The translations under genes were made by a program, and so were the position numbers. Below, piece by piece: positions 1 to 64,000 of a stretch of DNA of 64,000 nucleotides. Each line of letters begins with the position of its first letter. Position 1 is the stretch's first letter. The notes beneath the pieces were generated by a model. That model worked only from the letters and a program-made list of their open reading frames with translations. It ran no database searches and was not told the DNA's origin. Source of the stretch: Flavobacterium segetis (GTDB lineage Bacteria; Bacteroidota; Bacteroidia; Flavobacteriales; Flavobacteriaceae); the NCBI RefSeq assembly GCF_900129575.1, contig NZ_FQWE01000008.1, forward strand, positions 62,001-126,000, given 5' to 3'.

Positions 1-448
1 TATTCTAAAAAAATTAAACGAGACTGAATTTTCGAGGGTTATGCGACGCTTCTTTAGCACTTTTTATTATAATAAAAGCAGGACCGACTGGCACTCCCAT
101 AAAATAAAATACTAAAAGAATGCAACTACGCATTTGTTAACTGCTTTTCAAAAATCGTCAATTAATATTGTGGTTAATCCTATTTTCTTATCCATTGATT
201 ACGGAGCAGGACCTAAAAAAAAAAGGGCACGTGAAGAATCGATTTTAAATATTCCTATATCATACAAAAGATATAAATTTCCTTTTTTAAAACATAAGGT
301 ATTCTTTAATATTTTATCTAAACAATTTTATTTTTTCATTAAGGATCAATTTGAATCATGTTTTTGTGATTGTTTTTGATAAAGAATAATATGAAAAGCT
401 ATAATTGCTCGATGCAATTTTTTTATTTTTTAAATGAAAAATAGGAAT
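1..448. other. Intergenic stretch without a recognised gene
   Basis: I see no supportable gene here. A plus-strand frame of 81 codons exists at 134-379, but it has low-complexity, Lys/Phe-rich composition and no recognisable motif, and there is no convincing promoter before it. The left edge of the window may cut a gene whose end lies at or before position 1. Confidence 0.4.
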
Positions 449-862
449 TTATTTTTGTTCAGAGGAGATACTTTCAAGAAATTCTTTTGTAATCGTTTTA
501 ACTTGGAAAGCGACAATATTTAAATCATCCTTTGCTCTTTTAATATCATATTCATCTATTGAAGACGATATAATATAAACTTTACAATATTTTTTTAAAT
601 CGGAAGACAGTTTGTCGTATTTCAACATAAATTCGAATCCTGACATTTGAGGCATATAAATATCTACAAAAATTATTTGAGGCAATTTATTAAAATCAGC
701 CTGATTTTCTTGTAAAAATGTCAATGCTTTAATGGCTGAAGTATACTTTTCAATTTTCTCTCCAAAATTATTTTTTGTCATTATTTTAGAAGTAAGATAG
801 AGGTCAATAGTATTGTTATCGATGAGCATTACTCTTTGAAACTTTGATTTTAGGTCTAACAT
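449..862 (-). CDS. Single-domain response regulator (CheY-like receiver)
   Basis: This 137-residue protein is a stand-alone receiver domain with no output domain. The acidic pocket is at Asp15 (LIDNN), the likely phospho-acceptor is Asp67 in FVDIYMP, the switch Ser/Thr lies in IISSS (about 98-101), and the conserved Lys is Lys122 followed by Thr instead of the usual Pro. Such proteins normally receive phosphate from a histidine kinase encoded just upstream. Here only the last 25 or so codons of a kinase remain, overlapping the regulator start, so the gene is probably orphaned. What it controls cannot be told from the sequence; single receivers act by protein-protein contact or phosphorelay. 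Confidence 0.85.
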   Translation of the reverse strand: MLDLKSKFQRVMLIDNNTIDLYLTSKIMTKNNFGEKIEKYTSAIKALTFLQENQADFNKLPQIIFVDIYMPQMSGFEFMLKYDKLSSDLKKYCKVYIISSSIDEYDIKRAKDDLNIVAFQVKTITKEFLESISSEQK

Positions 863-932
863 ATTTTAAAATTCTTAAGCTTTATTTCGAAAGTTGTACC
901 ACTTTTTACTGCTGAAAGTAAGTTGATGGATC
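856..932 (-). pseudogene. C-terminal stub of a sensor histidine kinase
   Basis: On the minus strand an open frame ends with TAG at 856-858, overlapping the response-regulator ATG (860-862) by a few bases. Its last 25 codons read like the end of a HATPase_c domain: a Ser-Ile-x-Leu strand, then SGTTFEIKL, the usual G-T-x-F turn and final strand, followed by a short tail. The frame loses kinase likeness near 930, where the IS3 element begins. The overlap shows that kinase and regulator were once translationally coupled. I infer that IS insertion plus adjacent deletion removed the rest. The stub is short, so the assignment rests on a small motif plus context. Confidence 0.55.
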
Positions 933-988
933 TGGACATGCTAACTTAGCCTACACATAAAGTTAAGAAATAATCTTAATTTTAGCCT

Positions 989-1288
989 ATGAAAGAAGTC
1001 CGCAAAATTTATGATAAAGCTGTTAAAGAAAAAGCTGTTCAATTGAGTTATGAGAGAACAAATGTATCAGAACTCGCCAGAGAGTTAGGAGTCACAGCAC
1101 CACAGTTGTATAAATGGCGTAAAGAGTTCGAGGATTTTGGAGAAGGAATTTTTCCTGGGAAAGGAAATTTAAAACTCACTCCCGAGCAAGAAAAAATCCA
1201 TGAACTGGAGAAAAGACTCAAAGATGCCGAGTTAGAACGTGATATATTAAAAATAGCAATCGGCATTTTTTCCAAGAGCGGTCGATGA
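989..1288 (+). CDS. IS3-family transposase OrfA
   Basis: A 99-residue protein with an N-terminal helix-turn-helix (about 10-50, including SELARELGVTAPQLYKWRKE) that binds the terminal repeats, and a C-terminal leucine-zipper-like coiled coil (about 65-92, HELEKRLKDAELERDILK) used for multimerisation with OrfAB. It ends FSKSGR, a common end for this group. The TGA stop overlaps an ATG (ATGA, 1285-1288) that would be the natural start of orfB. A run of six T at 1266-1271 is a possible -1 frameshift site for the fused OrfAB transposase. Confidence 0.92.
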   Translation: MKEVRKIYDKAVKEKAVQLSYERTNVSELARELGVTAPQLYKWRKEFEDFGEGIFPGKGNLKLTPEQEKIHELEKRLKDAELERDILKIAIGIFSKSGR

Positions 1289-1335
1289 TTTATAGTTTCA
1301 TTTAAAACAATGAACAAGTATTTCCGATTGAAAAA

Positions 1336-2163
1336 ATGTGCAAAGTCTTACAAGTGAGCTGCGGAAGTTATTACCGTTGGAAAAAACAAGCAATCACAGC
1401 AAGACAACAACTAAAAATTACCCTAAAAGAACAGATAACATTGATTTATTTTGCAACCAAACAAAGATATGGAAGTCCTAGAATAACATTGGAATTACAG
1501 CATTTAGGTTATAAAGTTTCAAGAATTACAGTAGCAAAATATATGAAAGAACTTGGCTTACGAAGCAAATTAAGCAAGAAGTTCAAAGTTACAACCAACT
1601 CAAATCATAATTATTTAGTTGTCGAAAATGTGTTAAACAGAGAGTTTCCTATCAAAATGCCTTCAAAAGCTTGGGTTTCGGATATTACATATATCCAAAC
1701 TAAAGAGGGGTTTGTATACCTGACCACTATTATGGATTTATACGACAGAAAAATTATCGATTGGAGTTTGAGTGACGGAATGAGTGCAGAAGAAACTACG
1801 CTTGGAGCTTGGAAAATGGCGGTTAAAAACCGCGATATTGATGAAGGTTTGATTTTTCATTCTGACAGAGGTGTCCAATATGCCAGTAAAAAGTTTGTAA
1901 ATTTTCTTGATTCCTATAAAAAAATAACCCGCAGTATGAGTCGTAAAGGAAATTGCTGGGATAATGCTGTGGCGGAAAGCTTCTTCAAATCTTTGAAAAC
2001 GGAATTGATTTATGGGAACAAACTGATTTCTAAAGAACAAAAGAAACTGGAAATTTTTGAATACATTGAAATTTGGTACAACAGAAAAAGGAGACACTCT
2101 GCTTTGAATTATGCAACTATTGAAGAATTTAATAATCAAATTAATTACAAAAATGTAGCTTAA
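1336..2163 (+). CDS. IS3-family transposase OrfB (DDE integrase core), 5' end broken by a stop
   Basis: The 275-residue open part carries an HTH_21-type region (about 25-80) and the rve integrase core with the catalytic triad Asp116 (WVSDITYI), Asp177 (FHSDRGVQY) and Glu214 (DNAVAESFFKSLK). The same frame runs upstream to an ATG at 1285 that overlaps the orfA stop, and the codons there look like a normal orfB N-terminus (MIYSFI, then NNEQVFPIEKM). A TAA at 1303-1305 sits where a Lys or Gln codon would be expected. Both independent orfB translation and any -1 frameshift fusion from orfA would end there. Translation could restart at 1336, giving a protein lacking its linker to OrfA. Confidence 0.88.
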   Translation: MCKVLQVSCGSYYRWKKQAITARQQLKITLKEQITLIYFATKQRYGSPRITLELQHLGYKVSRITVAKYMKELGLRSKLSKKFKVTTNSNHNYLVVENVLNREFPIKMPSKAWVSDITYIQTKEGFVYLTTIMDLYDRKIIDWSLSDGMSAEETTLGAWKMAVKNRDIDEGLIFHSDRGVQYASKKFVNFLDSYKKITRSMSRKGNCWDNAVAESFFKSLKTELIYGNKLISKEQKKLEIFEYIEIWYNRKRRHSALNYATIEEFNNQINYKNVA

Positions 2164-2263
2164 CTTATACTGCAGGTTTTATTTGCATATCCATAAGAGG
2201 GTCACTAATAGGGACACTAGCCTTTGATAGTATATGTGTCTTTTGAGTCTTGACAAAAAACAA

Positions 2264-2297
2264 AAAAGCCTTTAAATACTAGTATTTAAAGGCTTTT
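2264..2297 (-). terminator. Rho-independent terminator of tRNA-Ser
   Basis: A perfect 17-bp inverted repeat (AAAAGCCTTTAAATACT and its complement) lies 30 bases past the 3' end of tRNA-Ser. On the minus strand it runs into TTTTTTGTTTTTTG. Because the stem is bordered by T on one strand and by A on the other it might also stop plus-strand transcripts from the IS. Confidence 0.8.
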
Positions 2298-2327
2298 GAC
2301 TTTTAAAGTTTCTTTTGAAACTTCATG

Positions 2328-2415
2328 TGGCGGAGAAAGAGGGATTCGAACCCCCGGACCTGTTACAGTCAACAGTTTTCAAGACTGCCGCATTCGACCG
2401 CTCTGCCATTTCTCC
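2328..2415 (-). tRNA. tRNA-Ser (anticodon UGA)
   Basis: The minus strand folds as an 88-nt class II tRNA with a long variable arm. The acceptor begins GGAGAAAT, the anticodon loop is CTTGAAA with anticodon TGA, the T arm contains GGTTCGAATCC, and the CCA end is encoded (TGG at 2328-2330 on the plus strand). It reads UCA and wobble codons. A plus-strand open frame across this locus is spurious. Confidence 0.95.
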
Positions 2416-2447
2416 AGTGAGCGACAACCGTTATCTGATTGCGATTG

Positions 2448-2476
2448 CAAATATAAACACCTTTTTCGATTTACAA
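2448..2476 (-). promoter_or_regulatory. Promoter of tRNA-Ser
   Basis: Reading on the minus strand, a TATATTTG box (complement at 2448-2455) is preceded by TTG (2474-2476) at a spacing of 18. This fits the Bacteroidota sigma-A pattern TTG-N19-TAnnTTTG. The bases between the box and the tRNA are nearly the same as those in front of tRNA-Arg (62796-62816). Confidence 0.65.
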
Positions 2477-2582
2477 AAAGAAAAAGGATAAAAATTACTA
2501 TCGTTTTTTAAAGTAATTTTTAAATGTTTCATTTTGTTCACTTTAACATAATAATTATTTTAAAAATCAATGTACGATTCAG

Positions 2583-3716
2583 CTAGTAGCTTACATATTC
2601 TGTGATCTCTAAGTTGTAACCAATCATTCCAACGCGCTTCGTTCCTTCTGTATTGGATACTAATCTAATTTTCGAAATGTCAATATCGTGTAAAATTTGA
2701 GCACCTATTCCAAAATCCTTACTGTCAATAATAAGTTTTGGAGCTTTCATAACACCTTCGCTTTGTAAAAGTCTTAACTCAGCAAGCCGATTTAAAAAAT
2801 TAATGGACTGCATATCTTGGTTAATAAAGATAACCGCACCTTTTCCTTCTTCATTAATTACTTTAAACATATCGTCTAATTGCTGATCAGCATTATTTGT
2901 TAACGTTCCTAAAAGATCATTATTTACTTGAGAAGAATTGATTCTTGTTAAAATAGATTCGCCTAAATTCCATGTTCCTTTTGTAAGTGCAATATGGATT
3001 TGCTTATTCGTAGTTTGCTGATACGCTCGAAGTCTAAAGGTCCCAAAACGAGTCTGAATATCAAAATCCTCTTTCTTAATGATCAAACTATCGTGTTGCA
3101 TTCTATACGCCACAAGATCTTCAATTGAAACCAATTTTAAGCTGAATTTACGAGCTACTTCAACGAGTTGCGGTAAACGTGCCATTGATCCATCGTCATT
3201 CATAATTTCAACTATGACACCAGCTGATTTAAATCCAGCGAGTCGAGCAAAATCTATAGCAGCTTCAGTATGTCCAGTACGTCTAAGAACTCCGCCTTGT
3301 TTTGCAATTAGAGGAAATATATGTCCTGGTCGTGCTAGTTCGTGTGGCTTTGTCTCTGCATTTACTAAAGCTAATATCGTTTTCGCTCTATCTGCTGCTG
3401 ATATTCCTGTTGTCACACCATTTCCTTTTAAATCCACTGAAACTGTAAAAGCGGTTTCCATTGGATCTGTATTATTGGTTACCATCACATGCAAACCTAA
3501 TTCCTTGCAGCGACTTTCTGTCAATGGCGCACATATCAATCCACGACCGTGAGTAGCCATAAAATTAATCATTTCAGGAGTTACTTTTTCAGCAGCAGCT
3601 AAAAAATCACCTTCATTTTCGCGGTCTTCGTCATCAACTACAATTATAATTTTTCCTTGACGAATATCTTCTATCGCTTCTTCAATTGTATTGAGTTGTA
3701 TTTTATTTAAGTCCAT
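2583..3716 (-). CDS. ribB: 3,4-dihydroxy-2-butanone 4-phosphate synthase fused to a degenerate GTP cyclohydrolase II domain
   Basis: Residues 1-206 form the RibB enzyme, which makes 3,4-dihydroxy-2-butanone 4-phosphate and formate from ribulose 5-phosphate for riboflavin. The acidic loop [10 protein letters not shown] (28-37) and the GHTEAA motif (His149) are intact. Residues about 213-377 have the GTP cyclohydrolase II fold, but the zinc ligands are gone: the family's SEC and RCDCG motifs read SSQ (Gln263) and TNNAD (273-277). This half therefore cannot do the normal zinc-dependent reaction, and a separate RibA is expected elsewhere. The gene ends the minus-strand run with lptF/lptG, only 8 bases after its neighbour. 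Degenerate RibBA fusions of this kind are known in Bacteroidota. Confidence 0.9.
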
Positions 3717-3724
3717 TTCAGGTT

Positions 3725-5158
3725 TTAGTTTTGTGTTGGGAATAATTTTTTAAGAATTTTTTGGAATGGCGCTAGTATAACGTCCATACTTATCAATCCA
3801 ATATCGTTTGTAGCTCGATAAGTCAGTAAAACAGCTAGAGGAGTCAGCACGAAGGAGGATAGCCACGCTCCCATGAATGGTGTCATTCCGTTTTCTTGCG
3901 CTAATCTTTTACCAAAAGTATTTATAAAGTGAAATGTGATAAAAATTAAAATAGCAAAAACTATTGGAAGTCCTAAACCACCTTTGCGAATAATAGCACC
4001 TAAAGGAGCGCCAATAAAAAACATTAAAAAGCAGGCAAAAACAATTACAAACTTATCGTAAAATGCTAAAAGATGATTATTGATGTTTTTTTGCTTATTT
4101 AGTAAGTCAGTGTTTGATGAGTCTATTGTATAAATTGTACTCTCAATAGTACTACTTGCTAACTGCAAAATATTAGATTTTTCTTGATTTGAATATAAAG
4201 ATAAAAGATTGTTAGGCAATGGTTTATTCTTTTTAACAACTACTTTTTTACTTTTCTCTGGATAGGTAATTCGAGTGTTACTGTTTTCTGAAAAAGCGAT
4301 AATGTCGGTTTTCATATTCTTGTTAAGCGAATCTAAAGTGTAATTTAGCTCATTAACGGTTAACATGGTATTACTGCTCGCAACGGACTCTTCATTAACA
4401 TCAACCTTATTTAATTCAGATAAATCAATATTAATAATTTGCTTTTTAAAAGAACTTTTAACAAAGGGCAATTTTTCTCGATCAACATAATTTTTAGGAA
4501 CGATGTCTTCGTAGTAATAGCCGTCATTTAGAACCAATTGCAAAATACTGGATTGCTCGCTGCTTATTAGTTCACCATCTTTCGCTTTTATCACAGTTTT
4601 ACTTCCGTCTCCTGATTGAGATTTCTTGTGAATCGTTATACCAGTTAAGGTATTTCCTTGTGCACCACTTTTTTTATTTACTTTAATATTGTAAAAACCC
4701 ACATCACTAAATTGCCCTTCTGCAATAGCTAAAGCTGGTTTTACTTGTGCAATATTTTTCCGAAAATTAATAAATTTATATTCTGCAAATGGAATAACAT
4801 TATTGGAAAAGAAAAAAGCAACTATACTCAATAAAATAATAAAAACAGTTAAACTACGCATCGCTCTTTGTAACGAAATTCCAGATGACTTCATTGCGGC
4901 AAATTCATAGTTTTCAGCTAAATTTCCAAAAGTCATAATAGAAGCTAATAGAATTGATAGCGGTAAAACAAGTGGAACAATCCTTGGCATTGAAAAAGCT
5001 AAGAATTTTATAATCATTAATAAATCTAAATCTTTCCCAGCCAATTCAGCTATAAATAACCAAACCGTTTGTAGTATAAATATAAAAAACAAGATAACAA
5101 ATACAGTGGTAAATGTAGTCAGAAAGGTTTTTAATAAGTATTTGTCAAGAATTTTCAC
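3725..5158 (-). CDS. LptF/LptG family permease
   Basis: A 477-residue inner-membrane protein of the YjgP/YjgQ family. It has membrane segments near the N-terminus (about 12-35, 50-75, 98-122) and C-terminus (about 368-390, 395-415, 425-447), with a large periplasmic beta-jellyroll region between them, the layout of LptF and LptG, which with LptB and LptC lift lipopolysaccharide out of the inner membrane. The length exceeds the usual 360 because of an enlarged periplasmic part. It lies 8 bases from lolA and ribB, so the three are likely co-transcribed. Sequence alone does not say whether it is the F or G subunit; only one is present here. Confidence 0.88.
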   Translation of the reverse strand: MKILDKYLLKTFLTTFTTVFVILFFIFILQTVWLFIAELAGKDLDLLMIIKFLAFSMPRIVPLVLPLSILLASIMTFGNLAENYEFAAMKSSGISLQRAMRSLTVFIILLSIVAFFFSNNVIPFAEYKFINFRKNIAQVKPALAIAEGQFSDVGFYNIKVNKKSGAQGNTLTGITIHKKSQSGDGSKTVIKAKDGELISSEQSSILQLVLNDGYYYEDIVPKNYVDREKLPFVKSSFKKQIINIDLSELNKVDVNEESVASSNTMLTVNELNYTLDSLNKNMKTDIIAFSENSNTRITYPEKSKKVVVKKNKPLPNNLLSLYSNQEKSNILQLASSTIESTIYTIDSSNTDLLNKQKNINNHLLAFYDKFVIVFACFLMFFIGAPLGAIIRKGGLGLPIVFAILIFITFHFINTFGKRLAQENGMTPFMGAWLSSFVLTPLAVLLTYRATNDIGLISMDVILAPFQKILKKLFPTQN

Positions 5159-5166
5159 TTAGCGCA

Positions 5167-5811
5167 TTAATCTAATTTGTTGATGTAGTAATTTGGATAT
5201 TTACTCCCCGCAAATGTAAATTGATTTTTTGACAAAGGTTGGTTGGTTTTAAAAGAATTAACCGTTAATGTTGTTTTTGTACCTTTTTTTCCAACTTCAA
5301 TTAAATTATAGATGTGTTTTGTTTGCACATCGATTCCAAGTAGAACCTCTTTCCTTGTATCTTTTGGATTTGTAGAAACTAATTTAATATATTGAATTTT
5401 TCTACCTTTTACGTTTTGTAAAATATCCATATTGTATTTGTAGCCAGAATTAAAAAAGGTTAACATCTTAGAAGGTGTGATGGCATTATCATCATTTTCA
5501 TTAACCGTGGAGATAGTGACTTCTTCATCTTCAGGAACGATGGTATATGTTTTTTTTCCATCAAAAATCTTTGTAACACCCATGAAGTTTAAAACGTACT
5601 GATTTCCTTTCATGGTAACATTTCCTTTACTGTCTTGGTTAATGTTTTCTTTGGAATTGTTTAAAGAATATTTAAAGTCAATTGTCATATTATTGTAACT
5701 TTTCACTTTAGCAGTCACCTCGTCTAATAATTGTTTTGCTTTTCTATCTTGAGCTTGTATTGTAAAACTAAAAAGTAATACTGTTGTGATGAAAATGATT
5801 TTTTTTGTCAT
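5167..5811 (-). CDS. lolA: LolA-like outer-membrane lipoprotein carrier
   Basis: The protein begins with a clear signal peptide when started at the ATG of 5811 (MTKKIIFITTVLLFSFTIQA, cleavage before QDRKA), then a LolA-type half-barrel of about 190 residues that would ferry lipoproteins across the periplasm. The frame stays open to a TTG at 5895 and has ATGs at 5877 and 5856, but those would run into the ftsK 3' end or place 15 or more polar residues before the signal peptide, so 5811 is preferred. It sits between ftsK (49 bases) and the LPS-export permease, a grouping that makes sense for outer-membrane biogenesis. Confidence 0.85.
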   Translation of the reverse strand: MTKKIIFITTVLLFSFTIQAQDRKAKQLLDEVTAKVKSYNNMTIDFKYSLNNSKENINQDSKGNVTMKGNQYVLNFMGVTKIFDGKKTYTIVPEDEEVTISTVNENDDNAITPSKMLTFFNSGYKYNMDILQNVKGRKIQYIKLVSTNPKDTRKEVLLGIDVQTKHIYNLIEVGKKGTKTTLTVNSFKTNQPLSKNQFTFAGSKYPNYYINKLD

Positions 5812-5860
5812 TCCTTGAAGATAATTTTTTCTAAAATCCTGATTGCTTAATTTCATTTTG

Positions 5861-8311
5861 TTATTTATTTTGTTCATTACTGAAAAATTGATCAAGAGAA
5901 CTCATATCTAAAATGTTAACGCTTCGTGCTTTACTGCCTTCAAATGGTCCGACGATTCCAGCCGCTTCTAGTTGATCGATCAAGCGACCAGCTCTATTGT
6001 AGCCTAACTTTAATTTTCGTTGTAATAAAGAAGCTGATCCCTGTTGTGCATTTACAATAATCTCAGCGGCTTCTCTAAATAAGGTATCTCTATCACTAAT
6101 ATCAACATCAAGATTAATGCCACTTTCCTCCCCAACAAACTCGGGAAGTAAATAAGCGGTAGCGTATGCTTTTTGGGAACCAATAAATTCAGTAATTTTT
6201 TCTACTTCGGGAGTATCTATAAAGGCACATTGTACGCGCACTACATCATTTCCATTAGTGTAAAGCATGTCTCCACGACCTATTAATTGATCAGCACCTT
6301 GAGTATCAAGAATTGTTCGCGAGTCAATTTTAGAGGTTACTCTAAAGGCTATCCTAGCGGGGAAATTGGCCTTTATAAGTCCTGTAATTACATTTACAGA
6401 TGGTCTTTGTGTTGCAATAATTAAGTGAATTCCAATAGCCCTGGCCAGTTGTGCTAGTCTAGCAATAGGAACTTCAACTTCTTTTCCTGCCGTCATAATT
6501 AAATCGGCAAATTCGTCAACAACTAAAACGATATAAGGTAAAAATCGATGTCCGTTTTCAGGATTTAATTTTCGAGCTTTGAATTTATCATTGTATTCCT
6601 TGATATTTCTCACCATTGCATCTTTAAGCAATGAGTAACGATTATCCATTTCTACGCAAAGAGAATTCAAGGTGTTAACCACCTTAGCATTATCAGTGAT
6701 AATGGCATCATCCATATCGGGTAGTTTGGCTAGATAATGTCTTTCAATTTTATTAAAAAGAGTTAATTCTACTTTTTTTGGGTCAACCAAAACAAATTTA
6801 ACTTCTGCAGGATGTTTTTTATATAATAGCGAAGTCAAAACAGCGTTTAAACCTACCGATTTTCCTTGGCCAGTTGCTCCAGCCATTAACAAGTGTGGCA
6901 TTTTAGCTAAATCAACTACGAATGTTTCATTCGAAATTGTTTTCCCTAATGCAATTGGTAATTCCATTTCAGCTTCTTGAAATTTGGCAGAGCCAATGAC
7001 ACTTTTCATAGAAACCATCGTCGGATTTTTATTCGGAACTTCAATACCTATAGTTCCCTTTCCTGGAATAGGGGCAATTATCCGAATTCCTAATGCCGAA
7101 AGTGATAACGCGATATCATCTTCTAAACTTTTTATTTTAGAAATTCTAATTCCAGCTTCGGGTACAATTTCATATAAAGTTACTGATGGTCCAACAGTCG
7201 CCTTAATTTGTGCAATTTCAATTTTATAATTGCGAAGCGTATCAACAATTCGGTTTTTATTTTCCTCTAATTCTTGTTGATTAATAGTAATTCCGCCAGT
7301 TGAATATTCTTTTAGTAAATCAATTGTTGGGAATTTGTAATTAGATAAATCCAATGTGGGATCAAATAACCCAAAATCAGCAACTAGTCTCGAAGCTAGA
7401 TTTTCTTCAATGATATCCTCCTCAGGTGCTGTTTCTATGACAAATGAATCAGCAGCTGATAATATAACTTCTGGAAGTGGAGGAGGAGTAACCTCCATAG
7501 TAAGCGGCTTAGTGGCGGTGCTTCTACTAATATCAGATGAATTGCTAATAGTTGGTTTTAAGGCCTCTTTGTTAATTTCAAACTGAGAACCAGCCGTTTT
7601 TAAATGAATGTTGTCTACTTCTTCTTCGTCTGCCACAGCAAACTCTTCTAAATTGTAATTTCCTGTTTTTTGATTGAGAGAATTACTTGTTACAGCAGAA
7701 GAATATTCACTTTTAGAACCAGTAAAAAATGACTGAATACTGTCAGGAGAAAGTTGTAATTTGAAAATAATGTAAATTATTAATCCAAATAGTAAAACGA
7801 GTAATGTCCCTGTTTTTCCGAGATAGTCTTGTAAAAATAAATTTAATTCATATCCAATTGTTCCACCTAGTTCAGGTGTGGAAGTTGCAAAAAAGCCAAA
7901 TAATACGGATGATATTATGATTATAAATAAGTCCCAAAACCAGATATTTTTAAGTTTATGAACACTGATTCCTAGAACTAAATATATTCCTGTCAGAAAA
8001 AACAAGCGAACAAAAATAAAAGCAGCTAGTCCAAAACCCTTATAAATGAGTAAATCAGATAAAAAAGCACCAAATTTCCCTAACCAGTTTCCAACAACTT
8101 CTGTCCTGTCACCAAATTCTTGAACGGCGCTTTGATCTTCTTGACCGTATATAAAAAATGATATAAAGGCAACAAGTAAAGCTACAGAAAATAAAACCAA
8201 CAAGGATCCTAAAACAATTTTCTGTTGTTTACTTAGCCTTGCTGGATTTTTAGTTTCTACTGTTTTATCCGTTTTTTTTGTCGAAGAAGCAGTTTTTAAT
8301 ATTTTAGCCAT
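5861..8311 (-). CDS. ftsK: DNA translocase FtsK/SpoIIIE
   Basis: An 816-residue division-site DNA pump that clears chromosome ends from the septum. Four membrane segments lie at about 31-54, 91-115, 124-142 and 168-184, followed by an acidic, Pro-containing linker (about 200-310) that is short compared with E. coli FtsK. The motor has an alpha domain, Walker A GATGQGKS (478-485) and Walker B VVDEFADL (597-604). The C-terminal winged helix (about 755-816, with GYNRAGRLIDQLE) is the gamma domain that reads KOPS-type polarity sites. It is co-directional with dgkA (18 bases upstream) and lolA. Confidence 0.97.
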   Translation of the reverse strand: MAKILKTASSTKKTDKTVETKNPARLSKQQKIVLGSLLVLFSVALLVAFISFFIYGQEDQSAVQEFGDRTEVVGNWLGKFGAFLSDLLIYKGFGLAAFIFVRLFFLTGIYLVLGISVHKLKNIWFWDLFIIIISSVLFGFFATSTPELGGTIGYELNLFLQDYLGKTGTLLVLLFGLIIYIIFKLQLSPDSIQSFFTGSKSEYSSAVTSNSLNQKTGNYNLEEFAVADEEEVDNIHLKTAGSQFEINKEALKPTISNSSDISRSTATKPLTMEVTPPPLPEVILSAADSFVIETAPEEDIIEENLASRLVADFGLFDPTLDLSNYKFPTIDLLKEYSTGGITINQQELEENKNRIVDTLRNYKIEIAQIKATVGPSVTLYEIVPEAGIRISKIKSLEDDIALSLSALGIRIIAPIPGKGTIGIEVPNKNPTMVSMKSVIGSAKFQEAEMELPIALGKTISNETFVVDLAKMPHLLMAGATGQGKSVGLNAVLTSLLYKKHPAEVKFVLVDPKKVELTLFNKIERHYLAKLPDMDDAIITDNAKVVNTLNSLCVEMDNRYSLLKDAMVRNIKEYNDKFKARKLNPENGHRFLPYIVLVVDEFADLIMTAGKEVEVPIARLAQLARAIGIHLIIATQRPSVNVITGLIKANFPARIAFRVTSKIDSRTILDTQGADQLIGRGDMLYTNGNDVVRVQCAFIDTPEVEKITEFIGSQKAYATAYLLPEFVGEESGINLDVDISDRDTLFREAAEIIVNAQQGSASLLQRKLKLGYNRAGRLIDQLEAAGIVGPFEGSKARSVNILDMSSLDQFFSNEQNK

Positions 8312-8329
8312 TCTAATTTGTAATAATAC

Positions 8330-8704
8330 CTAGATAAAATAAGGTATGTATATTGTTAAACCAATTACGATTGCGGTCAATGCAGCAAAAAAAACAGCTC
8401 CGGCGGCAATATCTTTGATAAACCCAATTTTTTCGTGATAATTAGGATGAATAAAATCAGCTATTTTCTCTACCGCGGTGTTCAATCCTTCAACACTTAA
8501 AACTAATCCAATTGCCATTGTTTGAAAAAGCCATTCTGTTTTAGAAATTCCAAAATAAAAACCTACAATGGTCATGATAATTCCTAATGAGAATTGAACC
8601 ATGACACTATGCTCAGTAGTGATTAGTTTTATAGCTCCTTGACAGGCAAAAGTTAAACTTTTAAGACGCCCTGTGATAAATGAATTGTCTTTTTGAAATT
8701 CCAT
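8330..8704 (-). CDS. dgkA: Diacylglycerol kinase family protein (DgkA type)
   Basis: A 124-residue, three-helix inner-membrane protein. It carries the family signature EGLNTAVEKIADF, which holds the catalytic Glu and Asn, and the following IKDIAAGAV helix. DgkA-type enzymes phosphorylate diacylglycerol, or undecaprenol in many non-enteric bacteria; the substrate here cannot be told. The N-terminal amphipathic segment (FITGRLKSLTFACQG) and spacing match the family closely. It lies 9 bases after tpx and 18 before ftsK. Confidence 0.92.
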   Translation of the reverse strand: MEFQKDNSFITGRLKSLTFACQGAIKLITTEHSVMVQFSLGIIMTIVGFYFGISKTEWLFQTMAIGLVLSVEGLNTAVEKIADFIHPNYHEKIGFIKDIAAGAVFFAALTAIVIGLTIYIPYFI

Positions 8705-8713
8705 TAGGAAGTA

Positions 8714-9211
8714 TTAAAGTGCTGCTATTGCAGCTTCGTAGTTTGGCTCATGTGCAATTTCGCCTACTTGCTCTGTGTAAGTAACTATTCCATTTTCATC
8801 AAGAATAATTATCACTCTTGAATGCAATCCAGCTAATGGACCTTCAGTCATTTCTAAACCATTAATTTTACCGAAGTCACCATTTTTAAAATCAGATAAA
8901 TTAACTACATTTTCTAAGCCTTCAGCTGCGCAAAAACGTTTTTGAGCAAATGGTAGATCTCTAGAAATACATAAAACAGTTGTGTTTTCTAATGTACTTG
9001 CATTTTTATTAAACTGTCTAACTGATGCTGCACATGTTCCAGTATCTACACTTGGAAAAATATTTAAAACTACTTTTTTACCTGTAAAATCACTTAAAGA
9101 CACTACTGCAAGATCAGTATTAATTAATTTAAAATCAGCCATTTTAGCACCTACTGCTGGTAAATCTCCTGATGTATGTATTGGATTTCCTCCTAATGTA
9201 ATTGAAGCCAT
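8714..9211 (-). CDS. tpx: Thiol peroxidase (atypical 2-Cys peroxiredoxin)
   Basis: A 165-residue peroxiredoxin of the Tpx group that reduces hydroperoxides using thioredoxin. The peroxidatic Cys60 sits in PSVDTGTC and the resolving Cys94 in KRFC, matching the Tpx spacing of 34. The conserved Arg84 region (ISRDLPFAQ) is also present. There is no signal peptide, so it is cytosolic. A thioredoxin gene (9740-10048) and a second peroxiredoxin lie just upstream, which supplies a plausible electron donor. It heads the run into dgkA and ftsK, after a 180-base gap holding a terminator. Confidence 0.95.
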   Translation of the reverse strand: MASITLGGNPIHTSGDLPAVGAKMADFKLINTDLAVVSLSDFTGKKVVLNIFPSVDTGTCAASVRQFNKNASTLENTTVLCISRDLPFAQKRFCAAEGLENVVNLSDFKNGDFGKINGLEMTEGPLAGLHSRVIIILDENGIVTYTEQVGEIAHEPNYEAAIAAL

Positions 9212-9345
9212 GTTGTTTGTTTTTTTGTGAGGTTCAAAAGTATGAAAATTTTTTAAGATTTTGTTCAGAAGTAACGGTATAAAGTTTGTCTTTTAGACAT
9301 TAGTTTTTATTGCACTAAACTTCAGTTCATTTTCATTTAAAATAA

Positions 9346-9373
9346 AAAACGCACTCGTTTCGGAGTGCGTTTT
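9346..9373 (-). terminator. Rho-independent terminator after the DUF6952-type gene
   Basis: An 11-bp stem (AAAACGCACTC with its complement) and loop GTTTCG lies 20 bases past the stop at 9393. On the minus strand it runs into TTTTTTATTTT. It separates the small gene from tpx. Confidence 0.85.
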
Positions 9374-9392
9374 ACAATATTTAATGATAGTT

Positions 9393-9650
9393 CTATTTGT
9401 CTATAGATCCTAATACTCTTTTCATAAAAGTATTAAGAGCTTCTTTTTTATCAGTTCCACTTTTGACTAGTTTATTTACTTCTAGAGCACCGTACATGTT
9501 TGAAATTAATTCACCTATTACATCTAATTCTTCGTCTTTTAGTGATGGTATTTCAGTCATAGCCTCAAGAACATCAATAGTTTCTATAATATAATCTTCA
9601 TCATTTTCTTCTATAAATTGTGTCAAATGCTTTATTACAGGTAATTTCAT
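9393..9650 (-). CDS. Small conserved acidic protein, DUF6952-like
   Basis: An 85-residue, acidic, all-helical protein with no signal peptide, membrane segment or cysteine. I recognise it as the small Flavobacteriia family I know as DUF6952; no function is established to my knowledge. It sits between thioredoxin and thiol peroxidase genes on the same strand and has its own terminator. That placement suggests a role in, or co-regulation with, the peroxide response, but this is inference. The naming is from memory and should be taken as tentative; that it is a real gene is well supported by its composition and spacing. Confidence 0.7.
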   Translation of the reverse strand: MKLPVIKHLTQFIEENDEDYIIETIDVLEAMTEIPSLKDEELDVIGELISNMYGALEVNKLVKSGTDKKEALNTFMKRVLGSIDK

Positions 9651-9739
9651 TTTTTAATGTTTATTTTGATGATCTTTAATTTGTCAATTCAGTTGTGGGA
9701 ATATTTATAATTGACTTAGCCGTGTAACCTATTACACAT

Positions 9740-10048
9740 TTAAACAATTTCGTTTACTAACTCAATTAAAACTTCTTGCTTATTTGTTTGGGTCTCATTC
9801 ACTAATTTACCATTTACAAAAGTAGCAAATGTTGGTAAATTACTTACATTTGCAAGCTTTCTAGATTCGGGAAAGTTTTCGGCATCTACTAGAGCAAAAG
9901 TGATTGATTCGTTCTCAGTTGCTAATTTTTTGAATTTTGGTTTAATAATTCGGCAGTTTCCACACCATGATGCAGAAAATTGAACTACTACTTTTTCGTT
10001 TTTGGAAATTAAATCTTGTAATGTATCTTCAGTTAATTCGACTAACAT
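9740..10048 (-). CDS. Thioredoxin family protein
   Basis: A 102-residue single-domain thioredoxin with the active site WCGNC (Cys29, Cys32), where the classical WCGPC has Asn instead of Pro, and the cis-Pro loop NLPTFATF. No signal peptide, so it is cytosolic. The CGNC variant shifts redox potential and pKa in ways that cannot be predicted here. Its place between two peroxiredoxins suggests it is their reductant. It is 89 bases from the DUF6952-like gene and likely shares transcription with it. Confidence 0.93.
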   Translation of the reverse strand: MLVELTEDTLQDLISKNEKVVVQFSASWCGNCRIIKPKFKKLATENESITFALVDAENFPESRKLANVSNLPTFATFVNGKLVNETQTNKQEVLIELVNEIV

Positions 10049-10144
10049 AATTTTTAAATTTTAGTTTTTTGCAATTAAAATTCTAATCTTACGACAATAA
10101 TTCTTAATTTTAAAAAAATTACTGTTCTAAATTTCAAGTTTTAT

Positions 10145-10197
10145 AAATTCCAAATTCCAAATTTACAGTATAAAAGTTTTTTTGGAATTCGGAATTT
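10145..10197 (-). terminator. Possible terminator hairpin after the peroxiredoxin gene
   Basis: A 17-bp inverted repeat with one mismatch (10145-10161 and 10181-10197, built from GGAATT units) begins 14 bases past the peroxiredoxin stop. The loop is 19 bases and there is no strong U tract after it on the minus strand, so termination is uncertain. Confidence 0.4.
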
Positions 10198-10210
10198 TAA
10201 ATTTTGTTTT

Positions 10211-10849
10211 TTAGTTCATGCTTAAGTATTCTGCAGTACTATTTCTATCAGCACTCATCGCTTCTTTACCAGCTTCCCAGTTTGCAGGACAAACTTCACC
10301 TTTTTCTTGTATGTGAGTGTAAGCATCAACCATACGTAAATATTCGTTTACGTTACGACCTAATGGCATGTCATTTACACTTTCATGGAAAATTTTTCCA
10401 GTCTCATCAATTAAGTATGTAGCTCTGAAAGTTACATTTGAACCTTCTACAATAATAGAATCCGTTTCTTCAGAATATTCAGTTGAATCAATGTCAAGAA
10501 TACCTAAAATGTTAGATAAGTTTCTATTTGTATCTGCAAGAATTGGATAGGTAACTCCTTCAATTCCTCCATTATTTTTTGCAGTATTTAACCATGCAAA
10601 GTGAACTTCATTAGTATCGCAAGAAGCACCAATTACAATTGTATTTCTTTTTTCAAATTCAGGTAATGCAGCTTGAAAAGCGTGTAGTTCAGTTGGGCAA
10701 ACAAATGTAAAATCTTTTGGGTACCAAAATAAAAGCACTTTTTTGTTGTTATTTACCGCCTCATCAAAAATATTAATTTTTAAATTATCGCCCATTTCTG
10801 AAATGGCGTCAACGGCAATACTTGGGAATTTTTTTCCTACTAAAGACAT
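10211..10849 (-). CDS. Typical 2-Cys peroxiredoxin (AhpC/Prx1 type)
   Basis: A 212-residue cytosolic peroxidase. The peroxidatic Cys51 is in FTFVCPTEL and the resolving Cys187 is in GEVCPANW, the two signatures of typical 2-Cys peroxiredoxins that work as dimers. It would reduce hydrogen peroxide and organic peroxides with thioredoxin as donor. The family is usually 185-210 residues; the extra length is a short C-terminal tail after the resolving Cys. It lies between thioredoxin and katG on the same strand. No divergent OxyR gene is in the window. Confidence 0.95.
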   Translation of the reverse strand: MSLVGKKFPSIAVDAISEMGDNLKINIFDEAVNNNKKVLLFWYPKDFTFVCPTELHAFQAALPEFEKRNTIVIGASCDTNEVHFAWLNTAKNNGGIEGVTYPILADTNRNLSNILGILDIDSTEYSEETDSIIVEGSNVTFRATYLIDETGKIFHESVNDMPLGRNVNEYLRMVDAYTHIQEKGEVCPANWEAGKEAMSADRNSTAEYLSMN

Positions 10850-11005
10850 ATTTTTTATATTTAAATGTTATTAATTTTCACAGTGCAAAATTACGTCACA
10901 AAAAGAGGTTTTATCATAGTTATTTATGTTATTTACTTATAAAATCATAGAAAAACATTATGGTAAAATAAAATGAATTCTTTTTCATGAAAATTGTTTT
11001 AAAGC

Positions 11006-11034
11006 AAAAATCCACTTGATAAAAGTGGATTTTT
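11006..11034 (-). terminator. Rho-independent terminator of katG
   Basis: The stem AAAAATCCACTT/AAGTGGATTTTT lies 22 bases past the katG stop and, on the minus strand, runs into TTTTTGCTTT. Confidence 0.85.
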
Positions 11035-11055
11035 GAGTTATAAGTAAGTAAATGA

Positions 11056-13269
<2,214 letters not shown>

Positions 13270-13284
13270 TTAAATTGATCATTA

Positions 13285-13292
13285 CAAACCTA
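13285..13292 (-). promoter_or_regulatory. Likely -7 box of katG
   Basis: TAGGTTTG on the minus strand fits the Bacteroidota -7 consensus TAnnTTTG and lies 36 bases upstream of the katG ATG. A clear TTG at the expected -33 spacing is not seen, as is usual for activator-dependent promoters. No regulator site could be assigned. Confidence 0.5.
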
Positions 13293-13516
13293 CTACTAAT
13301 TAACGGGTTTTTCATTGATATTAATTATTAGTTTTTATTAAATCATAAGTTTTAACTATAATAGCCTTTTGTAATTGATTTAATTACGATTATTAATGAC
13401 CTATCAGATTATCTAGTTGAAAGATTTCATATTTAAAGAATATTATGTCCTTGCGATAGATTATAAGAATCGCACCTTTTTATTATCTAAGAAACCCAAA
13501 ATATAACTACAAAGTT

Positions 13517-14974
13517 TTAATTTTTGATTTCTGTTACTAATTCTCTGATTTTAATATTAAATGCAGCAAAAATCAAAGTCATAAATGGACTAATAATGTT
13601 GAAGAAAGCGTACGGTAAATAATCTAAAGTGGAAACACCTAAAGTTCCTGCATGATAAGCTCCACAAGTATTCCACGGTATCAATACGGAAGAAACTGTT
13701 CCAGAATCTTCAAGAGTCCTACTTAAATTTTCGGGAGCAAGACCTTTATCTTTATATGCTTTTGCAAACATTTTACCTGGAACTACAATGGCTAAGTACT
13801 GATCGGATGCTGTGATATTAAGTGCTAAACAACTGCCCACTGTCGCAGCAAATAAACCGAAAGTAGAATGAGCTAATTTGAGTAATGCCTGACTAATTCT
13901 TGCTAGCGCACCTATTGCATCCATAATTCCACCAAAAACCATCGCACATAGAATCAACCAGATAGTTCCCAGCATTTTTTGCATGCCGCCCGAAGTAAAA
14001 AGAGATGTTAACGTTTTATTTTCTGTAGGTACAATAACATCAATCGTTATGGCATTCATAACACCTTTATAAGCGGACTGAATCGTCATGTGTTCGACAC
14101 CAGCAATCTGGTTTATAATGTGTGGTTGAAATATAAGCGCAAAAATACCTGCTAATAAAGTACCAATTAATAGTGCTATCAAAGGCTCTGTTTTTTTAAC
14201 AATCAATCCTATCACAATTACTGGAACTGCAAACAGCCAAGGCGAAATTGTAAAAGAAGCTTCGATATCAGTTAGTAAAGCTGCAATATTTACATCACCT
14301 TTTATATCAACAGATAAACCAAGTATTATAAATATAATTAGCGTGATAATGTACGTTGGAATCGTGGTCATTGTCATATATCTAATATGAGTAAACAAAT
14401 CAGTTCCAGCCATTGCAGGAGCAAGATTCGTTGTGTCTGACATAGGAGAAAGTTTATCTCCAAAGTAAGCCCCGGAGATGACCGCTCCCGCAACCATTCC
14501 CAAATCAAAACCTAGTGCACCACCTACACCAATTAATGCAATACCTACAGTCGCACTAGTTGTCCAAGAGCTTCCAGTTGCAATTGAAATAATTGAACAA
14601 ATAATTAATGTAGCTGGTAAAAATATTGCAGGACTTAGAATTTGCAGACCGTAATAAATCATGGAAGGAATAATTCCGCTAACTAACCAGGTGCCAGCCA
14701 AAGCTCCAACCATGAGTAAAATTAAAATTGCGCCAGAGGTCGACTTAATATTGTTAGCTACTTCTTCCATCATTTTATGGAATGTAATCTTGTTAAAAAA
14801 ACCAACTATTGCTGCAACAGCGGCTCCTAAAAGTAAAACAAACTGGTTACTACCGCTCAAAGCTGCATCTCCATAAACATAAACGTTGAAGCCAAGCATG
14901 ATTATTAATGCAGCAACAGGAATTAAAGCTTCTCCTATTGATAATTCTTTGTTTCTGTTAATTTTTATATCCAT
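13517..14974 (-). CDS. nhaC: Na+/H+ antiporter, NhaC family
   Basis: A 485-residue inner-membrane protein with about 11-12 hydrophobic segments. The central part has the conserved NhaC/ArsB-superfamily region with SSWTTSATVGIALIGVG (about 134-150) and GAYFGDKLSPMSDTTNLAP (about 168-186), the latter being the NhaC signature. It would exchange cytoplasmic sodium for protons, or might be a malate/lactate-coupled variant of the same family. It stands alone between katG and the amino-sugar locus, with about 270 and 200 bases of non-coding DNA on its sides. Whether it supplies the sodium gradient for the symporter at 25676 is speculation. Confidence 0.9.
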   Translation of the reverse strand: MDIKINRNKELSIGEALIPVAALIIMLGFNVYVYGDAALSGSNQFVLLLGAAVAAIVGFFNKITFHKMMEEVANNIKSTSGAILILLMVGALAGTWLVSGIIPSMIYYGLQILSPAIFLPATLIICSIISIATGSSWTTSATVGIALIGVGGALGFDLGMVAGAVISGAYFGDKLSPMSDTTNLAPAMAGTDLFTHIRYMTMTTIPTYIITLIIFIILGLSVDIKGDVNIAALLTDIEASFTISPWLFAVPVIVIGLIVKKTEPLIALLIGTLLAGIFALIFQPHIINQIAGVEHMTIQSAYKGVMNAITIDVIVPTENKTLTSLFTSGGMQKMLGTIWLILCAMVFGGIMDAIGALARISQALLKLAHSTFGLFAATVGSCLALNITASDQYLAIVVPGKMFAKAYKDKGLAPENLSRTLEDSGTVSSVLIPWNTCGAYHAGTLGVSTLDYLPYAFFNIISPFMTLIFAAFNIKIRELVTEIKN

Positions 14975-15174
14975 TCTTTTTTATTTCAGCTTGCAATATA
15001 AATAAAAAAGTGGCTACCAGCCTAAAGTGTTTGTGTCAAAATGGGATTTGACTTTTTTTAAAAATAGTTTTTGATAGTAGATATAAATACTTGTTCTAAT
15101 TCAATTCGGCTTAAAATTCAATTATTTTGGAATTTGAATAGACACAAATATTCACTTGATCTCGGGTGAAAAAA

Positions 15175-16785
15175 TTATAGGTTTTTAATCGATACGGGAA
15201 AAGTTCCCTCACAATTTGAATTGTTGATCAGCTGCTGGCTCGCCATGTGCTGAAATTCATCAAAATCTTGGTAAACTTGTATGACTCCTGTAGCTGATTT
15301 CAAGTTTGGAATTATTTGTAGTGAATACGGATTGCCAAAAACGTATAGAATACAATTTTTGCTTCCTAATATTTTTTCTAGAAAAGCAAGAACTTCAAAG
15401 TCTATATCAAAATTATTTAGTGGCTTTGCTTTGGGGACAAACAATGCTATTAGTAAAGTATCATATTCTTGAAGGTTTTTCTCTAATTCTTCCAGATCTT
15501 GTTTTTTGTCACCTTGATAACTGAACTCTGGTGAAGGCAAATCTTTTTTTAAGAATTTGAAAAACAAGTTATCAGTGTTTTTATAGAAACTTAATTTGGC
15601 AAGCTTATTAGTAGCTTTGGCACTAAATACTTTTTCAGTAATACCATTATCGATGATTTTAGTAATGGAAGCTTTAGCAATTTTAGCATTTAAATTTGAA
15701 GTCTTCTTGAAATCGAATTCACACTCTGACATTGATTTCACAGCAGCTTCATAATTGAGTAATCCAACTTTTTGTTTACACGCTACAATTCGATTGTAGC
15801 TTTCTTCAATTCTCTCTGCGGTTGCATTAACGAGTATTTCCTGAATACCTTCGGGTACATGTTCAGCAAAACAAAGAACATCATTACCGGCATTGAAAGC
15901 CTCCCATTCTAATTGTCCTTTTTTAATATACAAATCAGAAACGCTTCTCATGTTTAAAGCATCAGAAATTATTAGTCCTTTATAACCCAATTGCTTTCGC
16001 AAAAGCGTTTCTATTATGGACTTTGACAAGGTAGCCGAAGTGTTTTGACCATCATTTAAAGTAGGAACTGCTAAGTGACCTATCATTATTGAGTCAACAT
16101 TATTTTCAACTCCTTTTATGAATGGAACTAGCTCGTTTGCTAATAATTGCTCTAAATTTTCTTCTAAAATTGGTAAACCTAAATGCGAATCAACATTAGT
16201 ATTTCCATGGCCTGGAAAATGTTTTAGACATCCTAAAACGCCCACATCATTCATTCCTCTTAAATATTCTAATGCAAAAATGCTTACTTTTTCTTTGCTT
16301 TCGCCAAAAGAACGATAGCCAATCACAGGATTATTAGGATTATTATTGATATCTGCTAATGGTGCTAGATTGTAATGAATTCCTACAGATTTTAAATCAT
16401 AACCAATTTGTTTTCCTACTTCATAAACTAAATGAGACTTTGACTCAGGCAAAGCGCCTAATGTAATTGCATAGGGATATTGTGGCGTTTTTTCAACGCG
16501 CATCGCTAAGCCCCACTCGGCATCAATACTCATCAACAGTGGAGTAGGAGCACATTTTTGGTACCGGACAATCAGTTCCTTTAAACGCTGATAGCTTTCA
16601 TCATTAAAAACAACTTTTTTCTTCGTTTCATAATTTGTAGCAGCAGACGCTCTGCTATGAAAAAAAGTGAGTCCGCCAATGTTGTACTCTTTGATTAATT
16701 TTTCAGTTGCTTTAATGTTTTCCTCTGTGTCGTTGATAAATACTGCGGGAAAGAAAAATTGCCCTATTTTTTGTTCTAATGTCAT
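15175..16785 (-). CDS. GH3 beta-N-acetylglucosaminidase (NagZ-like), cytoplasmic
   Basis: A 536-residue GH3 protein without a signal peptide. The NagZ-type motif KHFPGHGNTNVDSH (188-201), whose Asp-His dyad acts as acid/base, and the nucleophile Asp275 in GLIISDALNM are present. After the TIM barrel (about 1-340) comes a GH3 C-terminal-like domain of about 190 residues that NagZ of enteric bacteria lacks. It would remove GlcNAc from GlcNAc-anhydroMurNAc or GlcNAc-MurNAc sugars in the cytoplasm. It ends the minus-strand run of the amino-sugar locus, next to an AmpG-like importer that could feed it. Confidence 0.88.
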   Translation of the reverse strand: MTLEQKIGQFFFPAVFINDTEENIKATEKLIKEYNIGGLTFFHSRASAATNYETKKKVVFNDESYQRLKELIVRYQKCAPTPLLMSIDAEWGLAMRVEKTPQYPYAITLGALPESKSHLVYEVGKQIGYDLKSVGIHYNLAPLADINNNPNNPVIGYRSFGESKEKVSIFALEYLRGMNDVGVLGCLKHFPGHGNTNVDSHLGLPILEENLEQLLANELVPFIKGVENNVDSIMIGHLAVPTLNDGQNTSATLSKSIIETLLRKQLGYKGLIISDALNMRSVSDLYIKKGQLEWEAFNAGNDVLCFAEHVPEGIQEILVNATAERIEESYNRIVACKQKVGLLNYEAAVKSMSECEFDFKKTSNLNAKIAKASITKIIDNGITEKVFSAKATNKLAKLSFYKNTDNLFFKFLKKDLPSPEFSYQGDKKQDLEELEKNLQEYDTLLIALFVPKAKPLNNFDIDFEVLAFLEKILGSKNCILYVFGNPYSLQIIPNLKSATGVIQVYQDFDEFQHMASQQLINNSNCEGTFPVSIKNL

Positions 16786-16909
16786 TTTTTAGTTTTCTAG
16801 TATCAAATAAAGCTTGGAAAATTTTCACCGCAGATTCGCAGATTATACCCTTTTAAAATAATTTATAAATGTTCGGTTAAGTTTCTGTATGAATCCTGAC
16901 GTAAATATT

Positions 16910-18169
16910 TTAGGTTGTCTTCTTCCCAAAGTCCTTCGGAAATAGTAAAAATCGAGATAATATCAAACCGGGAATTGTTGCGATAAATACCCAAATAAAG
17001 AAATTGCCATATCCCAAATATTCTTGAATATAACCGCTTACCATTCCAGGGAGCATCATTCCAAGTGCCATAAATCCTGTTGCAATAGAGTAATGAGATG
17101 TTTTTGATTCGCCATCAGCAACATAAATTAAATACATCATAAAAGCAGCAAAACCAAAACCGTAACCAAATTGCTCCGCAATAACTGTCAAATAAATATA
17201 AATTACAGAACTAGGATGAAAGTGAGATAGTAAAACGAATCCAATAATTGGCAAGTGCATTGCTAAAATCATCGGTAACATCCATTTCCCTAAGCCATCG
17301 CGTGATATTGCGATTCCGCCTAAAATTCCGCCAATTGTGAGTGCGATAAGTCCAAAAGTTCCGTAAATAATTCCAACATCTTCTGTTTGTAATCCCATGC
17401 CGCCCTGATTAATTGGGTCTACTAGAAATGGGGTCAACATTTTTAGCAATTGCGACTCTCCTAAACGAAACAACAGAATGAAAGATAGAATCAATACGAT
17501 TTGTTTTTTTTTGAAAAAACTGATGAACACTTTACTAAAATTTTTTTCCTCTTCTTGTCCCACTGCAATTGGCAATTCTGCTTTTGGTGTAGCAAAGTAA
17601 TTATAAACAGTTAAAATGGTCATTACAACACCTACGAAAATCATTGTGTAAGACCATGCTTGCTGATTATTACCAAAACGATGTTCTAAATATCCTGCTA
17701 ATAAAATAATTAGACCATTGCCAGTAAGCATTGAAGCTCTATAAAAAGTGCTACGAATTCCTAAGAAAAAAGATTGTTGCTCTTTTTCTAAAGCAAGCAT
17801 ATAAAAACCATCACTAGCAACATCATTAGAAGCTGATGCAAAAGCAGCGACCCAAAAAACGGCTAAACTTAAAATGAAAAAATGACTTGTAGGAATAATA
17901 AATCCAACTATTAAAAAGGCAATTGAAATAAGTAGTTGCATCGCTATAAACCAATTTCGCTTTGTCCCATATAAATCAATAAATGGACTCCATAGTGGTT
18001 TTATGACCCACGGCAAGTAAAGCCAACTGGTGTAAAAGCCAATATCTTCATTACTAATTCCTAAGTTTTTGTACATCAGCACCGAAACCGAAATGATAAT
18101 TACATAAGGGAAACCAGATGCAAAATTTAATACGGGAATCCAATACCAGGGTCTGTTATCTGCTTTCAT
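16910..18169 (-). CDS. MFS transporter, AmpG-like muropeptide permease
   Basis: A 419-residue, 12-segment major-facilitator protein. The first loop (WLYLPWVIKPLWSPFID, residues about 48-64) resembles the AmpG family, which imports GlcNAc-anhydroMurNAc and its peptides. Neighbours on both sides (GH3 NagZ-like, GHL10 hydrolase, AnmK) fit that substrate. Family assignment comes from motif memory and context, so another glycan or peptide substrate is possible. It starts 25 bases after the GHL10 gene stop and is probably in its transcript. Confidence 0.75.
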   Translation of the reverse strand: MKADNRPWYWIPVLNFASGFPYVIIISVSVLMYKNLGISNEDIGFYTSWLYLPWVIKPLWSPFIDLYGTKRNWFIAMQLLISIAFLIVGFIIPTSHFFILSLAVFWVAAFASASNDVASDGFYMLALEKEQQSFFLGIRSTFYRASMLTGNGLIILLAGYLEHRFGNNQQAWSYTMIFVGVVMTILTVYNYFATPKAELPIAVGQEEEKNFSKVFISFFKKKQIVLILSFILLFRLGESQLLKMLTPFLVDPINQGGMGLQTEDVGIIYGTFGLIALTIGGILGGIAISRDGLGKWMLPMILAMHLPIIGFVLLSHFHPSSVIYIYLTVIAEQFGYGFGFAAFMMYLIYVADGESKTSHYSIATGFMALGMMLPGMVSGYIQEYLGYGNFFIWVFIATIPGLILSRFLLFPKDFGKKTT

Positions 18170-18194
18170 TTAAATTGCTTATTCTAATTTGAAA

Positions 18195-19733
18195 TTATTG
18201 TTTTAAATCTACAATTGTTGCTTCACTTTCGTTACCGAAATAATCAATAAATGTAATTGCGACAGAAGTGTTGCTGTTAAGTTTATAGGCTGGAATTACA
18301 ATTTCTGCGGTATCACTGTTAGATTCATAAGCGACTTTTTCTATGATCTGGCTTGGGTTTGTAATGTCAATTGGCAAACCAAATGAGGATGCGTAAACCA
18401 TAATGTATCGTATTTTGCTATACATTGGACTTTTTACCGAAAATCTAGTAGAAATTGGATCAACCATCAAGTTGCTAACTGTGGGAACAATCACCATAAT
18501 TTTCACTGCGGCTGGCACAACCGGCGGAAGGGCCGGATATTTATATTGATTTTCGCTAAGTAATTTTGTTACTTTTTGATTTTTATTAACAAACCCTTTT
18601 GCACTGAAATACGCATTTCCTTGAACATTTTTGTACGTTCTAGTAATGTCAATTTGATTTGGAATTTCAAGGGGATTATTCCATCGTTTATCGGAGTCTG
18701 CGTTAACCTTATAAGTTCCATTTCCTATGTAAATCGCCGTATTTTTAGAATTCTCAGACCACCATTTTAGTAATTTAGAATAGGAAGCTTTAGGATGATC
18801 CATACTCCAATACAACTGTGGTACTAAATAGTCAATCCATTTATTATCCATCCACGCCAAGGGATCAGCATATAAATCATCATAATTAGTTTGACCTGCT
18901 TCAGTATCAGATCCTCGTGGATCTACTGATTTATTCCTCCAAACTCCAAACGGACTTATTCCAAATTGCACCCAAGGTTTTAAATTTTTAATAGAAACGG
19001 AAACGTCTTTTACGAAAGTATTGACATTGTTGCGTCTCCAATCGCCTATACTCATTCCTTTTCCATATTTTTCAAAAGAAGCGGTATCATTAAATTTTTC
19101 TCCAGCTACTTTATAGGGATAAAAGTAATCATCAAAATGCATGGCGTCAATATCATAATTTTGCACCACTTCATCTACAATTGTTAATAAATGTTTTTGA
19201 ACTTCTGGTAAAGCTGGGTTGTAATAATATTTCCCACCGTATTTGATCATCCATTCCGGATACTTAAAAAAATCATGTTCAGGACTTAAATTAGCAGTGT
19301 TATAATCCATAGTAGCACGATATGGATTCATCCATGCATGAAATTCAAAACTGCGGCGGTGCGCTTCATTGATCATCCATTCCAGTGGATCATAATAAGG
19401 TGTGGGCGCTTTTCCTTCTTTTCCAGTTAGGTATTTTGACCAAGGAGCTAATTTAGTTGGGTAAAAAGCATCGCCAACACTGCGAATTTGCACAATTACT
19501 GCATTGTAATTCAGCTTTTGATACGTATCTAGAATTTCAATATAATCGGCCTTTTGTTTTGCAACACTGTCTTTACTTGTTTTTGGCCAATCGATATTTA
19601 CAACTGTTGCAATCCAAACCCCTCTGAATTCGGTTTTTGGATGTTTTACAAGCTCCTGAGCATTTATTTTCAAAAATGAGATTATTAGAAAGCATAGTAG
19701 TAATGCGCTGTACTTATAATTTTTCATTAACAT
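18195..19733 (-). CDS. Exported GHL10 (DUF187) family glycoside hydrolase
   Basis: A protein of about 512 residues with a signal peptide ending at INAQ. The catalytic barrel begins FRGVWIATVVNIDWP and contains FHAWMNPYRA and MHFDDYFYPY, the hallmarks of the GHL10/DUF187 family (YngK-like). A C-terminal beta-sandwich of about 100 residues follows. The family's substrate is poorly defined, with links to cell-envelope glycans. The open frame extends to a TTG at 19754; the ATG at 19733 is a better start, with another at 19727. It lies 25 bases from the AmpG-like gene, consistent with periplasmic trimming of muropeptide glycans. Confidence 0.85.
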   Translation of the reverse strand: MLMKNYKYSALLLCFLIISFLKINAQELVKHPKTEFRGVWIATVVNIDWPKTSKDSVAKQKADYIEILDTYQKLNYNAVIVQIRSVGDAFYPTKLAPWSKYLTGKEGKAPTPYYDPLEWMINEAHRRSFEFHAWMNPYRATMDYNTANLSPEHDFFKYPEWMIKYGGKYYYNPALPEVQKHLLTIVDEVVQNYDIDAMHFDDYFYPYKVAGEKFNDTASFEKYGKGMSIGDWRRNNVNTFVKDVSVSIKNLKPWVQFGISPFGVWRNKSVDPRGSDTEAGQTNYDDLYADPLAWMDNKWIDYLVPQLYWSMDHPKASYSKLLKWWSENSKNTAIYIGNGTYKVNADSDKRWNNPLEIPNQIDITRTYKNVQGNAYFSAKGFVNKNQKVTKLLSENQYKYPALPPVVPAAVKIMVIVPTVSNLMVDPISTRFSVKSPMYSKIRYIMVYASSFGLPIDITNPSQIIEKVAYESNSDTAEIVIPAYKLNSNTSVAITFIDYFGNESEATIVDLKQ

Positions 19734-19871
19734 GTTGTTTAGTTGAGTCCTCAAAAATAGTTTTTTTAGTGTAATCTAATCACTTAATGATTGATCAAAT
19801 TTTAATTTGCAATTTGTTTGCCAGAATAATTAATTTTTATAAAAAAAGAAATCGGTTTGCCATTGCTTGTT

Positions 19872-21143
19872 TTAAACTTTAAAGAATAATTTATTTCTAT
19901 ATAAAATCCATAAAATGAAAGACCAAAAAACAGCATAGGAAACAGCATAAAAAACCGACGCATTTAAAGGGTTGGAAAAAAGTGGAACAATATTAAATTC
20001 ATAAATAAATGTTTGAAGACTAATATTTTCCTCTCCCACGATTGGACTTTTAATTTTTATAGCACTCAAGGCTCTGGGGATTATTCCGGAAAAGAAAAAC
20101 ACAATCATTGGATTCACGCCCCAGATTAGAAATAATTTTGTCCATTTTTTATAGTTCGATAAATCGATAATATAGTAAAGAATTGTTAAACACAATGTTG
20201 CAATTCCAGCTGTATAAACAGAATAGGAGCTTGTCCAGAGCGCTTTATTGATGGGGAAAACAGTATTCCAAAGTAGTCCTAGAATGACTAAACCAATGCC
20301 AACAAAGATCATTTTTTTTACAATATCAAGTTTTGGAATAGGCAAATTTAAGATTTGGCCAGCAAACATTCCCAAAATACCTGTTGCAATTGCGGGCAAA
20401 GTACTAAGAATTCCCTCTGGATCCCAAGTTTTTGATGATGCCCACAAATGTCCATTCAGTACTAAGTTATCGAGCCATGCTGCAAGATTTGTTGCTTTAT
20501 CAAAATTTGCTTCTCCAAATCCTGGAACAGGTATCAGTGTCATTAAGCACCAATAAACTAGTAAGATCGAAGCAGCTACAATAATTTGTGTCTTAAGATT
20601 TGATGTTAAATAGAGTAGTGAAGCAAAGAAGTACACAATACCTATTCGTTGTAAAACACCTGGAATTCGCACTTCATTGAATGCTGCAATACCGCTATAG
20701 GCCAAAAAAATTAAAATACTGAAAATTAGAAAAGTGAGATAGGTTTTAATTCTCAAAGTGAAATTTCCTAAAAGTGCATAAGCCACTGCAAAAGTGATCA
20801 GTAGTCTAACTAACAGTAGCGAAATTCCTTCTAATGAAAAGACTTCTATTTTACTAAAGAAATTTAAAAATAATCCCAAACAAAAAATGCGAAATGAGCG
20901 AACCAGAATTTTATTGAAAACAGCAAAATCTAACTGTTTTATTGGCATTGCAAATGGAATTGCGGTTCCCATGATAAAAATAAAAAAAGGAAATACCAGA
21001 TCAGTGGGAGTACAGCCATGCCATTCTGCGTGTTCTAAGGGCGGATAAATGTGTGCCCAACTACCTGGATTATTTACAATTGTCATCAGCAGAATGGTAA
21101 ATCCCCTAAAAACATCGAGCGATAGTAAACGTTCTCTTTGCAT
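19872..21143 (-). CDS. NagX/HGSNAT-like membrane acyltransferase family protein
   Basis: A 423-residue protein with about 10-11 membrane segments. It starts with the family signature RLLSLDVFRGFTI and LEHAEWHGCTPTDLVFPFF, where His residues are the likely acyl-acceptor site of heparan-alpha-glucosaminide N-acetyltransferase homologues (DUF5009/DUF1624). Homologues near GlcNAc-use genes are called NagX and are thought to help GlcNAc passage or to N-acetylate amino sugars across the membrane; neither is shown for this protein. It lies 32 bases after AnmK and is likely in one operon with it. Confidence 0.82.
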   Translation of the reverse strand: MQRERLLSLDVFRGFTILLMTIVNNPGSWAHIYPPLEHAEWHGCTPTDLVFPFFIFIMGTAIPFAMPIKQLDFAVFNKILVRSFRIFCLGLFLNFFSKIEVFSLEGISLLLVRLLITFAVAYALLGNFTLRIKTYLTFLIFSILIFLAYSGIAAFNEVRIPGVLQRIGIVYFFASLLYLTSNLKTQIIVAASILLVYWCLMTLIPVPGFGEANFDKATNLAAWLDNLVLNGHLWASSKTWDPEGILSTLPAIATGILGMFAGQILNLPIPKLDIVKKMIFVGIGLVILGLLWNTVFPINKALWTSSYSVYTAGIATLCLTILYYIIDLSNYKKWTKLFLIWGVNPMIVFFFSGIIPRALSAIKIKSPIVGEENISLQTFIYEFNIVPLFSNPLNASVFYAVSYAVFWSFILWILYRNKLFFKV

Positions 21144-21175
21144 TATGTTTTAATTAGTTTTTTAGTAATTATTTT

Positions 21176-22384
21176 CTAATTTGGGAATGATATTTTCCCC
21201 ATTGATACTGACGGAATCCCTTTTCGAGTTCCAAAATCAGAATTGCCTCCACACACAGTTTCATTTGCTAAAATGGCAAATAGAATGGCTTCCTTGGCGT
21301 CACCTGAAATCCCTAAATCATCTGTTTTTAAAAAATGACAAGGCAATAACTCCTTCAACCAGTTTATCAATAAAGGATTGTGTGCGCCACCGCCTGATAA
21401 ATAAATAGTAAAATTTTCAATTAAGTAATTGGTGTTATTAATCGTATTCTTGATTGCTTCTGCAATTGTTTCTGCACTAAAGCGGGTTAAAGTTGCTAGT
21501 AAATCAGCGATAGAAATTTCTTGAGTATTAGTATTTGCTTGCGCATTTAGCACATATTCAGTGTTAAAAAGTTCAGGCCCTGTCGTTTTAGGAAATGGTG
21601 CACTGAAAAATGAATTAGATTTTAAACTTGTCAGAAGCTCTTGATTGATAGTTCCACTTTTTGCAATTTCAGCATCTTTATCAAATGATTTTTCTGGAAA
21701 AGTAAGTTTGGTGAAAGCATCAATTAAAGTGTTCCCAGTTCCTGTATCAGTTACAAAAACTTCTTCTGGATTTATATTTGAGGGTAAATAGGTGAAATTA
21801 GCTATACCGCCAATGTTGAGCATGATGCGATTTTCTCCTTTTTTAGAAAATAGAAAATAATCTCCATAAACAGCGAGTGGTGCGCCTTCGCCTCCTGCCG
21901 CAAGATGCTTTTGTCGAAAATCAGAGAGGGTTATAATTCCTGTTTTCACAGCAATATGATCACCATCGCCAATTTGTAAAGTAGCATTGGGAAATTTTTC
22001 TTGCTGGTGTAAAATCTTTGGCGCATGATAAACAGTTTGACCGTGTGATGCTATAAGATCGATTTTTTCTGCAGCAATTCCCCATTGGTGTAAACATTTC
22101 AAAATCATATCCGCATGAAGAATACCTATCCACTCATTTAATAAAACTAGTTTTTGAAAATCAATCGTTTGTTTCGCAAATACAGATCTAATTTCTACTT
22201 TCACATCCTGAGTGTAGTCAACGGTTTCAAATTGAAGCAATTGCACTGTAGTATTTTCGCCAGACCCTGAAATTTGGCATAAAGCCACATCCAAACCATC
22301 GAGAGAAGTTCCAGACATAAGTCCAATTATCGTTCGCATTGGTTTTTGCGCAATTTTGTAAAGTGATTCTAGATTTGAATTCAT
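21176..22384 (-). CDS. anmK: Anhydro-N-acetylmuramic acid kinase
   Basis: A kinase of about 402 residues that opens the 1,6-anhydro ring and phosphorylates anhydroMurNAc to MurNAc-6-P using ATP. The actin-like ATPase core begins with IGLMSGTSLDGLDVAL, the AnmK phosphate-loop signature, and continues with SHGQTVYHAP, GDGDHIAV and TDTGTGNTLIDA motifs. It provides the substrate for MurQ (27236-28063) in the same gene run. The annotated frame can start at a TTG (22390); the ATG at 22384 is preferred. No N-terminal signal is present, as expected for a cytosolic enzyme. Confidence 0.95.
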   Translation of the reverse strand: MNSNLESLYKIAQKPMRTIIGLMSGTSLDGLDVALCQISGSGENTTVQLLQFETVDYTQDVKVEIRSVFAKQTIDFQKLVLLNEWIGILHADMILKCLHQWGIAAEKIDLIASHGQTVYHAPKILHQQEKFPNATLQIGDGDHIAVKTGIITLSDFRQKHLAAGGEGAPLAVYGDYFLFSKKGENRIMLNIGGIANFTYLPSNINPEEVFVTDTGTGNTLIDAFTKLTFPEKSFDKDAEIAKSGTINQELLTSLKSNSFFSAPFPKTTGPELFNTEYVLNAQANTNTQEISIADLLATLTRFSAETIAEAIKNTINNTNYLIENFTIYLSGGGAHNPLLINWLKELLPCHFLKTDDLGISGDAKEAILFAILANETVCGGNSDFGTRKGIPSVSMGKISFPN

Positions 22385-22589
22385 AGTCAATTAGTATTTT
22401 AGGTAGAATTCTAAACTTTTATATTTAAATTTTCTATTCTTTTATTTTAATTTACTTCATTTTTGCATAAACTGTACTGCATGCTTACGAAAGCTTCAAT
22501 AATTTCAAAGTGAAACCAAATTGCATCTTAAATGCAAATGGAAGCATATTTTGTGGTTTGATAATTACCTTTTAAAGTCTCTAAATCTC

Positions 22590-25589
22590 TTATTTTATTA
22601 TTGCATCTTGTATAATTTGTTGAATGTCCTCTCTAATATTTTCTTTTGATAACTTATTTCCTTCGGCTGTTACTTCGGGATATGTCCTATTGGAAAGAAA
22701 AACATAAACTATTTCTGTTTTTGGGTCTACCCAGGCAATATTACCAGTGAAACCAGTATGCCCAAAACTAGTTTCGGAAACGCAGCCACAAGTTGGACCC
22801 TCTTTTTCAACTCTTTTATCAAATCCCAAACCTCTCTGAACCCCTTGAGCTGCGTAATGCGAAGTATTAAATACATTAAAGGTTTCTTCAGAAAAATAGC
22901 TTTTCCCGCCATAATTACCTTTTTGTAAAAAAAGTTGCATCATTTTAGCAACATCCATTGCATTTGAGAATATTCCGGCATGACCAGCAACTCCGCCTTC
23001 CATTGCTGCCGCCATGTCATGTACATAAACTTGCACTACTTGCTGACGGAAGTAGGTATCTATTTCTGATGGAACGATTTTATTTTTATCAAATTTATCT
23101 AATGGATTGTATAAGGTGTTGTTCATACCTAGCGAGTTGTAAAAGTTTTTCTGACTTAAAACTTCAAGCGGCTGTTTTGTTTTTCTTTCTAAAAATTCTT
23201 TTAAGATTATAAAAGTAAAATCGCTGTATTTATATTCTTTTTTGAGTGACAATGGACTTTTAACAATGATTTTCATAATAGTGTCGTGATAATCATTTCT
23301 GATGTATAAATTATCAGCAACTTTTGTGGAAAATTGTAGATTCGGTACTTTTCTATAATACCTATCCATAGGTGTGTTGTCGCTATTTAAAGTTGCTTTG
23401 TAAAACGGAATCCATGCTTGTAGTCCTGCGTAATGCGTCAATAAATCCTTGAAACTGATATTTTCTTTGTCAGTTTTTGCAAAAACAGGCACCATCTTTT
23501 TTAGTTTAGTGTCTAAATTTACTTTGTGCTGATCGTATAATTGCATCACATTTGGTAGTGTTGATATCATTTTTGAAATTGATGCCACATCATATAAATC
23601 TGCATTTGTTACTTTTTTTATAGTGTCATAAGTGAAATGGCCATAAGATTTTTGAAAGATAACATTTCCTCTTCGAGCTACTAAAACCTGCATTCCTGGC
23701 GTCATTTTATCATTAATTGCTTTTTGTGCAATACTATCAATTTTAGATAAAATTAACGGATCCATATCTTCATTTTCAGGTGTTGTAAAACCCAGTCGGT
23801 TTAATTTAACAGTTGCTAAACCGTCGTTCACTTTGAATGAGTTGTTGATTGATACTGGTAACTTTCCTATGGCTCCAATAGCTCCAAATAATAATTCTGC
23901 TGAAACTACTTGGCTTATATCTGAGTTTTGGTAGGAAACCACTAAGCCTTCAATATCATCAAAATTATTTACTGGAAGTAATGTATATGGTTTTGTAAAA
24001 ATGTCCAGGATCACTTTGTTTTCTTTTGCAATTTGCTGTAGCCACATTAATTCTAGTTCGCTAAAATCTTGCTTTGCCCATGTTTTATTCTCTTTGTGAA
24101 AACTCAAAATCACAATGTCATATTTTTTTAATTCGGCATTTAAACTATCAATATTTGTATTTGAAACCTCCGTAACTTCTGTATATTTTTTTAAAGTGGA
24201 GACAAAACTGCTATTGTCAGAATCGCCTAATTTTACGACAGCAATTTTTTGATTTAAATTTTTAATGGGAAGAATTTCTTCGTTGTTTTTCAATACTGTA
24301 ATTGCGTTCTCATATAATTTATAGTGGATCGCCTCGTTTTGAGAGGGATTTATATCCGTGATTAGATTAGTAATTTCAATAGGATGGTATTTATTTAATC
24401 CAACTTTAAATTTGTATTTTATTATTTTTTTTACCGAAAATGCCAGACGTTCTTCCGTGAGAATACCTTCATTATAATAGGATAGCAATTTTTCAAAGCT
24501 AGCAGGAACGTTTTCTGGAGCGAGAAGAATGTCATTTCCAGCTAAGAGCACGGCCAATTCTAAATCGCCTGCTCCTTTAAAATTAGTGGCACCTTTCATC
24601 GCTAAACCGTCTGTAAAAATTAAGCCTTCAAAGCCTAATTGAGTTTGGAGCACAGAAGTAACCACATTATAAGAAGCTGATGATGGAATGTTTTCTTTAG
24701 ACTCTAAACTTGGAATATTAAGATGACCCACCATTACTGACGCTAATCCTTCATCAAACATTCGTTTATAGGGATATAATTCAACCATATCAAGACGCTC
24801 TTTTGAAAAATTGACTAATGGTAATGTGTAATGTGAATCAGTGGATGTGTCGCCATGACCAGGAAAATGTTTGCCTGTACTAAAAACATTTTGAGCTTGA
24901 ACTCCCTTCATTAAAGCAATTGCTTTGCTGCTTACGTTTGTTTTGCTTTCGCCAAAGGAACGATTACCAATAATAGGATTTTGAGGATTCGTATTTATAT
25001 CAATTACAGGCGAAAAATTGAAATGAATTCCCATTCTTTTGCTTTCAGCGCCCATTTGTTTACCTACTTTTTCAATTAAATCTAATTCTTGAATCGCCCC
25101 AAGTGTCATATTCCACGGAAATACATAAGTAGAATCTAATCTCATGCTTAAGCCCCATTCAGCATCAATAGCTACGAATAATGGTACTTTAGAAATCGCT
25201 TGATATTCGTTTGTTAATCGGGCTTGTCGAACTGGACCACCTTGAAAAAAAAGGATTCCGCCTACATTATACTCTTTAATTAAAGCTTTAGTTTTATTAA
25301 TATGAATAGAATCCTTGTTAGAGTATGCAGCAATCATAAAGAGCTGGCCAAGTTTTTCTCGTACTGACATCTTATCATAAATACTGTCTACCCACAAGGT
25401 CTCTGCGGATGAATCTTTTATAAATTTTTTACGATCTAATTTATTAATTGCTTTATAAGTAGCAGTATCTTCTGTAAAAATTTCTCTAGTTAACGTTGCA
25501 ACCGTATTACTTTTTTTTGCAACCGCACAATTTACAATTAGAAAGGCAATTATTGTATAAAACATGATTTGTAGATAATATTTTTTCAT
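22590..25589 (-). CDS. Lipoprotein with GH3 (NagZ-like) and serine beta-lactamase-fold domains
   Basis: From the ATG at 25589 (the frame opens at a TTG at 25607) this is a 999-residue lipoprotein: a signal peptide ends in LIVNC with the lipid Cys at 21. Residues about 65-400 are a GH3 barrel with KHFPGHGDTSTDSH (240-253) and nucleophile Asp327 (LIFTDGLAM). A linking GH3 C-terminal domain follows (about 420-590). Residues about 605-999 are a class C beta-lactamase/esterase fold with Ser670-x-x-Lys673 (SISK), a KYSD motif in the YxN position and FGHTG in the KTG position. It probably acts on cell-wall glycans and peptides in the periplasm. Such fusions occur across Bacteroidota. Confidence 0.9.
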   Translation of the reverse strand: MKKYYLQIMFYTIIAFLIVNCAVAKKSNTVATLTREIFTEDTATYKAINKLDRKKFIKDSSAETLWVDSIYDKMSVREKLGQLFMIAAYSNKDSIHINKTKALIKEYNVGGILFFQGGPVRQARLTNEYQAISKVPLFVAIDAEWGLSMRLDSTYVFPWNMTLGAIQELDLIEKVGKQMGAESKRMGIHFNFSPVIDINTNPQNPIIGNRSFGESKTNVSSKAIALMKGVQAQNVFSTGKHFPGHGDTSTDSHYTLPLVNFSKERLDMVELYPYKRMFDEGLASVMVGHLNIPSLESKENIPSSASYNVVTSVLQTQLGFEGLIFTDGLAMKGATNFKGAGDLELAVLLAGNDILLAPENVPASFEKLLSYYNEGILTEERLAFSVKKIIKYKFKVGLNKYHPIEITNLITDINPSQNEAIHYKLYENAITVLKNNEEILPIKNLNQKIAVVKLGDSDNSSFVSTLKKYTEVTEVSNTNIDSLNAELKKYDIVILSFHKENKTWAKQDFSELELMWLQQIAKENKVILDIFTKPYTLLPVNNFDDIEGLVVSYQNSDISQVVSAELLFGAIGAIGKLPVSINNSFKVNDGLATVKLNRLGFTTPENEDMDPLILSKIDSIAQKAINDKMTPGMQVLVARRGNVIFQKSYGHFTYDTIKKVTNADLYDVASISKMISTLPNVMQLYDQHKVNLDTKLKKMVPVFAKTDKENISFKDLLTHYAGLQAWIPFYKATLNSDNTPMDRYYRKVPNLQFSTKVADNLYIRNDYHDTIMKIIVKSPLSLKKEYKYSDFTFIILKEFLERKTKQPLEVLSQKNFYNSLGMNNTLYNPLDKFDKNKIVPSEIDTYFRQQVVQVYVHDMAAAMEGGVAGHAGIFSNAMDVAKMMQLFLQKGNYGGKSYFSEETFNVFNTSHYAAQGVQRGLGFDKRVEKEGPTCGCVSETSFGHTGFTGNIAWVDPKTEIVYVFLSNRTYPEVTAEGNKLSKENIREDIQQIIQDAIIK

Positions 25590-25675
25590 TTTTTTAATTG
25601 TATTCAATTGGTAAGGGAACGATTATTTTTCACAAAAACGTACGGTTTCTTCTTTATTACTAGTTATTCTAGGGA

Positions 25676-27184
25676 CTAAAAAATTATTTTTTCTGTGCTG
25701 TGAGAACTAGTAATCAGTAATCCTATGTAAGTTATCAATCCATTAACAACTATTAATTCATTGTCAAAGACGTATCCACCAAATAAAATTGATGAGTAAT
25801 CATTTAATAAATAGGTAAATAGAGGAGATAACAAACAGATCACAGGCACAAATTTATCATTCACATTTCTTGTTTTTTGAAATAACCCAAAAGCATATAA
25901 ACCTAATAGCGGTCCATAAGTGTAGGAGGCAACTCTAAAAATCATGCCTACCACAGAGCTATCATTAATAGAATTAAAGACAAGGATAACTAAAAAGATC
26001 AAAGCTGAAAAGCTTAGATGCACAAGATGTCTCGTTCTTATTGTATTTTTCTTATTTTGATTCTCAGCTTTATCCATTCCTAGAAAGTCAACACAAAATG
26101 AAGTCGTTAATGCAGTCAAAGCAGAATCAGTAGTGGCAAATGTAGCAGCAATAATTCCAAGTAAAAATACAATTGCTGGAATTATTGAAAGGTGATTTAG
26201 CGCTATCTCAGGAAAAAGTAAATCCGTTCGCGGTTTTCCCGTGATCAAATCAATTGGAACTGCAATTCCGTTTTTATTGGCATAAATATAAAGTAATGCG
26301 CCTACACTAAGGAAAAATATGTTGATAACCACAAAAATTCCAGTGAAAGTAAACATGTTTTTTTGTGCTTCGCCAATATTTTTACAACTTAGATTTTTTT
26401 GCATCAAATCTTGATCTAATCCTGTCATGGCGATAGTAACAAATATTCCTCCAATGATTTGTTTCACAAAATGAAATTTGCTTCCTAAGAAATCATCAAA
26501 GAAAAATATTTTTGAATAATTACTGTTTTTAATTTCTTCAAACGCCGTTACAACACCTAAATTCATGCTGTCGCAAATAAAATAAATGGTGAGGAAAACG
26601 GATGTTACTAAGAAAAACGTTTGTAAAGTATCTGTAATTATGATCGTTTTAAGTCCGCCTCTATACGTATACGAAAAAATTAAAAGTAAGGAGATTAAAA
26701 CCGTCATAGCGAAGGGAATTCCGTAATAATCAAAAACGTAACGTTGCAAAACGATAACAACCAAATACAATCTAAAAGCAGAGCTTATCGTTCTACTAAT
26801 CAAAAAAATAGAAGCAGCCGTTTTATAACTATAAAACCCCATTCTTTGCTCGATATAACTGTAGATCGAAGTTAAATTCATTCTGTAATACAATGGCAAT
26901 AATAACTTTGTGATTATTATAAAACCAATTGCATTACCTAAAATGAACTGAAAGTATTTAAATTGTTCACCACTTGCGGCACCAACTTCACCAGGAACTG
27001 AAATAAAAGTCACCCCAGAGAGAGCAGTTCCTATCATTCCAAAAGCAACTAAATACCATTTTGAATTTTTATTAGCAGTAAAAAACGCTTCATTTCCGTC
27101 ATCCTTTTTGCTTACCCTGTGTGAAATATAGAATAGTACTCCAAAATAAACTAGGATAAGAATTAATATTGCGCTTGGTGCCAT
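25676..27184 (-). CDS. Sodium:solute symporter (SSS family)
   Basis: A 502-residue inner-membrane protein with about 13 hydrophobic segments and the SSS pattern: FGMIGTALSGVTFISVPG near residues 53-70 (sodium-site helix) and the Arg-rich FSYTYRGGLKTIIITDTLQTF near 170-190. The substrate is not readable from sequence. It sits between MurQ (51 bases) and the GH3-beta-lactamase lipoprotein (86 bases from its preferred start), so an amino sugar such as MurNAc or anhydroMurNAc is a fair guess. In Tannerella a symporter next to a MurNAc kinase and MurQ does this job, as I recall; here the kinase is absent. Confidence 0.88.
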   Translation of the reverse strand: MAPSAILILILVYFGVLFYISHRVSKKDDGNEAFFTANKNSKWYLVAFGMIGTALSGVTFISVPGEVGAASGEQFKYFQFILGNAIGFIIITKLLLPLYYRMNLTSIYSYIEQRMGFYSYKTAASIFLISRTISSAFRLYLVVIVLQRYVFDYYGIPFAMTVLISLLLIFSYTYRGGLKTIIITDTLQTFFLVTSVFLTIYFICDSMNLGVVTAFEEIKNSNYSKIFFFDDFLGSKFHFVKQIIGGIFVTIAMTGLDQDLMQKNLSCKNIGEAQKNMFTFTGIFVVINIFFLSVGALLYIYANKNGIAVPIDLITGKPRTDLLFPEIALNHLSIIPAIVFLLGIIAATFATTDSALTALTTSFCVDFLGMDKAENQNKKNTIRTRHLVHLSFSALIFLVILVFNSINDSSVVGMIFRVASYTYGPLLGLYAFGLFQKTRNVNDKFVPVICLLSPLFTYLLNDYSSILFGGYVFDNELIVVNGLITYIGLLITSSHSTEKIIF

Positions 27185-27235
27185 TTAATGAGATTATTGG
27201 ATTACTAGTACTAAAATTAGAAGTTTCGCTATACT

Positions 27236-28063
27236 TTAATTTGCTAAATTTTTATTTTCCGCTAATAAAACAGCTCTAACGCTTTTATGTTTGTTTAATA
27301 ATTCAGATGCTAATTTTTCATCAATTTGTAGTTCTTCTACAATCATTTCAACTCCTCTTTGAACTAATTTTTTGTTAGACAATTGCATATCAATCATTTT
27401 ATTTCCGTACACTTTCCCAAGTTTAATCATAACTGATGTACTGATCATATTTAAAACTAATTTTTGAGAGGTTCCAGCTTTCATTCTTGTGCTCCCAGTG
27501 AGAAATTCCGGACCTACAACAATTTCGATTGGAAAATCAGCTTCTTTTGAAATCAGGCTATCGCTATTACATGAAATACTCCCAGTACTTATGTTATTTT
27601 CACGAGCCATTTTTAAACCACCTATTACGTAAGGTGTATTTCCTGATGCAGCAATACCTATTACAAAATCAGCATTTGTAATATCGTGTTTTTGTAAATC
27701 ATGCCAAGCTTGATTGAAGTCGTCCTCAGCATTCTCAACGGCTTTTCTAATGGCATAATCGCCACCAGCAATAATACCAATCACTAAATCATGTGGCACT
27801 CCAAAAGTTGGAGGACATTCTGATGCATCTAAAATGCCAATTCTTCCCGATGTTCCAGCTCCAATATAAAACAACCTTCCACCGTGTTTCATTTTTAGTA
27901 CAACTGCATCTACCAGTTTTTCAATATTTGGTATTTGTTTTTTGATCACGCTTGATACTTTTTTATCTTCTGCATTAATTCCCATGAGTATTTCTTCGGT
28001 ACTCATTTTTTCGAGGTTTGCATAAAGCGATTCTTTTTCTGTATCGGGATTGTTTTTTGCCAT
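27236..28063 (-). CDS. murQ: N-acetylmuramic acid 6-phosphate etherase
   Basis: A 275-residue SIS-domain enzyme that splits the lactyl ether of MurNAc-6-P, giving GlcNAc-6-P and D-lactate. The phosphosugar loop GAGTSGR (68-74) and the motif LDASECPPTFG with catalytic Glu82 are intact, with the second Glu at 113 (NAEDDF). Length is typical. It lies between NamZ (45 bases) and the sodium symporter on the same strand. Its D-lactate product has a possible oxidase at 39795-42716 and its GlcNAc-6-P a possible route through the NagB fusion at 35664. Confidence 0.97.
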   Translation of the reverse strand: MAKNNPDTEKESLYANLEKMSTEEILMGINAEDKKVSSVIKKQIPNIEKLVDAVVLKMKHGGRLFYIGAGTSGRIGILDASECPPTFGVPHDLVIGIIAGGDYAIRKAVENAEDDFNQAWHDLQKHDITNADFVIGIAASGNTPYVIGGLKMARENNISTGSISCNSDSLISKEADFPIEIVVGPEFLTGSTRMKAGTSQKLVLNMISTSVMIKLGKVYGNKMIDMQLSNKKLVQRGVEMIVEELQIDEKLASELLNKHKSVRAVLLAENKNLAN

Positions 28064-28108
28064 TTTTATACTATTTAGGTGGTGAAAGAGCTTTAATTAA
28101 TTATTGTA

Positions 28109-29311
28109 CTAATAAATCAAATATTTGGAACGCATTTTTTTAAAAGCAGTTAAATCTTTCTGCCAGCTTTGTCTAATTTTGCCCTCTGATACTCCGCTTT
28201 CAATTTGAGTTTGTAGCTTTCTCGTTCCAGCAAGTTTTGTAAAAAAACTATTAAAGAATTCTGTTTTTTCAGTCGTGTTCTGGTACGCTTTTATCAACCA
28301 TTTAAGCTCTAATTGATGTAGTTTTTTGTAAGATGTTAAGTCTTCGCCAAAGCATACTATTCCATTGTGCATTGGGTCTTTCGCACCAAAATTTGGTTTT
28401 GGAGTAAAACTAAAATCAAATTTTTCTTTACTTAAAAAAGGAGAACCAAAAATTTGGAATTGCGTCTCTGTGCCTCGACCTACGCTAACAGTCGTGCCTT
28501 CAAATAGGCATAAACTAGCGTAAAGATTAATAGATTGATCGTTTGGTAAATTAGGAGATGGTTTAATAAGAATATTGTACTCCATTTTGCGATCATAGTT
28601 GATACAGGGTACAACAGTTAGTTTGCATTGTGCGCCATTTTTTAACCATTTTTGACCATTAATCATTTTCCCATACTCACCGATAGTCATTCCATGTAAA
28701 ATAGGAATAGGATGCATACCCACGAAACTGGTAAATTCTTTTTCTAAAAGTGGACCATCTATAATGTTGCCATTAGGATTGGGTCTATCTAGAATAAGTA
28801 AAGGAATTCCATTTTCAGCACAAGCTTCCATAACGTAATGTAGTGAAGAAATATAGGTGTAGAAACGAGCACCAACATCTTGTAAATCGAAAACCATAAT
28901 ATCTATAGTTGCTAATTGTGCTATTTTGGGTTTTTTATTGTCTCCGTATAGTGAAATTATAGGCAGTCCAGTTTTTAGATCTTTGCCATCTACTATAGCT
29001 TCGCCTGCATCAGCAGTGCCCCGAAATCCATGTTCAGGCGCAAAAATTGTTTTTATATTTATTTTTTTTACTAAAAGAAAATCTACCAAATGGGTTTTAT
29101 CAGTTAAAATTCCAGTTTGATTCGTGACTATACCTACTTTTTTATTTTTTAAAAGGGGTAAGTATTTTTCGTAATTATCCGTACCGGTTATTATTGGTGT
29201 TAGAGTAAACTTCACATTTGATTTTTTTAATAAAAAAGGTAAAGAATTACAATACACTCCAATGAAAAATAGAGAAAACGCCAGAACCATACTTTTTTTT
29301 ATGAGTTTCAT
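28109..29311 (-). CDS. Exo-beta-N-acetylmuramidase NamZ-like (DUF1343, GH171)
   Basis: A 400-residue exported protein with an N-terminal hydrophobic signal (about 8-22). It holds the DUF1343 signatures VTNQTG (62-67), APEHGFRG (91-98, with the Glu thought to be catalytic) and FDLQDVGARFYTY (141-153). The characterised member of this family, YbbC/NamZ of Bacillus subtilis, releases MurNAc from non-reducing ends of peptidoglycan glycans. That fits its place between susD and murQ. The signal peptide has a Cys at 21 (GVYCN), so a lipoprotein is possible though the lipobox is poor. Confidence 0.92.
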   Translation of the reverse strand: MKLIKKSMVLAFSLFFIGVYCNSLPFLLKKSNVKFTLTPIITGTDNYEKYLPLLKNKKVGIVTNQTGILTDKTHLVDFLLVKKINIKTIFAPEHGFRGTADAGEAIVDGKDLKTGLPIISLYGDNKKPKIAQLATIDIMVFDLQDVGARFYTYISSLHYVMEACAENGIPLLILDRPNPNGNIIDGPLLEKEFTSFVGMHPIPILHGMTIGEYGKMINGQKWLKNGAQCKLTVVPCINYDRKMEYNILIKPSPNLPNDQSINLYASLCLFEGTTVSVGRGTETQFQIFGSPFLSKEKFDFSFTPKPNFGAKDPMHNGIVCFGEDLTSYKKLHQLELKWLIKAYQNTTEKTEFFNSFFTKLAGTRKLQTQIESGVSEGKIRQSWQKDLTAFKKMRSKYLIY

Positions 29312-29504
29312 TATTTTAAAGGAGAGTTAAATTGTTGGATGTAGCAATTTTTCAAAAATAATATAAACAATACTTTAATCGATTGTTATTTTCGAGTTAT
29401 TTGAAGAGAAATGCAATAATCGAGTTTAAATTAAAATTAAACAGATTGTGACTATCTACTAAATTTGGTTTAAAGCTATTTATAGCCTATCAAGCTTTTA
29501 TAAT

Positions 29505-29536
29505 ACTAGCTCTAGTTTTAAGATTCTAGAGCTAGT
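29505..29536 (-). terminator. Hairpin after susD
   Basis: An 11-bp perfect stem (ACTAGCTCTAG and its complement, 29505-29515 and 29526-29536) lies 24 bases past the SusD stop. The U tract on the minus strand is weak, so it may be an attenuator or mRNA-stabilising hairpin that lets some transcription into namZ. Confidence 0.5.
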
Positions 29537-29560
29537 TAGTTTATTATATTATTGTTTTTA

Positions 29561-31288
29561 TTACCAACCTGGATTTTGTTTTAATTCAACACCCTCTGCA
29601 AGATACAGACTGATATCGTTAGTAGGAATTGCAGATAGATAGTTTTTAGGAGAAATGAATGTTCTTGAAACAGTGTAAGGAATTACGTAGCCGTCTGCAT
29701 TTACTTTTGTTTTAGAGGCCGTTCCTATTAGAGATGGTATTCTTGCTCCTAATAAAACATCGGGATTTTTAGCGCCGTCAAGATAATCTCCTTTTTTCCA
29801 ACGTAAAATATCAGCTTTTCTTAGACTCGTCCAGCTCATAAATTCTAGTCTTCGTTCGCGACGGATTTCCCAAATAAGTGGATTTACCGCGCCAGAAATT
29901 TGTTCCAAGCTAGAAGTTCGTTGCGGATCATTAATTTGAACTCCACCCACAAGTGCATTTGAACCATCAGTTGTCAAAATTGCAATACCTGCGCGAGTTC
30001 TCACTTTGTTTATCGATAAATTAAGATCTGTACTTGTGGCGGTACCTAGTTCGGCACAAGCTTCAGCATAATTTAGATATACTTCGCTCAATGTAAATAT
30101 TGGTGCATCTATTTGATTTTGTCCAATTGTTGTAACCTCAGTGCCTGTGGCAGCAGGAGTATTGTATAATTGGAATATATAACCAGTGATAGATGTTAAA
30201 CCATTGAGTGGTTTATCAGAATACGCATAATCAACATTTCCAAAAGCTTTTGCAAAACGAGGATCTCTATTTGCGAACACATTTGTAATAGTATTATCTC
30301 CTAGAAATTGGCTATTGCCGCCAACTTGTTTTATTGGCAAGCCATTAATTGTGGTGTAGCTTTCTGCAGCAAATTTTGATAGCCCGCTTTGTACAGTAGA
30401 AGTATTGGTGTATGCTTGAATTGAATTTCCTAAAACTCCTCGAAGGTATCTTTTTGCTAAGATAACCTCAGTATTTCCAAGAAGTTCAATTGAATTATAT
30501 AGTGATTTCCAATCAGAATTTAATTTGTATGCTGAATTATTCATGACCGCCAGAGAAGCATCTTTAGCTTTTTGAAGATAAATACCTCCTGCTTGAGAGG
30601 AAATATATTTCCTGTTCGTGCCTTCATATAAACATACTCTACTGAGAAGCGCGTAAGCGGTAAATTTATTTACGGTAATATTTTTATCATCAATAGGCAA
30701 CATTAAAGTAGCTGCTTCCTCTAAATCCTTAATGACATTATCTATTACTTCATTCCTATTTAAAGCCGGTTTATATACATTTACATCGTTTTGATCTAAA
30801 TAAACGTCCGTGTAGGGTACGTCACCAAAATCTTGCGTTAAACGGAAGTAAGTGTATGCTCTAAAAAATTTAGCAACTCCTAAATAATGGTTTTTTTTCA
30901 CATCATCCATCGGTACTGCTGGTATTCTCTGCAACATTAAGTTACAACGACGTATTAGAGTATAATAAGAGTTCCAGCTAGAATTTGTTGCATTAGCTGT
31001 GGTAGCAAAAGTTGTGAAAACGTTCATATTAAGGTTATCATCAAAATTTGATGAATTATGAAAATAAAAGTCTGCTGTTGTTCCTGCATTATTTCCGTAT
31101 CCTAAAAAAGTATCATAGTTTAACCAGGAGAATGTTCGTACATTGTTTTCAGAAGTCCAATAGTTACTGTCAGTGAACAAATCTTTTGGAGGTGTATCTA
31201 AAAAATCCGAGCAGCTAAATGATAAACCTGCCGTGATTATAGCAAGGACCGATAGCTTTACCTTAGGGTATTTTATTAATTTTCTCAT
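29561..31288 (-). CDS. SusD/RagB-family nutrient-binding outer-membrane lipoprotein
   Basis: A 575-residue surface lipoprotein with a lipobox ending SFSCS (Cys26). The early DTPP(K)DLFTDSNYWTSENNV segment and the C-terminal WEIRRERRLEFMSW signature are those of SusD/RagB proteins, which lid the SusC channel and bind glycans. It is 22 bases after susC. The neighbouring hydrolases suggest that it binds peptidoglycan fragments or other GlcNAc/MurNAc glycans; the ligand itself cannot be read from sequence. Confidence 0.95.
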   Translation of the reverse strand: MRKLIKYPKVKLSVLAIITAGLSFSCSDFLDTPPKDLFTDSNYWTSENNVRTFSWLNYDTFLGYGNNAGTTADFYFHNSSNFDDNLNMNVFTTFATTANATNSSWNSYYTLIRRCNLMLQRIPAVPMDDVKKNHYLGVAKFFRAYTYFRLTQDFGDVPYTDVYLDQNDVNVYKPALNRNEVIDNVIKDLEEAATLMLPIDDKNITVNKFTAYALLSRVCLYEGTNRKYISSQAGGIYLQKAKDASLAVMNNSAYKLNSDWKSLYNSIELLGNTEVILAKRYLRGVLGNSIQAYTNTSTVQSGLSKFAAESYTTINGLPIKQVGGNSQFLGDNTITNVFANRDPRFAKAFGNVDYAYSDKPLNGLTSITGYIFQLYNTPAATGTEVTTIGQNQIDAPIFTLSEVYLNYAEACAELGTATSTDLNLSINKVRTRAGIAILTTDGSNALVGGVQINDPQRTSSLEQISGAVNPLIWEIRRERRLEFMSWTSLRKADILRWKKGDYLDGAKNPDVLLGARIPSLIGTASKTKVNADGYVIPYTVSRTFISPKNYLSAIPTNDISLYLAEGVELKQNPGW

Positions 31289-31310
31289 TTTCTATTAGTT
31301 TATATTTTTT

Positions 31311-34300
31311 TTAAAATGCAAGTTGAAGACCTACAGACCATGTTTTTGAATAAGGAAAAGTTCTACCCCAAGTTGCTTCAGAGTCATTAATTTCTGGATC
31401 AACAGGTAAATTTTTGTCTTTAAAAGTTATTAAGTTAAAACCAGATATGTAAGGTCTTATTTTATCTACACCTATTCTTTTACTTAAATCCTTAGAAAGC
31501 GTGTAACCAACAGTTAGACTTTTCAATCTTAGATAAGACATGTTTAATAAATATCGTGATTGTGCAACAAAATTGTTAGAACCTGGTGCATAAGCTCCAA
31601 AGGCATTAGTGTCATGCTTAGGAAAAGGATTAGGATAATATGCATTCGTATTATCAGGAGTCCAATAATCATTCATGTTAGCATACATTGCGTCAGTTCT
31701 GCTGTAAAAAGGTAATACTAAGTCTGAAGTAGCCCAATACTGACGCTCTCCAACTCCTTGAAAAAAGGCATCTATATCAAAGCCATATAAATTACCACCT
31801 AGGCGAATACCATATTGATATCGTGGAGTTGTGTTTCCTATTACACTTAAATCTCCTGGTTCGTCAGCAGTTCCCTTTCCTCTTGATATTTTTAAATCTC
31901 CGTTAATATCTTTGTAAAGTACATCCCCAGCACCATATTTGAAGGCTCCAGCTCGTATATCTTTAAAATCGACACCATTTATTATCAATCCTGTAGCATC
32001 CACATTATCAGTATTTTGAATAAGTCTATCAGTAGTTAAGCCCCAAATTTCTCCAATTTTTTGTCCCGCATAAAAAGATCCTAATAATTTCGATGAATTA
32101 TTCCATTCTGTTACCTCTGTGGTGTAATCTGATAATGTTAAATCAGCATAGACAGCTATATCTTTACTTAGATCTTTATTGAAATTAATACCTAATTCCC
32201 AACCTTTGGTCCGTAGATTCCCAGAATTAGTATTGGCAGCAGATTGTCCAAATGAACCCGGAAGTGTTTTACCTGGAGATAAAACTCCTTTTGTATCTCT
32301 TTGATAATAATCAAATGTCAATCCCAACATATTCAAAACTCTTACATCTAAACCGATGTCTTGTGTTGTAACTTTTTCCCAAGTTAAGTTTGCATCTACA
32401 TTATTAGGCAAAGATACTGATGGTGGAACTGTTGATCCACTTCCTAGCCAAAATGGATTAGAACTTGTCATAACTGGCAAAAATGCATTATTAGCAATAT
32501 TTTGGTTTCCAATCGAACCAATTGATGCTCTTATTTTTAAGTCATTCAACCAGCCTCGAGTACCTTGCATAAATTTTTCATTTGAAATTCTATAACCAGC
32601 TGATGCCGATGGAAAAAATCCCCATTGTTCTTGTGTTGGAAATTTAGATGAACCATCATATCGTGCATTTACTTCTAATAAATATCTCCCATCGTAGTCA
32701 TAATTAGCACGTGCAAAAAATCCTGCAATTGCATATTCAGACAAACCTGGGTTTAAAGTCGAATTAGAGGATAATGGGGATGTAAATTGATCTCCAATAG
32801 CTAGATTAAATTCTGGTTTGTTTTTATCTAAAAGAGTATTTCTGCGTGCATAAGTTCGTTCGAATGACTGCCATTCACTATTTAATCCACCCAAAACCTT
32901 GATATTGTGTACACTATTTAAAGTTTTGGAATAATTAGCGTAAAGGTTAGCGACATTTATAGTGTATGAAGATTTAGCTTGAGCGACAAAGTCATTACCA
33001 GGTTCCATCATAGTCGGAATTCCAGAAACTAAATCTCCAGCTCCAGTCCACCAGTCCCAAAGCGGAATTTGACCACCATTAATTTTATTAGTCAAATAGT
33101 TATTGTTTATACTATATTCACCAATAATATTAAAGTCTTTTGTAACTTGTGCTGTTAATTTTGCATTGATTCGCATATCATTCTCAACTCTTTTATTCAT
33201 AGATGCATTATTCATGTAACCCGGTGCATGTCTGAACGAAATTCCTTTATATGTTCCATAAGGAAAATACGATCCCCAACGCATATAATAACCAAAATAA
33301 CCGTTTCCAGGAGTGTCTAATCCGCTGTTATAATAATTAAATGGCGATTTGTATTCTTGAATTGATGATAATATTTTAAAATCTCCTGAAAGCCAGTCTG
33401 TTAATTGAGTACTCATACCCATATTAAGGTTAATTCGTTTATTATTTTCAGTACTAATGTTCATAACACCCTCTTGATCTGAAACTCCTAAAGAAACAAT
33501 AAATGAGCTTTTATCACCTAATGAGCCTTGTGCTGAGAAATTATGAAAAGATGTAATAGCATTTTTCTTTAGCATTTCTTTATGTGGGTCCCAGACTCTA
33601 TAAAAGTATTCTTTTCCACCTATTACGTCAAAATCCTCTCCTAAAATCATATTTTTGTCATTACTGCTTCTAGTAGAAGCATATTTTTGTTGCCAATTTA
33701 TGATTCCAGGAAGTAAGGTTTTATAATTCATTCCAAAAGATTCTGGATTAGCATTTCCAGCTCTAGCTTGTGCTTGAATCATAGCTGGAAGTTCGACAGT
33801 AGGATCATTAAATTCTATCAACGAAATAGGATTACTCCATCCGTAATTATTGCTGTAGGCAAATTTAACTTTACCTTTTGCATCTTTTCCATTTTTGGTA
33901 GTAATTAATATCACTCCAAAAGCTGCGCGAGCGCCGTAAATCGAGGCTGAGGCTGCGTCTTTAAGAACAGACATTGAGGCTACATCTTCAGGATTGAGAA
34001 GTGACATATCTGAAGGAACGCCATCAACTAATATCAATGGAGACCCAGTTACTGTACCATTCACAATAGTTCCTGCACCTCTAATGTTAATGTTTGATGA
34101 TTTTCCAATGTTTCCTGAGTTAAAGGAAATATTTAGCCCAGGCGTTGTTCCCTGCAAAGCTTTAGTAATATCAGTTACAGGTCTACTTCCAAGAACTCTT
34201 TCAACATCTACTTTAGCAACAGCACCAGTTAAATTTGCTTTCTTTTGCGAAGCAAAACCCACTATCACGATCTCATCCAAGTTCAAGCTGCTCTCTACAA

Positions 34301-34577
34301 GCGATACGTTGATGCTTGATTGTGATGTAACTGTTACTTCTTTGGTCGTAAAACCCATATAACTAATTACTAAAACATCAGATGATGATGCGCTTATTTG
34401 AAATTTACCGTCCATATCTGTGACACTACTTTTAGTAGTGCCTTTAATCAGAATTGTAGCTCCAGGTATTGGAAATCCGTCTGAACTGTTTTTAATAGTT
34501 CCAGAAATTGTTTTTGTTTGCGCAAACGTAAGTTGCACCAAAAAAAACAATAAAGAAATCTGCAATAATTTTTTCAT
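31311..34577 (-). CDS. SusC/RagA-family TonB-dependent outer-membrane transporter
   Basis: A 1088-residue protein: signal peptide (1-19, ending TFAQ), a carboxypeptidase-regulatory-like domain (about 22-105), a plug domain (about 112-230) with RGAGTI and the family motif DAASASIYGARAAFGVILITTK, and a C-terminal beta-barrel ending in Phe. It imports glycan or glycopeptide pieces across the outer membrane using TonB energy, with SusD. It opens the long minus-strand run. A promoter and a repeated 23-bp site lie upstream, in the space shared with the divergent DeoR-type gene. Confidence 0.97.
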   Translation of the reverse strand: MKKLLQISLLFFLVQLTFAQTKTISGTIKNSSDGFPIPGATILIKGTTKSSVTDMDGKFQISASSSDVLVISYMGFTTKEVTVTSQSSINVSLVESSLNLDEIVIVGFASQKKANLTGAVAKVDVERVLGSRPVTDITKALQGTTPGLNISFNSGNIGKSSNINIRGAGTIVNGTVTGSPLILVDGVPSDMSLLNPEDVASMSVLKDAASASIYGARAAFGVILITTKNGKDAKGKVKFAYSNNYGWSNPISLIEFNDPTVELPAMIQAQARAGNANPESFGMNYKTLLPGIINWQQKYASTRSSNDKNMILGEDFDVIGGKEYFYRVWDPHKEMLKKNAITSFHNFSAQGSLGDKSSFIVSLGVSDQEGVMNISTENNKRINLNMGMSTQLTDWLSGDFKILSSIQEYKSPFNYYNSGLDTPGNGYFGYYMRWGSYFPYGTYKGISFRHAPGYMNNASMNKRVENDMRINAKLTAQVTKDFNIIGEYSINNNYLTNKINGGQIPLWDWWTGAGDLVSGIPTMMEPGNDFVAQAKSSYTINVANLYANYSKTLNSVHNIKVLGGLNSEWQSFERTYARRNTLLDKNKPEFNLAIGDQFTSPLSSNSTLNPGLSEYAIAGFFARANYDYDGRYLLEVNARYDGSSKFPTQEQWGFFPSASAGYRISNEKFMQGTRGWLNDLKIRASIGSIGNQNIANNAFLPVMTSSNPFWLGSGSTVPPSVSLPNNVDANLTWEKVTTQDIGLDVRVLNMLGLTFDYYQRDTKGVLSPGKTLPGSFGQSAANTNSGNLRTKGWELGINFNKDLSKDIAVYADLTLSDYTTEVTEWNNSSKLLGSFYAGQKIGEIWGLTTDRLIQNTDNVDATGLIINGVDFKDIRAGAFKYGAGDVLYKDINGDLKISRGKGTADEPGDLSVIGNTTPRYQYGIRLGGNLYGFDIDAFFQGVGERQYWATSDLVLPFYSRTDAMYANMNDYWTPDNTNAYYPNPFPKHDTNAFGAYAPGSNNFVAQSRYLLNMSYLRLKSLTVGYTLSKDLSKRIGVDKIRPYISGFNLITFKDKNLPVDPEINDSEATWGRTFPYSKTWSVGLQLAF

Positions 34578-34606
34578 AATTATTAGGTTTATTTATGGTT
34601 ATTGTA

Positions 34607-34637
34607 CAAATATATTTAAATATTAAATATTAGTGCA
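34607..34637 (-). promoter_or_regulatory. Promoter of the susC operon
   Basis: On the minus strand TATATTTG (complement at 34607-34614) lies 29 bases before the susC ATG and TTG (34635-34637) lies 20 bases further up, close to the Bacteroidota consensus. The putative operator at 34668 starts 30 bases upstream of the TTG. Confidence 0.65.
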
Positions 34638-34667
34638 ATATTTTTCCAATTATTTTGTTTTTTAAGT

Positions 34668-34690
34668 AAATAATGCAAAATAATGCAATT
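34668..34690 (+). promoter_or_regulatory. Candidate DeoR-type operator, site 1
   Basis: A 23-bp site with core AAATAATGCAAAATAA followed by TGCAATT. It matches the complement of site 2 (35555-35577) at 21 of 23 positions. It contains a direct repeat of AATAATGCAA. It lies between the susC and regulator promoters, so binding there could control both directions. Confidence 0.65.
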
Positions 34691-34757
34691 AATCAAATAA
34701 TTTTTATCTTTTGATCCTAATGCTGTTAAAGATTTTACGATCGATTATATATTTTAA

Positions 34758-34765
34758 TATATTTG
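34758..34765 (+). promoter_or_regulatory. -7 box of the DeoR-type regulator gene
   Basis: TATATTTG lies 22 bases before the ATG at 34788. No exact TTG is found at -33. Confidence 0.5.
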
Positions 34766-34787
34766 TAAAATTCCTAATATAATTTTT

Positions 34788-35537
34788 ATGTTAAAAGCAG
34801 AAAGGCACACCTATATAATGACAAAACTAGATGCAGAACAGCGTGTTAGCACTATTGATCTCGCACATGAATTAGGTATTTCTGAGGATTCTGTTAGAAG
34901 AGATCTAAATAAATTACACGAGAAAAGATTTCTTGAAAAAGTTTACGGTGGGGCCATTCCTATTAGTGAAAAAAATAAAAGTGTTTTCGATATTCAGATT
35001 GTAAATGAGAGTAAGAAAAAAGAAATAGGAGTTAAAGCCCTAACACTACTTAATGATGGTCAGGTTATTATCATGAGCGGTGGGACAACAAATCTTGTTT
35101 TTTCTAAGCTAATTCCACCGCTTTTAAAAGCCACAATTTATACTTATAGTTTGCCCATAGCCATGCAATTATCTCAATATCCAAATATTGATTTAATATT
35201 TATTGGCGGTAAAATGCAAAAAAATGCGATGGTAACTATTGGAATTGACGTACTGCAGGTTTTAGCAAAAATTAAAGCCGATATCTGCTTTATGGGTGTC
35301 AGTAGTATTGATAGTAGGCAAGGACTTACAGAGATGGGCTATGAAGTTTCAATTGTAAAAAAAGCTATGATTGAATCTTCAGAGAAAGTTATTTGTATGT
35401 TCACTTCAGATAAATTAAATACGAGAAAACCTCATGTAGTTTGTGAATTAAATAAACTAGATACAATTATAACGGACCTTCCTGAAGACGATGAGAGCCT
35501 CATAGAGTTTAAAAAATCAGGCATAAAAATTTTATAG
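34788..35537 (+). CDS. DeoR-family transcriptional regulator
   Basis: A 249-residue regulator. Residues about 6-58 form the DeoR winged helix (LDAEQRVSTIDLAHELGISEDSVRRDLNKL); residues about 75-230 are the sugar-phosphate-sensing DeoR C-terminal domain, with the MSGGTTNL loop that holds a phosphosugar in relatives such as AgaR and NagR. The likely effector is an amino-sugar phosphate (GlcNAc-6-P, GlcN-6-P or MurNAc-6-P), inferred from the genes around it. It is divergent from susC and 126 bases ahead of nagB, and near-identical 23-bp sites flank it on both sides, which I take as its operators. Confidence 0.93.
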   Translation: MLKAERHTYIMTKLDAEQRVSTIDLAHELGISEDSVRRDLNKLHEKRFLEKVYGGAIPISEKNKSVFDIQIVNESKKKEIGVKALTLLNDGQVIIMSGGTTNLVFSKLIPPLLKATIYTYSLPIAMQLSQYPNIDLIFIGGKMQKNAMVTIGIDVLQVLAKIKADICFMGVSSIDSRQGLTEMGYEVSIVKKAMIESSEKVICMFTSDKLNTRKPHVVCELNKLDTIITDLPEDDESLIEFKKSGIKIL

Positions 35538-35554
35538 AACCTATTTTGATAAAT

Positions 35555-35577
35555 AATTGCATTATTTTGCGCTATTT
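35555..35577 (-). promoter_or_regulatory. Candidate DeoR-type operator, site 2
   Basis: On the minus strand the core reads AAATAGCGCAAAATAA followed by TGCAATT, 21 of 23 positions identical to site 1. It lies between the regulator stop and the nagB -7 box. Confidence 0.65.
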
Positions 35578-35592
35578 GTTTTTATTTTTTTT

Positions 35593-35615
35593 AAATAACG
35601 CAAAATAAAATATTT
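35593..35615 (+). promoter_or_regulatory. Candidate DeoR-type operator, site 3 (half-conserved)
   Basis: The first 16 bases, AAATAACGCAAAATAA, match sites 1 and 2 with one change; the remaining bases do not. With site 2 it forms an inverted pair 15 bases apart, ending 15 bases before the nagB -7 box, a good position for repression. Confidence 0.55.
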
Positions 35616-35630
35616 GTTTTCTTTTTTGTT

Positions 35631-35638
35631 TATATTTG
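35631..35638 (+). promoter_or_regulatory. -7 box of the nagB fusion gene
   Basis: TATATTTG lies 25 bases before the ATG at 35664 and just downstream of candidate operators 2 and 3. A TTG at -33 spacing is absent. Confidence 0.5.
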
Positions 35639-35663
35639 TTAAATGATCTAACTCAAATATATT

Positions 35664-37589
35664 ATGGAAAACACTGCTTCTTTATTTTACGACATCCCAG
35701 GAAAATTCGAAGAAACACGATTTGAAAAAAACCACAATGTCATTTTTAAAAACTCAGTGGAAGCCTCAAAAGTAGTAGCTGAAGAAATAGCGCAACTAAT
35801 TAGGCTGAAACAAGCCAATAATGAATTTTGTGTTCTTGGTTTAGCAACGGGATCATCGCCTATTAAAGTTTACGAGGAGTTAATTAAATTACATAAAGAA
35901 GATGGTTTAAGTTTTAGCAATGTGATCAGCTTCAACTTGGATGAATATTATCCCATGACAAAAGAAAATCGTCAGAGTTATCATTACTTCATGCATCAGC
36001 ATTTATTTAATCATATTGATATTAAGCCAGAGAATATTAATATTCCTGATGGAACAGTTGCCTTAGATCAATTAAATCAATATTGCACTAATTATGACTT
36101 AAAAATAAAGCAATCAGGAGGAATAGATTTTCAGTTATTAGGAATCGGTCGTACAGGGCACGTGGGATTTAACGAGCCCGGCTCTCATATTAACTCAGGT
36201 ACGCGAATTATCACTTTAGACCATATTACAAGAGTTGATGCATCATCTGACTTTAATGGCATCGATAATGTGCCTAAAAGAGCCATAACGATGGGCGTTT
36301 CTACAATTCTTAAATCAAAAAGAAATGTATTAATGGCTTGGGGACAAAATAAAGCTGACATAATAAAAAGAACAATTCAAGGTGATATATCATCTGATGT
36401 TCCCGCTACTTTTTTACAGCACCACTCCAATGCGACTTTTGTTTTGGATCAATCTGCTGCCTCTGAATTGACAAGATTTAAAACGCCTTGGCTTGTTGGA
36501 CAATGCATATGGACTCAGGAATTAAAAAGTAAAGCCATTGTCTGGCTGTGCAATGAAACGAATCAGGCAATATTAAAACTGACGGATCGGGATTATAATA
36601 ACAACGGAATGTCAGATCTGCTGGCGCAAGAGGGTTCTTCTTATGATTTGAATATTAATATGTTTAATGTTTTACAACATACCATCACGGGATGGCCGGG
36701 AGGGAAACCAAATACTGACGATTCTAAAAGACCAGAACGCGCTAATCCTGCCCACAAAAGGATCATTTTATTTAGCCCACACCCTGATGATGACGTTATT
36801 TCAATGGGAGGAACATTTTCAAAGCTTATTAAACAAGGTCATGACGTACATGTGGTGTACCAAACTTCTGGAAACATAGCAGTAACTGACGATGAAGCGT
36901 TAAAATTTGCCGAAGTTTGTAATGATTTCATTGGAAATGAAAATAATGACATTGATTTTGCTGCTATTATTCATTCACTTAATACCAAAACGGAGAATGA
37001 AGTGGATTCACTAGCAGTGCGAAAATTAAAGGGACTTATTAGAAGACGAGAATCGTATGCTGCCACAAGATACATTGGCTTGAAAGATGAAAACACGCAT
37101 TTTTTAGATCTTCCTTTCTATGAAACGGGGCAAATAAGGAAAAATCCACTAGGAGCTGCTGATATTGCGATCGTTGCTGCAATAATCGCAAAAATAAAGC
37201 CTCATCAAGTTTTTGCTGCTGGTGATTTAGCGGATCCTCATGGCACACATGAAGTGTGCTTGAACGCTATATTTGCTGCAATGAAACAATTGAAATTTGA
37301 ATCGTACATGGATGATTGCTGGTTGTGGTTGTATAGAGGTGCTTGGCACGAATGGGATATTCATGAAATTGACATGGCAGTCCCATTAAGTCCAGATGAA
37401 GTTATGATTAAAAGACATGCAATTCTATATCATCAGTCTCAAAAAGACAGAGTAATGTTTCAAGGAAACGATTCGAGGGAATTTTGGGTTAGGGCCGAGG
37501 ATAGAAACAAGAATACTGCAAAGCTTTATGACGACTTAGGACTCGCACAATATGAAGCAATAGAGGCTTTTAAACGTTTTGATTATTGA
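35664..37589 (+). CDS. nagB: Glucosamine-6-phosphate deaminase fused to a PIG-L/LmbE deacetylase-like domain
   Basis: A 641-residue cytosolic protein. Residues about 20-275 are NagB: Asp93 in FNLDEYYPM, and GIGRTGHVGFNEPGS (161-174) with His166 and Glu171, which convert GlcN-6-P to fructose-6-P and ammonia. Residues about 365-600 have the PIG-L zinc deacetylase motif SPHPDDD (371-377) and a DPHGTHEVC segment (about 524) with the third metal ligand. PIG-L enzymes remove N-acetyl groups from GlcNAc units. As no separate NagA is in the window, this half might deacetylate GlcNAc-6-P, though that is not shown. The fused form recurs in Bacteroidota. It is 16 bases before the GH20 gene. Confidence 0.93.
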   Translation: MENTASLFYDIPGKFEETRFEKNHNVIFKNSVEASKVVAEEIAQLIRLKQANNEFCVLGLATGSSPIKVYEELIKLHKEDGLSFSNVISFNLDEYYPMTKENRQSYHYFMHQHLFNHIDIKPENINIPDGTVALDQLNQYCTNYDLKIKQSGGIDFQLLGIGRTGHVGFNEPGSHINSGTRIITLDHITRVDASSDFNGIDNVPKRAITMGVSTILKSKRNVLMAWGQNKADIIKRTIQGDISSDVPATFLQHHSNATFVLDQSAASELTRFKTPWLVGQCIWTQELKSKAIVWLCNETNQAILKLTDRDYNNNGMSDLLAQEGSSYDLNINMFNVLQHTITGWPGGKPNTDDSKRPERANPAHKRIILFSPHPDDDVISMGGTFSKLIKQGHDVHVVYQTSGNIAVTDDEALKFAEVCNDFIGNENNDIDFAAIIHSLNTKTENEVDSLAVRKLKGLIRRRESYAATRYIGLKDENTHFLDLPFYETGQIRKNPLGAADIAIVAAIIAKIKPHQVFAAGDLADPHGTHEVCLNAIFAAMKQLKFESYMDDCWLWLYRGAWHEWDIHEIDMAVPLSPDEVMIKRHAILYHQSQKDRVMFQGNDSREFWVRAEDRNKNTAKLYDDLGLAQYEAIEAFKRFDY

Positions 37590-37604
37590 TTTAAACAATA
37601 AAAA

Positions 37605-39644
37605 ATGAAATACATTGTCTTTATTTTACTATCGGTCTGCTTAGCTAATGCTCAAATTAAAAAAGAGCAATTGGACCTGATGCCTTGGCCCCAAAGCATT
37701 AATGTAATGGATGGTACTTTTGCTTTAAGCAAAAAATTTAAAGTTAATATCACTGGGAATCCTCATTCGAGAATTTTTATTGGAGCTACTAATTTTATAA
37801 GAAGGCTGGATAATAGAACGGGATTGTTTCTAGAACAAAATTTTGTAACTAAAGTTAACGAAGTTCCTGATGCAGAGCTGCAAATAAATTGTACTACTGG
37901 CGGAAAAATAGAGATTAATCAAGATGAAAGTTATGAGCTTGTAGTAACTACAAACAAAATTACCATCAATGCTGCTAATGATTTAGGTGCATTGCATGGA
38001 CTGCAAACATTGCTGCAATTACTGCAAAACAATAGCACCTCTTATTATTTCCCAAATTCTAAGGTTATCGACGCCCCGCGATTTACCTGGAGAGGATTAA
38101 TGATCGATGCGGCACGCCATTTTCAGCCTATAGATGTAATAAAAAGAAATCTAGATGCGATGGCGTCAATGAAAATGAATGTTTTTCACTGGCATTTAGC
38201 CGATGATCAAGGCTGGAGAATCGAAGTAAAAAAACTTCCTAAGCTCACTGACTTAGGCTCAAACGGAAGTTTTTACTCACAAGAACAAATTAAGGACGTT
38301 GTAAAATATGCCAGTGATAGAGGAATCCAAGTAATTCCAGAAATTGATATACCCGGCCATGCCTCAGCAATATTAGCCGCCTATCCTGAAATAGGAAGTA
38401 AGGTTGATAATGAAAAAGGCAGTTATGTTGTTCAAACTAATTCAGGAATTTATAATTCTGCATTAGATCCCACAAATCCTGAAACATACAGTATTTTAGC
38501 TATGATTTTTGATGAAGTTTGTCCGCTATTTCCATCCAATTATTTTCACATTGGCGGCGATGAAAATAATGGAAAAGAGTGGGCCGCAAATCCAAAAATT
38601 CAGGAATTTATGAGAAAGAATAAGTTGGCAGATAAACATGATTTGCAAACATATTTTAACATGAAGTTGATTCCAATGTTACAAAAGCATAATAAAAAAT
38701 TAATGGGCTGGGAAGAAATAATGACTGAAAACATGTCAAAAGATGCCATTATTCATGCTTGGCGCGGAACCAATGAAGGACTAAAACCAGGAGAATCATT
38801 AATTCAAGCTGCAAAGAAAGGTTACAATTCTGTCTTGTCCAACGGCTTTTATATTGATTTGATGCTTAGTATTGAAACGCATTACTTGAATGACCCACTT
38901 TCTAAAAATGCTGCGCTAAGTCCTCAAGAGAAGTCCAGAATTTTAGGTGGCGAAGCCGCAATGTGGAGCGAACTTGTAACACCTTTAACCATTGATTCTC
39001 GTATTTGGCCACGAACGGCAGCAATTGCTGAACGATTATGGTCAAATGAGAGTATAAAAGACATGAATAGTTTGCGTAAAAGGCTGAAGACAATTTCTTT
39101 TAGACTTGAGGAGCTTGGTATTACTCATATCAGGAATAAGGAGGTTATTTTGCGAAACATTGCCAATAATCAAAATACAAGTGCAGTACATGATTTTTCG
39201 AATATTTGTGAGCCGCTTAAAAATTATAAACGAAACGGCGGTGGTAAAAAGTACCGAATGCATTCACCGCTTACATTATTTGCTGATGCTTGCAATTCGG
39301 ATGCCTCAGACGCTTTTGATTTTAAGGTAGCAGTAACTAATTATTTAGAAAATAAAAATAAAGAAAATCAAGTGATCCTGACAAGTTTTTTTAGAAAATG
39401 GATAATGATGAATTCAGATTTAATGGATTTAAGTATCAATGCGCCGCTGGTTCAACCATTTTTACCATTATCCAAAAGTTTAAATGATTTGTCAGAGAAA
39501 CTTTTATTAGTCTTTGACAAAAATAAAACGCTGGATAAAGATGAATTTAAAGTCTTATTAGAGCAAGCAGCTGTTCGAAGTGATGCTGATGTAGAGCTTG
39601 CTGTATTAAATGACGTTAAAAGATTAATAGAAAGCAAATTGTAG
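37605..39644 (+). CDS. Exported GH20 beta-N-acetylhexosaminidase
   Basis: A 679-residue protein with a signal peptide (MKYIVFILLSVCLANA). An N-terminal GH20b domain (about 25-145) precedes the catalytic barrel, with the acid/base pair Asp319-Glu320 in HIGGDEN and FHWHLADDQGWRIEVK at about 190-205. It removes terminal GlcNAc or GalNAc through an oxazolinium intermediate. The final 140 residues are helical and not assigned. It follows nagB by 16 bases and presumably shares its transcript, giving an extracytoplasmic source of GlcNAc. Confidence 0.95.
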   Translation: MKYIVFILLSVCLANAQIKKEQLDLMPWPQSINVMDGTFALSKKFKVNITGNPHSRIFIGATNFIRRLDNRTGLFLEQNFVTKVNEVPDAELQINCTTGGKIEINQDESYELVVTTNKITINAANDLGALHGLQTLLQLLQNNSTSYYFPNSKVIDAPRFTWRGLMIDAARHFQPIDVIKRNLDAMASMKMNVFHWHLADDQGWRIEVKKLPKLTDLGSNGSFYSQEQIKDVVKYASDRGIQVIPEIDIPGHASAILAAYPEIGSKVDNEKGSYVVQTNSGIYNSALDPTNPETYSILAMIFDEVCPLFPSNYFHIGGDENNGKEWAANPKIQEFMRKNKLADKHDLQTYFNMKLIPMLQKHNKKLMGWEEIMTENMSKDAIIHAWRGTNEGLKPGESLIQAAKKGYNSVLSNGFYIDLMLSIETHYLNDPLSKNAALSPQEKSRILGGEAAMWSELVTPLTIDSRIWPRTAAIAERLWSNESIKDMNSLRKRLKTISFRLEELGITHIRNKEVILRNIANNQNTSAVHDFSNICEPLKNYKRNGGGKKYRMHSPLTLFADACNSDASDAFDFKVAVTNYLENKNKENQVILTSFFRKWIMMNSDLMDLSINAPLVQPFLPLSKSLNDLSEKLLLVFDKNKTLDKDEFKVLLEQAAVRSDADVELAVLNDVKRLIESKL

Positions 39645-39794
39645 TTTTCAACACTATTTTGATTGCTTTTTAATAGCGTTTTTTTACCAAAAATATTTAA
39701 AAAAAAAGCTTTCACTGTCCTAATTTTAAGACTGCTGAACAGCAATGTAATAGTTAATAGTTTTTTCAAAAAACAATTTCATATCAAAACGTAA

Positions 39795-42716
39795 ATGTCT
39801 ATTTCTCATAAATTATCACACTTAGCCGCATCATTAGAAGGAACACTTTTATATGATGAATTAAACAAAATTTTATATTCTACTGACGCTTCTGCATACA
39901 GGATTGCGCCTATTGCGGTTGCAATTCCAAAATCTGAGGATGATATTTCGAAAATTATTCAGTTTGCTTCACAGAATAAAATTTCAATCACACCCAGAAC
40001 TGCAGGAACATCGCTGGCAGGTCAAACCGTTGGAGACGGAATAATTGTAGATGTTTCAAAACATTTTACAAAGATTGTGTCGTTTGACCAAATCAATAAA
40101 ACAGTAACCGTTCAACCTGGCGTTATTCGGGACGAGCTGAACTTGTATCTGAAACCATACGGATTATTTTTTGGTCCTAATACTTCAACTTCTAATCGTT
40201 GTATGATGGGTGGCATGGTAGGAAACAATTCATCAGGAACCACATCAATACGCTACGGTGTAACACGTGATAAAATTGTAGAAATTAAAGCTATTTTAAG
40301 CAATGGAACTACTGTAGTATTTAATGAATTAAGTTCAGCGGGATTTTTAGAAAAAATAAAAGGAGATACGCTTGAAAATGAAATCTATAAAGCAATTTAT
40401 GATGAACTGTCCATTTTAGATAATCAAATCGAAATCATTAAAGAATTTCCCAAACCTGAAATTCACAGGAGAAACACAGGTTATGCCGTCGATATATTAC
40501 TTAATTCTGAACTTTTTGGAGGAACAGAAAATACGATAAATTTAGGAAAACTTCTTTGTGGAAGCGAGGGAACTCTGGCTTTTACTACCGAAATTACACT
40601 GAAAGTTGATGATTTACCTCCTACAAATAATGTGATGGTAGTAGCGCATTTTCATACGATACAAGAAAGTTTAGAGGCAGTTGTTACTGCGATGAAACAT
40701 CATTTGTACACTTGTGAAATGATGGATGATACCATTTTAAACTGCACTAAAACCAACAGGGAACAAGCTAAAAACAGATTTTTTATTCAAGGTGATCCTA
40801 AAGCAGTGATTATGCTAGAGGTGGCTTCTTATATTAGTATGGAAGATGCTGAAAGGCAAGCTGATGAATTGATTGAAGATTTGCAAAGGAATAATTTTGG
40901 TTATGCTTTACCAAAGATTTTTGGAACTGATATCGACAGGATAAACGAGCTTAGAAAAGCAGGTCTAGGACTTCTTGGAAGTATTGTGGGTGATGATAAG
41001 GCTGCTGATTCAATTGAAGACACAGCGGTGGAATTAAGTGATTTACCAAATTATATTGCCGAATTTTCAGCAATGATGGAGCGGCACGGACAGAGTGCAA
41101 TTTACTATGCACACGCAGGTGCTGGAGAAATTCATTTGCGACCAGTTTTGAATTTAAAAACAAAAGAAGGGCTACACCAGTTTAGAAACATAGCAACCGA
41201 AGTTTCTATTCTTGTAAAAAGATATAGAGGATCATTGAGTGGTGAGCATGGTGATGGAATTGTGCGTGGTGAATTTTTGCCTTTTATGATTGGCGACAAG
41301 AATTATGAACTATTAAAAAGAATAAAAAAAGCATTCGATCCACACACCATTTTAAATGTTGGTAAAATCGTAAATGCCTCTAAAATGGATGAAAATCTTA
41401 GAGTAGAAGCTGGTAGGGTGGAGCCTGATATTCAAACCATTCAAGATTTCTCCGACAGTATGGGAATTTTGCGTCTCGCTGAAAAATGTAATGGTTCTGG
41501 TGATTGTAGAAAATTGCCTTCAGCTGGCGGGAGTATGTGTCCAAGTTATCGAGCAACACGAAATGAAAAAGATACCACTCGCGCAAGAGCAAATGCATTG
41601 AGAGAATATCTAACACATTCTGAAAAAGAGAATAAATTTGATCACGAAGAATTATACAAAGTATTTGAATTGTGTGTGAGTTGTAAAGCTTGCGCAAGTG
41701 AATGTCCAAGTAACGTGGATGTATCAGCTTTAAAATCGGAGTTTTTATATCAATACCAAAAAGCAAATGGTTTTTCATTCAGAAATAAAGTTTTCGCTTA
41801 CAATGCCAAGCTAAATAGTTTGGGTAGTATCACGCCAAAATTGACTAATTTTATAACTAATTTACCTTTTGTTAAAAAAAGCTTGGGAGTTGCAATACAA
41901 CGCCAAGTCCCATATCTAGCTACTAAAACGTTTAGAAATTGGTACGAGAAAAACAGGAGTAAAGCAGCAAGTGATACATTTATAAACGGAAAAGTATGTC
42001 TTTTTATTGATGAATTCACAAATCATTACGATGTTTCTGTTGGGATTGATGCCTATCAATTATTAACTTCACTAAGTTATGAAGTGATTATAGTAGATCA
42101 TGAAGAGAGTGGTAGAGCGTTTATTTCTAAAGGTTTTCTTGACCAAGCAAAGGCTATTGCGAACAGCAATGTGTCTATTTTTTCAGATTATATTTCAGAT
42201 GATTTTCCACTAATTGGACTTGAACCATCAGCAATTTTAACTTTTAGAGATGAATATTTGCGTTTAGCTGATGATAAAAATGTGGCGATAGCGCTTGCAA
42301 AAAATGTTTTTACCGTTGAAGAGTTTTTCAAAAATGAGAATAAAGCTGGAAAAATAAATGAAGACCATTTTTCAGATGAAATTAAAACAATCAAAATTCA
42401 CGGACATTGTCATCAAAAATCGTTGAGTTCAATTGAAGCTACTTTTGCAATGTTGAGCTTGCCAAAAAACAGTTCGGTTACTATTTACAATTCAGGATGT
42501 TGTGGGATGGCGGGTTCTTTTGGTTATGAAAAAGAACATTACGAAATTAGTATGCAAATGGGTGAGGATACTTTGTTTCCAAAAATTAGATCGACTGCAG
42601 CTTCAACAGAGATTGCAGCAGCAGGAACAAGTTGCCGTCACCAAATTTTTGATGGAACTAATAGAAAAGCGTTGCATCCGGTTACGATTTTACGCAAATG
42701 TTTGAAAATGAATTGA
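39795..42716 (+). CDS. FAD-linked D-lactate dehydrogenase-like oxidoreductase with Fe-S and CCG domains
   Basis: A 973-residue fusion. Residues about 20-240 are an FAD_binding_4 domain (TPRTAGTSLAGQTVGDGIIVD, NNSSGTTS); about 270-530 an FAD-oxidase C domain (HAGAGEIHLRP, GEHGDGIVRGEF); then 4Fe-4S ligands in CVSCKACASECPSNVD with an extra Cys cluster before it (CNGSGDCRK); and a C-terminal CCG heterodisulfide-reductase-type domain (SGCCGMAGSFGYE). This is the GlcD-GlcF layout of respiratory D-lactate or D-2-hydroxyacid dehydrogenases. MurQ releases D-lactate, so oxidation to pyruvate here would complete MurNAc use. The gene follows GH20 by 150 bases. Other hydroxyacid substrates are possible. 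Confidence 0.88.
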   Translation: MSISHKLSHLAASLEGTLLYDELNKILYSTDASAYRIAPIAVAIPKSEDDISKIIQFASQNKISITPRTAGTSLAGQTVGDGIIVDVSKHFTKIVSFDQINKTVTVQPGVIRDELNLYLKPYGLFFGPNTSTSNRCMMGGMVGNNSSGTTSIRYGVTRDKIVEIKAILSNGTTVVFNELSSAGFLEKIKGDTLENEIYKAIYDELSILDNQIEIIKEFPKPEIHRRNTGYAVDILLNSELFGGTENTINLGKLLCGSEGTLAFTTEITLKVDDLPPTNNVMVVAHFHTIQESLEAVVTAMKHHLYTCEMMDDTILNCTKTNREQAKNRFFIQGDPKAVIMLEVASYISMEDAERQADELIEDLQRNNFGYALPKIFGTDIDRINELRKAGLGLLGSIVGDDKAADSIEDTAVELSDLPNYIAEFSAMMERHGQSAIYYAHAGAGEIHLRPVLNLKTKEGLHQFRNIATEVSILVKRYRGSLSGEHGDGIVRGEFLPFMIGDKNYELLKRIKKAFDPHTILNVGKIVNASKMDENLRVEAGRVEPDIQTIQDFSDSMGILRLAEKCNGSGDCRKLPSAGGSMCPSYRATRNEKDTTRARANALREYLTHSEKENKFDHEELYKVFELCVSCKACASECPSNVDVSALKSEFLYQYQKANGFSFRNKVFAYNAKLNSLGSITPKLTNFITNLPFVKKSLGVAIQRQVPYLATKTFRNWYEKNRSKAASDTFINGKVCLFIDEFTNHYDVSVGIDAYQLLTSLSYEVIIVDHEESGRAFISKGFLDQAKAIANSNVSIFSDYISDDFPLIGLEPSAILTFRDEYLRLADDKNVAIALAKNVFTVEEFFKNENKAGKINEDHFSDEIKTIKIHGHCHQKSLSSIEATFAMLSLPKNSSVTIYNSGCCGMAGSFGYEKEHYEISMQMGEDTLFPKIRSTAASTEIAAAGTSCRHQIFDGTNRKALHPVTILRKCLKMN

Positions 42717-42855
42717 TTTTGAGTGATTGTAAAATACTGTATATTGTTTTGAATTTATGACTTTTGACTTCTTAAGTTGATTTGGAATTAAAACTTTAGT
42801 ATTTTTAATTTGCTCTGATCCAATACTAAGTAAAAATGATAATCAAGCCCAAAAT

Positions 42856-43677
42856 ATGAATAAAACAATTTTTACAATCGTACTATTTTTTGTGATTCTT
42901 TATTCCAATGCGTCTAAGATTGACACTATTCAAGTGTATAGCGCTGCGATGAAAAAAGAGATTAAGACCTGCGTAATCACACCAGATAATTATGATCAAT
43001 CGAAAAAAAAATTTCCTGTACTTTATTTACTTCATGGGTATAGTGGCAATTACGCTACATGGGTGAAAAATTTTGCTGAGGTAATGAAGCAAGTCGATAC
43101 CTATAATTTTATCGCCGTGTGTGTGGATGGAAATTATTCCAGTTGGTATTTTGATAGTCCCGTTGATTCCGACTTTAAATATGAAACCTATATAATTAGC
43201 GAGTTGGTTCCTTTCATTGATCAATCCTATAAAACTGATACAAGCCCAAATGATCGGGCAATCACGGGTCTCAGTATGGGAGGACATGGGGCATTGTATT
43301 TATCATTCAAGCATCAAGACGTATTTGGTGCGGCAGGAAGTATGAGCGGAGGAGTTGACATTCGACCTTTTTCAGAAAAATGGGATTTAAAAAAGAGACT
43401 TGGCTCAATTACAAAATTCCCTGAAAACTGGGAAAAAAATACGGTGACTAATATGCTCGATTTAATTCATAACAATAAACTTAAACTGATTATCGATTGC
43501 GGTGTAGACGATTTTTTTATTGAGGTAAATAGAAATCTACATCAAAAAATGGTAGCTCTTAAAATAGATCATGATTACATCGAGCGTCCCGGAGCGCATA
43601 ATGATGAATACTGGAGCAACTCTTTACAATTTCAATTCTTATTTTTCAGTAAATTTTTTAATAACGGCAAAAACTAA
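42856..43677 (+). CDS. Exported alpha/beta-hydrolase, esterase family (esterase D-like)
   Basis: A 273-residue protein with a signal peptide (cleavage after about 19). The fold is that of the putative esterase family (S-formylglutathione hydrolase/feruloyl-esterase-like): LYLLHGYSGNYATWV oxyanion region, nucleophile Ser in GLSMGGHGAL (about 138), and a C-terminal His in PGAHNDEYW. The substrate is unknown; relatives cleave acyl esters on sugars, which would fit removal of O-acetyl groups from glycans. It is followed after 11 bases by the phosphoesterase gene, so they likely form an operon. Confidence 0.85.
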   Translation: MNKTIFTIVLFFVILYSNASKIDTIQVYSAAMKKEIKTCVITPDNYDQSKKKFPVLYLLHGYSGNYATWVKNFAEVMKQVDTYNFIAVCVDGNYSSWYFDSPVDSDFKYETYIISELVPFIDQSYKTDTSPNDRAITGLSMGGHGALYLSFKHQDVFGAAGSMSGGVDIRPFSEKWDLKKRLGSITKFPENWEKNTVTNMLDLIHNNKLKLIIDCGVDDFFIEVNRNLHQKMVALKIDHDYIERPGAHNDEYWSNSLQFQFLFFSKFFNNGKN

Positions 43678-43688
43678 TTCAGTTCACT

Positions 43689-45530
43689 ATGATGAAATAT
43701 ATTCTCTCTAAAATCCTATTCCTTTTTATAATCGTGACTTGCTATTCACAACAAGCAAAGAGAACTCCTGATATAAAATTTGTTCATCTTACTGATATCC
43801 ATGTTTCCGTTGGGAATGATAATGATTTTTTACTACAAAAAATTGTAAAAGAGATTAACGATTCTAAAAATGAATTTGTGGTTATAACCGGAGATTTAAC
43901 GAACCGAGGAGATGATGACGAACTCAATCGCGTTCACACAATATTAATGGATTTGAAGATTCCATTTTATTTAATATCAGGGAATCATGAGACTACGTGG
44001 AGCGAAAGTGCGGGTTTGACTTATAAAAGATTGTGGGGTGAAGACCGATTTGTTTTTTCAAAGGGAGATTATCTTTTTGTAGGTTTTCCTTGCGGTCCTT
44101 ACATGAAAATGGGTGATGGTTTTGTTAAAAAAGAAGACATTCTTTTTCTTGACAAAACAATCAATGACAGTTTGAAAAACAGCAGTAAAAAAGTATTGAG
44201 TTTTTCTCATTACCCGCTCGACAATAGTCTTAGTAATTATAAAGAAGTGCTTTCAGTTTTAAAAAAATATCCTACTGTTGCTAATTTTTGCGGACACGGA
44301 CACAGTTTAAAAAAATATGATTTCTCTGGCTTGAGTGGACTTATGGGAAGATCCATAATTTCTAAAGACGGAAAAACTAAAGGATATAATGAAGTATTAA
44401 TAAATAGTGATAGTATTAGTGTTTACCTTAAAGAAATGGATAAAGAAGCTGTTTTTGCTCATTCAGTAACTATTAAATCTTCTGAAATTAAAATTATTAA
44501 AAATATTGAACAACAGCAATTAAGGGCTTTTGTGAATGATGTTGCGTCCATATATAGCATTCCTTCATTTGATCAAAAGAATATTTATTTTGCTAATTCA
44601 CTCGGATCGATTCAATCTGTAAATTTGAAAAATAAGAAAGTAAATTGGAAAATAGAAACTGGCAATGCAATTTATTTCGAGCCAGTGGTTACCCAAAATA
44701 AGCTGATAATTGGCACTATCGAAGGTGTTTTAATAGGATATGATAAACAGTCAGCAGAGCAAAAATGGAATCTTGCTGTTGGAGGAATTTTAGTGGGAGC
44801 TCCCACTATTGAAAATCAAAAGTTGTACACGGCGAGTTCAACAAAATTTATTTGTGTTGATACTAAAAATGGAAAATTGATTTGGGAGAATGAATTACCT
44901 CAATCTTATTCACAGGGTAAACCTTTGATTCATGGAAACAGTATCATTTTTGGAGCTTGGGATACTTATCTTTATTGTTTAGACAAAAATACAGGTGCTC
45001 TTTTATGGAAATGGAATAACGGTAATGAAAAGCAAGAATTATATTCTGCAGGAAATGTTAAGGTAGTTTCTTCAAAAAATCGATTGTATGTAGTAACTCC
45101 TCAGCGATTTTTGACAATTATAGATATAAATTCAGGCAAAACTTTGCTGAGAACTTCTAAATGGAAAGTGCGCGAATCAATGGGGAAAAGTCAAGATGGA
45201 AAATTCTTTTATGCTAAGACAATGGACGGTGAATTATTAAGGCTACCCTTGAACGATGAACTAGAATTAACTGAAGAGAATGTCGTTCAGGAAGGTAAAA
45301 TTTTAGATTTAAAAATTGGATATGAGCATAATCCAGCAGTGATACTTGAGCATAATGGCAAAATTTATTTAGGCAGTCGCAAAGGTGAAGTCGTAATTGT
45401 TGATGCAAAAAAATTTGAAATTTTAAAAACTTTGAATTTAGGTACTTCAAGTGTAAATGGTTTTACAATTGATGAAAATGGAATGGTTTGGACTTCACTT
45501 ATTGAAGGAAAAATTTATAAGTTAGATTAA
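43689..45530 (+). CDS. Exported metallophosphoesterase with a C-terminal PQQ-type beta-propeller
   Basis: A 613-residue exported protein (signal peptide about 1-20). The first part (about 28-245) is a calcineurin-like phosphoesterase with LTDIHVS, ITGDLTNRGDD, SGNHE and GHGHS metal-binding motifs. The second part (about 270-613) shows repeated seven-bladed-propeller strands of the PQQ_2 type (for example GTIEGVLIGYDKQSAEQKW, FICVDTKNGKLIWE, YLYCLDKNTGALLWK). The substrate is not known; the propeller probably binds a partner or glycan rather than PQQ. It overlaps no neighbour and lies 11 bases after the esterase. Confidence 0.87.
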   Translation: MMKYILSKILFLFIIVTCYSQQAKRTPDIKFVHLTDIHVSVGNDNDFLLQKIVKEINDSKNEFVVITGDLTNRGDDDELNRVHTILMDLKIPFYLISGNHETTWSESAGLTYKRLWGEDRFVFSKGDYLFVGFPCGPYMKMGDGFVKKEDILFLDKTINDSLKNSSKKVLSFSHYPLDNSLSNYKEVLSVLKKYPTVANFCGHGHSLKKYDFSGLSGLMGRSIISKDGKTKGYNEVLINSDSISVYLKEMDKEAVFAHSVTIKSSEIKIIKNIEQQQLRAFVNDVASIYSIPSFDQKNIYFANSLGSIQSVNLKNKKVNWKIETGNAIYFEPVVTQNKLIIGTIEGVLIGYDKQSAEQKWNLAVGGILVGAPTIENQKLYTASSTKFICVDTKNGKLIWENELPQSYSQGKPLIHGNSIIFGAWDTYLYCLDKNTGALLWKWNNGNEKQELYSAGNVKVVSSKNRLYVVTPQRFLTIIDINSGKTLLRTSKWKVRESMGKSQDGKFFYAKTMDGELLRLPLNDELELTEENVVQEGKILDLKIGYEHNPAVILEHNGKIYLGSRKGEVVIVDAKKFEILKTLNLGTSSVNGFTIDENGMVWTSLIEGKIYKLD

Positions 45531-45631
45531 ACAATACAATATTGATTTTAAATTTTGTTCGTCTTTTTGATTACTAAAAAATATTTGAACAAAAGAAGTA
45601 AAATCGTTGAAAAAAATGCTATTTCACACGT

Positions 45632-45660
45632 TTGAGAAATGAATTTGTTTTATACATTTG
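45632..45660 (+). promoter_or_regulatory. Promoter of the APC permease gene
   Basis: TTG (45632-45634) and TACATTTG (45653-45660) with 18 bases between fit the Bacteroidota consensus. The leader to the ATG at 45745 is about 80 bases. Confidence 0.55.
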
Positions 45661-45744
45661 GTTTTTTTTGAACAACATCTCATTTTTGAAAAATGAAATT
45701 TTTGTTATTTATTAAAAACTAATTTAAAAGAAAAAATTCATAAT

Positions 45745-47676
45745 ATGGCATTAAACGGTTTATTTAGAAAAAAAACAGTCCAAGATATCTTAAAACAAGT
45801 TGAAATAAATAATGCTGACGGACATAACTCATTAGGTAAACATTTAACTGCTAGAGATTTAACTGCCTTTGGAATTGCAGCAATTATAGGGGCTGGTATT
45901 TTTAGTACCATTGGAAAAGCAAGTGCTGACGGTGGTCCAGCCGTTATTTTTCTTTTTTTATTTACTGCTATTGCTTGTAGTTTTGCCGCTTTCGCTTATG
46001 CCGAATTTGCTTCGATGGTTCCTGTTTCTGGGAGCGCCTATACCTATTCTTATGTAGCTTTTGGAGAAATTATAGCTTGGATCATTGGTTGGGCATTAAT
46101 AATGGAATATTCTGTAGGCAATATAACCGTCGCAATTTCTTGGAGTGATTATTTTACTGGGTTACTCGAAAGTAGTGGATTGAATTTACCACAGTGGGTT
46201 CAAATGGATTTTTTATCTGCTTCAAGAGGTTTTGATGAAGCAACAGCATTAATGCAAAGTGGAAAAGAATTCTCTAATTTAAGTCCTGCATTACAAGATG
46301 CTTTTACAGCTTGGTCTACTTCGCCTGCAATTGGTTCCTTTCATTTTGTTGCTGATCTTCCGGCTTTATTAATTATCGTTTTGATTACTGCGTTGATTTA
46401 TCGTGGAATGAAAGAATCGCGGAACGCCAGTAATATTATGGTTGTGGTGAAACTGTGTATTGTACTTTTAGTAATTGCGGTTGGTGTATTTTATGTAGAT
46501 ACGACCAACTGGGATCCGTTTGCACCAAATGGAGTTACTGGAGTTTTAAAGGGAGTTTCTGCGGTGTTTTTTGCCTATATAGGTTTTGATGCTATTTCGA
46601 CAACCGCCGAAGAGTGTAAAGATCCACAGCGCGATTTACCTCGAGGAATGATGTGGGCAATTATCATTTGCACTATTTTATACATTGCTATTGCGTTAGT
46701 TTTGACTGGAATGGTAAATTATAGTTTATTAAATGTAGGTGATCCTCTCGCTTTTGTTTTTGAAAAGTTAGATTTAAAATGGATGTCGGGTATAATTGCA
46801 GTGAGTGCTGTTGTAGCCATGGCAAGTGTTTTATTAGTTTTCCAAATGGGTCAACCGCGTATTTGGATGAGTATGAGCCGAGATGGTTTACTCCCAAAAC
46901 GTTTTTCTAAAATACACTCTAAGTATAAAACACCTTCTTATGCTACCATAGTTACGGGTTTTGTTGTAGCCGTTCCAGCTTTATTTTTAAATTTAACATT
47001 GGTGACAGACTTAACTAGTATTGGGACGCTTTTTGCTTTTGTTCTAGTTTGTGCTGGAGTTTTAGTACTTCAAAACCAAAAAGATATTCCGCGAGGAAAA
47101 TTTAAAACACCGTACGTAAATTCAAAATTTATTTTACCTATTTTAATTATTTTAGGATTAGTATTCGCTTTTGGTTACAACAAAAAAGCGACTATGGATT
47201 TTATTACTAATGAAACCCAAATCAATACTTCAGAGACCATTATTACTTCATTAAACAAAGAAGAAACCCAAAAAGTATATGCTTATTTAATCAGAATTGA
47301 TGCTAAAAATAGCGCAAATAAATCGCCAGATTTAGAACTTTTATTAGGTCAATACCATAATGATGATACAAAATATGCGAAGGTAATTGCAGGTTTACCG
47401 ATCGCCAATTCAGTAAAATATGAAAGCGGCTTTAGTTTATTTAAACACAAAATTCCAATGTGGATTTTTCTTTTTGTCTTAGCTGGTTTAGTTATTTGGT
47501 CTTTTAAATCAAATTTATCATTGATCCCAATTTTAGGTTTAATCAGTTGTTTGTATTTGATGGCTCAACTAAGCGTTTGGAACTGGATTTACTTTGGGAT
47601 TTGGTTACTAATAGGCTTAGCGGTCTATTTCAGTTTTGGTCGAAAGCACAGCAAATTAAATATTCAAAAATTTTAA
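45745..47676 (+). CDS. APC-family amino acid permease (CAT-like)
   Basis: A 643-residue inner-membrane transporter with 12 or more segments. The start of helix 1 has FGIAAIIGAGIFSTIG (about 42-57), the substrate-binding GAGIF motif of amino acid-polyamine-cation permeases, and AVFFAYIGFDAISTTAEE (about 269-286) is the conserved helix 6 region of cationic amino acid transporters. An insertion of roughly 90 mostly polar residues (about 485-570) separates the last helices and is not usual for the family. It stands alone with its own promoter and terminator. Confidence 0.9.
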   Translation: MALNGLFRKKTVQDILKQVEINNADGHNSLGKHLTARDLTAFGIAAIIGAGIFSTIGKASADGGPAVIFLFLFTAIACSFAAFAYAEFASMVPVSGSAYTYSYVAFGEIIAWIIGWALIMEYSVGNITVAISWSDYFTGLLESSGLNLPQWVQMDFLSASRGFDEATALMQSGKEFSNLSPALQDAFTAWSTSPAIGSFHFVADLPALLIIVLITALIYRGMKESRNASNIMVVVKLCIVLLVIAVGVFYVDTTNWDPFAPNGVTGVLKGVSAVFFAYIGFDAISTTAEECKDPQRDLPRGMMWAIIICTILYIAIALVLTGMVNYSLLNVGDPLAFVFEKLDLKWMSGIIAVSAVVAMASVLLVFQMGQPRIWMSMSRDGLLPKRFSKIHSKYKTPSYATIVTGFVVAVPALFLNLTLVTDLTSIGTLFAFVLVCAGVLVLQNQKDIPRGKFKTPYVNSKFILPILIILGLVFAFGYNKKATMDFITNETQINTSETIITSLNKEETQKVYAYLIRIDAKNSANKSPDLELLLGQYHNDDTKYAKVIAGLPIANSVKYESGFSLFKHKIPMWIFLFVLAGLVIWSFKSNLSLIPILGLISCLYLMAQLSVWNWIYFGIWLLIGLAVYFSFGRKHSKLNIQKF

Positions 47677-47686
47677 AAATCGTAAG

Positions 47687-47718
47687 AACCGTCTTTGTTA
47701 AAACTAGACGGTTTTTTT
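47687..47718 (+). terminator. Rho-independent terminator of the permease gene
   Basis: The stem AACCGTCT/AGACGGTT with an 11-base loop is followed by TTTTTTTATTTT, beginning 11 bases after the stop. Confidence 0.88.
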
Positions 47719-48080
47719 TATTTTAATTAGAATGAATGGCAAAGCTATCTTCATTAAACTGAAATTGATTTTGCCGCCTGTAAGTACTTATTTGTCACGC
47801 TGGGAGCGTCCTAATTTTATCGAGCAACTCATGCATAAAGGACTAAGCTTAATGCTAAATAGATAAAGTATCACTTTTCATATCGTTTTGTGTAATTCTT
47901 TAAATAATTAAAGATCTTCCAGCAACGTAAAAAGTTTCAAAAACCGTTCAGAACTTAAAAAATAATCAAAATCTAATTTTATAAAAATTGCATTTTTATT
48001 AATTTTTATTACCATCTTGCTGTGATAAAACATGTTCAAGAACTACTATTTTTGAAATACATAGTTAATAGCAATACAGC
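47719..48080. other. Non-coding gap before sbcD
   Basis: About 360 bases without a supportable reading frame. A GTCACGCTGGGAGCG stretch near 47797 looks like a remnant of the GTCA-type repeats seen in Flavobacteria, but only one copy is here. The sbcD promoter is expected in the final 80 bases; no full consensus was found. Confidence 0.4.
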
Positions 48081-49304
48081 ATGAGAATTTTACACACAGC
48101 CGACTGGCATTTAGGAAAAAAACTAGATCATTTCTCGCGTTTAGAAGAACAGAAAATAGTGATGGATGAAATATGTACGATCGCCGATGATCAAAATGCG
48201 GATGTAATTATTGTCGCAGGTGATTTATTTGACACTTTTAATCCGCCGGTTGAAGCTGTTGATTTACTGTATAAAACGCTGAAACGATTAACCAATAACG
48301 GAAAAAGACCAGTTATTGCAATTGCAGGAAATCACGATAGTCCAGATAGGATTGACGCGCCCAATCCGCTTGCTAGAGAATGCGGAATTTTATTTGTAGG
48401 CAATCCTGATGTCACTATTCCAAAAATGGAAATCGAAAACGGATTCGAGATTACAGCATCTGAAAATGGTTTTTTAGAGATAAAACTACCTCAGTATACT
48501 TATCCAATTCGAATTATAACGACGCCTTACGCAAATGAAATGCGCTTAAAAACCTATCTGGGAGCAGAGAATAAAGAACAGCAGTTAAACGAATTGTTGC
48601 AGACTTCGTGGTCTCAATTAGCTGATAAATACTGCGATAATAAAGGGGTGAATATTTTGACTACTCATTTATATATGCTTAAACGTGGCGGCGAAATTCT
48701 TGAGGAGCCTGATGGTGAAAAACCGTTGCGAATAGGCAACGCAGATATTGTTTATACAGATTGTATTCCGCAACAAATTCAGTACACAGCACTTGGACAT
48801 TTACATCGATATCAAAACGTGGGCGGACATTCTAGCCCTGTAGTATATTCAAGTAGTCCCTTGTCATATAGTTTTTCAGAAGCGGGTCAAGATAAAAAAG
48901 TAGTGTTAATTGAAGCGCAGCCTGATGAAAAAGTGAAACTTACACCTATTTCGTTACAATCAGGTCGTCCTTTACACCGAAAACGTTTTGAAACGATTGA
49001 TCTAGCAGTCGAGTGGTTGTTAGCAAATCCATATTGTTTAATAGAATTGACACTAGTTAGCGATACTTTTATAGCAAACAGCGATTCGAAGAGAATTTAT
49101 GAAAGTCATGACGGTATTATTTTTATTATTCCAATAATTTTAAATGAAAATAATCAAAATATACAAACGGCAAAAGTAAATTTAGATCAAAATATTCAAG
49201 GGTTATTTGCTGATTATTTTCAGTCAAAATACAAACAGCAACCTAATAATGAGATACTAGATTTATTTAATGAAATCATTGCAAGCCAATCTAAAAACGA
49301 ATAA
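48081..49304 (+). CDS. sbcD: Exonuclease SbcCD subunit D
   Basis: A 407-residue Mre11-type nuclease with the metal-binding motifs ADWHLGK (Asp8, His10), VAGDLFD, AGNHDSP and a later TALGHLHR. With SbcC it cuts hairpins and processes DNA ends. An extended C-terminal capping domain is present. The gene lies 11 bases before sbcC, the usual operon arrangement. No signal peptide. Confidence 0.97.
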   Translation: MRILHTADWHLGKKLDHFSRLEEQKIVMDEICTIADDQNADVIIVAGDLFDTFNPPVEAVDLLYKTLKRLTNNGKRPVIAIAGNHDSPDRIDAPNPLARECGILFVGNPDVTIPKMEIENGFEITASENGFLEIKLPQYTYPIRIITTPYANEMRLKTYLGAENKEQQLNELLQTSWSQLADKYCDNKGVNILTTHLYMLKRGGEILEEPDGEKPLRIGNADIVYTDCIPQQIQYTALGHLHRYQNVGGHSSPVVYSSSPLSYSFSEAGQDKKVVLIEAQPDEKVKLTPISLQSGRPLHRKRFETIDLAVEWLLANPYCLIELTLVSDTFIANSDSKRIYESHDGIIFIIPIILNENNQNIQTAKVNLDQNIQGLFADYFQSKYKQQPNNEILDLFNEIIASQSKNE

Positions 49305-49315
49305 TCTTAAACATC

Positions 49316-52300
49316 ATGTTACCACTACAATTAAGTATTACTGGTTTGTATTCCTATCAGAAAAAGCAATCTATTAATTTTGAAGAATTGACTGACGCTG
49401 GTTTATTTGGAATTTTTGGTGCTGTTGGTTCCGGGAAATCTTCCATTCTAGAAGCGATTGGCTTTGTATTGTATGGCGAAACAGATCGATTGAATAAAAC
49501 GGACAAACGGGCTTACAATATGCTCAATCTAAAATCAGATCGTGCCGTTATTGAATTTGAATTTGTGAATTTTGAAGAACGAAAATTTAAATTCGTAGCC
49601 GAATGGAAGCGCAAAAAAAGGTTCGAAGAAACAACATCCATTGAGCGATTCGCCTATGAATGGAAAGATGATAAGTGGATTCCGCTTGCGTCTGCTGATG
49701 CAACCGTAATAATTGGATTAAGCTATGAAAACTTTAGACGCACCATTATCATTCCGCAAGGAAAGTTTAGTGAGTTTTTGAGCTTAAAAGGCAAAGAGCG
49801 TTCTGATATGATGAAAGAAATTTTTAATCTCCAACGTTTTGATTTGGCTTACAAAGTTGGGAGCGCTCAAAGTATTACGCGAACCGAACTTGATCAATTA
49901 AAAGGGACTTTAACAGGCTTTGAATCAATTTCTGCAGAAACTATTACAGTTTTAGAAAATGAATTTTCTGCTGCCGAAAGTCAATTAAAAAATGATAAAA
50001 CGGAGATGCTTTTGGCTGAAACCGAACTTCAAAAACTAAATACACTAAAAACTAACTTCGAAGATTTAGAGAAAAAGAAAGTCGCACTTTCTGCATTACT
50101 ATTACACAAGCCTGATCACGATGCTTTTCAAAAAGAAATTGATGTTTTTGAAATGACAGAGCAAAATTTCAAAGCTATATTACAAGAACTTTACACAAAT
50201 ACCATTGCTATAGATAAAGCAAAAGCGCAATTACTAAAAGTTGAAAGCGATAAAAATGCTTTAACACAAAATAAAAAAAGCAATCAAATTGTGATTGACG
50301 AACTACAAACACAGTTTGATCAATTAGAAGTTTCTAAAAATAAAGTACTTGATTTAGAATCAGTTGAAAAAGTATTAAACTTGCAAATGGATGTCGATAG
50401 AATTGAAAAAAAGATTGCAAATGCTACAGTATTTTCATCAGAAAGCGAAAAGAAAGAAAATGAACTTAAACAAAATTTGATAACGATTCTCTCGGATCTA
50501 ACTAGTTTGAAATCAAAAAAAATTAACGGAAATATATTGTTGGAAGTGGGTAATTGGTACAATTTGCAGGAATCAATTCACACACAGCTTGCTACGAAAG
50601 TGGAGAGGATTAAAATAATTGAAGAATATCAAGTGCAACAGAAGGCTTCTTTTTTAGAATTGGGTTTGCCGATTGAAAACTGGAAAAAGCGTATCGCTGA
50701 TCAAAAAGAAGTGTTGCTAAGTGACAAAAATATAGCTTTGTCTATACAAACTAAATTGTTAGTGTCCAAAGAATTGGCTCATTTTACTAGTAGTTTGCAT
50801 GAAGGTGAGAATTGTCCGCTTTGTGGCTCCTTAGAACATCCAAATGTTATGGTGACTGACGATGTTTCGGAAGAGCTTAAAAATAGTGACGCAAGTATTT
50901 TACTTTTGGCCAATAAAGAAAAAGAACTTACACTTGTAGAATCAAAAGCCAATAAAATAGATTTGGCAATTGCCCATGCAGTCGAACAATTAGGAATTAC
51001 AATTGCTGAAAAGGTCGCGCTTGAGAGCGAATTAAAGCATCACTTCTCAAATTTTATTTGGAAAAATTTTAATGCTGGTGATAAGTCGGCTTTTTTAGAT
51101 ACAAAACAACAGCAGCAAGATCTTGAAAAAAAAATAGCTGAATTAGAGATTAATGAAAATGACATCCGACTACAGCAACAAAAAATAGTAAATGAATTGA
51201 AAATTCTAATGGCAGAAAATTCAGTTTTAGAAAATGAAAAGGCAGCAAAAAAGGCCACGTTAACGAATGAACTATCTCGAATAAAAGTGATTAATTTTAG
51301 TGATTATGAACAATCGTCCACAGCAAGTATTCGCGATGAAAACAACAAATTATATCAGCAAAACAACTACGTTGCCACTGAACACAAAACAAAAACGGAG
51401 GCAATAGCTTTACAAAACATAGAATTAGCACGTTTAGAGGTAAGTGTAAATTTAATACAAGAGCAAATTACTTCTTATCAATCGGCTGTTCAGCGACTTC
51501 AGAAAACAATAGATAATTTATTGCAAACACATCAGTTTGCTTCAATTGAAATCGTTAATAGTATTCTTTCCAAAAATTGGGATTTAGTATTCGAAAAAAA
51601 CAAAACGAGACAATTTGTAATTGATTTGAAAGTAGCCGAAAACGCTTTTGCGCAAGCGGAAGAATTAGTTGCAAACCAACTTTTCACAAATAGGGATTTC
51701 GATGAATTTACTAATACGGTAGCTATAAAAAAAGAAAAATTTGAAGTGCAGCTATCGCATTTTTCTAAAGTGCAAGATAATTTAAAACGTACAATAGCCG
51801 CTTTTGCTGAAAAAGCTGAATTGCTGCAAAAGTTTGAAGTGCTAAACAATCGATTTGTTAACTTAGGTGTTCTGGCCAACATGTTTAATGCGAGCGGTTT
51901 TGTTAACTACGTTTCTAGTATTTACTTGCAAAATTTAGCGGATGTTGCTAACGTCCGTTTTCACCGAATGACAAAAAATCAACTGAGCCTCGCCATAAAT
52001 AGTTCTAATGAATTTGAGGTGATTGATTACCTCAATAATGGAGCGCAACGTAGCGTTAAAACACTTTCGGGTGGTCAAGGATTTCAGGCTTCGTTGTGTT
52101 TAGCACTGGCATTAGCGGAAAGCGTACAATCTTTAAATAAAAATGATAAAAATTTCTTTTTTATCGATGAAGGTTTTGGAACCCAGGATGCTGAAAGTAT
52201 TTCAATTGTTTTTGAAACACTTCAATCCTTGCGAAAAGAAAATAGGATTGTAGGCATTATTTCGCATGTGGCTGAATTGCAAGAACGTATTCCAAGATCA

Positions 52301-52357
52301 ATTAGTGTTACAAAAAATGATGAAAGAGGTAGTTTTATAAGTGAAAATTGGAATTAA
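49316..52357 (+). CDS. sbcC: Exonuclease SbcCD subunit C
   Basis: A 1013-residue SMC-like ATPase. Walker A is GAVGSGKS (35-42) and the distal half has LSGGQGFQASLCLALALAES (signature) and FFFIDEGFGTQD (Walker B). Two long coiled-coil arms (about 190-480 and 520-820) meet at a zinc hook with CPLC (Cys500, Cys503). It powers SbcD on double-strand ends and hairpins. The gene is 11 bases after sbcD. Confidence 0.97.
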   Translation: MLPLQLSITGLYSYQKKQSINFEELTDAGLFGIFGAVGSGKSSILEAIGFVLYGETDRLNKTDKRAYNMLNLKSDRAVIEFEFVNFEERKFKFVAEWKRKKRFEETTSIERFAYEWKDDKWIPLASADATVIIGLSYENFRRTIIIPQGKFSEFLSLKGKERSDMMKEIFNLQRFDLAYKVGSAQSITRTELDQLKGTLTGFESISAETITVLENEFSAAESQLKNDKTEMLLAETELQKLNTLKTNFEDLEKKKVALSALLLHKPDHDAFQKEIDVFEMTEQNFKAILQELYTNTIAIDKAKAQLLKVESDKNALTQNKKSNQIVIDELQTQFDQLEVSKNKVLDLESVEKVLNLQMDVDRIEKKIANATVFSSESEKKENELKQNLITILSDLTSLKSKKINGNILLEVGNWYNLQESIHTQLATKVERIKIIEEYQVQQKASFLELGLPIENWKKRIADQKEVLLSDKNIALSIQTKLLVSKELAHFTSSLHEGENCPLCGSLEHPNVMVTDDVSEELKNSDASILLLANKEKELTLVESKANKIDLAIAHAVEQLGITIAEKVALESELKHHFSNFIWKNFNAGDKSAFLDTKQQQQDLEKKIAELEINENDIRLQQQKIVNELKILMAENSVLENEKAAKKATLTNELSRIKVINFSDYEQSSTASIRDENNKLYQQNNYVATEHKTKTEAIALQNIELARLEVSVNLIQEQITSYQSAVQRLQKTIDNLLQTHQFASIEIVNSILSKNWDLVFEKNKTRQFVIDLKVAENAFAQAEELVANQLFTNRDFDEFTNTVAIKKEKFEVQLSHFSKVQDNLKRTIAAFAEKAELLQKFEVLNNRFVNLGVLANMFNASGFVNYVSSIYLQNLADVANVRFHRMTKNQLSLAINSSNEFEVIDYLNNGAQRSVKTLSGGQGFQASLCLALALAESVQSLNKNDKNFFFIDEGFGTQDAESISIVFETLQSLRKENRIVGIISHVAELQERIPRSISVTKNDERGSFISENWN

Positions 52358-52576
52358 ATGTAAAAAATTTAGGAGTTATAAAAGGCTTTAACTGCAACTA
52401 TGATTTTGAATTTTATTAAGTATCTTTTGCCTGAAACATTGTAAACTGTGAATTATATAAGCAACAACTTTAATAGTGTAACGTGTAGATTTCTATTTAG
52501 AGCAATCTTTGTATGACAAGTATCAGTAGAAACTTAGTAGTTAATAGCTAATAAGAAAAAACAGTACAAGCGATTT

Positions 52577-52610
52577 AAGGCGTATCATTTAATGGCTACG
52601 CCTTTTTTTA
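52577..52610 (+). terminator. Rho-independent terminator in the sbcC-GH130 gap
   Basis: The stem AAGGCGTA/TACGCCTT is followed by TTTTTTT. It lies about 220 bases past sbcC and only 22 before the GH130 ATG, so it may serve as an attenuator in the leader of that gene rather than as the sbcC terminator. Confidence 0.6.
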
Positions 52611-52631
52611 ATTATAAAATTTAGAAACAGC

Positions 52632-53660
52632 ATGTTGAATATAAAAAAAGAAGGGATTTTGCTGAGTAAAACGGAGCTTTCATTTGAAAATGAAAGTGTA
52701 TTAAATCCTGCCATCATGCAAGAGGGTGGAACTGTTCATCTTTTTTATAGAGCTGTTCGCGTGGGAAATTATTCAACTATTGGATATTGTAAATTAGATG
52801 GGCCTTTAAAAGTTGTGCAGCGAAACAATACTCCTATATTAATTCCTTGTTCTGAAGATGCCTCAAATGGGATTGAAGATCCTAGGATTGTAAAAATTGA
52901 TGACATTTATTATATCACTTATACTTCTTTTAATGGGATAAATGCACTAGGAACTTTAGTTACTTCTACTGATTTAATCCATTTTAAAAATCACGGAATA
53001 ATTGTTCCACAGATTACTTATGATGAATTTAAACGTTTAGCAGAATGTACTAATTTAGTTAATCTAAAATATTTTAGGCATGTGCGCCATTTTAAAAGAG
53101 ATAAAAAAGTTTTTATTTGGGATAAAGATGTAATTTTCTTTCCAAGAAGAATCGGTGGGAAATTAGCTTTTTTACATCGCATTCGTCCAGGAATCCAACT
53201 TGTTTTAATCGAGAATTTGCAAGATTTAACAACAGAATTCTGGAATAATTATTTTTTAAATTTTAACGAGCACATTATTTTAGATCCTATTGAATCAATT
53301 CATGAATCAAGTTTTATAGGTGGTGGTTGTCCTCCAATAGAAACTGAAAAAGGGTGGTTGCTAATCTATCACGGAGTGTATGACACTTCAGAAGGTTATA
53401 TATATTCGGCTGCTGCTGCGTTACTTGATCTTGAAAATCCAACAAAAGTAATTGCTAGATTACCATATCCACTAATTTCTCCGGAACTAGAGTATGAGAA
53501 AAATGGCATTGTAGATAATGTAATATTTCCCACAGGTACGGCCTTATTTGACGATGAACTTTATATTTATTACGGCGCTGCTGATAAATGCATCGCTTGT
53601 GCGTCAGTTAGTTTAAGCAGTTTGTTAGAGGAACTCAGTTTACACTTAGTTAAAAATTAA
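52632..53660 (+). CDS. GH130-family beta-mannoside phosphorylase-like protein
   Basis: A 342-residue five-bladed propeller enzyme without a signal peptide. The signature GIEDPRIVKIDDIYYITYTSFNG region (about 77-99) contains the conserved Asp proton donor of GH130, and later GGGCPPIETEKGWLLIYHGV (about 232-251) completes the family pattern. GH130 enzymes phosphorolyse or hydrolyse beta-mannosides; the precise bond is unknown here. Proteins of this sort are sometimes mislabelled as Cry-type pesticidal proteins; the sequence gives no support for that. It stands alone on the plus strand. Confidence 0.88.
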   Translation: MLNIKKEGILLSKTELSFENESVLNPAIMQEGGTVHLFYRAVRVGNYSTIGYCKLDGPLKVVQRNNTPILIPCSEDASNGIEDPRIVKIDDIYYITYTSFNGINALGTLVTSTDLIHFKNHGIIVPQITYDEFKRLAECTNLVNLKYFRHVRHFKRDKKVFIWDKDVIFFPRRIGGKLAFLHRIRPGIQLVLIENLQDLTTEFWNNYFLNFNEHIILDPIESIHESSFIGGGCPPIETEKGWLLIYHGVYDTSEGYIYSAAAALLDLENPTKVIARLPYPLISPELEYEKNGIVDNVIFPTGTALFDDELYIYYGAADKCIACASVSLSSLLEELSLHLVKN

Positions 53661-53706
53661 AACTAAGTACTTAAAAAGCAGCTCAAAATGCATTAAAATA
53701 TAATTT

Positions 53707-54117
53707 TTAGTCTGTCGTCAAAAAGTCATCATCGTTTTCTGGTTGATAATTTTCTTCATGCATTTCATTATATACAGAATTGATACTCTTTTGGTCGAAG
53801 AAATTAATATTTATGGAGTTCGGACTTGACCCTTCATTTAAAATAATTTCACTTTTTAACGGATTCTCCTTTAAAAAATCATCGTCATTACCATTAATAT
53901 TCTTTTTGGTCTCTTCATCGCTTTCATCACTAAGCTCCTCTGATTTTGGATCGTCTGATGATTTTGTATTTTCTACTTCTGGAATAGCGAATAATTCATC
54001 ACCGCCATTTTCAGAAAAATTTTCAATTGCTTCCTTTTTAATTTTATTGTTTATTCCAACACCTAGTTTAGCAAATAAATACTTGGTGGAAAATCTGCGA
54101 GAATTTTTGTAAGTACG
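53707..54117 (-). pseudogene. Start-less acidic reading frame (3' remnant of a lost gene)
   Basis: The minus strand is open for 136 codons from just after a TAG (54118-54120) to a TAA (53707-53709). It has no ATG, GTG or TTG near its beginning; the only ATG is about 20 codons from the end. It begins basic (RTYKNSRRFSTKYLFAKLGV) and then becomes strongly acidic with many Asp, Glu and Asn, ending DDDFLTTD. Coding-like codon use suggests a real protein C-terminus whose 5' part has been cut away near 54120. I do not recognise the family. The plus-strand serine-rich frame over the same bases is the shadow of this one. Confidence 0.55.
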
Positions 54118-54170
54118 CTAGAACCAGCTATTAATTATACACGCTGGTGGCAGCCGAAGTTCCTTCATAT

Positions 54171-55547
54171 TTAGACTATTCTTTTAATTAATTTGAAATA
54201 TTTAAATGGTGCATACTTAAAAGGTAAATCAATCCAAGTGGGTGTGGTCACAATTGCTCTTCTATTGCTAAAAGCTAAAAAACTTTCTCGTCCGTGGTAT
54301 TTTCCCAGTCCGCTGTTCCCAACTCCACCAAAAGGTAAATTGTGGTTAGTGATGTGCATCAGGGTATCGTTAATACAGGCTCCACCAGAAGTTGTTTTCG
54401 CCAAAACCTCTTTTGCATTTCTGTTTTTACCAAAATAGTAGAAGGCTAAAGGCTTTTCATTTTTACTTATATATTGGATAGGTTCATCGATATGCTCGAA
54501 AGTCATTACAGGTAAAATAGGTCCAAATATTTCTTCTTGCATAATCAAAAAATCAGGATTTACATCATCAATAATTGTAGGTGCTATAAATCTTTCCTTT
54601 TCGTCAATTTCTCCACCAGAATGAATTTTTCCTCGGTTCATCAACTTTTCTAACCTGTCAATTGCTCGTTGATTTACGATACGTGGATAGAATCGGCTTT
54701 CTTTAATATCATTTCCATACATTTCTTTAATATTCTTGGCAATTTTATCCAATAATGCATCTTTGATAGAATGATGTGCAAAAAGGTAATCAGGTGCAAT
54801 ACAGGTTTGACCTGCATTTATTATTTTGCCCCAAGCAATACGTTTTGCTGCAACATCAATGTTTGCATCTGCATCAACAATACAGGGGCTTTTTCCACCT
54901 AATTCCAATACGACTGGTGTTAAGTGTTCTGCTGCTGCTTTCATTACGACTTTCCCGACTTTTGAACTACCCGTAAAGAAAATAATATCAAAGCGTTCAT
55001 TAAATAGAATGCTATTGGTTTCTCTACCGCCTTGAACTACTGCAATATAATTAGACTCAAAAGTTTCTTCAATCATTTCCTGCATTGCTATAGCAGTTTT
55101 CGGTACATCAGGTGATGGTTTTAGAATAGTACAACCACCAGCTGAAATAGAACCAACCAGGGAATTTATTAACAACTGAAAAGGATAATTCCATGGCGCT
55201 ACAATAAGGCACAATCCAAGAGGTTCATAAATTACTTTACTTGTGGACGGCCATAAATGTAATGGTGTTGAAACTCTTTTAGGTTTTGCCCACCTCTTTA
55301 AATGTTTAATATGATTATCAATTTCCCCCGTGACAATACTGATTTCGGTTAAGTAAGATTCTTCAGGCGATTTATGCAAATCTTCCCATAAAGCACCTTC
55401 AAGTTTCTTCTGATTCTTTCGAATGGCTTTTTTTAGTTTTCGAAGTTGCTCTAATCTAAAATCAATATCCTTTGTCTTGTTGGTTGAAAAAAAATCCCTT
55501 TGACTTTCAATATGCTGAACGATAGTATCTCTTGATGTTTCTTCCAT
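54171..55547 (-). CDS. Aldehyde dehydrogenase family protein
   Basis: A 459-residue NAD(P)-dependent aldehyde dehydrogenase of the ALDH3-like group. From the preferred ATG (55547) the catalytic Cys is 249 (NAGQTC) and the general-base Glu is 215 (LELGGKSPC); the cofactor loop FTGSSKVGK is intact. The C-terminus is hydrophobic/aromatic like the membrane-associated ALDH3 group. The frame extends to 55637 but then overlaps the SDR 3' end by 67 bases with no similarity, so the downstream ATG is chosen. It lies 23 bases after the SDR gene; together they could turn a lipid alcohol into an acid. Confidence 0.9.
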   Translation of the reverse strand: MEETSRDTIVQHIESQRDFFSTNKTKDIDFRLEQLRKLKKAIRKNQKKLEGALWEDLHKSPEESYLTEISIVTGEIDNHIKHLKRWAKPKRVSTPLHLWPSTSKVIYEPLGLCLIVAPWNYPFQLLINSLVGSISAGGCTILKPSPDVPKTAIAMQEMIEETFESNYIAVVQGGRETNSILFNERFDIIFFTGSSKVGKVVMKAAAEHLTPVVLELGGKSPCIVDADANIDVAAKRIAWGKIINAGQTCIAPDYLFAHHSIKDALLDKIAKNIKEMYGNDIKESRFYPRIVNQRAIDRLEKLMNRGKIHSGGEIDEKERFIAPTIIDDVNPDFLIMQEEIFGPILPVMTFEHIDEPIQYISKNEKPLAFYYFGKNRNAKEVLAKTTSGGACINDTLMHITNHNLPFGGVGNSGLGKYHGRESFLAFSNRRAIVTTPTWIDLPFKYAPFKYFKLIKRIV

Positions 55548-55570
55548 TGTTGTACATTTTTTTAATGTTA

Positions 55571-56377
55571 CTATTTTTTGCGACCTGTGAAATGCTCCAT
55601 TGTTTTGTAAATTCCGAGAACCTCTCCTGCGAACCAATCAAAAACATTAATAGACATTACAGCTTGACCAAAACGTGTAACTCTATAAATATAACCAGGA
55701 ATACTAATCATTTTTTTATTTTTTTCAATCGCTTTAATAATGGTTAATGCTGCTACTTCAGGCTCCAAAATTGGGATTTTAGATTTTACACCATCAAACA
55801 TTCCTGTATTGATATAGTAGGGCATTATTGTAGTAACATTCACTTTTTTATCCATTTGCTTCATCTCCAAACGTAAACTATCAGACCAGCCGATGAGTGA
55901 CCATTTGCTTGCTGCGTAAACAGACATTTTAGGATTTGAAACTATTCCACCAGATGAAGCAATATTGCAAATATTTCCTGAATTTTGATCCAACATATCA
56001 TCAAGAAAAGCCTTCGTTATAAACATGGGTGCATTTGCATTAATGTCCATTGTCTTCGAAATATCGGATAAGGAGTGCTCGTTGAAATATTTACCCACAA
56101 TTATTCCTGCGTTATTGATCACTACATCAACTACACCAATTTCTTGCTTTACTTTTTTGGCAGTTTCTTGTATTTGTTCAACCTTAGAGATATCTACATT
56201 GTAGCCATAAACTTTTCCTTTGTCAGAGAATTGCAATAGGGTCTCATCAATACTTTCTTGATTAATATCCCAAATGATAACTTTGGCTTTTCGTTCTAAT
56301 AGTAAACGAACCATTATTCTGCCAATTCCGGATGCTCCTCCGGTAATTAAAACTATTTTGTTTTCTAAATTTCTCAT
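55571..56377 (-). CDS. Short-chain dehydrogenase/reductase
   Basis: A 268-residue classical SDR with the cofactor motif TGGASGIGR (12-20), NNAG (about 89-92), and the catalytic YAASK (about 155-159) with Ser near 142. The Asp-like WDINQ after the second strand suggests NAD(H) preference. The C-terminal extension (about 225-268) is basic and hydrophobic, as in retinol-dehydrogenase-like SDRs that associate with membranes. It precedes the aldehyde dehydrogenase on the same strand and follows the Crp-type regulator gene by 84 bases. Confidence 0.9.
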   Translation of the reverse strand: MRNLENKIVLITGGASGIGRIMVRLLLERKAKVIIWDINQESIDETLLQFSDKGKVYGYNVDISKVEQIQETAKKVKQEIGVVDVVINNAGIIVGKYFNEHSLSDISKTMDINANAPMFITKAFLDDMLDQNSGNICNIASSGGIVSNPKMSVYAASKWSLIGWSDSLRLEMKQMDKKVNVTTIMPYYINTGMFDGVKSKIPILEPEVAALTIIKAIEKNKKMISIPGYIYRVTRFGQAVMSINVFDWFAGEVLGIYKTMEHFTGRKK

Positions 56378-56461
56378 CTCTACATAATTTGGTTATTATA
56401 AAGACAAAGTTAAAGGGCTAATCTTCCAATGACGATAACATTTGTTATCAGTTTTATTTTA

Positions 56462-57040
56462 CTATTGAGAATTTTTTAATCTGCTGAGATGCACAGAACT
56501 AATATTAAGATAAGATGCAATGTAGTGCTGGGGAATCCGTTGTAGAATATTCGGAAACTTTCTAATGAGATTGTTATACCTCACAATTGGACTTTGGGTG
56601 TAAATAGCTTGAATATTATCATTGAAAATAAAGAAATACTCTTCGGCAAGTAACCTGCCAAGTTTCTCTCCGTTCGCAAGAATTTTATAACCATCGTGCA
56701 GCATTTCAAACGACATTAAAACAATAGTTGTATCTTCCAATGCTTGAATGGAATAGTTAGAAGGGATTTTCTTTAAAAAACTTTCATAATCGGCCGAAAA
56801 AGTATTTTCAAATGAAAAATGAAATGTCTTCTCTTCTCCATTGTTATCCACAAAAAAAACCCTTAACAATCCATCTACCACAAAAAAAACATCGCGGCAA
56901 ATATCCCCTTGGCTAAGGATTATTTCCTTTTTCATGATTTCTTTTACCTGAAATTTAGAAGAATAGGACATCCATTCTTCGTTACTAATTTCAATATAAT
57001 GTGAAATTACTTTCTTTATTTTTTCAAGTTCATTATACAT
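56462..57040 (-). CDS. Crp/Fnr-type cyclic-nucleotide-binding-domain regulator
   Basis: A 192-residue protein with an N-terminal cNMP-binding jelly roll (about 25-115, including the GDICRDVFFVVDGLLRVFF strand-turn) and a short C-terminal helix-turn-helix (IPQHYIASYLNISSVHLSRL). The phosphate-binding Arg of true cAMP sites is not obvious, so it may bind another ligand or none. It is upstream of and co-directional with the SDR/ALDH pair and may regulate them. The C-terminal wing is short compared with Crp. Confidence 0.87.
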   Translation of the reverse strand: MYNELEKIKKVISHYIEISNEEWMSYSSKFQVKEIMKKEIILSQGDICRDVFFVVDGLLRVFFVDNNGEEKTFHFSFENTFSADYESFLKKIPSNYSIQALEDTTIVLMSFEMLHDGYKILANGEKLGRLLAEEYFFIFNDNIQAIYTQSPIVRYNNLIRKFPNILQRIPQHYIASYLNISSVHLSRLKNSQ

Positions 57041-57161
57041 TTTTAAAATTTATGAGGTTCTCTTCTTTTTATAGCTACCAAGGGTTGGGTATTTGAAAAG
57101 TTGCGATTTAAAATGCCCAAAATTTCGGTTAATAACTGAACTTAAAAGATAACTAAAATCT

Positions 57162-57941
57162 TTAATTTAGCATTGAACCCTTTATTTTATGTACCGTGTT
57201 AGTTGTAGTTTTTTTCTGCGCAACGATTGAATATACCATTGGAATTTTATTATCTAAATGTTTAATTCTAAATTTTTTAGGTTCAAATTCAAGCATATTA
57301 CGGAAAACATTGAACGGCGAATAATCGTATTCTTGAAAATCATTAATGTTCATTGAACTGGCGAGCAAACTTCCAATAACTTCACTCAAACTATGATTCC
57401 AAGTTACATAAGACTGTGAAATTTCGGCATCTTTATCTGAGTAAGTTCCGTTTTCTGTTTCAACTATTGGTGCTACGTTTAAATAATTGTAACCAATTTT
57501 TTCGAAATTATCATCGAACATCCAAACTACAGGATGGAACTCTACAAATATGAATTTTCCATTTTTTTTTAAGAATTTCGAAATTAATTTTCCCCATTTG
57601 TCTAAATCAGGCAACCACGTTATAGTTCCATAACTCGTGAATACAATGTCGAATTGTTTGTCAAGATGATTTTCCAATTCATACAAATCACAACATATAA
57701 ATTGCGTGTTTGCATTTGTTTCTCTGGCAATTTTTACTGCACTTTCGATTGCTTTGTCTGACAAATCAACTCCCGTAACTTCCGCTCCAAGTCGGCTTAA
57801 AGAAATGGTATCTTGTCCGAAATGACATTGCAAATGTAGAACGGTTTCTCCTTTTATATCTCCAAGTAATTCTAATTCGATTGGGTTTAATGAAGTTTCT
57901 CCTTTTAAAAAATCTTGAAGATTATAAAATTCCGAAGTCAA
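57162..57941 (-). CDS. Class I SAM-dependent methyltransferase, N-terminus interrupted by a stop codon
   Basis: A Rossmann-fold methyltransferase of 259 residues from a TTG at 57941. Motif I is VLHLQCHFGQDTISLSRLGAEVTGVDLS (about 35-62) and the family-specific FYNLQDFLKG and FDIVFTSYGTITWLPDL follow. The same frame runs upstream to an ATG at 58005-58007 through codons that look like the normal N-terminus (MNPEQNYI, then INKHSWNNRTDTHL), but a TAA at 57981-57983 lies between, where a Glu or Gln codon is expected. The protein is thus either a pseudogene or made from the weak TTG start without its first 22 residues. Substrate unknown. Confidence 0.8.
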   Translation of the reverse strand: MTSEFYNLQDFLKGETSLNPIELELLGDIKGETVLHLQCHFGQDTISLSRLGAEVTGVDLSDKAIESAVKIARETNANTQFICCDLYELENHLDKQFDIVFTSYGTITWLPDLDKWGKLISKFLKKNGKFIFVEFHPVVWMFDDNFEKIGYNYLNVAPIVETENGTYSDKDAEISQSYVTWNHSLSEVIGSLLASSMNINDFQEYDYSPFNVFRNMLEFEPKKFRIKHLDNKIPMVYSIVAQKKTTTNTVHKIKGSMLN

Positions 57942-58052
57942 ATGAGTATCAGTTCTATTATTCCATGAGTGTTTGTTAATTTAGATATAATTTTGTTCTG
58001 GATTCATATTTCTATTTATTCTAAAGATTTCAGTCGGTTCTGGAAATTACAT

Positions 58053-58181
58053 ACAACGTTTGGTGTAAGAATAGTTGCGTGGGTTAAACACCTAAAATAA
58101 CAAAAATTGACCGAACCTGTGAAAATTCTGCAGGAATTTTCAAGTAGGCGAGAACTAGAAATTATTTTTACACAATGTTAT
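58053..58181 (-). repeat. attC-like imperfect hairpin element
   Basis: A stretch of about 129 bases between two accessory genes folds into one long imperfect hairpin. The outer arms AACGTTTGGTGTAAGAATAGTT (58055 on) and AACTAG...AATGTT (to 58179) are complementary with bulges; inside, GAAAATTC/GAATTTTC flank TGCAG. It begins TACAACGT and holds TTGCGT about 20 bases in. It lies directly after a gene stop (58190). Shape and place recall integron cassette recombination sites, though the canonical RYYYAAC/GTTRRRY cores are not met. Confidence 0.55.
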
Positions 58182-58189
58182 AAACCGTT

Positions 58190-58678
58190 TTATTTCACGT
58201 AATCTTTGTTTTCAATATCTAATGAATTCAGTTTTATTTTAAGCACCCAAAAAGATTCCTTACTATATTCTATGTCAATAATATCTCCAATCTTAATTTT
58301 GTCAAAAACACTTTGTTTTACTTGATAATGTTTTATATCATTATTTCCCTCAAATTCTAATTCATAATAATTCGTTGCTTCTCTACCTCTTGTCTTAATA
58401 TTTTTATTTAAGACTATTACTTTTGTAACAATTTTAATTCTGTTGTTTAAATCTTTCCTCGAATTGTTTCCAAATATCATATCAAAGACGGTATAACCAG
58501 TTATAGCAAAGAAAAAATATGCAATAATCTTTAGAAATATTGGAGTCGAAGATTCCATAAAGTAAATAATAACGCCAAGAATAATAAAGGCAATAAAAAA
58601 AGCTATATTGGATTGATTTCTTTTGGACTTAATTTTATTAATGTCATCTTCTGTACAATTTAATTCAAATTTCTCCAT
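58190..58678 (-). CDS. Hypothetical membrane protein with two segments
   Basis: A 162-residue protein I cannot assign. It has a charged N-terminus (about 1-24), two adjacent membrane helices (about 25-43 and 47-65) and a cytoplasmic or periplasmic beta-rich domain (about 80-160) that resembles small DUF3592/NfeD-like OB-type modules in pattern only. It lies between two attC-like sequences (58053-58181 and 58728-58762), like a single-gene cassette. No signal peptide cleavage site. Confidence 0.65.
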   Translation of the reverse strand: MEKFELNCTEDDINKIKSKRNQSNIAFFIAFIILGVIIYFMESSTPIFLKIIAYFFFAITGYTVFDMIFGNNSRKDLNNRIKIVTKVIVLNKNIKTRGREATNYYELEFEGNNDIKHYQVKQSVFDKIKIGDIIDIEYSKESFWVLKIKLNSLDIENKDYVK

Positions 58679-58727
58679 TTAATTTATAGTCGATTTCTTT
58701 CAGGAAAGTTCAGATTTTTTAATGGTT

Positions 58728-58762
58728 TACAACGTCAGTCTGTGATAAAACTTGCGTTATGC
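58728..58762. repeat. Partial attC-like element arm
   Basis: TACAACGT at 58729 on, followed by TTGCGTTATGC about 24 bases later, repeats the opening pattern of the element at 58053. The complementary right arm is missing; the transposase remnant begins about 75 bases downstream. An 11-base direct repeat, ATAGTCGATTT, brackets it at 58686-58696 and 58773-58783. Confidence 0.4.
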
Positions 58763-58835
58763 TCTTTCAAAAATAGTCGATTTATTTTATTTAAAGCAAG
58801 AAAAGTTATATATTTAATAATAAAACATATCATAG

Positions 58836-59060
58836 GAATACCGCGCAACCAAATGCGTTTGTAGTTTAGAAGATACTATTTCCTCAGAAAATCCTATTCA
58901 GTTTATAGAAGCTTTTGTAGCAGCTTTATCTTTAGAAGCGTTGGGTTTTTCGGTTCAAACTATCAAAAGCGAAGGTGATCCCAGTTTTGATACTAAAATT
59001 CCCCTTAAATTGTATCTGTATGGGTATTTAAATGGACTTCGCAATTCTAGAAAAGGTTGA
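58836..59060 (+). pseudogene. N-terminal remnant of an IS1182-family-like transposase
   Basis: A plus-strand frame of 74 codons with no start codon, ended by TGA at 59058. It reads SLEDTISSENPIQFIEAFV, then LEALGF, and IPLKLYLYGYLNGLRNSRKG, a close match in pattern to the N-terminal region of IS1182-type transposases (dimerisation domain before the DDE core). The rest of the gene is missing; past 59060 short open bits in other frames occur but nothing continuous. An earlier TAG at 58833 closes the frame upstream. Confidence 0.65.
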
Positions 59061-59271
59061 GAAGAAACTTTTTTTGCCAAAATTTCCTTGTTGCAGAACA
59101 GGCAATTTACACCGAATATTGGTTTTTGATCAGCGTGGTCTGCCTCCTTGGTATCTTGGCGATAGCCAAAGCTCAATTCCCTGTACAAATTAACTTAATG
59201 GGTAAGGCAATTTATGCCCAATCCCGAAGCTTGGAGTGAAGGAAATCATTATAAAAACCATTATGTTTATA
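59061..59271. other. Decayed DNA after the transposase remnant
   Basis: No intact gene. A plus-strand fragment near 59214-59310 reads PNPEAWSEGNHYKNHYVYTA, which may be the tail of an unrelated lost gene. Other frames here are short and compositionally poor. Confidence 0.35.
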
Positions 59272-59302
59272 CTGCAAAAAAAAAGAGGCGTTTTAGCCTC
59301 TT
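59272..59302 (-). terminator. Rho-independent terminator after the 59.4-60.4 kb genes
   Basis: On the minus strand the stem AAGAGGC/GCCTCTT with loop TAAAAC is followed by a run of nine or more T. It would stop transcripts from the two hypothetical genes at 59428-60389. Confidence 0.8.
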
Positions 59303-59371
59303 GTAATATCTCCAATAATTTTACGATAACTCCATAGTGTTGACAGTATGTAATCGATTCCGTTCAACCGC

Positions 59372-59406
59372 GGGTTCATTGTTGGCTTTTCAAGCCCAAC
59401 TAACCC
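59372..59406. repeat. Intergenic hairpin
   Basis: GGGTT (59372-59376) pairs with AACCC (59402-59406) and GTTGGCTT pairs with AAGCCCAAC with one bulge. It is followed by TTGGTGGCAG, a short word that also appears at 54144-54153 beside the start-less frame. It may be the remnant of another cassette-type element. Confidence 0.35.
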
Positions 59407-59427
59407 TTAGTTGTTGGTGGCAGTTTT

Positions 59428-59703
59428 TTATTCAATTGCTTTAATAAATTTTTTCATTTCGTCCATTTTGCCAACTGTAATTCTTGTCCATTTACCTTGT
59501 TCTTCATATATTCTTACTCCTTCAATATTATTATTTTCTAATTGTTTGAAATAATGCTTTTTGTAGTTGGAAAGTGAAAAATATATAAAATTTGTATTTG
59601 AAGAAATGCACTCACAATTTAATTTTTTGAGTTCGCTAATAGTATATTTTCTTATATTTTTATTTAGTAAATAGCAATTTGAAACAAATGTATCATCTTT
59701 CAA
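59428..59703 (-). CDS. Hypothetical protein, 91 residues
   Basis: A small, mixed alpha/beta protein without signal or membrane segment; it contains two Cys (10 and 30) and a C-terminal helix. I do not recognise it. It follows a hypothetical membrane protein gene by 17 bases on the same strand and shares its terminator, so the two are probably one transcript. Its codon use looks like that of its neighbours. Confidence 0.55.
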   Translation of the reverse strand: MKDDTFVSNCYLLNKNIRKYTISELKKLNCECISSNTNFIYFSLSNYKKHYFKQLENNNIEGVRIYEEQGKWTRITVGKMDEMKKFIKAIE

Positions 59704-59720
59704 AGAAGCTATAAGAGAAC

Positions 59721-60389
59721 TTAATTCTTTGAATCTTTATATTTTTTATTCACTAAAAAACTAACTTTATCATTAAATTCTTGCTCGGTTAATAAACCAA
59801 TAGTTTTTGATTTTGTTAGTAAGTTATATTCCTCTGTTTCTTTTAGATCTGCCTTTTTTTTATGTTGTTTTGTACTTAATAAATTTAAACTTAATAGAGT
59901 ATCTAAATCATCTAATTTTTCGTTGTGCCTATTTTCAAGTCGTTCTTTTATTTCCACTGTTATATCTTCTTTTATACCTATAATGGAGTATTTAAAAATT
60001 AAATAGCAATATGGTAAAAATGAATAATAATAGGAATAATAGGTCAGAGAATCCCTTCTTTTAGTGTAGAAAGGGATCGCTAATCCATTTACATCTTCTA
60101 ACAAATAAAACACGTAACTAACTAAAAAAAAGATTAAAATTTTAGAAATTGAATTATTGTCACTCTTAATATCATTGTATAAATTATAAATGATTACCAG
60201 TGAAGAGCAAAAGTAAAGTAAACCTAAATATTCCTCTAGTTGTTTTGCATCGTAGTAATCATAAGGATTGGTATTGTCAACTTTATTAAATTGCACTTGT
60301 AAAGCCAGCTTGATAAGGAAAAAAATGAGGATTTGAACTATAACGAGTACTGGTAGTTGATGATCTTTTTTATAAATAATGTTTTTCAT
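59721..60389 (-). CDS. Hypothetical membrane protein with SHOCT-like C-terminus
   Basis: A 222-residue protein with about four membrane helices (about 14-32, 50-67, 82-98, 120-137). The soluble C-terminal part ends with KTIGLLTEQEFNDKVSFLV, which resembles the SHOCT motif (a short C-terminal helix pair often found in accessory membrane proteins). Function unknown. It precedes a 91-residue hypothetical gene by 17 bases. Confidence 0.6.
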   Translation of the reverse strand: MKNIIYKKDHQLPVLVIVQILIFFLIKLALQVQFNKVDNTNPYDYYDAKQLEEYLGLLYFCSSLVIIYNLYNDIKSDNNSISKILIFFLVSYVFYLLEDVNGLAIPFYTKRRDSLTYYSYYYSFLPYCYLIFKYSIIGIKEDITVEIKERLENRHNEKLDDLDTLLSLNLLSTKQHKKKADLKETEEYNLLTKSKTIGLLTEQEFNDKVSFLVNKKYKDSKN

Positions 60390-60510
60390 AGTTGCAATTC
60401 GTTCAAAGATTTCATGTGTCTGTAGTGTAGGTAATTTTTGTGTCTTACTAATTTATTTCAATGTAAACTTTTATATTGTTTTATAGTTCCCTCTCATAAA
60501 TACTAGATAG

Positions 60511-60939
60511 TTAATTACAAAATCTTTTATATCCAGTACAAGCATCATTGTTTCCTAAATTACATGCTTTTTTAAAGTATAAACAAGCGTTAGGCTTATC
60601 ATTCATTTTTCCATAAATTATAGCTGCTTTCATAGTTGCATCGATATGATTAGAATTTAATTGTATTGCTTTTTTAAAATTTAATAATGCATTTTAATAA
60701 TCTATTTTTTTTTGATAGATGTTGCCTTTGATATAGTAAGAATCTGAGTTATTTGGGTTTAATTTTATAGATTTATTTATCTGTACTAAGGCATTGTCAT
60801 AATCTCCATTGATTAATAATTTTAATGCAGAATTGTAGTTTGTCTCATAATCAGTTTTTTTTGAAGATCCTTGGCTATAAGATGAACTTATAAATACCGT
60901 ACATAAAAGTAGTAAGGTTAAAATCAATTTTGTTTTCAT
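60511..60939 (-). pseudogene. Exported TPR protein gene broken by an internal TAA
   Basis: The minus-strand frame starts with a signal peptide (MKTKLILTLLLLCTVFISSSYS) and a TPR repeat (YNSALKLLINGDYDNALVQI). After KKIDY comes TAA at 60694-60696; the frame then continues for 61 codons as NALLNFKKAIQLNSNHIDAT and a third, Cys-containing repeat (ACLYFKKACNLGNNDAC), ending in a proper stop at 60511-60513. The stop replaces what is normally a Gln or Glu in the TPR helix. The product is therefore an 81-residue truncated form, unless the stop is read through. Confidence 0.85.
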
Positions 60940-60945
60940 ATTTTA

Positions 60946-61122
60946 TTATTTTAATTTTTCGATTTCTAAATCTACGCCCGATGCATTCCAATATATTTTT
61001 GTTGATGATATTTTTGTAAAATTTACTGTAGTGGTAATGACACCATTATTGGCTATTATGGAAACTTCATAAGTTGTAGAAGTTGATTTGTCTTTACCCG
61101 ATAATCCGCCTTGACCTTGTTT
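60946..61122 (-). pseudogene. 3' remnant of a gene cut by the ISAon1-family element
   Basis: On the minus strand an open frame ends with TAA at 60946-60948. About 58 codons precede it and read as a beta-rich tail (GQGGLSGKDKSTSTTYEVSI and later TKIYWNASGVDLEIEKLK). The frame runs into the IS right-hand boundary at 61123 with no start codon. The other side of the element (62538 on) does not continue the frame, so the 5' part was lost. Family not recognised. It overlaps no gene and lies 7 bases upstream of the TPR pseudogene start. Confidence 0.6.
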
Positions 61123-61145
61123 GGATCAAGAACAAAACTTGGGGA

Positions 61146-62081
61146 TTAAGCAAATAACTTAGTTAATCTAAATAGGAAGAAATCAACTTTTCTGACTCCT
61201 CTAAATTGATTTCTGAATGCTTTTATTTTAGCATTAAAGGATTCCGCAGAAGCATTTGTACTTCGTTTATCAAAATAGTTTAATATAGAATGATAGTTTA
61301 TTTTTACAGTATTCATAATGGTGTTAAAGCTCTTAATCCCTAAGTTTTCTACATCATTATACCAATGCGCTAATTTTGTAATAGCAACAGTTTTATCTGT
61401 ATTGTTGTTGTAAATGTTGCGTAAATTTTGACTTAAATAATAAACAGTTTTAATTTCCGGATTTTCTTCAAATAATATTATAGCTCTTTCTTTTTGACTT
61501 TCACTCCATTTATTAGGACTTTTATACAATAGAAATCTACTTCTTGTTAGTAATTGTTTGGCTGTATCTCCATTTGAAAATTCTCTAGAAATAAATGACG
61601 CTTTATTTAGTTTACCTTCAGTTATAGCTGATTTTTCTTGATCTAAAGCATCCCATTTTAATCTAATTCGGACTTCTTGTACAGCTTCTAATGCTAGTTT
61701 TTGAACATGAAATCTATCGGTTACTTGTTTTGCTTTTGGAAAGGATTTTTTCGCAATTAATTTCATACTATTGGCCATATCCAGGGTGATTTCTGTAACT
61801 TGATTACGTTTTTTAAAATCTATTTTCTGTAAATGGTTTATAACAACCTCTGATTTAGTTCCCGCAATAATAACTACAATAGATCCTTTTTTTCCTTTGC
61901 CTGCCTTGTTGGTGACTACTGTATAAAGTTCTCCCATTGATAGGTTTACTTCTTCTATGGATAAATGACTTCCTATATTTTCGGGAAAAATAAGCCATTC
62001 ACTCGCATGTTCGAGTTGCTCCCACGTAGAAAAGTTACTAAGATGTTTTTTGTATTGTCGTTGTAGTTTTTTACCATTCAC
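61146..62081 (-). CDS. ISAon1-family transposase, catalytic part
   Basis: A 311-residue DDE transposase related to the ISL3 type. It has LDMANSMKLIAKKSFPKAKQVTDRFHVQKL (about 98-128; two Asp in the usual D...DRFHV pattern) and the C-terminal TNASAESFNAKIKAFRNQFRG (about 277-297) with the catalytic Glu. It starts at GTG 62081. The same frame is open further upstream to around 62125, overlapping the end of the N-terminal gene in another phase, so a +1 or -2 frameshift could join the two. Confidence 0.9.
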   Translation of the reverse strand: MNGKKLQRQYKKHLSNFSTWEQLEHASEWLIFPENIGSHLSIEEVNLSMGELYTVVTNKAGKGKKGSIVVIIAGTKSEVVINHLQKIDFKKRNQVTEITLDMANSMKLIAKKSFPKAKQVTDRFHVQKLALEAVQEVRIRLKWDALDQEKSAITEGKLNKASFISREFSNGDTAKQLLTRSRFLLYKSPNKWSESQKERAIILFEENPEIKTVYYLSQNLRNIYNNNTDKTVAITKLAHWYNDVENLGIKSFNTIMNTVKINYHSILNYFDKRSTNASAESFNAKIKAFRNQFRGVRKVDFFLFRLTKLFA

Positions 62082-62118
62082 ACCAAAGAAAAAACCTATA
62101 GTATGACAGTCGTTTGCT

Positions 62119-62472
62119 TTAGTATCTATTAATTTCTTTTAAAAAATCCGCAAACTCATGAGTCATGCGGGTACCTTGTGCTACTATATTCCAATCACGC
62201 TGGATTATTTCTTGAGATTGTTTATCTGTCCAGCGTCGTCTTTTAATGTGTAAGTAAACAAGTTTTCCTCGCAGTGGAAAATCTTGAATAGTAATCTCAT
62301 TTAAGAAACCTTTGGACACAAGTTGTCTGTTGTTATATTCTTTTGGAGGAGTACTTTTTTCTTCAAAGAATAGATGCATTTTCTCTTGTTCGATTTTGGT
62401 ATTGACTAAATCAAAGTGTTCTACAATTAATTCAGGAAGGATCAGTTTTAAAAGTTCTATGTAATTCTCCAA
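62119..62472 (-). CDS. ISAon1-family transposase N-terminal region protein
   Basis: A 117-residue protein starting at TTG 62472 (MENYIELLKLILPELIVEHFDL). It is the DNA-binding N-terminal part that in this family is coded separately and contains LRGKLVYLHIKRRRWTDKQSQEIIQRDWNIVAQGTRMTHEFADFLKEI. It ends at TAA 62119-62121, 37 bases before the GTG of the catalytic part. Confidence 0.85.
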   Translation of the reverse strand: MENYIELLKLILPELIVEHFDLVNTKIEQEKMHLFFEEKSTPPKEYNNRQLVSKGFLNEITIQDFPLRGKLVYLHIKRRRWTDKQSQEIIQRDWNIVAQGTRMTHEFADFLKEINRY

Positions 62473-62653
62473 AGCTTTTTTTTTAATCAGCTAATTTAGG
62501 AAATCTTTGATTTCCCCCCAACTTTTAGGATTGATCCGTTCTTACCTTAATGATAAATAGGTAATAGGTTTAGCAAGTAATTTTGAGGATTTAATTATCA
62601 ATTACAATTCTAAGTAATTAATTGTACATAAATAGTACAATTTATAAAATAAA

Positions 62654-62693
62654 AAATCCCTAAAACACTGATAATCAGTAGTGTTAGGGATTT
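62654..62693 (-). terminator. Rho-independent terminator of tRNA-Arg
   Basis: The stem AAATCCCTA/TAGGGATTT continues as ACACT/AGTGT with a small bulge. On the minus strand it runs into ATTTTTTATTTTAT, 6 bases past the tRNA end. Confidence 0.8.
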
Positions 62694-62699
62694 AATTTG

Positions 62700-62773
62700 T
62701 GACCTTGACTGGATTCAAACCAGTAACCTCTTGAGCCGTAATCAAGTGCGCTATTCAGTTGCGCCACAAGGCC
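62700..62773 (-). tRNA. tRNA-Arg (anticodon ACG)
   Basis: A 74-nt class I tRNA on the minus strand. The acceptor GGCCTTG pairs with CAAGGTC; the anticodon loop is TTACGGC with anticodon ACG (read as ICG after deamination); the T arm contains GGTTTGAATCC. CCA is not encoded. Confidence 0.95.
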
Positions 62774-62808
62774 ATTTGCAAGTGGTTGTAATAACCTGAT
62801 TGCGGGTG

Positions 62809-62838
62809 CAAATATAGGGTTATTTGTGTAAATTGCAA
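62809..62838 (-). promoter_or_regulatory. Promoter of tRNA-Arg
   Basis: On the minus strand TTG (62836-62838) and TATATTTG (62809-62816) are spaced by exactly 19 bases, the full Bacteroidota consensus. The adjacent bases match those before tRNA-Ser. Confidence 0.75.
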
Positions 62839-62865
62839 GTGTAAATTTATAAAAAATAGAAAATT

Positions 62866-63378
62866 ATGTCTTTAAAAAATTATATACGTGATATTCAAGG
62901 TTTTCCAAAAGAAGGAATTTTGTTTAAAGACATTACGCCGCTTCTTATTGATCCAAAAGCCACACAAGATTGTGTGAAAATATTAGTTTCGACTGTAAAA
63001 AACCTCAAAATTGATAAGGTAATAGGAGTGGAGAGTCGGGGATTTTTCTTTGGAACATTGATTGCGCAAGAATTACAAGTTGGGTTTATTCCAGTGCGAA
63101 AACCCAATAAATTACCATACGAAACCATTTTTGCTACTTACGATTTAGAATACGGTACTGATACATTAGAAATTCATATCGATGCGATTCAAAAAGGAGA
63201 TCGAGTTTTAATACATGATGATGTTTTAGCAACTAGCGGAACTATAAAAGCAGTTTGCGAATTAGTAGAGCGATTGGGTGGTGAAGTGGTGCAATGCAAT
63301 TTTATTATGGAATTATCTTTCCTAAAAGGAAGAGATAAAATCATAGATAAATCCATATTTGCTGCAATAACCTATTAA
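62866..63378 (+). CDS. apt: Adenine phosphoribosyltransferase
   Basis: A 170-residue type I phosphoribosyltransferase that makes AMP from adenine and PRPP. The N-terminal IRDIQGFPKEGILFKDITPLL and the PRPP loop VLIHDDVLATSGTIKA (about 123-138) are present, with the ESRGFFFG segment near 56-63. Length is typical. The stop overlaps by four bases the stop of a small gene on the other strand. Confidence 0.96.
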   Translation: MSLKNYIRDIQGFPKEGILFKDITPLLIDPKATQDCVKILVSTVKNLKIDKVIGVESRGFFFGTLIAQELQVGFIPVRKPNKLPYETIFATYDLEYGTDTLEIHIDAIQKGDRVLIHDDVLATSGTIKAVCELVERLGGEVVQCNFIMELSFLKGRDKIIDKSIFAAITY

Positions 63379-63515
63379 TCAATAGCTCTTGTAGTGACAT
63401 AGTATCGAAAACCGATAATAGCCATTTGCCATTTTTTCGCTTTTGCTAAATCCAATCGCTGTTTGGTAAAACTAGGAAGTATAAGTCTGTTGATTTGAGC
63501 TAAAATTTTGTACAT
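63375..63515 (-). CDS. Small conserved basic protein, 46 residues
   Basis: A short minus-strand gene: MYKILAQINRLILPSF, then TKQRLDLAKAKKWQMAIIGF and RYYVTTRAID, ending at TAA 63375-63377. It is basic and has one likely amphipathic or membrane-touching helix. I recall very similar 45-50-residue proteins in many Flavobacteria, sometimes under the misleading name SsrA-binding protein, but no function is known to me. It is convergent with apt, overlapping stops by four bases. The conserved pattern LPSFTKxRLDLAKA-x(3-6)-AIIGxR makes it more than a chance frame. Confidence 0.7.
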   Translation of the reverse strand: MYKILAQINRLILPSFTKQRLDLAKAKKWQMAIIGFRYYVTTRAID

Positions 63516-63537
63516 ATTTTTTTTCAAAGATATAAAA

Positions 63538-63566
63538 AAAGACGGTCTTACGTCGAGACCGTCTTT
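63538..63566 (-). terminator. Rho-independent terminator after the plug-repeat gene
   Basis: The 11-bp stem AAAGACGGTCT/AGACCGTCTTT with loop TACGTCG lies 10 bases past the stop at 63576 and, on the minus strand, runs into TTTTTTTATATC. Confidence 0.85.
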
Positions 63567-63575
63567 AGTAGCATA

Positions 63576-64000
63576 TTATTGTTTTTTCTTTGTGGTGACC
63601 TTCATCACTTTTTCATTTGTTGCTGATCTAATGATATCGATACTATCAATTAAATTAGGACTAAGTTTATCCAATTCTGTTTTGGTCGATTTCTTGCCAT
63701 CAATGTAAATTTCAGCATCTTCTGGTATGGTATTCAATTTGCTATTATCCTTTTTTAAAGTCTTCAAGACCTTTTTTAAAGTAATCTCTAAGACACCATT
63801 TACAGCATCATTGCCATATTTATCAGTGGCACTCTTTCCTTTTATGACATTTACTGATGCAATTGTATCAGGATCAATATCGTCTACTTTAAGTTTTGGA
63901 TCTGCTTTTTTGCCGTCTATAATTAATAAGGCGTTTGTCTGATTAATTTCAATATTTTTTTCTGCCTTATTACTGGTTGTTGATTTTTTAGTAGTAATTT
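63576..64000 (-). CDS. C-terminal part of a protein with TonB-plug-like repeats (cut by the window edge)
   Basis: The minus-strand frame is open from the right edge to the stop at 63576 with no start inside the window (a TTG at 63767 is internal). It holds repeats of the plug-domain type: LIIDGKKADPKLKVDDIDPD followed by TIASVNVIKGKSATDKYGND and AVNGVLEITLKK, then a shorter, more diverged copy (AEIYIDGKKSTKTELDKLSP). The preceding copy ends ITTKKST. Such repeats occur at the end of Bacteroidota M56/BlaR1-type membrane peptidases and in SusC plugs; here the signalling-peptidase type is more likely because no barrel follows. Confidence 0.75.
   Translation of the reverse strand, partial: ITTKKSTTSNKAEKNIEINQTNALLIIDGKKADPKLKVDDIDPDTIASVNVIKGKSATDKYGNDAVNGVLEITLKKVLKTLKKDNSKLNTIPEDAEIYIDGKKSTKTELDKLSPNLIDSIDIIRSATNEKVMKVTTKKKQ

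Follow-up and report, generated by a model that had tools for sequence, protein, structure and literature searches.

An attC-like hairpin element of Flavobacterium segetis and a putative integron-like system in Bacteroidota

Does a long imperfect hairpin that follows a gene stop in Flavobacterium segetis mark a recombination site for gene cassettes, and if so, what kind of recombinase would act on it? The question arises from a 64,000-nucleotide stretch of the genome (contig NZ_FQWE01000008.1, positions 62,001 to 126,000), here called the window and numbered from its own first letter. In it the initial annotation, made from the letters alone, had placed a 129-base hairpin at 58053-58181 among single, mostly hypothetical genes, and had suspected a cassette array or its decayed end. 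We consider it highly probable that Bacteroidota have an integron-like system and that this element is one of its attC-type recombination sites; no recombination was observed, and recombination is inferred.

The window element and its neighbours

The hairpin is present, with its limits corrected to 58051-58183 and its strand to minus. The features that concern us are listed below, where R1 and R2 are the two covariance models described in the next section.

54028..54152, minus: truncated attC-like element (R1 E 1.5e-6; R2 E 1.2e-11)
57076..57204, minus: decayed attC-like element (R2 E 0.0022; E 0.0159 genome-wide)
57162..57941, minus: methyltransferase gene, directly after the window element
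58051..58183, minus: attC-like element, the window element (R1 107 bits, R2 96 bits; family covariation)
58055-58057, minus: R' GTT of the window element (from sequence)
Between 58057 (G) and 58056 (T), minus: predicted crossover of the window element
58177-58179, minus: R'' AAC of the window element (from sequence)
58190..58678, minus: cassette gene encoding a 162-aa protein (no Pfam match)
58057..58732, minus: entire gene cassette of 676 bp, measured between its two cuts (copy in genome G156; start/R'' complementarity 8/10)
58731..58758, minus: what is left of the 3' end of the preceding element, with one arm and GTT (from sequence and a homology edge)

Only 6 nt lie between the stop of the cassette gene (58190-58678, minus) and the window element. 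With the plus strand folded, the fold energy of the element was -13.6 kcal/mol (z -1.59), and 14 of 200 shuffles were as good. Energy alone is therefore weak evidence, and the hairpin is established by its homologues and by covariation. Searching Rfam at gathering thresholds returned only two tRNAs in the window and no match at the element. The repeat of the opening that the initial annotation placed at 58728 corresponds to the 3' end of a truncated element (GTT and one arm) and marks the cassette start. This remnant (58731..58758) has no R2 match and provides the upstream cut point of the 676-bp cassette.

The decayed element (57076..57204, minus) sits at the end of the methyltransferase gene and has CTT in place of GTT, and the complementarity of its R'' to the presumed start of the cassette is no more than 6 of 10 positions. 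The truncated element (54028..54152, minus) lies 3' of an aldehyde dehydrogenase gene and retains the 5' arm and the middle, the 3' arm being gone. The intervals 58051-57204 and 57076-54152 reach a complementarity of only 6/10 and are unsupported as cassettes. Relatives of the methyltransferase (57162..57941, minus) occur in 48 of the 149 other genus genomes (E<=1e-40). By plain DNA similarity the window element is single in its own genome (E<=0.001); R2 finds nine places at E<=10 and six at E<=0.01, two of them in the window, a third window place having E 0.0159. A cassette on contig C20 of the same genome (L117) shows a complementarity of 9/10. No integrase is encoded in the window, as had been stated from the outset. 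What the window holds is a partly decayed cluster of cassettes that stands alone, apart from the integrase, and the suspicion of an array or its decayed end is supported by relatives elsewhere and by a gene and element that travel as a unit.

The proposal that a hairpin at 59372-59406 is a further element could not be upheld. It has no R2 match and lies at one end of a noncoding block of about 700 bp, shared with other loci, (58728-59429, minus) that contains several hairpins. Parts of this block recur at 70-79% in G156 (L243), in G178 (L086) and on two other contigs of the own genome (L075 and L117). An R''-like AAC opens the block directly after a gene stop and its end is a cassette cut; something may have replaced or entered an element here. 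The block was also considered as one very long attC, with its R''-like AAC start and GTT end (GTC in G156), but the ends pair unconvincingly by eye and this candidate was rejected. The region from the cassettes to a tRNA gene at 62700 looks like a variable hotspot: at 61146-62081 and 59428-60939 it contains an ISL3-type transposase and short fragments (an aminotransferase C-terminus and a TPR fragment).

Distribution, structure and cut point of the element family

Plain DNA similarity recovered seven copies in 4 of 99 relatives, four of the seven in one genome, and was too weak for a survey, so covariance models were used. In the loci examined, copies generally lie between a gene stop and the gene that comes next on that strand. 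The first model (R1), built from the seven copies, had matches in 25 of 100 genomes when E<=1 was allowed, a threshold loose enough for chance matches to be expected, and in 15 of 100 at E<=0.001, with clusters. The second (R2) was built from 57 elements among the R1 matches, using the outer stems only. With R2, 111 of 150 genus genomes have related elements (E<=0.01, with about 1.5 chance matches expected), as do 103 of 296 Bacteroidota genomes, representing 63 of 139 genera (E<=0.001); at these thresholds no R2 match was obtained in 39 genus genomes and 193 phylum genomes, respectively. The own genome is included in the counts for both models. Because the candidates scored per genome numbered 20 in the genus scan and 10 in the phylum scan, per-genome counts are lower bounds; the R2 counts rest on an iterated model, and its E-values are rough owing to short calibration. 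The complete genome G158 contains 54 elements across 35 kb. The covariance-model search suggested in the initial annotation has yielded many related elements in the own genome and in relatives. Absence of the element elsewhere, together with a constant gene order in relatives, would have refuted the cassette reading, and neither was found.

The attC-like stem is conserved by strong covariation. In the 57-element alignment 93.2% of cells are paired, compared with 68.7% after shuffling, and 187 cells are double-changed, compared with 54; sliding the partner strand lowers pairing to 27-39%. This alignment was fitted to the model and so leans towards structure. An A.C 1x1 mismatch is kept in 54 of the 57 elements, and the internal loop is a symmetric 2x2 in 54 of 57. 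Given this loop and the conserved mismatch, the bulged bases of classical attC are absent, and in the consensus of the 57 model-aligned elements the L'' arm is free of extrahelical bases. In all 57 the two sides of the unpaired central spacer differ in length (3 nt versus 5-7 nt).

A larger set of 294 elements (293 distinct) was drawn from alignments A5 (144 elements) and A6 (the best 150 of 214 matches); one element of G158 lies in two overlapping loci and is counted twice. AAC is present in 285 and GTT in 283 of the 294. Canonical attC sites have the R boxes RYYYAAC and GTTRRRY, which were met by 14 and 11 elements, respectively, and by only one element in both, in agreement with the early remark that canonical core boxes are not met. 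Folding with DNA parameters favours the bottom strand in 209 of the 294 elements, as against 47 of 198 control segments from cassette interiors. This is suggestive only with regard to recombination of a folded bottom strand by the integrase, which is an inference.

If circularisation takes place at G|TT, the start of a cassette must complement the outer arm of its own terminal element. All 229 pairs of consecutive same-strand elements 100-2500 bp apart were compared for this property. Cassette starts complement their own R'' at 7.96 of 10 positions, whereas shuffled pairs reach 3.58 +/- 0.10 (maximum 3.88 in 1000) and neighbouring wrong partners 3.73-3.78 of 10. Counting distinct pairs once each (206 pairs) gives 7.94/10 against 3.60 +/- 0.10 (maximum 4.01). 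A hold-out set outside model building, comprising 83 elements and 52 pairs mostly from the named-genome scan described below, gives 7.69/10 against 3.42 +/- 0.23 (maximum 4.31 of 2000). The complementarity extends over 14 nt, interrupted by a single constant mismatch at position ten, and then ends, pairs with less than 40 nt of flank being omitted from this count; at the tenth position the cassette start has A in 99% and the opposite base is C in 80%. The longest ORF lies on the cassette strand in 209 of the 229 cassettes and on the opposite strand in 9, with none of at least 50 aa in the other 11, and the distance from stop to AAC is 11-19 nt in the middle half of cassettes. On the strength of these sequence comparisons alone, the predicted crossover is placed at the G|TT of R', as in integrons.

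Movement of gene and element as a unit, which had been put forward as a further check, is indicated by the window cassette itself and by duplicated cassettes within arrays. The window cassette has a 94% identical copy in the genome of another species (G156), where it stands in an array of other genes with five model matches. Homology between the two covers window positions 58055-58735 only, with both edges no more than 3 nt from the cuts. The 162-aa protein has matches in 9 of the 149 other genus genomes (E<=0.001), exceeding 50% identity only in G156 (94%) and G163 (53%), and with so few matches its gene is not a fixed neighbour. When arrays were compared by alignments with 80% identity over 250 nt or more, each end fell no more than 14 nt from a cut, in the one copy as in the other, in 15 of 56 alignments; a duplicated unit of 596 bp at 100% in G173 is one of them. 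The remaining alignments include overlaps of adjacent loci, longer units with a neighbouring element, and other repeats.

As for cassette content, 86 cassette proteins were taken from the 116 deduplicated ORFs of at least 70 aa in 11 loci. Pfam recognised 22 families among them (E<=1e-4), 21 in one member and one in two, which leaves at least 63 of the 86 without a Pfam match. PADLOC found three families with one member each, and by this library the arrays are not defence arrays.

The associated recombinase and the attI-like site

The initial annotation had looked to a tyrosine recombinase beside other copies of the element, and such a protein was found. Leads came from a search with TIGR02249, which has matches in 149 of 150 genus genomes and in all 14 controls, never above its cut-off; matching nearly everywhere below cut-off, it is useless as a detector on its own. 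At least 15 of 20 fetched integrase regions contain elements, as judged from 300 of the 377 matches. A scan of named genomes covered the best 80 of at least 592 recombinase stretches, with the phylum taken from record titles. Within these 80, elements (E<=0.1) lie near 22 of 41 Bacteroidota recombinase loci and near none of the 39 others. No element was found at the other 19 Bacteroidota loci, and 6 of the 20 Bacteroidota loci with at least 2 kb of downstream sequence have no downstream element. By position, 66 elements are downstream of the recombinase on the same strand, none downstream on the opposite strand, and 5 upstream; one was unplaced, its ORF not being found. Integrase and cassettes are mostly on the same strand, with divergent arrangements in G022 and G123. 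Element-bearing examples include Flavobacterium enshiense DK69, Algibacter onchidii, Seonamhaeicola aphaedonensis and Winogradskyella ursingii. On a plasmid of Chryseobacterium sp. SNU WT5 (NZ_CP041688.1, L249), an integrase and an attI-like site are accompanied by four elements, all on the same strand (E 1e-8 to 0.015); the array also holds an IS110 and a group II intron reverse transcriptase. A Chryseobacterium oryzae plasmid has an integrase and an attI-like sequence and no model match. In the own genome, an intact 347-aa integrase with an attI-like site is located on contig C6 (L075), where R2 finds no element.

Array-associated tyrosine recombinases are usually about 350 aa long. The R-K-H-R-H-Y columns, which we take to be the catalytic residues, are conserved in the integrase alignment A7, and the 17 aligned integrases have a C-terminal SPxDxL. 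An extra N-terminal domain is present in 15 of these 17 and has no Pfam match in the proteins scanned. Residues 1-56 (e.g. in L079:7778-8821:+) are predicted to form a beta-beta-alpha-beta-beta-alpha domain of unknown role, which is absent in the 276-279-aa relatives L088 and L082. A different tyrosine recombinase, of 287 aa, occurs in four near-identical copies in L086 (G178:C1:1001000-1020500), the copies lying in repeat units of approximately 3-4 kb with cassette elements around them.

Of 37 loci chosen by the authors (16 genus, 21 named), 21 have a TAnnTTTG box, presumably the Bacteroidota -7 box, within 50 nt after the integrase stop, 18 of the 21 boxes at 8-13 nt; the corresponding figure is 3% in both controls. 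From its place between integrase and attI the box probably drives expression of the first cassettes, its function as a working promoter being inferred. A loose pattern recovers a TATATACAA|GTT-like end in 11 of 16 genus loci and in 5 of 21 named ones, preceded in several loci by inverted repeats that are possibly binding sites of the integrase. The letters of these repeats (for example in L075 16619-16730, L077, L080 and L087) vary among genomes and their pairing is kept, as seen by eye; several attI regions have a ACCCAAATTTGGGT-like centre. The cassette next to the integrase, the first of its array, has a 100% identical counterpart in another array region both in G100 (1157 bp) and in G045 (1230 bp), the identity starting at the GTT that directly follows the attI-like site. 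As far as can be read from the letters, both are exact insertions at this site.

The mechanism we propose starts from what the genomes themselves display, namely cassette units, their apparent cut point, the anatomy of array, integrase and attI, the movement of units and the conserved structure. A cassette would consist of one gene followed by an imperfect inverted repeat of about 133 nt with AAC near its 5' end and GTT near its 3' end. The recombinase of about 350 aa encoded at the array head, inferred to be the enzyme, would cut the R' end of the hairpin at G|TT and insert cassettes at the attI-like site beside its own gene, mostly downstream of this gene and oriented as it is. The substrate would, by analogy with integrons, probably be the folded bottom strand, its single-stranded state being likewise inferred.

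Known integrons and other explanations

Sedentary chromosomal integrons with canonical IntI, attI and attC, of which the Vibrio cholerae superintegron is an example, share with the Bacteroidota system an integrase gene, an adjacent attI-like site and long arrays of oriented single-gene cassettes. They also share the terminal imperfect palindrome, the AAC/GTT core, the G|TT cut, the complementarity of cassette start and own R'', the unequal central spacer and the mostly unknown cassette genes. They differ in that the Bacteroidota integrase is without the IntI insertion and mostly carries the extra N-terminal domain, that the R boxes are not RYYYAAC/GTTRRRY, that conserved A.C mismatches take the place of bulged bases, and that the attI-like site has inverted repeats and the integrase is mostly oriented as the cassettes are. 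For known attC, PMC2727003 gives the cut point as G|TT and an outer pairing of 9-11 nt, compared with 14 nt and a fixed tenth mismatch here.

Could these arrays be ordinary IntI-family integrons with divergent attC sites? The common anatomy and G|TT cut would be expected of them, and so would the shared SPxDxL terminus. A predicted integrase structure (mean pLDDT 83.6, pTM 0.51) has the Vibrio IntI 2a3v as its best Foldseek match (E 4.8e-17), XerA 5hxy following at 1.2e-16, and the best NCBIfam match, NF040815, is named 'site-specific tyrosine recombinase/integron integrase'. The sequences of the enzymes speak against membership. Ten Bacteroidota proteins score 190-217 bits with TIGR02249, for which the cut-off is 265 bits and six canonical IntI score 413-489; the cut-off is exceeded in none of the 150 genus genomes. 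KG..KDR and HxLRH are 64-66 residues apart in the 16 Bacteroidota proteins with the pattern, as opposed to 106-107 in 5 canonical IntI, and a break in the alignment to 2a3v coincides with this difference. Judged by alignment, the Bacteroidota recombinase lacks the IntI-specific insertion in the catalytic domain, a segment that the classification in PMC8138268 treats as essential to the working of integrons, although its conservation in that subgroup is incomplete. A tree of 86 proteins groups canonical IntI in a clade with 100/100 support and leaves the Bacteroidota integrases outside it, the deeper order being weakly supported. With both R boxes in a single element of 294 and no extrahelical bases in the consensus, the sites do not fit either. 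We regard ordinary integrons as an unlikely explanation that nevertheless deserves to be kept in mind.

Recombinases of the XerA/XerC-D type (NF040815; 5hxy) are the best NCBIfam and PDB sequence matches of the integrase and are likewise without the IntI insertion, whereas the Bacteroidota enzyme is linked to attI-like sites and cassette arrays. The window resembles a CALIN (cluster of attC lacking integrase, an IntegronFinder term) in having cassette sites without a nearby integrase, but its sites are not canonical attC and two of them are decayed or truncated. Because the system works like an integron yet fails the membership features of IntI and canonical attC, we take it to be a new variant. 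On balance we lean towards a second, phylum-wide integron type, with large arrays in Bacteroidota, a recombinase outside the IntI clade that lacks the supposedly essential segment, and a hairpin polarity given by A.C mismatches (G.T in the bottom strand) and not by bulges, possibly nearly as common as in the classical groups and at least once on a plasmid. Tools tuned to IntI and canonical attC may miss Bacteroidota arrays, so integrons may be nearly as common there.

If the elements were dispersed REP/RAYT- or MITE-type palindromes moved by a transposase, with neighbouring genes incidental, the many related intergenic palindromes and the presence of own-genome elements on contigs other than that of the integrase would not be unexpected. 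Such palindromes would leave unexplained that elements follow genes on one strand in strict orientation, that the strand bias downstream of integrases is 66 to 0, that a cassette start is complementary to its own terminal element and that duplicated units comprise a gene plus one element. Contradicted by the cassette boundaries, this explanation is very improbable. Least credible of all are Rho-independent terminators or a conserved 3'-end noncoding RNA, which would suit a conserved structure 11-19 nt past stops but have no Rfam match at the element (gathering thresholds) and, as a full explanation, are contradicted by the nearly invariant AAC/GTT at the outer ends and by mobile units with edges at GTT. 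Control of readthrough remains possible as a side role of the element.

The preferred reading, an attC-type site of an integron-like system, concerns a phylum to which integrons as such are not new, since PMC8618304 and PMC9668308 list Bacteroidota among phyla with integrons and an early survey (PMC2426708) records intI for the Bacteroidetes/Chlorobi group. In the text of the IntegronFinder 2.0 survey, which covers complete genomes, one complete integron is named in Bacteroidetes proper, that of Salinibacter ruber (PMC9024848). A search of the open literature, with preprints and most subscription papers outside its scope, yielded no account of such cassette arrays in Flavobacterium or in Bacteroidota at large. 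If the integron-like reading is true, the arrays would serve as a natural test for the features of integrase and hairpin that single-strand recombination really requires. A phylum of soil, water and gut would then own a gene-capture platform, likely with hundreds of unknown cassette genes, and this would account for single-gene turnover in Bacteroidota genomes.
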